Shown one piece after another: positions 1 to 33,536 of a stretch of DNA of 33,536 nucleotides. The DNA lies in NCBI GenBank assembly GCA_001779095.1, contig MFJD01000001.1:112479-146014 (forward strand), given 5' to 3'. Within the stretch, counting starts at the first letter, position 1, and every line of letters starts with the position of its first letter. The translations under genes and the position numbers were made by a program. The stretch comes from Candidatus Gottesmanbacteria bacterium RBG_16_52_11. Lineage in GTDB: Bacteria; Patescibacteriota; Microgenomatia; UBA10105; UBA927. A model generated the notes under the pieces. The model made no database searches. It was not told the DNA's origin and saw only the letters and a list, made by a program, of their open reading frames with translations.

Positions 1-144
1 CACGACTACCACGGCCAGTATGATCAGAAGCGGTAACAGCCTGCGGGTATTTTTCGGCTGTTCCGGGGGTACGGCAACGGCTTCCTGCTGTAGTATTGCT
101 GAGGTGATTTCTGCCGGGGCATCAGCCGGTTGGCTCTCTTCCAT
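1..144 (-). CDS. N-terminus of an unknown single-pass membrane protein (partial)
   Basis: The reverse strand opens with ATG at 144 and stays open for 48 codons to the window edge. The first 30 or so residues are acidic and rich in Pro, Ala and Gln. A short basic patch (KNTRR) and a hydrophobic run (LLPLLIILAVVVV) follow, so the protein probably has a cytoplasmic tail and then a membrane segment, with the rest exported. No family can be named from this fragment. An AT-rich stretch resembling a -10 (148-156, reverse strand) lies just before the start, with no clear Shine-Dalgarno. It is divergent from the ZIP gene with only 12 bases between the two starts. Confidence 0.6.
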   Translation of the reverse strand, partial: MEESQPADAPAEITSAILQQEAVAVPPEQPKNTRRLLPLLIILAVVVV

Positions 145-156
145 AGGATTATATTA

Positions 157-1026
157 ATGACTTTGGCCTCCGTATGCAAGCGGGGGATGCCGGCGGGCGG
201 GAATCCGGCAGATGTTGATTTTACGCAGGATTTGCATTACGTTAAACAGGCAGCAATTATGGGAGGAATAGCGGGACTGATAGTATTATCATTTATCGGC
301 AGCGTCGCCGGACTTATCGGCGGAGTGCTGCTTCTGTTCCGTAAACAGTGGGCCGGACAGGTAGCGAACTTTTCCGTGCCGCTGGCTGCCGGTGTGCTTC
401 TGGCCGTATCGTTTCTTCATTTGTTCCCCGAAGCCGTGGAAACAACCGGTAACAGGGCATTCAGTATTATCCTGGCGGTGTTTGTCGTCATGTTTTTGGT
501 CGAACGGTTTTTTTTCTATTTCCATCATCACAGACAGGAAGGCGAGACGCATGCCGGCCACGCGCACGGACCGGCCGTCGGGCCGTTTATGGTAGTCGGT
601 GATACGATACATAATTTCCTGGACGGCGTAATTATTGCTTCCGCCTATCTGACGAATCCGACACTGGCCGTTGTGGTGGCATTTTCGACCTTCCTGCATG
701 AGACGCCGCATGAAATTGCGGATTTCGGGATTTTCCTGTCCATGGGATGGACCCGCCGGAAGACATTTCTAACTAATTTCCTGTCCGCTCTGGCGACTTT
801 CCCCGGAGCCTTACTGACTTATTATTTTGCCGGAGTATCCGGACAGATGACCGGTATTCTCATGGCTCTGGCTACGGGTATGTTTCTTTATATCGCCACA
901 ACCGACTTTTTACCTGAAGCAGCCCACGCGCCGCGGCGGTACCTGGGCAATCAGGCGGTATACCTCCTGTTGGGAATCGTCATAATCATCGGCATCGGCA
1001 TGCTGGTTCCCGAAGTCGGCCATTAA
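157..1026 (+). CDS. ZIP family metal (zinc/iron) transporter
   Basis: This is a polytopic inner-membrane protein of 289 residues expected to import divalent metals such as zinc or iron. It carries the metal-site signatures of the ZIP family: HLFPE in an early helix, HNFLDG in the fourth-helix region and HETPHE in the fifth-helix region. A histidine-rich cytoplasmic loop (FHHHRQEGETHAGHAHG) lies between helices three and four, as is typical. Family length is usually 230-310 residues. The start is uncertain. ATG at 157 has a weak AGGA upstream at suitable spacing. ATG at 187 is an alternative, and a TTG at 130 would overlap the divergent gene. It stands alone, convergent with the radical SAM gene. 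Confidence 0.9.
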   Translation: MTLASVCKRGMPAGGNPADVDFTQDLHYVKQAAIMGGIAGLIVLSFIGSVAGLIGGVLLLFRKQWAGQVANFSVPLAAGVLLAVSFLHLFPEAVETTGNRAFSIILAVFVVMFLVERFFFYFHHHRQEGETHAGHAHGPAVGPFMVVGDTIHNFLDGVIIASAYLTNPTLAVVVAFSTFLHETPHEIADFGIFLSMGWTRRKTFLTNFLSALATFPGALLTYYFAGVSGQMTGILMALATGMFLYIATTDFLPEAAHAPRRYLGNQAVYLLLGIVIIIGIGMLVPEVGH

Positions 1027-1088
1027 TTGCGGTTTGCATCCGGTTTTTTATATTCAGTAATTTACTTCAGCAGCAAACGTTACTTTTA

Positions 1089-1997
1089 TCAGTGCAGGAT
1101 ACGGTCAATTGCGGGAGCATTGTCCCGGGGGACAGACTGATATTCCTTATGAAAAATGACCATATCGGCTAACAGCCGCAGACGGTATTTAGTAACCAGC
1201 GTCCGGATTATACCTTCCAGATCCTGCCGGTAAGACTTGGTCTGGGAATTATAAAATTTCCTCACGATCTCCCGGTCGGCACCTTTCATTTCGGCCAGCA
1301 GACGATTTCTGATATAGGGCGCCAGATTAAGGTGTTCGATAAAAATGTCTTTGGTTCCGGCGTCCGACAGGTTACGGAAAATCTTTTCCAGCTGCCGGGG
1401 TTGGGCAACGAAATGCGGCAGCAGCGGTCCGACGAAGGCGTACGTACGTATACCCCGGCCGTTCAGTGCGACAAGCGCCTGCAGGCGTTTAGAAACCGGG
1501 GGGGCGTAAGTTTCGAAATAACGCGAAATGCCGTCGTCCGCGGACGTGACAGTCAGGCCTACCGAAATACTGCGCAGCCGGCTGAATACGTCGATATCGC
1601 GGGTAACCAGGTCGGATTTGGTAAGTACCGATACGGCACCCCCGAATCCGTAGTCGGCCAGGACGGTGATCAGATTCCGGGTGAGTTTATATTTGGCTTC
1701 AATTCCCTGATACGGATCGGTTACCGAACTGAAAAATATTTCCTTTCCCCGGCCCTTGTCCTTCAGGCGGGTGAGTTCCCTGCCGAGCAGTTCCGGAAGA
1801 TTGGTTTTAACATACACATAGGTTCCCCAATCGGATACCTGCTTATTGACGAACCGCCCCATGAAACTGGCGTAGCAGTACTTACAGGCAAAACGGCACC
1901 CGATATACGGATTGATCACGTAATCTATGCCCGGTATGCCGCAGCGGACAAGGGCTGATTTGGCAGTCACTTCGCTGATCCCGAATGGCTGATTCAT
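1089..1997 (-). CDS. SPL-like radical SAM protein (Rv2578c-type)
   Basis: The 302-residue protein carries the radical SAM cluster motif CRFACKYCY (C-x3-C-x2-C) near residue 34, embedded in the INPYIGC context typical of the spore-photoproduct-lyase-like family found across bacteria. Members bind a 4Fe-4S cluster and S-adenosylmethionine. The substrate of this non-sporulating subgroup is not established, although DNA repair is often suggested by analogy with spore photoproduct lyase. Here it is divergent from a DNA alkyltransferase domain gene, which is mildly consistent with a repair role. A TATAAT (2009-2014, reverse strand) lies 11 bases before the ATG, with no Shine-Dalgarno, so the leader is probably only a few bases. 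The length is normal for the family. Confidence 0.85.
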   Translation of the reverse strand: MNQPFGISEVTAKSALVRCGIPGIDYVINPYIGCRFACKYCYASFMGRFVNKQVSDWGTYVYVKTNLPELLGRELTRLKDKGRGKEIFFSSVTDPYQGIEAKYKLTRNLITVLADYGFGGAVSVLTKSDLVTRDIDVFSRLRSISVGLTVTSADDGISRYFETYAPPVSKRLQALVALNGRGIRTYAFVGPLLPHFVAQPRQLEKIFRNLSDAGTKDIFIEHLNLAPYIRNRLLAEMKGADREIVRKFYNSQTKSYRQDLEGIIRTLVTKYRLRLLADMVIFHKEYQSVPRDNAPAIDRILH

Positions 1998-2008
1998 ACG
2001 TGACTGTG

Positions 2009-2014
2009 ATTATA
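2009..2014 (-). promoter_or_regulatory. -10 element for the radical SAM gene
   Basis: A perfect TATAAT on the reverse strand ends 11 bases before the ATG at 1997. The predicted transcription start would leave a leader of only about four bases. Confidence 0.55.
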
Positions 2015-2058
2015 CCCCATCGTTATTACTCCGCTAAATTCAGATGCATCTGACGGTA

Positions 2059-2087
2059 TTGGCAAAGTCCGCAAAAAAGTATAAGAT
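2059..2087 (+). promoter_or_regulatory. Promoter for the alkyltransferase domain gene
   Basis: TTGGCA (2059-2064) and TAAGAT (2082-2087) are spaced by 17 bases. The start codon at 2097 lies nine bases after the -10 and has no Shine-Dalgarno, so the mRNA is predicted to be leaderless or nearly so. Confidence 0.5.
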
Positions 2088-2096
2088 ATTTTTCCA

Positions 2097-2405
2097 ATGT
2101 CCTTCCGTGAACGGGTATACCGCGTTACCAGATCCATCCCGAAAGGCAAAGTCGCCACCTACGCTACCGTGGCGGAGCTTTCCGGCAGCCCCCGGGCAGC
2201 CCGGGCGGTCGGCATGCTGATGCGGGACAATCCTGATGCGCCGCATACCCCCTGCCACCGGGTTGTAGCTTCGGACGGAAGCCTGCACGGGTATTCCGGA
2301 GACGGCGGGCTGGCCGGGAAACGGCGCCTGCTCCTGAGCGAAGGAGTGGTATTCCGCGGCAGCAAGGTCGATCTGAGCCGCTCCGGGTGGGCCGGACCGG
2401 CGTAA
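2097..2405 (+). CDS. MGMT-type DNA-binding/active-site domain (methylated-DNA-cysteine methyltransferase)
   Basis: The 102 residues form only the C-terminal domain of O6-alkylguanine-DNA alkyltransferases: a winged-helix part with IPKGKVATY and the RAVG arginine-finger region, then the active-site loop PCHRVV. The acceptor cysteine is present, unlike most alkyltransferase-like (ATL) proteins where it is replaced, usually by Trp. The N-terminal ribonuclease-H-like domain of Ada/Ogt is absent. It may transfer alkyl groups from guanine O6 to itself, or it may flag lesions as ATL proteins do; the intact Cys favours the first. It is divergent from the radical SAM gene, and the FTR1 gene follows 150 bases downstream under its own promoter. 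Confidence 0.88.
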   Translation: MSFRERVYRVTRSIPKGKVATYATVAELSGSPRAARAVGMLMRDNPDAPHTPCHRVVASDGSLHGYSGDGGLAGKRRLLLSEGVVFRGSKVDLSRSGWAGPA

Positions 2406-2419
2406 TTTCTTCCGGAAAC

Positions 2420-2463
2420 ATCAGTAAATCCGGAATTTGCTGATACCGAATTCCCCGGTTTTT
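2420..2463 (+). terminator. Possible weak terminator after the alkyltransferase gene
   Basis: A 10-bp stem (2420-2429 with 2435-2444, one G-T pair) is followed by a second short stem (ACCG/CGGT) that runs into five T residues at 2459-2463. The U-run is separated from the main hairpin, so termination strength is doubtful. The main dyad could instead be a protein-binding site upstream of the iron permease gene. Confidence 0.35.
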
Positions 2464-2501
2464 CAAAATTTATGGTGGCGGAGTGAGCTCCGGTTGAACT
2501 A

Positions 2502-2530
2502 TTGATATAGATCCGGATCAATGGTATTGT
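2502..2530 (+). promoter_or_regulatory. Promoter of the FTR1 gene with palindrome in the spacer
   Basis: TTGATA (2502-2507) and TATTGT (2525-2530) are 17 bases apart. A TG one base before the -10 makes it an extended -10. The perfect palindrome GATCCGGATC (2510-2519) lies in the spacer, where a repressor could act. The predicted transcript start, near 2537, lies downstream of the ATG at 2532, which therefore cannot be the start codon. Confidence 0.5.
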
Positions 2531-2555
2531 AATGATCCGAAGGAGTATTGCCATT

Positions 2556-3398
2556 GTGCTGCCGGCATTTCTGATTACGCTGCGCGAGGTAATTGAAGCT
2601 ACCCTGATCGTCGCCACGATACTGGGTGTCATGACCCGGACCCGTCAGGGGAAAGGTATCCGCAGCGTATGGCTGGCGACGGCCGCCGCCGCACTCCTGA
2701 GCGTTACTCTGCTTCTTTCGGCCAGCCTGCTGGGTTTCAGGATGCACGAAATATTTTCCGGCCCGACTGAGGCTATTACCGAAGGCAGCCTGATGGTGAT
2801 TTCCGCCTTATTCATCACCTGGGCGGTTTTTTTCCTGCACCGGCACTTTGCCCGGTACAAAACCAGGCTTCTGGTGAAACTTACGGAAACAGTTGAACGG
2901 CAGGAGTCGCGGGGTATTTTCTGGCTGACCTTCACTGCAGTACTGCGTGAAGGATTCGAAATCGTATTGTTTCTCTCGACAATATATCTTTCCGGCGAGC
3001 CGCGGCAGGTGTTCGCCGGTTTTGCCGGCGGAACCGCCGCGGGACTTCTGTTATCATTTGCCCTGTTTACGGCGACTTTCAGAATGCCGGTATATTATGC
3101 ATTCCGCGTCACCAGCGGATTACTGATACTTTTTGCGGCCGGGCTTCTGGCCCGCGGTATCCGTGAGTTTTCCGGACTCGGACTGATACCTGAGACCGGT
3201 CGGTTGACCCTGCCCCTGGCACCTGCCAATTCGACATTTGCCGGGGATATGGTGAAAGCGCTTTTCGGAATTTCCAGGCAAATGGATTACCTGCAGCTGG
3301 GAGTGTATTTGGCATACGTTGCCGTTATGGTCTGGTGGGTATTTTTCCGGCACAACCGGACCGCCCCGGAAACGGAAGTGTCTGCCGCGCCGGAATAG
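2556..3398 (+). CDS. FTR1 family iron permease
   Basis: This 280-residue polytopic membrane protein resembles the FTR1/EfeU iron permeases. Two RExxE iron-binding motifs are visible, REVIE in the first helix and REGFE in the fourth-helix region, and about seven hydrophobic helices are present. FTR1 proteins move ferric iron that has been oxidised by a partner. The GTG at 2556 is chosen as the start because it follows AAGGAG (2540-2545) at a suitable distance, it gives the usual family N-terminus (LPAFLITLRE), and the promoter places transcription start after the upstream ATG at 2532. A cupredoxin gene 1.25 kb downstream could supply an oxidase partner. No EfeO-type M75 domain or EfeB peroxidase is present in the window. 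Confidence 0.9.
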   Translation: MLPAFLITLREVIEATLIVATILGVMTRTRQGKGIRSVWLATAAAALLSVTLLLSASLLGFRMHEIFSGPTEAITEGSLMVISALFITWAVFFLHRHFARYKTRLLVKLTETVERQESRGIFWLTFTAVLREGFEIVLFLSTIYLSGEPRQVFAGFAGGTAAGLLLSFALFTATFRMPVYYAFRVTSGLLILFAAGLLARGIREFSGLGLIPETGRLTLPLAPANSTFAGDMVKALFGISRQMDYLQLGVYLAYVAVMVWWVFFRHNRTAPETEVSAAPE

Positions 3399-3445
3399 AA
3401 TTGGACATCCGGACTGCCCGCCGTTTGCCGACCTTACCCTGGCGT

Positions 3446-3479
3446 TTCTCAGCTGAATTTCAGGATAATGCTGATTAAT
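3446..3479 (+). promoter_or_regulatory. Predicted regulator site (11-bp direct repeat) and -10 of the hydrolase gene
   Basis: TTCTCAGC (3446-3453) is followed 11 bases later by ATTTCAGG (3457-3464), so the two TCAG cores have a one-turn pitch. ATTAAT (3474-3479) is a possible -10 that places transcription start a few bases before the ATG at 3491. The same repeat type precedes the two-component operon, the small secreted protein and the MacA gene. Confidence 0.45.
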
Positions 3480-3490
3480 ATTAAAACTAT

Positions 3491-4579
3491 ATGTACCGCT
3501 TTGGGAAACGGATACCAAAATTAGTGCTGGCTGTTTTAATGATCGCGGGTTTTGCCGGCCTGTTGTTTTTCGGTGCCGGTCGACTTCACTTAGGACCGCG
3601 GTCTCCGGGCTCCGGCGGTTCCGGGGACACCGTCGAAACCAATCAGGGCGGTCCGGTTGAACCGCTCCATCCGCTTTCCATTGAATACATGCGGCAGCAG
3701 GAGTACCCGGGAAGCGAAATCATAACGGAGCAGACACTGCCGCCGGGATCAAATTACCGGCGCTACATCGTTTCTTACCGGTCAGATGGCCTGAAAATTT
3801 ATGCACTGCTGACCGTACCGAACGGCAATCCACCGGCCGGAGGCTGGCCGGTAATTGTATTCAACCACGGGTATATTCCGCCTGCCGAATACCGGACTAC
3901 CGAACGGTACAGTGCATATACGGACGCGTTTTCCCGCAGCGGCTATATACTGATCCGGCCGGATTACCGCGGCCACGGCAATTCCGAAGGCAATCCCGAG
4001 GGTGCTTACTACTCGCCGGCATATACGGTCGATGTGCTCAACGCCGTTTCATCGATTAAAAGATATCCCGGCGCAGATTCTTCCCGGATCGGGATGTGGG
4101 GACACTCGATGGGCGGCAGCATTACACTTCGTTCCATGGTGGTCAATCCGGATATCAAAGCCGGTGTCATCTGGGCCGGGGTGGTTGCCTCCTATGATGA
4201 CCTGGTAAAAAACTGGCGCCGTCCGGGTTCAAAGCCATGGCAACCATCCCAGCGTGAACAAGCTATCCGCCGGCCCAGCCGGCAGATGCTGGTTGACCAA
4301 TACGGGGATACCGATGCCAATCCGCAGTTCTGGAATTCGATATCGCCCATATCATTTGTACCGGATATTTCCGGACCGGTGCAGATCCATCACGGGGACG
4401 CCGACAGCAGCGTACCGATACTGTTCAGCCAGCGGCTGCAGGATGCGCTGACCGCTGCCGGAAATACCAGTGAACTTTACACGTATCCGGGTGATGACCA
4501 TAACCTGTCGGCAAATTTAAGTACCGCACTCAGCCGGTCGGTACGGTTCTTTGACACTTATCTGAAGGCTTCGGAATGA
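3491..4579 (+). CDS. Exported or membrane-anchored alpha/beta hydrolase (S9-like)
   Basis: The 362-residue protein begins with a basic stretch and a hydrophobic segment (about residues 10-30), then a Gly/Ser-rich linker, so the enzyme probably sits outside the cell, anchored or released. The hydrolase fold shows FNHGY (oxyanion region), RPDYRGHGNSEG, the nucleophile elbow GHSMGGS with Ser near residue 206, an acidic residue in HHGDADSSVP near 303 and the catalytic His in DDHN near 337. These define a serine hydrolase of the prolyl oligopeptidase/dienelactone hydrolase type; the substrate (peptide or ester) cannot be read from sequence. There is no Shine-Dalgarno, and the upstream 11-bp-pitch repeats suggest control by the neighbouring response regulator. 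Confidence 0.87.
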   Translation: MYRFGKRIPKLVLAVLMIAGFAGLLFFGAGRLHLGPRSPGSGGSGDTVETNQGGPVEPLHPLSIEYMRQQEYPGSEIITEQTLPPGSNYRRYIVSYRSDGLKIYALLTVPNGNPPAGGWPVIVFNHGYIPPAEYRTTERYSAYTDAFSRSGYILIRPDYRGHGNSEGNPEGAYYSPAYTVDVLNAVSSIKRYPGADSSRIGMWGHSMGGSITLRSMVVNPDIKAGVIWAGVVASYDDLVKNWRRPGSKPWQPSQREQAIRRPSRQMLVDQYGDTDANPQFWNSISPISFVPDISGPVQIHHGDADSSVPILFSQRLQDALTAAGNTSELYTYPGDDHNLSANLSTALSRSVRFFDTYLKASE

Positions 4580-4650
4580 GACGGAATTTCCCGTCAGTAT
4601 TGTTTTATTCGGATATTGACATAGTTTCTGTCTGAAAGGAGGTGATTCAT

Positions 4651-5181
4651 ATGGATGAGATTCAAACCGGAAGCAGCGGCATCAGTATGCCGGCGGTTGT
4701 ATTGGGAGTTGTAGCCGTAATTGCCCTGATCGGATTGGGGATTATGTTTACCCGGGGTACGTCTCCCGCGGTCAATCCTCAGGATGATAATGCCATTATG
4801 GTAAGGGAAGGGGAGCCGTCACCCGCCGTAACCACGACTGACGGATCGGATCGGTCCGGTGCGGCAGTAAATCCGACGGGTACGGATACCATGACGGAAG
4901 AACAGGGTGTAAACGTAGAGGTCGAAGCAGGCAGCTTTTACTACAAACCTAACGTCATCCGGGCAAAGATCGGGGTACCGGTGACTATTGTTCTTACGGC
5001 CGCAGATGCGATGCACGATTTCAACATTGACGAGCTGGACGTTTCGATACCGGTTACCAAATCCGGCAGTTCTTCGACAGTCACCTTTACCCCTGACCGG
5101 ACCGGTGAATTCGAGTACTACTGTTCGGTCGGCCAGCACCGCCAGAACGGGCAGGTCGGCAAGCTGATAGTCGGAGAATAA
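4651..5181 (+). CDS. Membrane-anchored cupredoxin-domain protein
   Basis: This is a 176-residue protein with a single N-terminal membrane segment (about residues 14-35), a low-complexity linker and a C-terminal cupredoxin fold (about 88-176). Copper ligands are visible: His122 (MHDF), Cys158 and His163. The C-x4-H-x4 spacing then leads to Gln168 where most relatives have Met, the arrangement of the Gln axial ligand in plant stellacyanins. The ATG at 4651 is chosen because a very strong Shine-Dalgarno (AAGGAGGTGAT) ends just upstream; that element overlaps the in-frame GTG at 4642. Likely roles are extracytoplasmic electron transfer, or Fe(II)/Cu handling with the nearby FTR1 permease. A terminator follows. 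Confidence 0.87.
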   Translation: MDEIQTGSSGISMPAVVLGVVAVIALIGLGIMFTRGTSPAVNPQDDNAIMVREGEPSPAVTTTDGSDRSGAAVNPTGTDTMTEEQGVNVEVEAGSFYYKPNVIRAKIGVPVTIVLTAADAMHDFNIDELDVSIPVTKSGSSSTVTFTPDRTGEFEYYCSVGQHRQNGQVGKLIVGE

Positions 5182-5207
5182 CCTGCAGTTAATAATCCGC
5201 ATACCCG

Positions 5208-5236
5208 CCCTCCCGGCCGGAGGGTTGGTTTTTTTG
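5208..5236 (+). terminator. Rho-independent terminator after the cupredoxin gene
   Basis: CCCTCC (5208-5213) pairs with GGAGGG (5219-5224) and is followed by TTGG and seven T residues. It separates the cupredoxin gene from the two-component operon. Confidence 0.8.
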
Positions 5237-5242
5237 GGTGTA

Positions 5243-5274
5243 TTCTCAGCAAATTCTTAGATTCGGCGTATAAT
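5243..5274 (+). promoter_or_regulatory. Two-component operon promoter with 11-bp direct repeat
   Basis: TTCTCAG (5243-5249) and TTCTTAG (5254-5260) form a direct repeat with four bases between them. Eight bases later comes a perfect TATAAT (5269-5274). No good -35 is seen, and the repeat occupies the -35 region, as expected for activation by an OmpR/PhoB-type regulator. Predicted transcription starts about three bases before the ATG at 5284. Autoregulation is inferred. Confidence 0.6.
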
Positions 5275-5283
5275 ATGGCCCTG

Positions 5284-5970
5284 ATGAGGGTACTAGTCAT
5301 TGAAGACGAACATAAAATCGCCAATTCGATCCGCCGGGGTCTGGAGCTGGAATCGTACGCGGTTGACGTTGCGTATGACGGGATTGAAGGGTATGACCTG
5401 GCAGCCTCGGAAACATATGACGTCATTATCCTTGACCTCATGCTACCGGGAATGGACGGATTGACTATTACGCGCAAACTCCGCGACGGAGGAATCCATA
5501 TTCCGGTTCTCATACTGACAGCTAAAGGCGCACTGGACGAAAAGGTAGCAGGACTCAATACCGGAGCTGACGATTATCTGGTCAAACCGTTCGCTTTTGC
5601 AGAACTTGTCGCCCGGGTCCGGGCTTTGGCGCGCAGGCCGCGTAACGGCAATAATACCGCACTGACTTATGCCGGAGTGACCCTTGATCCGGTCAGCTTC
5701 ACCGTAACCCGTGACCGTAAGCCGGTAATGCTTTCCCGGAAGGAGTTTGCCCTCCTTGAATTTCTCCTGCGCCACCCGGACACCGTTCTGACGAAAGACC
5801 AGATTACCAGTAACGTCTGGAGTTACGATTCGGACATTCTGCCCAATACAGTTGAGGTCTATATCGGATATCTCCGCCGGAAGATCGATAAGCCGTTCAG
5901 TACAAAAAAGCCGCTAATCAGGACGGTCCGCGGCTTCGGATATAAGCTAAGCGACGGGAAAAGACTATGA
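5284..5970 (+). CDS. OmpR/PhoB family response regulator
   Basis: The 228-residue regulator has a receiver domain (about residues 1-115) with the acidic pair in VIEDE, phosphoacceptor Asp51 (ILDLMLPG), a conserved Thr (LTAKG) and Lys (VKPF). A C-terminal winged-helix DNA-binding domain follows (about 128-225), including SRKEFALLEFL and the RTVRGFGYKL ending typical of the family. The start at 5284 gives the canonical MRVLVIEDE; an in-frame ATG at 5275 abuts the TATAAT and would probably lie outside the transcript. The gene overlaps the sensor kinase by four bases (ATGA). It is the obvious candidate to bind the 11-bp-pitch repeats found at four nearby promoters. Confidence 0.95.
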   Translation: MRVLVIEDEHKIANSIRRGLELESYAVDVAYDGIEGYDLAASETYDVIILDLMLPGMDGLTITRKLRDGGIHIPVLILTAKGALDEKVAGLNTGADDYLVKPFAFAELVARVRALARRPRNGNNTALTYAGVTLDPVSFTVTRDRKPVMLSRKEFALLEFLLRHPDTVLTKDQITSNVWSYDSDILPNTVEVYIGYLRRKIDKPFSTKKPLIRTVRGFGYKLSDGKRL

Positions 5971-7019
5971 CAATATTCCGGTCCGCAAGGCTCAAGCTGA
6001 CCGCCTGGTACCTCCTGATCATCATGGCGGTGAGCCTTCTCTTCAGCGGAATCGTCTACCGGATTATGACGCAGGAACTCCGGAGGGGATTCGGACTGCA
6101 GATACTCAGGCAGATGCCGCATGATATCCGGGAGGAGTACCTGGAGAAAGTCCGGGAACAGGCAATACCGTTGCCTTTCCGCGGGCTGGCAGTGCCGGTT
6201 GCCATCGATGAGGAACTTTTCAGCGAAATCAGGCGGCGGATCGCGGTAAACCTGGGACTGGTCAATCTGGGCATCCTCGGGTTATCCGGGATTGCTTCAT
6301 ACTTCTTGGCCGGCCGGACGCTGCGGCCGATCGAAGATATGGTGGATGCACAAAAGCGTTTCATCGCCGATGCTTCACACGAAATGAGGACACCATTGAC
6401 GTCGATCAAATCGGAAATCGAGGTTGCCCTGCGCCAGAAAGCACTGACATCCCGGCAGGCAAGGTCAGTCCTGAGGAGCAATCTTGAAGAAGTCGGTAAG
6501 ATGCAGGGATTTACCGATTACCTGCTGACACTCAGCAAGTACGAGACCGGGGAGATATCTCTGCCGGTCGAACCGGTAAATCTCCGCACTTCTGTGGAGG
6601 AAGCCGTCAGGCGTCAAAGACAGCACATCCGGAACCGCGATATAACCGTCAATACCCAGACCCCGGACGTATATGTAAAGGCCAATCCGGAAAGCCTGAC
6701 GGAACTGGTTACCATCCTTCTGGATAATGCCGTCAAATACAGTCCTGAAGGATCAGCCGTAAACATCAGGATCAGCAGGGGCCGGTCAGCCGCCAGATTG
6801 GAAGTGAAGGATCGGGGACAGGGGATTAAGGCTTCCGACGTGCCGTATATTTTCAACCGGTTCTACCGGGCGGATACTTCCCGCAGCAAACACTCTGCTG
6901 ACGGATACGGTCTGGGACTGTCCATCGCCAAATCGATTGCAGGAATGTACCGCGGTGACATCGCTGTCAGGAGTACTCCGGGCAAGGGCAGCACCTTCAC
7001 CGTCTCGCTCCCTGTCTGA
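5967..7019 (+). CDS. Membrane sensor histidine kinase
   Basis: The kinase has 350 residues. Two membrane segments (about 10-30 and 96-114) flank a short extracytoplasmic sensor of about 65 residues. After a short linker (LRPIEDMVDAQ, with no full HAMP domain) comes the HisKA dimerisation domain with His138 in ASHEMRTP. The ATPase domain shows the N box (LLDNAVKYSPEG), the G1 box (VKDRGQGI), the F box region (IFNRFYR) and the G2 box (YGLGLSIAK). It phosphorylates the regulator encoded just upstream, with which it is translationally coupled. The stimulus is unknown; the target genes suggest envelope stress, metals or toxic compounds. Confidence 0.95.
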   Translation: MTIFRSARLKLTAWYLLIIMAVSLLFSGIVYRIMTQELRRGFGLQILRQMPHDIREEYLEKVREQAIPLPFRGLAVPVAIDEELFSEIRRRIAVNLGLVNLGILGLSGIASYFLAGRTLRPIEDMVDAQKRFIADASHEMRTPLTSIKSEIEVALRQKALTSRQARSVLRSNLEEVGKMQGFTDYLLTLSKYETGEISLPVEPVNLRTSVEEAVRRQRQHIRNRDITVNTQTPDVYVKANPESLTELVTILLDNAVKYSPEGSAVNIRISRGRSAARLEVKDRGQGIKASDVPYIFNRFYRADTSRSKHSADGYGLGLSIAKSIAGMYRGDIAVRSTPGKGSTFTVSLPV

Positions 7020-7020
7020 C

Positions 7021-7038
7021 TCAGCTTGTTTTCAGCTT
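7021..7038 (+). promoter_or_regulatory. Direct repeat (11-bp pitch) upstream of the small secreted protein
   Basis: TCAGCTT occurs at 7021-7027 and again at 7032-7038, exactly 11 bases apart. A weak -10 (CTTAAG, 7044-7049) follows at the same distance as in the two-component promoter. The match to the other three sites suggests a binding site for the adjacent response regulator. Confidence 0.5.
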
Positions 7039-7072
7039 CGTGCCTTAAGCTGATGTCAGGAAAGGGGGTGAC

Positions 7073-7561
7073 ATGATGAATAAGAAATTAATTGTCGGAC
7101 TTGGTGCGTTAACCGTTGCGGGAATAGCCTTTCTGTATACCGGCCGGACCGTATCGGCGGCAGATCAGACATATCCGCCGATTGTGGAGCGGCTGGCACA
7201 GAGGTTCGGCTTGAATATCAGCGATGTCCGGAAGGTATTTGATGACGAACGGAGTGCCCGTCAGGTGCAGATGCGGACGCAGCTGCAGCAGAGACTCGAC
7301 AGTGCCGTATCTGCCGGAACTATAACGGAAGCGCAGAAGTCGGCAATACTTACCAAGCATGACGAAATGAAGTCGGACATGGAGAACTGGCGCAGCCTTT
7401 CGGAGGAAGAGCGGATACAGAAGATGGAGGAACGCAGAAACGGAATGGAAGACTGGATGAAAGCCAATAACCTGTCAATTGACGTATTACGGCAGATTGG
7501 GTTTGGGCATCGGGGTTTCGGATTCGGTCCCGGAAATCACGCCGGTTTCGGACTGAAATAA
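7073..7561 (+). CDS. Small secreted helical protein (DUF2680/Spy-like)
   Basis: The 162-residue protein has a signal peptide (about residues 1-30, cleavage after VSA or AAD) and a charged helical body with two repeated elements: LAQRFGLNISDVRKVF and the AVSAGTITEAQKSAIL segment, a pattern seen in DUF2680 proteins. The tail is rich in Gly, Phe and His (GHRGFGFGPGNHAGFG). Function is not established. By position and general character it resembles small extracytoplasmic stress proteins such as Spy that accompany two-component systems, but homology to Spy is not claimed. The Shine-Dalgarno AAAGGGGGTG precedes two adjacent ATG codons (7073 and 7076). A strong terminator follows, so it is probably monocistronic and controlled by the 11-bp repeat. 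Confidence 0.75.
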   Translation: MMNKKLIVGLGALTVAGIAFLYTGRTVSAADQTYPPIVERLAQRFGLNISDVRKVFDDERSARQVQMRTQLQQRLDSAVSAGTITEAQKSAILTKHDEMKSDMENWRSLSEEERIQKMEERRNGMEDWMKANNLSIDVLRQIGFGHRGFGFGPGNHAGFGLK

Positions 7562-7579
7562 ACCTTTGAGCACATTATC

Positions 7580-7620
7580 AACAGGAAAATGGTCCCCCGA
7601 TCAGGGGACTTTTTCCTGTT
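7580..7620 (+). terminator. Strong extended terminator hairpin
   Basis: The core stem GTCCCC/GGGGAC (7592-7597 with 7604-7609) is followed by TTTTT. Flanking A-rich and T-rich arms (7580-7589 and 7610-7620) extend the pairing, so it may work in both directions. It closes the small secreted protein gene. Confidence 0.85.
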
Positions 7621-7641
7621 AATCGGGGGAACGCAGCGGTA

Positions 7642-7672
7642 TCAGGTATTTCTCAGGTTCACGGCGTAAACT
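7642..7672 (+). promoter_or_regulatory. Direct repeat and -10 upstream of the MacA operon
   Basis: TCAGG occurs at 7642-7646 and at 7653-7657, an 11-base pitch. A weak -10 (around GTAAAC, 7666-7671) follows in a GGCGTA context like that of the two-component promoter. Transcription would start about at the ATG (7679), which has no Shine-Dalgarno. A weak -10 next to a regulator site suggests activator dependence. Confidence 0.5.
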
Positions 7673-7678
7673 TTGTTT

Positions 7679-8977
7679 ATGAAATTATCAGACAGAACAA
7701 CCGGTTGGGTCCGGAAGCACAGGGTAGCTGCAATCCTGATTGCCGTCATTATCACCACCGGAATAGTTTTCACTGTCCGGTCGCGCACAGGCCGACCGTC
7801 AGTTCAGGTAACCACGCAGGCGGCTGAACCGGGGACGGTGGTTTCTTCGGTTACGGCGTCCGGGTCAATACTGACTTCCAACCTGGTTAATGTATCCACA
7901 TCCGTTAACGGCATCATCAGGGAAGTGTATGTTCATGACGGGGACAGTGTGGTTGCCGGCCAGAAAATCATGGAAATTACCCCGGACACCGCGTCCGCGC
8001 AGAATTCCCAGGCGGCATATGCCTCATATCTGTCAGCTAAATCAAGCCTTGATGCTGCTAAAGTCAGTCTCTATACACTGCAGTCTGATATGCTTACCAA
8101 ATGGCAGGAATTCAGGGAATTGGCCGAAAGTGACAGTTATGAAAATCCTGACGGTTCACCGAAAAGTACGGAGCGGACACTGCCCCAGTTCATGACGGTA
8201 CAGGATGACTGGCTGGCTGCTGAAGCGACCTACAAGAATCAGCAGGGGAAGATCGCCCAGGCACAGGCTGCGTTGTCCGGTGCCTGGCTTGCGTTTCAGG
8301 CCGCCTCAACGGTGGTGACGGCGCCGATGTCCGGTACGGTAACAAATATTACCTATACCCCGGGCATGACCATAGCCGGATCGGGTTCATCGGGCACCGG
8401 AACTTCCACCACTACATCAACTAACCGGGTAGCTGTGATTACTTCGGCCGGGTTACCTCTGGCATCTTTTACGGTATCGGAAATCGATGTTCCCGATATC
8501 AAACCCGGTCAGAAAGTTACCCTTACCCTGGATGCAGTCAGCGGTAAATCGTTTACCGGTAAAGTCATGACAGTCGACCGGATCGGATCGGTATCCAGCG
8601 GTGTGACGACATATCCGGTAGTCGTATCATTTGACACGACTGCCGAAGACATCCTGCCCAACATGGCAGCGACAGCCAATATCATCCTGGATTCGAAGAC
8701 GGACGTGCTGAAAATTCCTTCCTCGGCAATATCCGGCGAAGGCGACCAGAAGACGGTTCGGGTGAAGAAGGGTAATAATATCAGCACTGTTTCCGTAGTA
8801 ACCGGGCTATCGTCCGACACAGATACCGAAATAATTGAAGGGCTTTCCGAGGGAGATGAAGTTGTCGTATCCACACAGACCAGCGGACAATCCCAGTCCG
8901 GCAGCAGCGTATTCGGCGGTTTCGGAGGCGGAGGGTTTATCAGGACCGGCGGTTTCTCCGGATCCCAGAGACGCTGA
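7679..8977 (+). CDS. MacA-like periplasmic adaptor (HlyD family) of an ABC efflux system
   Basis: The 432-residue adaptor has an N-terminal anchor (about residues 16-33). The first half of a lipoyl-like domain follows (TSVNGIIREVYVHDGDSV), then a helical hairpin rich in Ala, Gln and Lys, the second lipoyl half (VTAPMSGTVTNI), and beta-barrel and membrane-proximal domains (FTVSEIDVPDIKPGQKV). The C-terminus is Gly/Phe-rich. Adaptors of this type join a MacB-type ABC exporter and, in single-membraned cells, act as an extracytoplasmic collar rather than reaching an outer-membrane channel. ATG at 7679 is preferred to the upstream TTG at 7673 because the predicted transcript begins near 7679. It heads a tight operon with the ATPase and permease. 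Confidence 0.9.
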   Translation: MKLSDRTTGWVRKHRVAAILIAVIITTGIVFTVRSRTGRPSVQVTTQAAEPGTVVSSVTASGSILTSNLVNVSTSVNGIIREVYVHDGDSVVAGQKIMEITPDTASAQNSQAAYASYLSAKSSLDAAKVSLYTLQSDMLTKWQEFRELAESDSYENPDGSPKSTERTLPQFMTVQDDWLAAEATYKNQQGKIAQAQAALSGAWLAFQAASTVVTAPMSGTVTNITYTPGMTIAGSGSSGTGTSTTTSTNRVAVITSAGLPLASFTVSEIDVPDIKPGQKVTLTLDAVSGKSFTGKVMTVDRIGSVSSGVTTYPVVVSFDTTAEDILPNMAATANIILDSKTDVLKIPSSAISGEGDQKTVRVKKGNNISTVSVVTGLSSDTDTEIIEGLSEGDEVVVSTQTSGQSQSGSSVFGGFGGGGFIRTGGFSGSQRR

Positions 8978-8991
8978 TATCCCTCTCCGTT

Positions 8992-9702
8992 ATGATTAAA
9001 GTTACGCATATCTCCAAAGTGTACGCCACCGATTCGGTGGAAACCTTAGCTTTGGATGACGTCTCTTTCGAAATTACCGCCGGTGAGTTTGTGGCGATCA
9101 TGGGACCTTCAGGCAGCGGCAAATCGACCCTGATGCATATTCTGGGAGCGCTTGATGTGCCCTCCCGCGGAACTTACATGCTTGAGGGTGCAGATGTCGG
9201 CAGTCTGGATGATGATGCGCTGGCAGACATCCGGAACCGGAAAATCGGATTCATATTCCAGTCGTATAATCTGCTGCCGCGTACGAGTGCCGTCAAAAAC
9301 GTGATGCTGCCGATGTATTATGCCGGCATACCGAAGGCAAAGCGGTATGAAAAGGCAGCCGGGCTTCTTGGGAAGGTAGGCCTGTCCGACCGTATGCACC
9401 ATACGGGCAGCCAGCTGTCCGGCGGTCAGCAGCAGCGCGTGGCTATCGCCCGGGCACTGGCGATGGATCCGGCAATTCTTTTAGCTGACGAACCCACGGG
9501 TAATATCGCATCCGTGCAGGCGGAGGAGATTATGTCGATATTTCAGGATCTCAACAATGCCGGTCACACCATAATTATGATTACCCATGAGTCCGATATT
9601 GCCGAACATGCCGGGCGGATAATCTATCTGAAAGACGGGAGAATTGTCCGCGACGGAAACTGTCACCGGAGGAGAACCGTAAAGACCGGAGTGAAAAGTT
9701 AA
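8992..9702 (+). CDS. MacB/LolD-type ABC transporter ATP-binding protein
   Basis: The 236-residue ATPase has the Walker A motif GPSGSGKST (about residue 39), a Q-loop (FIFQSYNLLP), the ABC signature LSGGQQQRVAIARAL, the Walker B motif ILLADEPTGN and the switch His in MITHE. It energises the permease encoded 15 bases downstream. The residue after the Walker B region reads GNIAS where most members have GNLDS, so the usual D-loop Asp is Ala; this may be a lineage trait rather than damage, because every other motif is intact. The C-terminal tail is basic. It follows the adaptor gene by 14 bases, so it is co-transcribed. Confidence 0.95.
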   Translation: MIKVTHISKVYATDSVETLALDDVSFEITAGEFVAIMGPSGSGKSTLMHILGALDVPSRGTYMLEGADVGSLDDDALADIRNRKIGFIFQSYNLLPRTSAVKNVMLPMYYAGIPKAKRYEKAAGLLGKVGLSDRMHHTGSQLSGGQQQRVAIARALAMDPAILLADEPTGNIASVQAEEIMSIFQDLNNAGHTIIMITHESDIAEHAGRIIYLKDGRIVRDGNCHRRRTVKTGVKS

Positions 9703-9717
9703 CAACCGGGGAAAATT

Positions 9718-10941
9718 ATGGAATATTCGGAAATAGTCACTGATGCGCTGGGTAATCTGACCGTAAACAAAATGCGGACCGGACTGGCGGTTCTGGGCAT
9801 AATCATCGGAATCGGAAGCGTGATTGCCCTGGTATCGCTGGGTCAGGGAAGTCAGAAAGCAGTAACTGCGCAGATTCAGTCCCTGGGATCCAACCTTCTG
9901 ACGGTCGTTCCCTCAGGCGGCCAGTCCGGCGGCGTCCGGCAGGCGGCCGGCAGCGGTACCAACCTGACCTCCGCCGATGCCGAGGCGATATTGAATTCGC
10001 CCGCTGTCACGACGGTTAAGAACGTTTCTCCGGAATATACCGACCGGATCCAGGTAACAGCCGGTAGGAACAATACCAATACCATGGTACTGGGTGTCAC
10101 TCCGCAGTACTTGGAAGTCCGCAAAACGGAGCTGTCTTCTGGGACTTTCATTACCGCGCGGGATAATGAGGCGCAGGCCAAAGTAGCGGTACTGGGACCG
10201 CAGGCAGTCACCGACCTTTTCGGAGAGGGAGCTGCTGCCGTCGGCCAGTCAGTCCGTATCAACGGTCAGGCGATGCGGGTCATCGGCGTCACCACAAGCC
10301 GAGGAGGTTCGGGCTTCCAGAATCAGGATGACCGGATATATGTACCTCTGTCGACAGCCCAGAAACTGTTATTCGGTACCAATTATGTGAATCAGATTGC
10401 GGTTGAGGCAAACAGTGAAGATGTGATGACGCAGGCACAGGATGAAATCGGGTACCTCCTGCTGGCCCGGCACCGCCTGAGCGATCCGTCGCAGGCGGAT
10501 TTCTTCATTATGTCCCAAAACGATATCTTAAATACGGCTTCGTCCGTCACCGGAACTTTTACGGCGCTTTTGTCCGGCATCGCAGCCATTTCGCTGGTCG
10601 TCGGGGGCATCGGCATCATGAATATCATGTTGGTGACGGTCACGGAAAGGACCCGGGAAATCGGCCTCCGGAAAGCACTGGGCGCCAGGAAACGCCATAT
10701 CATTACCCAGTTTCTGCTGGAGTCCGTGATTCTCACGGCTGTCGGCGGGACTTTCGGTATCGCCTTCGGCATTGCCGTATCTTACATAATAGCCAGAGTC
10801 ATCAGTATGCCGTTCACGATTGCCGTTTCATCGGTGGCATTGGCAATCGGGGTATCCGGGGGAATCGGTATCATATTCGGCTGGTATCCCGCCCGCCTGG
10901 CTTCGAACCTGCAGCCGATTGAAGCCTTGCGGTACGAATAA
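9718..10941 (+). CDS. MacB-like ABC transporter permease (FtsX family)
   Basis: The 407-residue permease has one N-terminal helix (about residues 20-45, preceded by the LTVNKMRTGLAVLGIIIG pattern). A large extracytoplasmic domain follows (about 50-275) and then three C-terminal helices that include GGIGIMNIMLVTVTERTREIGLRKALGA split over the coupling region. This is the MacB core plus FtsX architecture with the ATPase on a separate polypeptide. Such systems export peptides, antibiotics or lipoproteins, or move substrates by mechanotransmission. With the preceding two genes it forms a complete tripartite-like exporter. A start at 9718 fits the 15-base gap after the ATPase, although no strong ribosome site is visible. 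Confidence 0.93.
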   Translation: MEYSEIVTDALGNLTVNKMRTGLAVLGIIIGIGSVIALVSLGQGSQKAVTAQIQSLGSNLLTVVPSGGQSGGVRQAAGSGTNLTSADAEAILNSPAVTTVKNVSPEYTDRIQVTAGRNNTNTMVLGVTPQYLEVRKTELSSGTFITARDNEAQAKVAVLGPQAVTDLFGEGAAAVGQSVRINGQAMRVIGVTTSRGGSGFQNQDDRIYVPLSTAQKLLFGTNYVNQIAVEANSEDVMTQAQDEIGYLLLARHRLSDPSQADFFIMSQNDILNTASSVTGTFTALLSGIAAISLVVGGIGIMNIMLVTVTERTREIGLRKALGARKRHIITQFLLESVILTAVGGTFGIAFGIAVSYIIARVISMPFTIAVSSVALAIGVSGGIGIIFGWYPARLASNLQPIEALRYE

Positions 10942-11012
10942 TTCCGTAATAACCGATAGCGCAGGCACTATTGTAAATAATTCGTAAATCATGCATGTTT
11001 GGAGGTGATTTA

Positions 11013-11432
11013 ATGAAAAATAAGATTATTTTAGTTATCGTTGCACTTCTGGCTGCGGCGGGCGGTTTCTTCGGCGGTATGAAATACCAGGAAAGCCGCA
11101 GACCGGAGTTTTTCCGTCAGTCAGGCAATATGCAGCCGGGCCGCAACGGCAGGTCAAGCCAGTTCCGAAGCGGCAGCGGTTTCCGTCCGGTCGCCGGCGA
11201 GGTGATCAATTATGACGGCACTACGCTTACGGTGAAGCTGGCGGACGGATCCGGCAGAAACGTACTTCTGTCGGGTAAAACGGAAATATCGGCCACAGCC
11301 ACGGCATCCGCCGGTGATATCCGGCTCGGTTCAAGGATTGCGGCGTTCGGAACCGAGAACTCTGACGGCAGCATCACCGCCCAGAACATCCAGATTAATC
11401 CGGCTGCGGGCATGCGCCCGGCCGGCCAGTAA
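11013..11432 (+). CDS. Small anchored protein with a DUF5666-like domain
   Basis: The 139-residue protein has an N-terminal hydrophobic anchor (about residues 3-22), an Arg/Gly/Ser-rich linker and a small beta-rich domain (about 55-130) with VAGEVINYDGTTLTV and LGSRIAAFG, which resembles DUF5666 (predicted OB-like). The start at 11013 is chosen because GGAGGTGATTTA lies immediately upstream; the in-frame ATG at 10995 precedes that ribosome site. It sits 71 bases after the permease and before a terminator, so it may be the last gene of the efflux operon. It could be an accessory or sensing subunit of the exporter; this is inferred from position only. Confidence 0.75.
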   Translation: MKNKIILVIVALLAAAGGFFGGMKYQESRRPEFFRQSGNMQPGRNGRSSQFRSGSGFRPVAGEVINYDGTTLTVKLADGSGRNVLLSGKTEISATATASAGDIRLGSRIAAFGTENSDGSITAQNIQINPAAGMRPAGQ

Positions 11433-11457
11433 TGCTTTACGGTAGGATTGTGCAAAA

Positions 11458-11486
11458 ACGGGAGTATATGTACCCGTAGTTTTTTT
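11458..11486 (+). terminator. Bidirectional terminator between efflux operon and giant surface gene
   Basis: ACGGG (11458-11462) pairs with CCCGT (11473-11477). Seven T residues follow on the plus strand and an A-run precedes it, giving a T-run on the minus strand. It can therefore end both convergent transcripts. Confidence 0.75.
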
Positions 11487-11515
11487 CAGGGTATTGAGAT
11501 TTCAGGCCGTGAAAT

Positions 11516-14500
11516 TCACCCCGCCACCAGGTCCTCCCCCACGTATCCGACGACTCCCTCAACCGGGGTCTCCCGGGGCACGGAGCTGATTATCTGCCCG
11601 GCGGGGTCGGCATAAGCTGCCGTCACCAGGTAGTGTCCCCGGGTAACCAGGAAAGCGTAGCGTCCCAGCCGGTCGGTGTAGGTGAGCTGCTGCCCGGGGG
11701 GAAACTTCCGGGTGAGGGTGACAGCAGCTCCCCGGATGGGCCGGTGCCGGCTGTTAAGTACCACTCCGAAGGGCTGGGTCCGCCGCCTGATGCGCGACAG
11801 GATCAGGATCCCGGCATACACCGTGACAATCAGGGTATTGACGGTGGTCGGGGTAACCAGAAGGGCCAGAACGCTGAAGACAAACCCGATCGTGTAGAGG
11901 AGGCCGGAGAGGCGGAGCACCAGGCTTTCCACTCCGGCGAACCGGCCGATGCCCATCCTCAGCTTCTCGGCTTCATTGAAAGGCAGCTCACCCAGGCGGT
12001 CCAGGGGAATGTTAAGTGCCACCGCGGCGGGGCCGGTGAGGGAGAAGGCATCCCCGTAGTAGAGGTCGCTGTAGAGGGAGGCGGCAGCTGAGGGGCCTTT
12101 CCGGGAGGGGAAAGCATACCCGGTCTTGACCACGTCCAGGGTATAGTCTCCCCCCTCAGCCAGGAACTGGTACCTCCCGTACAGGTCGGTGATCTGCTGC
12201 CTGACCCCGGAGCTCCCCCGCAGCGTCACGATCGCCGGGTCCAGGGGGATGTGGGCTTGTGAGTCAAACACCACTCCCCAGGGGTAGCGCTTCTTTCGAA
12301 GTAACCCCATCAGAATCCCCAGCAGGTTAACCGGCGTGAAGCGGATATGGGGAACTAGCGGAATAATCGGGGGGAATGCCAAGACCAGAACCGCGCTCCC
12401 CGGAGCCGCCAGGCCGATTAGTGACAGGGTCCGGGTGGTCCGGTCCAGGACCGGTTCCGGGCGCCGGGGAGCAGGTGGGACTTCGGTATCCCCGGTGGCG
12501 GTGGTGGCAAACTCGTGCCGGGCGTCATAGGCGTGGGTTTTCCCCTGCGACTGGACTTCGTAGAAGTAGGTGGTGGAAGGAGACAGTCCGGTGAGAAGAA
12601 CCGCGTGTCCGGTGACCCTGCCGATGACCTGGTAGTCCCGGCCGTAGTCGGGGGAAGTCCCGATACTCACCTTGGAAGAAGCCGGGTGGTTGGTGGTCCA
12701 GGTCACCAGGGCATAGGTGTCCCCGATTTGAGTCACCGAAAGCCCCGATATCACCGTCGGGTTAGGGTCAAACCAGGCAACGACGGCACCGGCCAGCTCA
12801 GTAAAAGCCTCAGTTATCAGGTCCACGATGCCGGTTATCAAATCAGTGGCAGTAGTTGACGGGGGCACCCCGGTCGGGACGGGGGTGGGAATTGCTGTGG
12901 GAAAGGGTGTGGGAAGGACAGGCTCCGAAGGCGGAGCCGGAACCGGCGGCAGGATCTTTTTGATGGCCTGGCTTCCTTCCGGAAAAGCCCGGGTGGTGCC
13001 TGATACCTCAGGCGACCAGAATCCGGGGGCGCAGCCTTTCTGGGAGCGGACGGAAAAGTAGTAGGTGGTGCCGGGGGACAGGTCCCCCACGGTCACTTTC
13101 TTCTGATCGGGGGAGATTCCCATCACGGAGTAAGGGTAGACTCCGGCCGATGTGCCGTACGCAAGCACCATGGAGTCAAAGCTTTCGGAAGGAGGTGACA
13201 GGGACACTTCCAGGGAGAAGTGGCCTTTTTCCTTCACTTCCGTGATCAGGGGAGTCGCGTACGTGGGAGAGTCGGAGCAGGTGGGGGCGACAGCTCCGGC
13301 TACTGATCCGGAGGAGGACGAAGGGGCGGTAGTCGGAGTGGGTGTCGGGGTGGATGTGGCTCCCGGAGTGGGAGAAGGGGTGGGAGTAGGAGTGGGAGTA
13401 GGAGTAACCGAAGCATCCAGATTTATCCTCACCCTGCCTTCAAACGCATTGTATTCCGGCCAGATAACCAGCGGGGTACCGTTTTCCACCAATTTCAGTC
13501 CGGCCGGATGGTTGACTTCGGGGATAAGATATATCTTAGATGCAGTTGCTGTATTGGTGCGGTTTTTGGCAAGCCGGATCCTGACGTAATAATACGAACT
13601 ACCCTCGCCGTTGACGCTGGTGGTAGCCCAATTGTCGGGCGGGATAAACTGGACTTCCATGTCGGTACCGATAATAACCATTGTTGCGTCGGTGGCTTCA
13701 TTTACAGTCGGAAGCATCTCCCAGGAAATCCCGTTCCAATATTCCCAGTAGACCGGCAGACCGTATCCGGGATAACCCCCGTTGGTTGTCATGTCAGCCA
13801 CAATATAGTCGAATTTCCGGGAACTTCCTACGTAGACAATGTCACCTGAACTGGCCATAAGCGGCACATCCGAGGCTGTATTGTTGTTGGCATCGGTCGT
13901 TTCATCGGTATAAACTCCTGAAATATACGTCCAGACCTGATCCGGTTTTCCGTCGTATCCGTATGGGTATTCGGAAGCTGAGAAATCACTGCTTCCGTAA
14001 GGCGCCACACCTTTACGGTAAGCCAGCGTGCCGGCTATATAAAATGAGGATGTATGATCGGTGGGGTCCTCGCCGATGACCCAGACATCGGATCCGTCCG
14101 ACATGATATCCACATAATGCCCGCAGTTGGCGCAGGCGGCAAAGATTTCCGAGGGAGAGGACCAGATCGAACCGTTATAATACGAAAACAATACGTTTTC
14201 ATTGGAGGCATCGGTCCAGGTGAGGAATATCTGACCGCCTGTGGTACCGGTAGCTGAATAAACCCCAGCCCAGGAATCGTTGTAAACTGTCGAAGGTGTA
14301 ATCTGGGTAGCGCCGTTCCAACCGGTTAACGGATCGCCGTCGGTCCGCGATCGGAAGTAAAGATTCAGGTCTTCATCATAGTAGATGTAACCGATTTTAT
14401 CACCACCGTATCTGACCAGATTTCCGGTGTGCGGCCCGTCGGTTCCTCCCGGTGTGTCAACCGGGGATAAAGATACGTTAACCGACGGATTGTCGCTTAA

Positions 14501-16720
14501 GCCGTCAGAATAATAGATGCCGTTCCGGTGGTCGACGCCGTAATCCTGGGCATCCCTTAGTGACAGCCAGAATCTGGATGTGCCTTCGATGAGTATTCGG
14601 GCTGTATCATAACTTGTATCGGCACTGACTGAATCCAGTAGCGTCCGTTCGCTTCCGATCGTCCAGTCCGAACCGGTATACGTAAGTTTGCGGTAAAGTA
14701 TATCGCCGTCAGTACCATATCCTGCCAACACGTTACTATAGACCACATATATGTTGTCACTTGTGTCGGTAGCAGCTGTAGCATACAGGTCATGATTACC
14801 GGAAAACTGGGATCGGCAGGTCCAGGTTGTGCCTCCGTCACTTGACATCAGCCAGACTAATCCGCCGACGTAACTGCCGCCGCAACTGAGATTAGCATAT
14901 GCGCTTTGCATAAAAGTATGCAGCGTTCCGTCCGAAGTTTTTATCAGCCGTTCACCCTGCATGCCAAGTAACGAATCGCCGCCGTTGGCTGTATACGTCA
15001 TTACTGCCGGTGAAATTTCACTGACTGAGGGCGGGTCGTTATAGTCGGGACTGACCGTCACCGAACTGGCCCGGATCCGGTATGTGGAGGCGGCTCCCTC
15101 GGTCCAGACGACGTAGAATTTGCCGGCCGGGGACGGCTTGGCGTTCATGGTCATAAACGGCGTCGGAGCCAGCGGCGCTACCTGGGTACCGACCGGGGTA
15201 GTGGTATAGGCACCGGTGGCCCTGGCCCTGATGTAGTAAAACGGTGTTCCTTCTCCGTTAATCTGGGTCGTTCCCCAGTCGGTCGGTTCGGTGAATGTGG
15301 CATATCCGTCTACCCGGAAGTTGCTGGCATTGGCACTGGTCTGAGAGAGGAAGGTAAGAGTTGACCAGTCGGCGATATCCGAATCATAATACTCCCAGGT
15401 GACCGTACCCACCGTGCCGTTGGTGGACAGGTCCCAGGCCACGGCATCGAATTTGTCCGTGCTGCCGAAATAAGCGATATCCCCGACGCCGGTGACCATT
15501 CTGGTGTCGGCAGTAGTCGTATTTGACCCGTCCGAAGTGTCATCGAGGTATCCTCCGGAAACGTAGCTCCAGTATTGGTCAAAAGTCCCGTACGACGGAG
15601 TCAGTTCCGGCGTTTCCTCGGTGTAGTTGAAGCGGTACCCGGGATCGATGACTTTCAGGATCCTGGTCTGGTAATTGGCGGTCCCGGCAAGACCCGTACT
15701 GAAACCCTCGGTGTTGTTGTGGGCTATCCACGCGGTGTTGTTATCCACGCCGATACCGATTCCCGTCAGGGCTTCGTTGAAAGTCGAGATGTTGAAATTA
15801 TTGCCACCGTACCAGATGTTGTGATGGAATTTCGCATATGAAGCGGAAATACCTGAAGCGGCGATAGCATACAACTCACCGTAGGAATTACCGGCCACCG
15901 ACCACTGGCTATTGGTTGCGCTCAGAAACGCATATGTTTTGGCCTGCCATTCGTCGAGATCCTGCGAGTCGCTGCGGTGCCGGAAATAAACGAAACTGGA
16001 CGAATTGCTGTAAAGGACACCTATATAGGACCCGAACCGGACTACGGCCGGGACGTTATAACTGGCTGAAGAGCTGGTTCCGTCCGGATCCAGGTTCGCC
16101 TGTGATAAGGACCATGAAGGTGCCGTGCCCAGTCCGTCCGAATAATATACATTGACCTGGTATTGTGTTCCGGTATAGTAGCGTGTAGCCAGCCAGATCC
16201 GGGTTGTCCCCTCAAGGTCAATTGTTGAGTAGGTATAGGCGTCTGCAGCAGTTGCGTCCAGGACCGTCTGCTCGCTTTCGAGAGTCCAGTTGCTGCCAGC
16301 ACCTTTGGTGAGTTTGCGGTAGTAGATATCATATGCGGCGCTGGCGCCGGAACCGGTGGTGGAATAAACGACGTAGATGTTATCCGAAGAATCCGTAACG
16401 GCTGATGAGTAAAACTGGTTCGACGTATCGGAAGACAGCTGTCCCCGGCAGGTCCAGGTGGCGCCACCATCCGTGGAGTTAAACCACAGAAGTCCGCTTA
16501 AGGGACTACCGCCGCAGGTGGCGGTTTCGGTTCCCAGCTGCAGAAACGCATGGACGGTTTCGTCGGAGGTGACGACCAGGTGCCGCTGGTTGGCTGTCCC
16601 TGCGGCATTGTTAACTGAAGTCGTACCGATGACTGCCGGAGCAGCGGCAGCCGGGCCGGTAAATATAAGTCCGGATACGACAACAAATAGTGCGGTCAGC
16701 AGATGCCGCATATGTTTCAT
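11516..16720 (-). CDS. Giant modular surface protein: Asp-box repeats, Pro/Thr linker, FN3 and carboxypeptidase-regulatory domains
   Basis: This protein of about 1734 residues has a signal peptide (about 1-27, ending AAAAP). Two similar modules of about 530 residues follow (about 30-560 and 565-1100). Each begins with a sialidase-type Asp-box segment (STDGGATW, SSDGGTTW) and ends in a beta-rich part with the motif VNGEG or INGEG. A Pro/Thr/Ser linker follows (about 1100-1135), then two fibronectin III-like domains (conserved LSPGTTYYF and LSPSTTYFYEV) around a second Pro-rich linker. The C-terminal third has a hydrophobic segment, a carboxypeptidase-regulatory-like domain (TDLYGRYQFL), a hydrophobic pair and a second such domain (TDRLGRYAFL). 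It is probably a cell-surface adhesion or glycan-binding protein; no catalytic site is claimed. ATG at 16720 is chosen because a TATAAT at 16731-16736 overlaps the upstream ATG at 16732. Confidence 0.85.
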   Translation of the reverse strand: MKHMRHLLTALFVVVSGLIFTGPAAAAPAVIGTTSVNNAAGTANQRHLVVTSDETVHAFLQLGTETATCGGSPLSGLLWFNSTDGGATWTCRGQLSSDTSNQFYSSAVTDSSDNIYVVYSTTGSGASAAYDIYYRKLTKGAGSNWTLESEQTVLDATAADAYTYSTIDLEGTTRIWLATRYYTGTQYQVNVYYSDGLGTAPSWSLSQANLDPDGTSSSASYNVPAVVRFGSYIGVLYSNSSSFVYFRHRSDSQDLDEWQAKTYAFLSATNSQWSVAGNSYGELYAIAASGISASYAKFHHNIWYGGNNFNISTFNEALTGIGIGVDNNTAWIAHNNTEGFSTGLAGTANYQTRILKVIDPGYRFNYTEETPELTPSYGTFDQYWSYVSGGYLDDTSDGSNTTTADTRMVTGVGDIAYFGSTDKFDAVAWDLSTNGTVGTVTWEYYDSDIADWSTLTFLSQTSANASNFRVDGYATFTEPTDWGTTQINGEGTPFYYIRARATGAYTTTPVGTQVAPLAPTPFMTMNAKPSPAGKFYVVWTEGAASTYRIRASSVTVSPDYNDPPSVSEISPAVMTYTANGGDSLLGMQGERLIKTSDGTLHTFMQSAYANLSCGGSYVGGLVWLMSSDGGTTWTCRSQFSGNHDLYATAATDTSDNIYVVYSNVLAGYGTDGDILYRKLTYTGSDWTIGSERTLLDSVSADTSYDTARILIEGTSRFWLSLRDAQDYGVDHRNGIYYSDGLSDNPSVNVSLSPVDTPGGTDGPHTGNLVRYGGDKIGYIYYDEDLNLYFRSRTDGDPLTGWNGATQITPSTVYNDSWAGVYSATGTTGGQIFLTWTDASNENVLFSYYNGSIWSSPSEIFAACANCGHYVDIMSDGSDVWVIGEDPTDHTSSFYIAGTLAYRKGVAPYGSSDFSASEYPYGYDGKPDQVWTYISGVYTDETTDANNNTASDVPLMASSGDIVYVGSSRKFDYIVADMTTNGGYPGYGLPVYWEYWNGISWEMLPTVNEATDATMVIIGTDMEVQFIPPDNWATTSVNGEGSSYYYVRIRLAKNRTNTATASKIYLIPEVNHPAGLKLVENGTPLVIWPEYNAFEGRVRINLDASVTPTPTPTPTPSPTPGATSTPTPTPTTAPSSSSGSVAGAVAPTCSDSPTYATPLITEVKEKGHFSLEVSLSPPSESFDSMVLAYGTSAGVYPYSVMGISPDQKKVTVGDLSPGTTYYFSVRSQKGCAPGFWSPEVSGTTRAFPEGSQAIKKILPPVPAPPSEPVLPTPFPTAIPTPVPTGVPPSTTATDLITGIVDLITEAFTELAGAVVAWFDPNPTVISGLSVTQIGDTYALVTWTTNHPASSKVSIGTSPDYGRDYQVIGRVTGHAVLLTGLSPSTTYFYEVQSQGKTHAYDARHEFATTATGDTEVPPAPRRPEPVLDRTTRTLSLIGLAAPGSAVLVLAFPPIIPLVPHIRFTPVNLLGILMGLLRKKRYPWGVVFDSQAHIPLDPAIVTLRGSSGVRQQITDLYGRYQFLAEGGDYTLDVVKTGYAFPSRKGPSAAASLYSDLYYGDAFSLTGPAAVALNIPLDRLGELPFNEAEKLRMGIGRFAGVESLVLRLSGLLYTIGFVFSVLALLVTPTTVNTLIVTVYAGILILSRIRRRTQPFGVVLNSRHRPIRGAAVTLTRKFPPGQQLTYTDRLGRYAFLVTRGHYLVTAAYADPAGQIISSVPRETPVEGVVGYVGEDLVAG
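13326..13420 (-). repeat. Pro/Thr-coding low-complexity tandem repeat
   Basis: Near-perfect hexameric repeats (GTGGGA, GTAGGA and variants as read on the plus strand) encode a PTPTP-type linker inside the giant surface protein. It separates the duplicated N-terminal modules from the fibronectin III part and marks a change in base composition. Length variation between strains would be expected. Confidence 0.8.
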
Positions 16721-16730
16721 GATCACCCGC

Positions 16731-16736
16731 ATTATA
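16731..16736 (-). promoter_or_regulatory. -10 element of the giant surface protein gene
   Basis: A perfect TATAAT on the reverse strand ends 10 bases before the ATG at 16720. Predicted transcription starts about four bases before that ATG, which decides between the two candidate starts. Confidence 0.5.
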
Positions 16737-16826
16737 CATGCATTTTCTTACTAAGTTATTACCGTTTTTCCATCCGTTCCAGATCATACTCTACCATGAT
16801 ATTCCGGAAAGAAATCCGAGGTTATC

Positions 16827-17189
16827 ATGATCAAACGGATAGTTATACTTACGATTATTAATGCCATAATGGTATTAACCGGAGTCCGACAGGCAAAAGC
16901 CGGGGGAATTACCATCCCGGTACAATCACCGGCCATAACCCGCGAATCCGGCGCGATTTATTGGCTGAAACGTTTTGGCGGAATCAGGACAGAGCAGTTT
17001 ATCGAAGAAACTGACTGGTGGTGGCTCCTAATGTTACTTACCGTACCCGTATTCCTGATAATCAGACGGGAGCTTGAAAATCAGGACGATACAAGTTACG
17101 GCAGGATTTCAGGTGTCAAAGGCGGCAGATCGGTCAGACGAGCAAAGTCAGCGCGGCAACGGCCGGTACGGAAAAGTAATCGGCGGTGA
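16827..17189 (+). CDS. Unknown small membrane protein with signal peptide and basic tail
   Basis: I do not recognise the family. The 120-residue protein has an N-terminal hydrophobic signal or anchor (about 4-25), a short extracytoplasmic stretch, a second hydrophobic segment (about 65-80, WWWLLMLLTVPVFLII) and a strongly basic C-terminal tail rich in Arg, Lys and Ser that would be cytoplasmic. Weak ribosome site CCGAGG. It is divergent from the giant surface gene and 52 bases upstream of the protease gene. It could serve an accessory role for either neighbour, but nothing in the sequence shows this. Confidence 0.65.
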   Translation: MIKRIVILTIINAIMVLTGVRQAKAGGITIPVQSPAITRESGAIYWLKRFGGIRTEQFIEETDWWWLLMLLTVPVFLIIRRELENQDDTSYGRISGVKGGRSVRRAKSARQRPVRKSNRR

Positions 17190-17230
17190 ATCCTGTAATG
17201 GTATTTACAAACCCGTGTCTGTGTGGTAAA

Positions 17231-17236
17231 TATTAT
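17231..17236 (+). promoter_or_regulatory. -10 element of the subtilase gene
   Basis: TATTAT lies five bases before the ATG at 17242 and no Shine-Dalgarno is present, which predicts a leaderless mRNA. A TTTACA (17204-17209) upstream is too far for this -10 but suits TAAATA (17227-17232), so the exact start is uncertain. Confidence 0.4.
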
Positions 17237-17241
17237 AGATA

Positions 17242-18477
17242 ATGATTAATGTGAAGTCATTGCTTGCTGTTGTTTTGCTGGTCCTGGGGTTGTTACCTGC
17301 GCAGCGGCTGTATGCCGCCAAACCTGACCGCATACCGGGACAGATCCTGGTGAAATTCATTGAGGGAACGTCTGAAGATGAAATCAACCGTCAGGTCAGA
17401 GGCGTCGGCGGTAACAGGATCGGAAACTTAGAAGCGCTGGACGTTGAGGTCATATCGGTACCGGAACAGGCGGCCGACCGGATTCTGACCGCCCTGTCAC
17501 ATAATCCCAAAGTGGAATTTGCCGAACCGGATTTTATTGCCGAGGCATCCGATCCGGATCCTTATTATGCGTCATTTCAGTGGGGTTTTAACAATACCGG
17601 CCAGACAGTAAACGGCGTAACAGGAATAATTGATGCCGACATCGACGCTCCCGAAGCCTGGAGTGCGGTATCCGGCGGCGTGCGGGTCGCGGTACTTGAT
17701 ACCGGCGTGGCGCAGTCCCATGCGGATCTGTCGTCAAAACTGGCCGCTAATCGGGATTTTACCGGATCATCGACCGGTTTTAACGATATATACGGTCACG
17801 GCACCCACGTTGCCGGAATTATCTCCGCCGTTTCCGGGAACGGCCAGGGTGTTGCCGGAGGTTGCCCGAACTGCACAATCATGAACGGCAAGGTGCTTAA
17901 TGACTCGGGTTCCGGGGCATATTCGTGGATCGCCAACGGCATCAACTGGGCGACTGATAACGGCGCCAAAGTCATCAACTTGAGTCTGGGAGGCTCTTCC
18001 CGGTCCTTTACACTGGAAAGCGCTGTAAATCGGGCCTGGAATAACGGTGTAATCGTCGCTGCCGCTGCCGGAAATTCGGCAAATCAGTCAAAGACTTACC
18101 CGGCAGCCTATGCCAATGCCATTGCCGTTGCGGCGACTGACAACCGTGACGCCAAAGCGTACTTTTCATCATACGGAGCCAAATGGGTGGATGTTGCGGC
18201 TCCCGGCGCGTATATCTTTTCGACCTGGAATGACAGCGACAGTTCATCCAATCCGCAACCGGTCTGTGACGTTTCGGGATGTTACAAATTCGCATCCGGG
18301 ACATCCATGGCAACTCCGGTAGTATCGGCAGTTGCCGGCTTGGTTTGGGCTTCCCCTTACGGATCATCCACAAATTCTGTCCGCAATCGGATTGAGTCGC
18401 GTTCAGATCCTGTAACCGGAACCGGCAGCTATTGGAAGTGGGGCCGGGTCAACGCTTTCCGCTCTGTATCTCCCTGA
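17242..18477 (+). CDS. Secreted subtilisin-like serine protease (S8 family)
   Basis: The 411-residue protease has a signal peptide (about 1-25, ending YAA) and a propeptide-like region (about 28-110; PGQILVKF, then VEFAEPDFIAEA, as in fervidolysin-type proteases). A catalytic domain follows with Asp153 (VAVLDTGV), His189 (GHGTHVAG), the oxyanion Asn in AAAGNSA and Ser355 (SGTSMATP). There are two Cys pairs (GGCPNCT and VCDVSGCY) that could form disulfides outside the cell. No C-terminal anchor or sorting signal is seen, so the enzyme may be released. It could process surface proteins such as the giant neighbour or digest external protein for nutrients. Family length is normal. Confidence 0.94.
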   Translation: MINVKSLLAVVLLVLGLLPAQRLYAAKPDRIPGQILVKFIEGTSEDEINRQVRGVGGNRIGNLEALDVEVISVPEQAADRILTALSHNPKVEFAEPDFIAEASDPDPYYASFQWGFNNTGQTVNGVTGIIDADIDAPEAWSAVSGGVRVAVLDTGVAQSHADLSSKLAANRDFTGSSTGFNDIYGHGTHVAGIISAVSGNGQGVAGGCPNCTIMNGKVLNDSGSGAYSWIANGINWATDNGAKVINLSLGGSSRSFTLESAVNRAWNNGVIVAAAAGNSANQSKTYPAAYANAIAVAATDNRDAKAYFSSYGAKWVDVAAPGAYIFSTWNDSDSSSNPQPVCDVSGCYKFASGTSMATPVVSAVAGLVWASPYGSSTNSVRNRIESRSDPVTGTGSYWKWGRVNAFRSVSP

Positions 18478-18522
18478 CCGACCACCGTCGTTTCCGGGAT
18501 AAGCCGGCGGCCGGGTGTTTCC

Positions 18523-18552
18523 TTGCCAATCAACAGCCAAACCTGCTATAGT
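18523..18552 (+). promoter_or_regulatory. Strong extended -10 promoter with a 138-base leader
   Basis: TTGCCA (18523-18528) and TATAGT (18547-18552) are 18 bases apart, with TG one base before the -10. This is one of the best consensus promoters in the window. The next gene starts at 18691, leaving an untranslated leader of about 130 bases, long for this region, where most leaders are near zero. Confidence 0.55.
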
Positions 18553-18690
18553 GTCCAGACTACAACCGGCGTACGGTCATGTGGCGTTGGGATATCCGCG
18601 TTTTCGGAAGGATTTTAGTTCCCGCGATATAAGTCACAAAGCGATAAGTCCGTAAACGGGTTCTGCTGCCGCCGGAAACATAAAAAAGAT

Positions 18691-18918
18691 ATGAGTTCAA
18701 ACGGACATACGCCCTGCATCAGATGCGGCAAAACCAGGATTGTCGCCAAAACCTGGAAGGAGACAATGATTACGTTCGGGGGTAAATCGGTTATCACCCG
18801 GACGATCACTGTCTGCCCTGATCCGGCATGTCAGAAGATTGTGGATGAGCAGCTTGCCGCAAACCGCGAAAAAGTCCTGTCCCGGCAGAAGAAGCAGCCG
18901 GCACGGCACAAAGCATAG
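18691..18918 (+). CDS. Small zinc-ribbon-like protein
   Basis: The 75-residue protein has two cysteine pairs, C9-x2-C12 (CIRCG) and C42-x4-C47 (CPDPAC), about 30 residues apart, which suggests one zinc ribbon. It ends with a basic helical tail (ANREKVLSRQKK). Small proteins of this kind often bind nucleic acid or act as translation-associated accessories, but no specific family is recognised. No Shine-Dalgarno is visible; AAAAAAGAT precedes the ATG. The strong upstream promoter suggests good expression. Confidence 0.65.
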   Translation: MSSNGHTPCIRCGKTRIVAKTWKETMITFGGKSVITRTITVCPDPACQKIVDEQLAANREKVLSRQKKQPARHKA

Positions 18919-19015
18919 CCGGTAACACATACTCCCGATCCTCAGACACGCATTCCTGTAACCGGACTTATCCGCATTATGGAGCATCAATATGCTTCGG
19001 AATACCCATACAAAG

Positions 19016-19033
19016 TTCTTACGTTACTATTAC
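19016..19033 (+). promoter_or_regulatory. Second-type direct repeat (TTCTTAC, 11-bp pitch)
   Basis: TTCTTAC (19016-19022) and CTATTAC (19027-19033) share five of seven bases at an 11-base pitch. The core differs from the TCAG sites, so another OmpR-type regulator, possibly one encoded elsewhere, may bind here, upstream of the sortase pair. Confidence 0.3.
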
Positions 19034-19108
19034 AGGTTTATTGAATCCCGGCCTTAGCATGTAATTCTGTTGACGCTTTGTGTAACGGAACGGAAGGAGG
19101 TGTTGAGC

Positions 19109-19321
19109 ATGATGAAGGAACTAATAAGGTCTGTTGTTGCCATGGTACTGACGTTTATCGTGTCCCTATCTTTGGGCGTTGCGCTATATTACTTAACTCC
19201 GGGTAAAGCCAGGGCTCAGACGGAGTCGCCGGCCGCAACCAGCACCCCCAGACCGACGACCGCTGCCCCCAGTCCGACACCGCAGGTTCCGGTAGGTGCT
19301 CCCCGGACCGGCCGCGGCTGA
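19109..19321 (+). CDS. Small anchored protein with C-terminal APRTG motif, sortase companion
   Basis: The 70-residue protein has an N-terminal membrane helix (about 8-30), then a Pro/Thr/Ser/Ala-rich stalk, and ends in APRTGRG (residues 64-70). The APRTG resembles an LPxTG-type sorting motif, but only two residues follow, with no hydrophobic segment or positive tail as in classical substrates. The N-terminal helix could hold it in the membrane instead. The gene has a strong ribosome site (AAGGAGGTG) and lies 76 bases upstream of the sortase. It may be a sortase substrate or acceptor; this is inferred from position and motif. Confidence 0.65.
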   Translation: MMKELIRSVVAMVLTFIVSLSLGVALYYLTPGKARAQTESPAATSTPRPTTAAPSPTPQVPVGAPRTGRG

Positions 19322-19397
19322 CTTACCGGGAGTTCCGTAATTGCGACGGGTAAAAACGAACAACAGTCATCCCGGACAGCATCTGCGGAATGTTTCT

Positions 19398-20009
19398 ATG
19401 GACATCCGCCGTACCGGCATCATAATTTTAGTGGTTGCCGGTCTGGCTGCCGCCATCATCAGTGCCGGCCGGTTCCATCAGCCGGTCAGTGAACCGATGC
19501 CGCTGGGTGCGGCTACCGGTGTCAGGGTAGGGTATCCGACGGCTGTTGCGCCGGCCCGGCCGGCCAGACCACTGACAATTTCCATTCCCGCAATCAATGT
19601 TGCCGCCCGGGTGGAATATGTCCGGACTGACCGGCAGGGTAATATGGATGTCCCGGCGGATGCGGATAATGCCGCATGGTTTGAGCCCGGATACCTGCCG
19701 GGGGCGACCGGGAACGCGGTCATTGCCGGCCATTACGACAAAGCGGACGGTTCACCGGCCGCGTTTTACCGGCTGTCAGGATTGGTGCCGGGTGATATTG
19801 CGGAAGTATCCGATGAAAACGGTGCCGTTCGTAAATTCCAGGTAGTCAGGGTTGAAAGTTTCGATTCCGCTGAGTTTCCCCTGGATGATGTTTTCGGTCC
19901 GGCCGATACTATTAATCTGAATCTCATTACCTGCTCCGGAACGTGGAATGCCGCAGCGAAGAATTATTCCCGGCGGACGGTAGTATTTACCAGGCTGATA
20001 CCGGAGTAA
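19398..20009 (+). CDS. Class E/F-like sortase
   Basis: The 203-residue transpeptidase has an N-terminal membrane helix (about 7-25), a Pro/Ala-rich linker and a sortase beta-barrel. Catalytic residues are visible: His112 (IAGHYD), Cys179 (LITCSG) and Arg192 (YSRRTVV). The motif LTISIPAINVAARVE at the start of the domain is typical of the short class E/F enzymes. Sortases join proteins carrying a short C-terminal motif to the cell wall or to each other, outside a single membrane. ATG at 19398 is preferred over the TTG at 19341 because it gives a normal N-terminal anchor. The adjacent small protein is the obvious candidate substrate. Confidence 0.9.
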   Translation: MDIRRTGIIILVVAGLAAAIISAGRFHQPVSEPMPLGAATGVRVGYPTAVAPARPARPLTISIPAINVAARVEYVRTDRQGNMDVPADADNAAWFEPGYLPGATGNAVIAGHYDKADGSPAAFYRLSGLVPGDIAEVSDENGAVRKFQVVRVESFDSAEFPLDDVFGPADTINLNLITCSGTWNAAAKNYSRRTVVFTRLIPE

Positions 20010-20384
20010 TCACCGGAGGCCGGAAATAAAAAACCCCTTCCGGTCCGGATTCGGAGCAGGAAAGGGTTTAGGGCTTGCGGATGCTAAAAGAATGTCATGA
20101 ACCGTTTTTCAGGCAGTGAACGGGGTTCACGACCCGGTTCAGCTGTAAAGCAACCGCCGCACGCTGGAGGGAAGGGGAATCAAACGGTATCCACCGGACC
20201 TTCCGGAACGGCCGGGGGAAACGGATTAAGGTATCAGGATTCTGATGCTTGTCCGGATGGTAGTTTATTCTCATAATCAGGTTCCGGTCCTATACTTTCG
20301 GTCAATGCTCAGTATCTACTCATATATCCGTAATAGTTGCGCTAAAGCGGGGTAAGTAAACTGTAAGATGCCAATTACGCCCCC
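20010..20384. other. 375-base gene-free region with stems; possible minus-strand RNA
   Basis: No protein gene fits here. A nested dyad is visible: TGAACCG (20098-20104) pairs with CGGTTCA (20135-20141) and encloses GTGAAC/GTTCAC (20116-20121 with 20125-20130). The terminator at the left end works on the minus strand. The region is either a long 3' untranslated part of the bactofilin-like gene or holds a separate minus-strand RNA. I compared it by eye with RNase P, tmRNA, SRP and 6S RNA and saw no match. Confidence 0.4.
20024..20069 (-). terminator. Minus-strand rho-independent terminator
   Basis: AAACCCCTTCC (20031-20041) pairs with GGAAAGGGTTT (20059-20069) with one mismatch. Read on the minus strand it ends in a run of T residues (20033 down to 20026). 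The plus strand has no T-run after the stem. The terminator is about 315 bases beyond the stop of the nearest minus-strand gene. Confidence 0.75.
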
Positions 20385-21521
20385 TCAGGCGGCGGATTTC
20401 GGGCGGACCAGAAAGTAAAAACCTCCGAGTCCCCAGAGGACGGCCAGCGCCGATAACAGCCAGCCGGCAACAGGTACCGAGAAGACAATCCAGGACGCGG
20501 TAATGCCGATAAACGTGGAACCGATGAAGGACAGTTTCCTGTGTTTCAGATATTCATCCGAAATTTTTATTCCGACTGCCATTCCCGCGGCAATCCGGCT
20601 GATAAATACGGCTAGTATCAACGCCAAAACGGCCAATCCGGCAACCGGTATTCCGAAAATGGTCAGCACTAAAAGCAGAACCACCAGCGGAGCAGCCAGG
20701 AGAATCAGAAGACCTCTGCCGATTGCCCGGCCCGGACGGGCCAGCATAGCCCGGGAAATGTTTCTGAAATGTTTGGATGCGAAAAATGCCAACACCAGGC
20801 CGATCACCAGATGGGTCAGGTATGACATTATCCTGCCGGCTATCCATGAGGCGGGTCTGCGGTTCTGCCCCCAACCGGACGGCACTGCCTTGCTTTTCTC
20901 CGGCGGAATCCGGATAATGGCGCCGGAAACCGTGGCTCCGGGTGCTATCTCCGCATTCCGGTCGCTGACGTATGTCAGCTTTCCTCTGATTGCCGCCTTC
21001 GGTGAGAGAAGCAGCCTGTTGGCGGTAACATTTAGGTCTCCTACCGTTCCCGACAGAATGACAGAATCGGCTGCGCCCCGGACTTCACGGGCGGCGGTTC
21101 CGTCCAGGTGCACGGATTGGCCGGCAAAAAGGGTTTCACCCGCGGTGGTTGCTTCCAGTGTGAGAGTCTGACCGAAGGCGGTAATATTCCGGCTGACATT
21201 TCCGGAAATGCTGACTGACTGACCGGCCAGCCGGACGTCACCGGCAGAAATTCCGGAAATCCGGAGATGCTGCCCGGCGCAGATCACGTCCCCGGTTACG
21301 TTTCCGGTGATGCTGACATTCTGTCCGGCGCAGAACACGTCTCCCCGGACAGTACCGTCGATGGTAATTTCCTGGCCGGAAATCAGCAGTGAATCGTTAA
21401 TGGTTTCACCGGCCGGGACACCGGTGGAATCGCCGGTCCTTACCGTAAATGCTCCGGCAGAACCAGGCAGAAGCAGTGCCGCAGCCAATAATACCATGAT
21501 CGGGATCAGACCGCGGATCAT
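20385..21521 (-). CDS. Exported bactofilin-like beta-helix protein with C-terminal membrane domain
   Basis: The 378-residue protein has a signal peptide (about 1-24, ending AGA), then a run of short beta-helix repeats (about 35-200) of the polymer-forming bactofilin/DUF583 type, for example ISGQEITIDGTVRGDVFCAG and ITGNVTGDVICAGQ. It ends with a membrane domain of about four or five helices (about 230-375). Classical bactofilins are cytoplasmic filaments; here the signal peptide puts the helix outside the membrane, as seen in several uncharacterised exported relatives. It could scaffold the envelope. The predicted -10 TAAAAT (21530-21535) lies eight bases before the start, with no Shine-Dalgarno. 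Confidence 0.8.
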   Translation of the reverse strand: MIRGLIPIMVLLAAALLLPGSAGAFTVRTGDSTGVPAGETINDSLLISGQEITIDGTVRGDVFCAGQNVSITGNVTGDVICAGQHLRISGISAGDVRLAGQSVSISGNVSRNITAFGQTLTLEATTAGETLFAGQSVHLDGTAAREVRGAADSVILSGTVGDLNVTANRLLLSPKAAIRGKLTYVSDRNAEIAPGATVSGAIIRIPPEKSKAVPSGWGQNRRPASWIAGRIMSYLTHLVIGLVLAFFASKHFRNISRAMLARPGRAIGRGLLILLAAPLVVLLLVLTIFGIPVAGLAVLALILAVFISRIAAGMAVGIKISDEYLKHRKLSFIGSTFIGITASWIVFSVPVAGWLLSALAVLWGLGGFYFLVRPKSAA

Positions 21522-21529
21522 ATACGGCC

Positions 21530-21535
21530 ATTTTA
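21530..21535 (-). promoter_or_regulatory. -10 element of the bactofilin-like gene
   Basis: TAAAAT on the reverse strand lies eight bases before the ATG at 21521, which predicts a leaderless transcript. Confidence 0.4.
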
Positions 21536-21591
21536 ATCCGAAAGCAGCGGATCTTCAAGTATACCGGCCGGGTTGCAGGTTTTACAGTCTC

Positions 21592-21600
21592 TGGTACAAT
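21592..21600 (+). promoter_or_regulatory. Extended -10 promoter (TGGTACAAT)
   Basis: TACAAT (21595-21600) with TG one base upstream drives the gene at 21642. The same CTGGTACAAT string occurs at 23647-23656 before another exported-protein gene. Confidence 0.5.
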
Positions 21601-21641
21601 AGTAATTCCCCGATTGCGCCAAAGCAGCCCGAGGGGAACTT

Positions 21642-22229
21642 ATGATTGCCAAACTTAAGAACCTTTACCGCGGACTTCCTGAACGTAAGCCGTATCTTGA
21701 GTTCATTACGGCTTTCCTGACGATTCCGGTACTTCTGACCGTATTTATCGCCAACGTCCGCAGCCTACGTACTACATCGGCCGATATGCCGGTACCGTCT
21801 CCGACAGCTGCACCGGAGATTACGGTACTGCCGGTCCAGATCAAATCACAACCGGATTCCGGATGGTCCCCGGTTGCGGCAAATCCGACGGTAAAAACGG
21901 AAGAATGCATCCGGGAAGTCGGCCCGGTGGAAATCGTCAGTCCGGCAGAAGGGGAGACGGTCGAAGGCGACAGGGTGGATATCGACATATCATACAGTCA
22001 GGGTGACTACTGCAGTGCAGTCTGGTCATACAGAATCAGCGGCAGCTCCTGGTCCGAGTACGGAGACAAGTCAATCAGTCTGCTGGGGATATCTACCGGA
22101 CCAAAAACACTGGACCTGCGGATTAAAAGCTTGGCATCGGGAAATATCGTTTACCTGACCCGCAATTTTACCGTTGCCGGATCAGTGACGCCCACACCCG
22201 AAGGTTCGCCCTCGGCGTCACTCCGGTAG
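21642..22229 (+). CDS. Unknown single-pass protein with extracytoplasmic Ig-like domain
   Basis: I do not recognise a named family. The 195-residue protein has a cytoplasmic basic N-terminus, one membrane helix (about 21-40), a Pro/Thr linker and a beta-rich domain (about 90-180) that begins VEIVSPAEGETVEG. This opening resembles bacterial Ig-like domains that bind or space surface structures. Two Cys (EECIRE and DYCSAV) could form a disulfide. It ends with a short Pro/Thr/Ser tail. The ribosome site GAGGGGAA is close to the ATG. It stands alone between divergent and convergent neighbours. Confidence 0.65.
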   Translation: MIAKLKNLYRGLPERKPYLEFITAFLTIPVLLTVFIANVRSLRTTSADMPVPSPTAAPEITVLPVQIKSQPDSGWSPVAANPTVKTEECIREVGPVEIVSPAEGETVEGDRVDIDISYSQGDYCSAVWSYRISGSSWSEYGDKSISLLGISTGPKTLDLRIKSLASGNIVYLTRNFTVAGSVTPTPEGSPSASLR

Positions 22230-22267
22230 GCGTCACTTTCGGTTCCGTTAATCCGCTGAATTATTCC

Positions 22268-22825
22268 TTATCCGCTCCTGGCGCGCAATTTCCGGAAAAG
22301 TTCAGTTAACCGCTCTGGCGTATGGTTGGCATTGAGCCCGCTGGTATTAGGCAGGACCCAGATCCGGGTAAGACCGATGGTTTCCTGCTGTTGCCCGATG
22401 ACGGCTTCGGGCCTGGCAAATCCGGTGCGGTAAGCACCGATTCCCAGGACTGCCAGCCAGCGGGGTTCGTAGCGTCTGATTTTTTCAGTCAGAAGCTTGG
22501 AACCCATCCGCAGTTCATCGGCAGGAATTTCGGCAGCTGTCGCCGTTGCCCTTAACACCAGATTGGTGATGCCGTAACCGCGATTAAGTAGCTGCCGTTC
22601 GTCTTCGGGACGCAGCCTGCGGTCGGTGAATCCGGAGGCAAACAGTACCTGCCAGAAACGGTTAGCCGGATGGGCGAAATGGTGTCCGGCCCAGGCAGTA
22701 TAAAGACCGGGATTGATACCGGAGAATATGACCTTCAGGCCGCCGGCAATCACATCCGGTACGGTTTTTTCGGTAGCCCGTAGCAGTTCTTCCCTGGTCG
22801 GTGATTTTCTGTTTCTGTCGGCCAT
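22268..22825 (-). CDS. mug: Mismatch-specific uracil-DNA glycosylase (Mug/TDG family)
   Basis: The 185-residue enzyme shows the two diagnostic active-site loops: GINPG near residue 36, whose Asn activates water, and PNTSGLNAN near 158, the intercalation loop (usually NPSGLN). It also carries the AHPANRFW motif typical of the family. Mug removes uracil or thymine from G:U and G:T mismatches and acts on some alkylated bases, feeding base-excision repair in the cytoplasm. It is slightly longer than the E. coli enzyme because of an N-terminal extension of about 25 residues. A TATACT/TATACG cluster (22837-22847, reverse strand) is the likely promoter. Confidence 0.93.
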   Translation of the reverse strand: MADRNRKSPTREELLRATEKTVPDVIAGGLKVIFSGINPGLYTAWAGHHFAHPANRFWQVLFASGFTDRRLRPEDERQLLNRGYGITNLVLRATATAAEIPADELRMGSKLLTEKIRRYEPRWLAVLGIGAYRTGFARPEAVIGQQQETIGLTRIWVLPNTSGLNANHTPERLTELFRKLRARSG

Positions 22826-22953
22826 AAAAACTACACCGTATAGTATACATTTTCCTAATCGTAACGAAATCAGATACCGGACTGACCGGTTACCGTTTTA
22901 CGTTCTGTTCCTGTTGTGAGTGTTTACGTTTTCGGTTGAACCGGAACTTAGTA

Positions 22954-22959
22954 TATAAT
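22954..22959 (+). promoter_or_regulatory. -10 element upstream of the DUF457-like gene
   Basis: A perfect TATAAT. No -35 at normal spacing is evident. Transcription would start near 22966, leaving a leader of about 68 bases before the ATG at 23034, which has a GGAGG ribosome site. Confidence 0.45.
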
Positions 22960-23033
22960 TCACCTTTATCGGCGGAATTATAGTGCTTTAAACCGAAATG
23001 AACCTTGAAAAAAGAAAAGTTTGCGGAGGACGT

Positions 23034-23540
23034 ATGTCCGACCCCCTGTTCCATCTTGTTTTTTCCGGTGCAGTCGGGACTGCAGGACAATCCGGAATTG
23101 AATTTATTTCGCATGATCCGCTAATCAACTGCAAGTCGGCCGGCGGAAAAATCGCCTATAAAGCGGGTCAGTTCATATTTTGGGGGGTAATCGGCGGACT
23201 GGGAACTGATTCTGACCACCTGGTCAGTGTCGTCATGAAAGGTTTACCGGTTACTTATAACAATTTGGCTCTCTACGGGGGTAAGTGGGGACACGTTCCG
23301 CTACTTTTAGCTTGCCTGGCAGTTTTTCTGTGCACGGGGATTTTGTTCCTGAAAACACAATTTCGGCACGGTACGAAGCTGCCGACATCCGGAAGGCATT
23401 TTGCATTGAGTGCAGGATTATTATTTTCCGTTATGGCGCATCTGTCATCGGATTATTTGTTTTACTGCATCCGGGGCATATGCCGTCTCGAACCGTTAGG
23501 TTCTGATGCCGTGAAAATGCTGATTATGTTATTCCGCTGA
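23034..23540 (+). CDS. Probable DUF457/YdjM-like membrane protein
   Basis: The 168-residue protein has about four hydrophobic helices and a spread of conserved-looking acidic and His residues: LGTDSDH (about 56-62), WGHVPLLL and MAHLSSDYL. This layout resembles the DUF457 family, often annotated as membrane-bound metal-dependent hydrolases. The match is by pattern only. GCGGAGGACGT places the start at ATG 23034; the in-frame ATG at 22998 has no ribosome site. It is followed by a strong hairpin without a T-run. Confidence 0.5.
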   Translation: MSDPLFHLVFSGAVGTAGQSGIEFISHDPLINCKSAGGKIAYKAGQFIFWGVIGGLGTDSDHLVSVVMKGLPVTYNNLALYGGKWGHVPLLLACLAVFLCTGILFLKTQFRHGTKLPTSGRHFALSAGLLFSVMAHLSSDYLFYCIRGICRLEPLGSDAVKMLIMLFR

Positions 23541-23544
23541 CTAC

Positions 23545-23584
23545 CGGGGAGAGCCGGTTTCTGCCGTAAGGCTGGCTCTCCCCG
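23545..23584 (+). other. Strong 11-bp hairpin without a T-run
   Basis: CGGGGAGAGCC (23545-23555) pairs perfectly with GGCTCTCCCCG (23574-23584). The sequence after it (AATTATCC) is not a T-run. It may protect the 3' end of the upstream transcript or act as an inefficient terminator. Confidence 0.55.
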
Positions 23585-23650
23585 AATTATCCACACCCGG
23601 AAACAGTGTTCCGTCACATTGATCCCGCGCCGGTTGACCGACCGGACTGG

Positions 23651-23656
23651 TACAAT
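23651..23656 (+). promoter_or_regulatory. Extended -10 promoter (TGGTACAAT)
   Basis: TACAAT with TG one base upstream. The ATG at 23663 lies six bases after it, which predicts a leaderless transcript and favours 23663 over the ATG at 23657. Confidence 0.5.
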
Positions 23657-23662
23657 ATGGTT

Positions 23663-24259
23663 ATGAAATTCTCGCGCATACTGAACGTTATTTTTGCGCT
23701 GTGCCTGTTTCTCGGAGCTGCCGGTTATTACTTCTGGCAACGCGGCAGGGAGACTTTACCGCCACCGGCTGATAACGGCAGTACGGTTACCCCGTCCGTC
23801 CAACCCTACCGGAACGGGAGTTACGGATACGGGATCATGGTGCCTGCGTCCTGGCGTCAGTCGGAACCGGTACCGGAATTTCCGGGCCGGACGGTTTTTC
23901 AGGCTCCCGACGGGAGCACGTTTGAGATAACCGTCACCGAAGGATCATTTATATCACCGGAGCAGTTCCTCCTGGATTCGGACCGGATCAGCCGGACAGC
24001 TTACGAGGGCCAGCCTGCAAAGCGCATTCTGAACAGTGAGGCCACAGTTGCGGGCGGACTGAAGACGGTCAGACGGGATGAGGAATGGCTGGCTGCCGGT
24101 TTGACCGTAAAGGCAGCATACATAGTCAGGGATTCCTTGGTATATACAATTGTCGCTTTGCCGGCAGCTGACCGGACACAGGCCGCTGAATCCGAAACCG
24201 GAAAATATTTCAGTGATATACTTTCGGGTGTTACATTTACGGATATTTCGCCACCTTAA
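23663..24259 (+). CDS. Unknown exported protein with PsbP-like domain
   Basis: The 198-residue protein has an N-terminal membrane helix or uncleaved signal (about 6-23), a short Pro/Thr linker and a globular domain that opens with YGYGIMVPASW. The same opening, followed by a short strand-rich region and a hydrophobic YTIVALP strand, is seen in PsbP-like and DUF1795-like domains that often sit on bacterial surfaces. The function is unknown. No other gene is tightly linked. The reading of the start relies on the leaderless promoter. Confidence 0.6.
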   Translation: MKFSRILNVIFALCLFLGAAGYYFWQRGRETLPPPADNGSTVTPSVQPYRNGSYGYGIMVPASWRQSEPVPEFPGRTVFQAPDGSTFEITVTEGSFISPEQFLLDSDRISRTAYEGQPAKRILNSEATVAGGLKTVRRDEEWLAAGLTVKAAYIVRDSLVYTIVALPAADRTQAAESETGKYFSDILSGVTFTDISPP

Positions 24260-24416
24260 TCCGGCGGCAGAAATTTTGTGTTTTTCTTTCCGGCATGCTA
24301 TTCTGCCTGCGCTGCCGCAGGACGCTTCGGAAATTAATAATCCGGTTTCGGATCTGATAATCATTCCCGGGAATAGGGGACATAAACACTTAAAATGTCA
24401 GCAATTACCCGGAAAT

Positions 24417-24770
24417 ATGAAACGGATATTTATCATCGATGATAATGATGCAATCGTTGAGGCTCTGACATTTGCCCTGGAGGCTTACGGGTATGAAGTA
24501 AGGTCAATCCGTACCTGGAACGGTGTCCGCGGCGTTACCGGTACAGCGGTGCCGGATGTCATACTCCTTGATTTACTCCTTTCCGGTACGGACGGAAAAA
24601 AGGTAGCCCGCGAACTCAGGTCGGCAGCACGTACCCGGAATATTCCGATCATCATGCTGTCGGCGCACCCGGGCGGGAGGGATGCCGCGAAACAGGCCGG
24701 AGTTGACGGTTACCTGGCAAAGCCTTTCGACATACAGGAATTGACCGATAAGATTGAAGCAGTCTCCTGA
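24417..24770 (+). CDS. Single-domain response regulator (CheY-like)
   Basis: The 117-residue receiver has the acidic pair in FIIDDND, phosphoacceptor Asp52 (ILLDLLLSG), a conserved Ser (MLSAH) and Lys (LAKPF). No output domain follows, so it probably acts by protein contact, for example in a phosphorelay. No kinase gene is adjacent. ATG at 24417 is chosen because it gives the typical MKRIFIIDD start; much longer in-frame extensions run through the preceding gene's end and are unlikely. A TAAAAT at 24391-24396 may be the -10. Confidence 0.85.
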   Translation: MKRIFIIDDNDAIVEALTFALEAYGYEVRSIRTWNGVRGVTGTAVPDVILLDLLLSGTDGKKVARELRSAARTRNIPIIMLSAHPGGRDAAKQAGVDGYLAKPFDIQELTDKIEAVS

Positions 24771-24916
24771 AAACCACGAACCGGGCTGCTTCATAAACAT
24801 GTTTACCACAATTTAACTCCGCACTCCGGATTATCACTTTGTGCACCCTTACCGCTGACGGCAAATGAAATATTCCCGGATTATATTCATAATGGACCGG
24901 AGGCTGCTCCTTGCCT

Positions 24917-24922
24917 TACAAT
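24917..24922 (+). promoter_or_regulatory. -10 element of the EEP-family gene
   Basis: TACAAT lies six bases before the ATG at 24929, which predicts a leaderless transcript. The in-frame TTG at 24911 lies upstream of this -10 and is rejected as a start. Confidence 0.5.
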
Positions 24923-24928
24923 CGGCGT

Positions 24929-25750
24929 ATGTCTAGCGATCTGCATATTGTAACCCAGAACTGTTTTTACGGCCGGACGCTCAAGGGCATCTTATCGCTC
25001 ATATCAGCTACATGTGCCGATATCTACTGCCTGCAGGAAGTCACTTCGGAAGCATTTCTTCAGGCTATCAGACTGCGGACCGGATACCGGTACCTGATGT
25101 CATCAGCGGTCAAATCCCCGTTGCCCGGCGTCAGATTCCGCAACGCCGTCCTGACTAATTCGGACTGCCGGGAGCAGGGTGAAATCATCTGGAACCGGAA
25201 AGGCCGCAAGCGCAGCTATTTCGCCGGCAGGGCCTTCTGGGTCACGGTAATGACAGGGGGATCCCTGGTCAGAATCTACAACTGCCACCTGAATGTGACC
25301 GGCAACGGCATGACGGAAAGAAGGATCATGCTGACCGGTATCATCAGGCATGCGGATACCTTCCGCGGCCCGGTGATAATCTGCGGTGACATGAATACCG
25401 TGATTCCCGACCGGCACCGGTACCGCTTCGCCGTTTCCCTGATGCACCGGATTCCTGCTCCGCAACCGGAAATATACGGGAGATTTGCTGACCTGAATGA
25501 ACGGTATTATTTTTACGATACTGCTAAAAATTACGGATTTGAAGAAACTGCAGACCTCTCAGCTAATACCTGGCGCATGCCGCTGACTCAGCGGGAGGCT
25601 TTCGGTCTGAAACTTGACTGGATACTTTACCGGGGACTAGTGAAAATCCGGGGCAGAACCGGCGGTTGGATCGGAGATCATCGTGCCGTAATCGGCGAAT
25701 TTGCTATCCGGGATAACCAAAACACGAAACGGCGGGAAAACGGGAACTGA
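24929..25750 (+). CDS. Endonuclease/exonuclease/phosphatase (EEP) family protein
   Basis: The 273-residue protein shows the ordered EEP active-site motifs: TQNCFYG (metal-binding Asn), CLQEVT (Glu), YNCHLNV (His), CGDMNTV (Asp and Asn), KLDWILY (Asp) and GDHRAV (final Asp-His pair). The fold hydrolyses phosphodiester or phosphomonoester bonds; DNA, RNA, lipid phosphates or cyclic nucleotides are all possible substrates. No signal peptide is seen, so it is cytoplasmic. It is followed 22 bases later by the pterin dehydratase gene, which has its own promoter. Confidence 0.87.
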   Translation: MSSDLHIVTQNCFYGRTLKGILSLISATCADIYCLQEVTSEAFLQAIRLRTGYRYLMSSAVKSPLPGVRFRNAVLTNSDCREQGEIIWNRKGRKRSYFAGRAFWVTVMTGGSLVRIYNCHLNVTGNGMTERRIMLTGIIRHADTFRGPVIICGDMNTVIPDRHRYRFAVSLMHRIPAPQPEIYGRFADLNERYYFYDTAKNYGFEETADLSANTWRMPLTQREAFGLKLDWILYRGLVKIRGRTGGWIGDHRAVIGEFAIRDNQNTKRRENGN

Positions 25751-25761
25751 CAGTGACGATT

Positions 25762-25767
25762 TATAAT
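25762..25767 (+). promoter_or_regulatory. -10 element of the pterin dehydratase gene
   Basis: A perfect TATAAT lies five bases before the ATG at 25773. No Shine-Dalgarno is present, so a leaderless mRNA is predicted. Confidence 0.55.
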
Positions 25768-25772
25768 AAGGT

Positions 25773-26132
25773 ATGGATCTCACCCGGAAATCATGCGTTC
25801 CCTGCCGCGAAGGGGCGCCGGTACTTGAAGGAGAGGAACTGAACCGGTTTCTGACCCTGGTCAGTTCCGGCTGGAAACTGACTGACAGCGGCCGGAAATT
25901 AAAGTGCGATTTTAAATTCGGCAATTTCCGGACCGCTTTGGACTTCGTCAACCGGGTCGGGGAAATTGCCGAGGCCGAAGGTCATCATCCTGACATATCC
26001 ATTTATTCCTATAACCATGTCCGGCTGATACTGTATACGTATAAAATCGGCGGTCTTCATGAAAATGACTTCATACTGGCTGCAAAAATCGATGCTCTGA
26101 CCGGAGAGTTCACCGATCAGCCGCTCCGGTGA
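25773..26132 (+). CDS. 4a-hydroxytetrahydrobiopterin dehydratase (pterin carbinolamine dehydratase)
   Basis: The 119-residue enzyme carries the PCD signature EAEGHHPDISI with the catalytic His pair, then the YNHVRL and GGLHENDFILAAKID segments typical of the family. It dehydrates 4a-hydroxy-tetrahydropterin to restore the cofactor of aromatic amino acid hydroxylases. Many bacteria without such hydroxylases keep PCD, where it may help pterin or molybdopterin chemistry or bind a transcription factor. No hydroxylase gene is in the window. An N-terminal CVPCREG motif is shared with many bacterial members. Confidence 0.93.
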   Translation: MDLTRKSCVPCREGAPVLEGEELNRFLTLVSSGWKLTDSGRKLKCDFKFGNFRTALDFVNRVGEIAEAEGHHPDISIYSYNHVRLILYTYKIGGLHENDFILAAKIDALTGEFTDQPLR

Positions 26133-26165
26133 TTTTGCCGCACGGTCTGCCCCGACCGCAAAGGA

Positions 26166-26171
26166 TATAAT
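26166..26171 (+). promoter_or_regulatory. -10 element of the GT-C glycosyltransferase gene
   Basis: A perfect TATAAT lies 21 bases before the ATG at 26193, leaving a leader of about 15 bases with no obvious Shine-Dalgarno. Confidence 0.4.
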
Positions 26172-26192
26172 AGGTTTGCATCGGTGTTTTTT

Positions 26193-27842
26193 ATGAGCCG
26201 GAGATGGATTCTTATTCTGATTCTGGTGTTTGCCGGATTACTGCGGCTCTGGCGGCTGGATGCCGTTCCCGAAGGATTCCATGCCGATGAGGCCAGCTTC
26301 GGATACAATGCCTTTTCCCTTCTCAGAACCGGCCGCGACGAATACGGCAAACTCATGCCGCTGACACTTGAGTCATTCGGCGACCAGAAAGGCGCACTCT
26401 ATGCGTATCTGACCGTCCCCTTTATATCCGTATTCGGACTGACTCCTTTTGCCGTCCGGCTGCCGACAGCCTTAGCCGGAATCATCCTGGTCGGGCTTAT
26501 TTACGCCCTGGTGAACAAACTCAGTAAAAATGAAACACTTGCCCTGACTGCAGCCGCCCTGACGGCCGTATCGCCGGTTTCAGTTTCCCTGTCACGGGTA
26601 CAATCGGATCCGCTGGTGTCAGCCGGGCTGTTTTTCGCAGGCATGTACCTCCTCATCGTATGGTTCACATCGAAGCGACCGTTACATCTGGTATTATCTG
26701 CCGTTCTGGTACTGATGAGCATGATGACCTACCACGTAACGAAAGTAGCCTACCCGGTTTACGTATTGTCGTCACTGTTCTGGTACCGCGGCAGCCTGTC
26801 CGGCAGACAGAAATTCCTGACGTTTCTGGCGATGCTGGCCGTTACGGCCGTGGGCCTATACGTTACGGTTTCCTCCCCCGAACGGTTCCTCCAGCTTTCA
26901 TCAATCGGCGGAGCGCAGGCTTCCCTGCAGCTTGAATCCGAACACCTGGAGGACGGGGTCATGGATCTGCCGCCCTTGATAGCCCGGATGTTCCATAATA
27001 AAGTTACCGCAAATTCCGGAGTATTAATTGACAATTATGCGGCTTACTTCAGCCCGTCGCAGCTGTTTCTGCAGTCTGTTGAACCGCGCCGGGAGCGCAT
27101 CCCGGCTACCGGATTTTTACTGCTCACAGATGCGCCGTTTCTGCTGGCCGGGATCTACTTCATCATCAGGCGCAAAGCCACCTGGGGTTATCTGATGCTG
27201 TCGTGGATATTCCTGGGGACAGTCACGTTTGCCCCTTCCGGTCATGAGACACCCAACATTCACCGGTTTTTAATTTCACTTCTGCCGGTGTACGCGGTTG
27301 TCGCTTACGGTATTACCGGGATAATCCAGTCCTTCCGGCAAATCCGGCGGACAATCTCTGCCGGCATGGTAATAATTCTTTACGGGATAAATCTGGCATT
27401 TTTTTTGCACCAGCTGTTCATTCATCAGCCGGTTCATGAACCGTATTTCCGTGATTTTGCCTACCGCCCGCTCATCGGGAAACTAGTGTCAATCAGCGGT
27501 GACTATGATCTGATCGTATTCTCCAAAGCCAACGGCAATCCGTATATTCACTGGCTGTTCTGGACCGGGTACGACCCGGCGGCATACCAACATTCCGGTT
27601 CCCGGCGCGACCTCGATTACGTCCGGTTTGACAAGTTCTATTTCGTTCCGGAGGATTGTCCGTCCGAAGAAATTAAGTACTGGCCGATCAAGTCAGATCC
27701 TGCCGGTGCTGTGCTTTTTGTAAACCGCGGCAGCTGCGGTATCGGTCCGAACTCCCGGAAGCTGGATACAGTCAGTTGGCGTAACGGTTTGGAAGCGTTT
27801 CAGTTGGTCGGATATGTTGCCACGGCGTCGGCGCGGAGATAA
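26193..27842 (+). CDS. GT-C fold glycosyltransferase (ArnT/PMT-like, family 39 type)
   Basis: The 549-residue integral membrane protein starts with the RLWRLDAVPEGFHADEASFGYNA region split by a helix, where the DE pair (HADEA) is the predicted catalytic acid of the first extracytoplasmic loop. About 10-12 membrane helices follow, with an extracytoplasmic C-terminal part after residue 410. Enzymes of this type move sugars from a polyprenyl-phosphate donor to lipids or proteins on the outer face of the membrane. The acceptor cannot be read from sequence; surface proteins of this cell are candidates. ATG at 26193 is preferred over GTG at 26184. It stands as a single gene before the convergent LiaF-like pair. 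Confidence 0.87.
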   Translation: MSRRWILILILVFAGLLRLWRLDAVPEGFHADEASFGYNAFSLLRTGRDEYGKLMPLTLESFGDQKGALYAYLTVPFISVFGLTPFAVRLPTALAGIILVGLIYALVNKLSKNETLALTAAALTAVSPVSVSLSRVQSDPLVSAGLFFAGMYLLIVWFTSKRPLHLVLSAVLVLMSMMTYHVTKVAYPVYVLSSLFWYRGSLSGRQKFLTFLAMLAVTAVGLYVTVSSPERFLQLSSIGGAQASLQLESEHLEDGVMDLPPLIARMFHNKVTANSGVLIDNYAAYFSPSQLFLQSVEPRRERIPATGFLLLTDAPFLLAGIYFIIRRKATWGYLMLSWIFLGTVTFAPSGHETPNIHRFLISLLPVYAVVAYGITGIIQSFRQIRRTISAGMVIILYGINLAFFLHQLFIHQPVHEPYFRDFAYRPLIGKLVSISGDYDLIVFSKANGNPYIHWLFWTGYDPAAYQHSGSRRDLDYVRFDKFYFVPEDCPSEEIKYWPIKSDPAGAVLFVNRGSCGIGPNSRKLDTVSWRNGLEAFQLVGYVATASARR

Positions 27843-27884
27843 GCAGACATTTCTCTGCCGGAAGGGCCGGATTACCGCAGCGGC

Positions 27885-28391
27885 TTAATTGGTTATGGTA
27901 ACGCCGCCCAATACGGCCGCACCTTTAATGCGCAGCTGAATAATCCGTTTGGCAGGCGGGACGGTTTCGTTTTCAAATCCGCCGAGGATACCGACACCCT
28001 CAGACGAGACTGACCAATCCTTGGGAATTCTGACCTTAATGCTTCCCAGAACCGCCACCACGGAGATTTCAACGGTTTTCGTTCCGGCTTTGACTCCGGT
28101 TAGGTCCAGGTCGCCGCCCCCCAGTACGGTCACGATTTCTCCGCCGCGGAATGCCTCAGATTCCAGCTTTCTGCTGAAGCCGGAAAATACGTGGACTGAC
28201 CTGGTCGAGTCCTCGCGGATTACACTGGTGTCGATTTTTTCTGCAATTGGTTTGTCATCACCCGATAATACTTTGATTCCGAGCCAGATAATAAGAAGCG
28301 CCAAAAGGATTTTCAGGAACGGAAAGTCAAACAGGAAACTTAATCCGAGCAGGATGATGAACAATCCGGTTATGAACCTCATGGATTTCAT
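27885..28391 (-). CDS. LiaF-like protein (YvqF, C-terminal domain)
   Basis: The 168-residue protein has two N-terminal membrane helices (about 5-20 and 27-42) and a C-terminal beta-rich domain (about 65-168) with repeated VLGGG, VLGSIKV and GILGGF elements, characteristic of the LiaF/cell-wall-active-antibiotic-response domain. LiaF proteins damp the LiaRS envelope-stress system in Gram-positive bacteria. Here no LiaRS pair is adjacent, so a general envelope role is more likely. The start overlaps the stop of the upstream gene by four bases, showing translational coupling. Confidence 0.82.
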   Translation of the reverse strand: MKSMRFITGLFIILLGLSFLFDFPFLKILLALLIIWLGIKVLSGDDKPIAEKIDTSVIREDSTRSVHVFSGFSRKLESEAFRGGEIVTVLGGGDLDLTGVKAGTKTVEISVVAVLGSIKVRIPKDWSVSSEGVGILGGFENETVPPAKRIIQLRIKGAAVLGGVTITN

Positions 28392-28798
28392 GGTTTTTTA
28401 AGCATTGATTCTACGACACCGGTAAATTGTAGCATTTCCCGCGGCAGACCTTTAACCAAAGCAGGATTCCACCGGCCGGCCGTCAGTATGAATACGGTTC
28501 CGAAAACAAAGACCGATACCACCAGAAGTATCAGCCGGGACAGGGGTGAGTTTCCCAGCAGGGCATGGAGGCCTCCCAGAACCAATAGAAGCGGCCAGAA
28601 TGACAGTATGTCATTCCAGATTTCCCATGGCAGGACTCCGGTCGAATTATAAAGAAAAACAGCGCCCGAAAATATCAGGAGTATTCCCCAGATGGAGCTG
28701 CCGGCATCATGACTGTGCTTCATGCGGCTCACATTTTCACCCATCACGACTACTTCCGGATCACGGACAGAACCGGTATCAGGCTGGGGATGTTTCAT
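28388..28798 (-). CDS. Membrane protein with DUF5668/LiaI-like helices
   Basis: The 136-residue protein has a hydrophilic N-terminus of about 33 residues and then three hydrophobic segments (about 35-50, 66-80 and 86-105). The GILLIFSGAVFLYNSTG and FWPLLLVLGGLHALLG pattern matches the helix pair common to LiaI- and LiaF-like proteins. It is translationally coupled to the LiaF-like gene downstream and probably forms a complex with it. A TACGAT lies close upstream of the ATG and could be the -10 of a leaderless transcript. Confidence 0.78.
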   Translation of the reverse strand: MKHPQPDTGSVRDPEVVVMGENVSRMKHSHDAGSSIWGILLIFSGAVFLYNSTGVLPWEIWNDILSFWPLLLVLGGLHALLGNSPLSRLILLVVSVFVFGTVFILTAGRWNPALVKGLPREMLQFTGVVESMLKKP

Positions 28799-28952
28799 AC
28801 CTGTATCGTATGACGGCGCCCCGGGATTTTCAAGAGACCGGCCCGACGCAAGCGGTCATTAACCAGCCGCAACCGATAATATGCCTGCAACATACCTGAT
28901 TTCCCCCGTTCCCGCAAAAGGTCTATGATGTAAAAAGAAGGGGGGTGAAGGT

Positions 28953-29405
28953 ATGTCTCAAGGATGGAAAACACTCCGGTGGAGATTGATTTTCAGGGCA
29001 GGACTCCTGTATACGCTGGCGGCAATTCTGATCCGGCAGGCGGAAGCGTTTCTGACAATGCAGTTTTACATGAAACCGGAATATTTTGATGTCTGGAGTA
29101 AGCTGATGATGCCGGGCAAGGGTCCGCCGCCGGCTGAATTTTTCGTAATTTCGCTATTATTTACTTTCGTTTCCGGCGTCTTTCTGGCAGCGGTGTTTGA
29201 TCTGTTGCGGCCGGTAATGCCGAAAGAGTACTGGGACAGGGTACTTTGGTTTTCGTACCTGGTAATCGGATTCTGGTTTGTCCTGGCACATCTGCCGATG
29301 CTTCTGTTAATCAACGTGCCGTTCGGGCTGTGGATTGCCTGGGCCGGTACGATGATAATATTGTCGGTAATCGTGTCAGCGTTATTTGCCCGGATAATCC
29401 GCTGA
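28953..29405 (+). CDS. Unknown four-helix membrane protein
   Basis: The 150-residue protein has four predicted membrane helices (about 12-30, 60-82, 95-115 and 122-147) with short loops. No catalytic motif or family signature is recognised. The Shine-Dalgarno region (AAGGGGGGTGAAGG) is strong and decides the start at 28953. It is monocistronic as far as the sequence shows. Confidence 0.7.
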   Translation: MSQGWKTLRWRLIFRAGLLYTLAAILIRQAEAFLTMQFYMKPEYFDVWSKLMMPGKGPPPAEFFVISLLFTFVSGVFLAAVFDLLRPVMPKEYWDRVLWFSYLVIGFWFVLAHLPMLLLINVPFGLWIAWAGTMIILSVIVSALFARIIR

Positions 29406-29471
29406 AACGCGCTATTTTTTATCCGGATATGAACTTTTCCGGGCTACTTTACCTGTGGTGTTCATTGATGT

Positions 29472-29495
29472 ATATTAATATATTAATATATTAAT
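29472..29495 (+). repeat. Three tandem copies of the octamer ATATTAAT
   Basis: Three perfect tandem copies of an 8-bp AT-rich unit lie 15 bases before the VOC gene start, just before its GGAGG ribosome site. The sequence also reads as overlapping palindromes (TTAATATATTAA). It may carry the promoter, an operator or an unstable repeat that varies in copy number. Confidence 0.8.
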
Positions 29496-29510
29496 CCGGA
29501 GGTACCATAT

Positions 29511-29891
29511 ATGATCAAAGGTATTGAAACAGTACTGCTTTTCAGTTCTGATGCAAAGAAACTTGCGGCTTTTTACCGAAATGATGTCGGACTGAAGCAG
29601 ACATATGAAGCGGAAATGGGAGATGCCAACCTGTTCGGTTTTGAATGGAAAGGTTCTGCATCACTGTCGATTATGGACCACTCAGAGGTCAGAGGTAAGA
29701 ATAAAACGCCGGAGCGGTTTATGGTCAACTTCGAAGTCGACGATATCGAAAAGGAACTAAAGAGACTGCGCAGGGCTAAGGTCAGGATTATTACCGGACC
29801 GTACCATATTGAGGAGTACGGCCTGGTGGCTACCCTCGAGGATCCGGACGGCAACTATTTTCAGTTCGTGCAGACCCGTCCCGTGAAATGA
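29511..29891 (+). CDS. VOC superfamily (glyoxalase/bleomycin resistance) protein
   Basis: The 126-residue protein shows the paired beta-alpha-beta3 repeats of the VOC fold: ETVLLFSSDAKKLAAFYRND at the start of the first unit, and MVNFEVDDIEKELKRL then LEDPDGNYFQFVQ in the second. The DPDGN segment and the following Phe-rich strand are typical. Members act as metal-dependent lyases, dioxygenases or binding proteins for toxic compounds; the exact activity cannot be assigned. The ribosome site GGAGG fits the ATG at 29511. A perfect terminator follows. Confidence 0.88.
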   Translation: MIKGIETVLLFSSDAKKLAAFYRNDVGLKQTYEAEMGDANLFGFEWKGSASLSIMDHSEVRGKNKTPERFMVNFEVDDIEKELKRLRRAKVRIITGPYHIEEYGLVATLEDPDGNYFQFVQTRPVK

Positions 29892-29919
29892 CAGGGATGC
29901 GGTTGGATTTATCCAGCCA

Positions 29920-29949
29920 CAAAAACCCCGGGATAAACCCGGGGTTTTT
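29920..29949. terminator. Perfect bidirectional terminator
   Basis: AAAAACCCCGGG and CCCGGGGTTTTT form a perfect 12-bp stem with a five-base loop. It ends the VOC transcript on the plus strand. Because the A-run becomes a T-run on the minus strand, it can also end a minus-strand transcript from the gene-free region to its right. Confidence 0.88.
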
Positions 29950-30430
29950 GTATCACCCGAAAGCGGTGAGCTTATGAGGGTGGTGATTGAATACGGCATG
30001 CGACTGGTACCGTATTCATATGGCAATACTGCTACCGGCAGAACGGCTCGATGATGATGGGTTACGATAGGTTTTCCTGCATCGGCAGCCATATGACCCT
30101 GATTGTTAAAGAAGCATGCTGACTTTATACAGCAGCGGTGTGAAGAGCATGGTAAGACTAATGTAAGAATCCGGTAATAAAATTCCGGAATGCAGAAGTC
30201 TGCCTTTACCACTACAAATCCTCTGACTTTTAGCTCGTATCAGACAGAATTTCCCAATCTGCCGGCGGTGTATTCACACCAAAGCTAGCATAATACTGTC
30301 AGAACCGGGACAGAATCCGGTAAGGATTGAGTAATAAGGTTGCTCCTGCATGCGGCCGGGGTTGACGTGATATGTCCCGGGAGTCACAGCATACCCGATG
30401 CGGCCGCAGCCGGACTAAATAACTCCAGTT
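29950..30430. other. Gene-free structured region of about 480 bases
   Basis: No convincing protein gene was found. Stems follow one another: ATCACC/GGTGAT (29952-29957, 29982-29987), GAATACGG/CCGTATTC (29989-29996, 30010-30017), and CATATGG/CCATATG (30017-30023, 30089-30095) enclosing two small CTGC/GCAG hairpins. With the terminator at 29920-29949 this suggests a structured RNA of roughly 200-260 bases read on the minus strand. GTAAGA repeats (30152-30157, 30163-30168) have an 11-bp pitch. No known RNA family was recognised. Confidence 0.45.
30152..30168. promoter_or_regulatory. Direct repeat GTAAGA with 11-bp pitch
   Basis: GTAAGA occurs at 30152-30157 and 30163-30168. On the minus strand this reads TCTTAC twice, close to the repeat at 19016-19033. 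A possible plus-strand -10 (TAATAA) follows. The target transcript is not clear. Confidence 0.3.
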
Positions 30431-30458
30431 TTGGGAATTGCGGAAAAATCGGTACAAT
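30431..30458 (+). promoter_or_regulatory. Promoter of the orphan membrane protein gene
   Basis: TTGGGA (30431-30436) and TACAAT (30453-30458) are 16 bases apart. Transcription would start near 30465, at the AGGAG (30464-30468) that precedes the ATG at 30479. The TTG at 30431 cannot be the start codon. Confidence 0.5.
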
Positions 30459-30478
30459 ACAGCAGGAGTAATCCGGTT

Positions 30479-32200
30479 ATGGCCGATGATACTGAAATGT
30501 CAGACCAACCTCTGGAACCTGTTTCCGTTCTGGCACCGCTTACGGCAGGCAGCAATTCCGATGGGCCGAAGAGCGAACTGACCCAACCGGTGGTTATGCT
30601 GATCGAGGAGTACGTTCAGGGCCTGAATGCCGACCGGCGAAATTATACGCCGATCCACGTGGATGAAATTGCGTCGCGGGTAGCCAAGTTTTACGAACTT
30701 ATCCGTAAGGTGGTCGACTGGAAGGATGATAATGCGCTGCGCCGGGGGGCGATCGAGCGGACCCTGAAACGGCTGCTCTTCTCCAAGCTTTCCGGCCTTA
30801 CTTTCATCGAAAACGTCCGCATTTCCGAAGTAGCGGAGACCCTGACAATGGATCTGATCCGCGGCGGACACCTGCCGAACGATGCCGTCCCGAAGGAGCG
30901 GATTGTTGTCATCGAACGGGCCCTTGGGAAATATCTTTATTTTCTGGAGCATACGTCATATCTCGGAAGCGACCCCTCCGTTATCAAAACGAGGATCAAC
31001 TATTTCACTTCCATCCTGGAAATCGCAGCCTGTGAAATTGAGGAAATCCTGACTAATCCGGTCCGGGAGAACGGTCTGATTAACGCCATGACCCGGGCGA
31101 TGGACCAGCGCATCCGGATCGTGCCCGAAGGCGGAATATCGGATGACGAGAAGGCAGCCTTGATTTATATATCGGTTTGCCGGACGCTGTTTGACCTTGA
31201 TGATGCGTTTATTTCCTATCATCTGCTGGTTTTTCAGTACCCGCAGTGGACCGAGGCGTCTCAGGAGCTGGTGGCAGAACTCAACCGGTCACTGCCATCG
31301 CTCAGGGACCAGCTGGGACGGATTCTGACGCATCCGATGGCTAAGGAATTTTACGGTTTCTGTGAACGGTTTGATACGGTATTTGCCCTCGTCGGGGATA
31401 TCCTGGAAGACTTCAAAGACAATCCGGCTATGCTATTACGGGTATTTCAGGACAAAGCGCAGTTTACCCGGGAAATCGAAAAACATTATGATAAGCGGTA
31501 CTCGACACTGAAGAAGCGGTTATTCCGGCTGGCGGTGTTTTCGACGCTTTCGGTATTTTTGTCGAACTGGGTCACGTTCTTCATCATTGAGGTGCCGCTG
31601 GCTAACGTATTTGCCGAAGGTTTTAACCTGTTTACGGCGTTCATTGATTTTCTCGTGCCGACAGTCATCATGTTCCTTCTCGTTACCATTATCCGGCCTC
31701 CGAAAGATGAAAACCGTAAGAACGTTTTAAAAGCAGTGTACAGTTTCGTGTATGCTCAGGCCCAGTTTGACTACTACGAAATTCACGTCCGCAAACCCCG
31801 ACGGCCATTGGTGCGTGCTGTTATGGGTACCGCGTACACGCTCATTACCATAGCAATTTTTTACGGTGTTGCCTACATTTTCTGGTTTGCCGGTCTACCG
31901 ATAACATCCGTAGCGTTTGATACGTTCACGATCGCACTGACGGTTTTTGCCGCCGTGTCTATCAGGAATAAAGCCAAAGAACTTTCAGTCGATGATAAGG
32001 CCAGCTTCAGGGAGTTTTTCCTGGATATGATTTCAGTTCCGATAGCCAAAATCGGATCGGTATTTGCCGCTAAATGGAAGGAATATAATGTCGTGGCGTT
32101 TCTGTTTACATTCATCATCGAGACGCCGTTTGCGGTCATCGTCGACCTGATAGAACAGTGGAGCCTCTTCCTGAAGGAACGCCGCGCCGAAATCCGCTGA
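30479..32200 (+). CDS. Orphan membrane protein of unknown function
   Basis: I do not recognise a named family. The 573-residue protein has a long hydrophilic, helical N-terminal half (about 1-345) with no signal peptide, so it is cytoplasmic. Three or four hydrophobic segments follow in the C-terminal half (about 352-375, 390-410, 455-485 and 488-503, with a last one near 545) and a basic end. The N-terminal half is rich in charged helices of the kind that bind other proteins. Part of its 3' end overlaps the convergent CoA-binding gene by 65 bases. The preceding structured region may regulate it, but this is not shown. Confidence 0.75.
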   Translation: MADDTEMSDQPLEPVSVLAPLTAGSNSDGPKSELTQPVVMLIEEYVQGLNADRRNYTPIHVDEIASRVAKFYELIRKVVDWKDDNALRRGAIERTLKRLLFSKLSGLTFIENVRISEVAETLTMDLIRGGHLPNDAVPKERIVVIERALGKYLYFLEHTSYLGSDPSVIKTRINYFTSILEIAACEIEEILTNPVRENGLINAMTRAMDQRIRIVPEGGISDDEKAALIYISVCRTLFDLDDAFISYHLLVFQYPQWTEASQELVAELNRSLPSLRDQLGRILTHPMAKEFYGFCERFDTVFALVGDILEDFKDNPAMLLRVFQDKAQFTREIEKHYDKRYSTLKKRLFRLAVFSTLSVFLSNWVTFFIIEVPLANVFAEGFNLFTAFIDFLVPTVIMFLLVTIIRPPKDENRKNVLKAVYSFVYAQAQFDYYEIHVRKPRRPLVRAVMGTAYTLITIAIFYGVAYIFWFAGLPITSVAFDTFTIALTVFAAVSIRNKAKELSVDDKASFREFFLDMISVPIAKIGSVFAAKWKEYNVVAFLFTFIIETPFAVIVDLIEQWSLFLKERRAEIR

Positions 32201-32633
32201 CTGCTGACCGGCCTGCAAGTTGCCGGTGTGCTTTCATGATGCAGGCATTCTCGATTACGGTAATTCCGCCTGACTCGGCTATCCGCCGGCCTTCGGGGGA
32301 TGTGATGCCTTCCTGCATCCAGATAACCGGATGCGGGATTCTTTGAACAGCCTGAACAGCGATTTCCGGTACATGTTCCGGTTTCCGGAAAATATCGACG
32401 ATATCGATCCTGATTTCAGGGGGAACTGCCGGGAGCGATGGGTAAGAAATGCTCCCGAGAACGCTCCTGATATTCGGATTAACCGGAATCACGATATACC
32501 CAACATGCATCAGATACGATGCCACGATATGGCTGTATCGCTCGGGATTGTCCGATAAACCGATCACTGCGATATTCCGGGAGTTTTCCAGTATGTCCCG
32601 GACGGAAATGTCATTTCGGGGATTTGCCGGCAT
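32136..32633 (-). CDS. CoA-binding domain protein (YccU-like)
   Basis: The 165-residue protein has a Rossmann fold of the CoA-binding family: IAVIGLSDNPERYSH near the N-terminus, GYIVIPVNPN, the FRKPEHVPEI helix and WMQEGITS near the C-terminal part. Such single-domain proteins bind coenzyme A or related nucleotides; their roles are poorly known. About 30 residues after the usual domain end are low in similarity to the family and lie over the 3' end of the convergent gene, so they may be a tail created by the overlap. The start at 32633 is chosen because TATACT (32640-32645, reverse strand) lies six bases upstream; the ATG at 32651 lies upstream of it. Confidence 0.85.
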   Translation of the reverse strand: MPANPRNDISVRDILENSRNIAVIGLSDNPERYSHIVASYLMHVGYIVIPVNPNIRSVLGSISYPSLPAVPPEIRIDIVDIFRKPEHVPEIAVQAVQRIPHPVIWMQEGITSPEGRRIAESGGITVIENACIMKAHRQLAGRSAVSGFRRGVPSGRGSTVLSGRR

Positions 32634-32639
32634 AACGCA

Positions 32640-32645
32640 AGTATA
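32640..32645 (-). promoter_or_regulatory. -10 element of the CoA-binding gene
   Basis: TATACT on the reverse strand, six bases before the ATG at 32633, predicts a leaderless transcript. Confidence 0.5.
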
Positions 32646-32657
32646 CTTCATGCCATG

Positions 32658-32686
32658 TTGCGCGGTGGCTGTTTTTCAACCACAAT
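32658..32686 (+). promoter_or_regulatory. Promoter of the pyruvate kinase gene
   Basis: TTGCGC (32658-32663) and CACAAT (32681-32686) are 17 bases apart. The ATG at 32693 is six bases after the -10, so the mRNA is probably leaderless. It is back to back with the promoter of the CoA-binding gene. Confidence 0.45.
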
Positions 32687-32692
32687 AGACGT

Positions 32693-33536
32693 ATGGTCGG
32701 CACCAAAATTATTGCCACGGTCGGCCCGGCGTCGGACAACGCCGAGGGAATTGCGTCACTGCTTGAAGCCGGGACGGACGTGGTAAGGTTTAACCTGAAG
32801 CACAATACGCCGGACTGGCATAGAGCCAGTATCAGCAGGGTGCGGGAAGTGTCCCGCGCGTCAGGCCTGCCGGTATGCATAATCGCGGATATTCCGGGTT
32901 CCGATACAATCGACCGCTGGTTGCATCTGGTTACTTCCGGTGATATCGATTACGTCGCGCTGTCATATATCAGGTCGGCCGATGAGGTCAGGTCGCTCGC
33001 AGGGACGCTGGGAAATAACGGCGGTCCGGTCAGGCTGATAGCCAAAATTGAAACAGCCGAGTCGCTCGATAACATGGAGGATATTATCGCTTCAGCCCAC
33101 TGTATTATGGTAGCCCGGGGTGATTTGGGGGTGGCGCTTCCGGTCGAAGAGATTCCTTACCACCAGAAGCATGTTATCAGGAGGTGTCTCGAGGCCGGCA
33201 AACCGGTCATTACCGCAACGGAAATGCTCAACAGTATGATGGAACATCCGGCACCGACCCGGGCTGAAGTATCCGATGTCGCCAATGCAGTGTACGATTC
33301 GACGGATGCCGTCATGCTGTCCGGCGAAACGGCTGTCGGTAAATATCCGCGGGAAGCCGTAGCGATGATGCGCAGTATTACCAGGTTTATCGATACCAGG
33401 CGGCCCCAGCCGCAGATCCGGTATGATATCGGCACGCAGACCGATGCGCTGACGATTGCGGCCAGCGATCTGGTCAAACAGCGTGTCATCGAGTCGCAGA
33501 AAATCAGTGCTTTCGTGGTAATTACCGAAACGGGGG
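32693..33536 (+). CDS. pyk: Compact pyruvate kinase lacking the B domain (partial, C-terminus beyond window)
   Basis: The first 281 codons of a pyruvate kinase are present; the frame continues past the window edge. The A-domain barrel is clear: KIIATVGPAS at the start, Arg32-x-Asn34, Asp66 (IIADIPG), catalytic Lys118 with Glu120 (AKIETAES), Asp144 (ARGDLG), Thr176 (TATEML) and the late barrel motif TDAVMLSGETAVGKYP. The expected segment of about 90-100 residues between the Asp66 strand and the next barrel strand (DYVALSYIRS) is missing, so the mobile B domain that closes over the active site is absent. In the usual NFSHG motif, Ser is replaced by Lys36 (NLKHN). It catalyses the last ATP-yielding step of glycolysis if active. 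Confidence 0.9.
   Translation, partial: MVGTKIIATVGPASDNAEGIASLLEAGTDVVRFNLKHNTPDWHRASISRVREVSRASGLPVCIIADIPGSDTIDRWLHLVTSGDIDYVALSYIRSADEVRSLAGTLGNNGGPVRLIAKIETAESLDNMEDIIASAHCIMVARGDLGVALPVEEIPYHQKHVIRRCLEAGKPVITATEMLNSMMEHPAPTRAEVSDVANAVYDSTDAVMLSGETAVGKYPREAVAMMRSITRFIDTRRPQPQIRYDIGTQTDALTIAASDLVKQRVIESQKISAFVVITETG

Follow-up and report, generated by a model that had tools for sequence, protein, structure and literature searches.

An inherited axial glutamine in a clade of predicted membrane-anchored bacterial cupredoxins

The stretch of DNA analyzed here, hereafter the window, comprises 33,536 nucleotides of Candidatus Gottesmanbacteria bacterium RBG_16_52_11, a member of the Patescibacteriota (assembly GCA_001779095.1, contig MFJD01000001.1, positions 112,479 to 146,014 of the forward strand). 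A membrane-anchored cupredoxin is encoded on the plus strand at 4651..5181 (176 aa plus stop), and its homologs start at the matching place. Read directly from the sequence, a near-perfect, strong Shine-Dalgarno element, AAAGGAGGTGA, occupies 4635..4645 (+). An in-frame GTG at 4642 would lengthen the protein, but it falls inside this ribosome-binding site; the ATG at 4651 is therefore the likely start. Since the start is this ATG behind AAAGGAGGTGA, the numbering H122/C158/H163/Q168 used below is correct. Directly 3' of the gene lies an intrinsic terminator (5207..5236, +), a 7-pair stem followed by a T run.

The neighboring genes are of mixed character. Directly upstream is an alpha/beta hydrolase with an N-terminal membrane segment (3491..4579, +; assigned by Pfam), and on its far side, 1.2 kb upstream of the cupredoxin, an FTR1-family iron permease (2532..3398, +; PF03239, 99.8 bits). 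Downstream are an OmpR-type response regulator and a histidine kinase (5275..7019, +), followed by a small exported protein (7073-7561, no Pfam family), an HlyD/ABC/MacB exporter and a DUF5666-like protein, which together span 7073..11429 (+) and belong to an island found in part in several relatives. Parts of this island recur around the relatives with the order changed. A ZIP-type metal transporter (ZupT-like) is encoded at 130-1026, so that metal transport genes flank the region. On the minus strand, positions 11516-16732 encode an exported protein of 1738 aa, which is large for a 1.5-Mb genome.

The cupredoxin consists of a short N-terminus, a single transmembrane helix predicted from sequence (4684..4752, +), a flexible linker rich in Ser, Thr, Pro and Asp, and one cupredoxin domain (4903..5178, +), a layout shared by its Gln-clade homologs (see below). 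AlphaFold2, supplied with 85 natural sequences and modeling no metal, predicts a Greek-key cupredoxin fold with confidence (mean pLDDT 96.4, pTM 0.86). Pfam model PF13473 (Cupredoxin_1) matches at 40.4 bits against a cutoff of 27, and it likewise matches 20 of the 20 Gln-clade members scanned. The nearest fold in the PDB is 4hcf, a copper-bound but uncharacterized Cupredoxin_1 protein of Bacillus anthracis (Z 16.0, rmsd 1.0, 33% identity). Next comes the N-terminal cupredoxin domain of the Hyphomicrobium denitrificans nitrite reductase, HdNIR (2dv6, 6tfd; Z 15.2, rmsd 1.2), which is also the best PDB profile match, with the loop CSIAGHRQAGMEG against CSVGQHRQNGQVG in the window protein. The HdNIR domain, however, has Met rather than Gln in the axial position and is fused to a nitrite reductase that is missing from the window's genome.

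The metal loop of the window protein reads EYYC-SVGQ-H-RQNG-Q-VGKLIV, with the spacing C-x4-H-x4-Q. His122 (codon CAC, 5014..5016, +) and His163 (5137..5139, +) are invariant in 85 aligned sequences, as is Cys158 (5122..5124, +), the sole Cys of the protein. The axial position is Gln168 (CAG, 5152..5154, +), which aligns with the axial Met found both in the N-terminal domain of HdNIR and in Met-type homologs; in a profile of the Gln clade, its partner is the Met of CSIAGHRQAGMEG. A prior sequence-only reading of the window had described the loop as C158-x4-H163-x4-Q168 with all other ligands intact, His122 included, and both codons and numbering agree with this. The residues of a type-1 copper site are thus well supported, and the copper they would bind is presumed. 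Gln168 is well supported by alignment as the putative axial ligand. A nearby Met acting as ligand in its stead, the case that would have counted against the original proposal, is rejected, as no Met near the site is invariant in the Gln clade. Three clade members carry Ile or Gln where the others have the Met that precedes the first His.

Plant stellacyanins and umecyanin have an axial Gln and the spacing C-x4-H-x4-Q. The window protein shares the axial Gln, as judged by alignment, but stellacyanins and umecyanin belong to the phytocyanin family and have a disulfide, whereas the only Cys of the window protein is the ligand. A Pfam scan with the phytocyanin model (Cu_bind_like) gave no match in the window protein up to an E-value of 0.01. 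The description of the protein as stellacyanin-like therefore holds for the metal site and, by sequence, not for membership in the phytocyanins. A different view of the site would have Gln168 packed beside a three-coordinate (or water-ligated) copper, with properties near those of a laccase-like site that has no axial ligand. The structural model contains no metal, and Gln ligation is read from sequence, which leaves room for such an arrangement; we consider it very unlikely, given that the Gln is invariant in its clade, has the spacing of the stellacyanins and aligns with the HdNIR Met.

To place the Gln among its relatives, homologs were gathered at the levels of the window's family, order and class, as well as from a genome collection. 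The axial column of 115 distinct domains contains 92 Met, 22 Gln and 1 His, in keeping with the statement that most relatives have Met at this position. Twenty-one of the Gln sequences group together in a single clade (support 98/90) that is nested among Met sequences. Within it, Gln is found in 21 of 21 members and varies no more than the three other ligands do, at identities to the window protein down to 54%, which answers the question of Gln conservation raised with the original proposal. Because the Gln is kept without exception throughout this 21-member branch, the exchange is real and under selection; a sequencing or alignment artifact is rejected, since the Gln recurs in 21 related proteins. 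Conversion of Met to Gln takes a minimum of two base changes (ATG to CAA or CAG). When the tree was rebuilt by a quicker method without the axial column, the Gln sequences still clustered, but three changes were needed versus two. A single origin of the clade is accordingly likely but not proven. In this part of the family, Gln took the place of an ancestral Met, probably once, and the descendants have retained it.

The remaining Gln sequence of the tree (L141) lies apart from the clade. A phylum-wide search returned two more Gln sequences from outside the window's class, one of them clade-like (L188) and the other (L197) carrying a Met three residues past the second His. By sequence, L141 and L197 look like independent cases of axial Gln, with that of L197 being probable. 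In the open-access literature, we found no naturally occurring bacterial cupredoxin with an axial Gln, although published cases may exist elsewhere. On these alignments, the axial Gln is real and has been inherited within a clade of bacterial cupredoxins, which are thus a variant on a known kind of protein and not a new kind.

Exchange of axial Met for Gln is a textbook means of tuning blue copper proteins, and most of the known examples are plant proteins or engineered mutants. Stellacyanin, with its axial Gln, has a potential of 265 mV versus 375 mV for plastocyanin, and the M148Q mutation lowers that of rusticyanin from 667 mV to 563 mV (PMC11881046). From these values, the lowered potential expected in the sequence-only reading is a reasoned prediction for the Gln clade: the Cu(II)/Cu(I) potential should lie about 100 mV below that of the same protein with Met. 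Because the absolute potential varies with what surrounds the site, no absolute value is predictable.

Candidate redox partners were sought by family searches. COX1, cytochrome bd and multicopper oxidase domains were not found in the window's genome, which is 92% complete, nor were NirK-type domains. A role as carrier to an aa3 or bd oxidase, or as donor to NirK or a multicopper oxidase, is rejected for this genome, because an enzyme of these families is not there to be fed. COX1 is no more common in genomes with the cupredoxin than in those without. Single-domain 'pcy' cupredoxins from the same phylum, with the same architecture and a suggested role as electron carriers, have been proposed to deliver electrons to NirK (PMC12931201), the partner that is absent here.

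The FTR1 permease in the window bears on the suggestion that the protein oxidizes Fe(II). Across genomes, FTR1 occurs in 31 of 104 with the cupredoxin versus 21 of 270 others (30% vs 8%, p about 2e-7, uncontrolled for genome size), and three FTR1-cupredoxin pairs lie within 2.5 kb versus 0.2 expected. The permease gene stands beside the cupredoxin in the window and, among the loci compared, at 1 of the 20 with Gln and 2 of the 84 with Met. In Brucella, the gene for the single-domain cupredoxin FtrB accompanies that for an FTR1-type permease. The structure of FtrB (8vuk) matches the predicted fold at Z 13.3, and it oxidizes Fe(II), but its copper site differs, being of the Cup-II type with Asp118 and His121 (PMC11966278). 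By analogy to the pairing proposed for FtrB and FtrC, the window protein could be a ferroxidase partner of FTR1 that oxidizes Fe(II) for uptake. FTR1 is, however, as frequent with one type as with the other (6 of 19 Gln genomes, 25 of 85 Met genomes) and is absent from 13 of the 19 Gln genomes. In the window, the alpha/beta hydrolase gene intervenes between the two. A lower potential would moreover make Fe(II) oxidation less favorable, not more. This ferroxidase role is therefore judged unlikely; iron oxidation finds backing at the level of the family, where FTR1 is nearby and co-occurs, whereas as a role specific to the Gln type it is unsupported.

A second association involves a PQQ-type quinoprotein sugar dehydrogenase (PF07995; nearest solved relative, 3a9g). 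Counting strong matches sorted by hand, this family is present in 45 of 104 cupredoxin genomes versus 65 of 270 others, with 11 of 19 Gln genomes and 34 of 85 Met genomes containing it. Comparison of these 19 and 85 genomes reveals no specificity for the Gln type in the association with either FTR1 or the sugar dehydrogenase. Six dehydrogenase-cupredoxin pairs lie within 2.5 kb versus 0.3 expected. Four of them share one family code and the other two a second, and PF07995 was chosen after the neighbors had been seen, so that the nominal p of 1e-6 makes the adjacency look stronger than it is. For both partners, the adjacency tests are post hoc in design and include several related genomes. The dehydrogenase gene is directly upstream of a Gln-type cupredoxin at L093:9679-11427 (gap of 42 bp) and of a Met-type one at L107:8239-9872 (8 bp), each pair being a likely operon. 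In the window's own genome, the dehydrogenase is about 190 kb away from the cupredoxin. In marine Thaumarchaeota, blue copper proteins have been proposed to receive electrons from PQQ dehydrogenases (PMC7300363).

Other neighbors were tallied as raw counts, which ignore relatedness and the number of families inspected. An alpha/beta hydrolase is found within 8 genes of the cupredoxin at 7 of 20 Gln loci versus 8 of 84 Met loci, MacB within the same distance at 5 of 20 versus 7 of 84, and the small exported protein nearby at 4 of 20 versus 1 of 84. Among the Gln loci compared, no partner was found to be conserved beside most members.

The main rival to a redox role is copper buffering, in which a copper-tolerance cupredoxin resembling CopI would, on the outer side of the membrane, capture Cu(I)/Cu(II) under metal-responsive two-component control, with Gln favoring retention of Cu(II) over redox cycling. 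The best NCBIfam matches do point this way, with CopI for the cupredoxin and TIGR01387 (cztR/silR/copR) for the regulator next door. Both, however, score below their cutoffs, CopI very far so, at 30 bits versus 280 for model NF051440. CopI of Rubrivivax gelatinosus is likewise an extracytoplasmic single-domain cupredoxin, and makes a useful non-respiratory model, but it has an axial Met, a green type-1.5 site and segments rich in His and Met (PMC13308877), the last of which the window protein lacks. The regulator adjoins the cupredoxin in few relatives, and in the window the terminator at 5207-5236 separates the two genes, which weakens the case for an operon. Fusions of DsbD_2 to a cupredoxin, of the type associated with copper handling, are encoded no more than three genes away from the Gln member at both L096 and L100, and at none of the Met loci, and HMA-DsbD_2-cupredoxin proteins are encoded in the window's genome. 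Copper buffering is on balance rather unlikely; the handling of Cu(I)/Cu(II) put forward in the sequence-only reading draws on a few neighboring genes and is otherwise weak. The DsbD_2-cupredoxin fusions of the window's genome, at L004:1045-2919 (C1; the one with an HMA domain) and L002:754-1818 (C4), end in CxMGMYxG in place of a type-1 site and probably function in copper handling.

The best explanation overall is that the protein serves as a cell-surface relay for single electrons, and as a whole, comprising the site, ligation by Gln and the relay itself, we give it an even chance of being right. One N-terminal helix would hold the single-domain type-1 copper protein on the outer face of the membrane, with His122, Cys158 and His163 binding copper in a plane and the side-chain oxygen of Gln168 presumably in the axial position. 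The relay would take electrons from an extracytoplasmic donor, in the service of oxidations at the cell surface, the two best candidates being Fe(II) destined for the FTR1 permease and the PQQ-type sugar dehydrogenase. Because the genome has no known oxidase, the acceptor is expected to be extracellular or to belong to a partner cell. It is quite doubtful that, beyond this, a lineage of Patescibacteria has evolved a low-potential carrier of the stellacyanin type by which, having no respiratory oxidase, it disposes of electrons from the sugar dehydrogenase or from Fe(II).

The clade bears on the use of copper in bacteria with tiny genomes and no respiratory oxidase. A bacterial clade in which Gln is fixed, together with sister clades in which Met is fixed, offers matched natural pairs for measuring the effect of the axial ligand. 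Such pairs are supplied by three genomes (G214, G282 and G150) that encode both Gln and Met proteins. A third residue at this position, His, is seen in related cupredoxins at L040:4986-5264 and L042:5001-5165 (CSKPGHRKNGHWG and CSMPGHRANGHWG), one of which comes from an SR1 genome.
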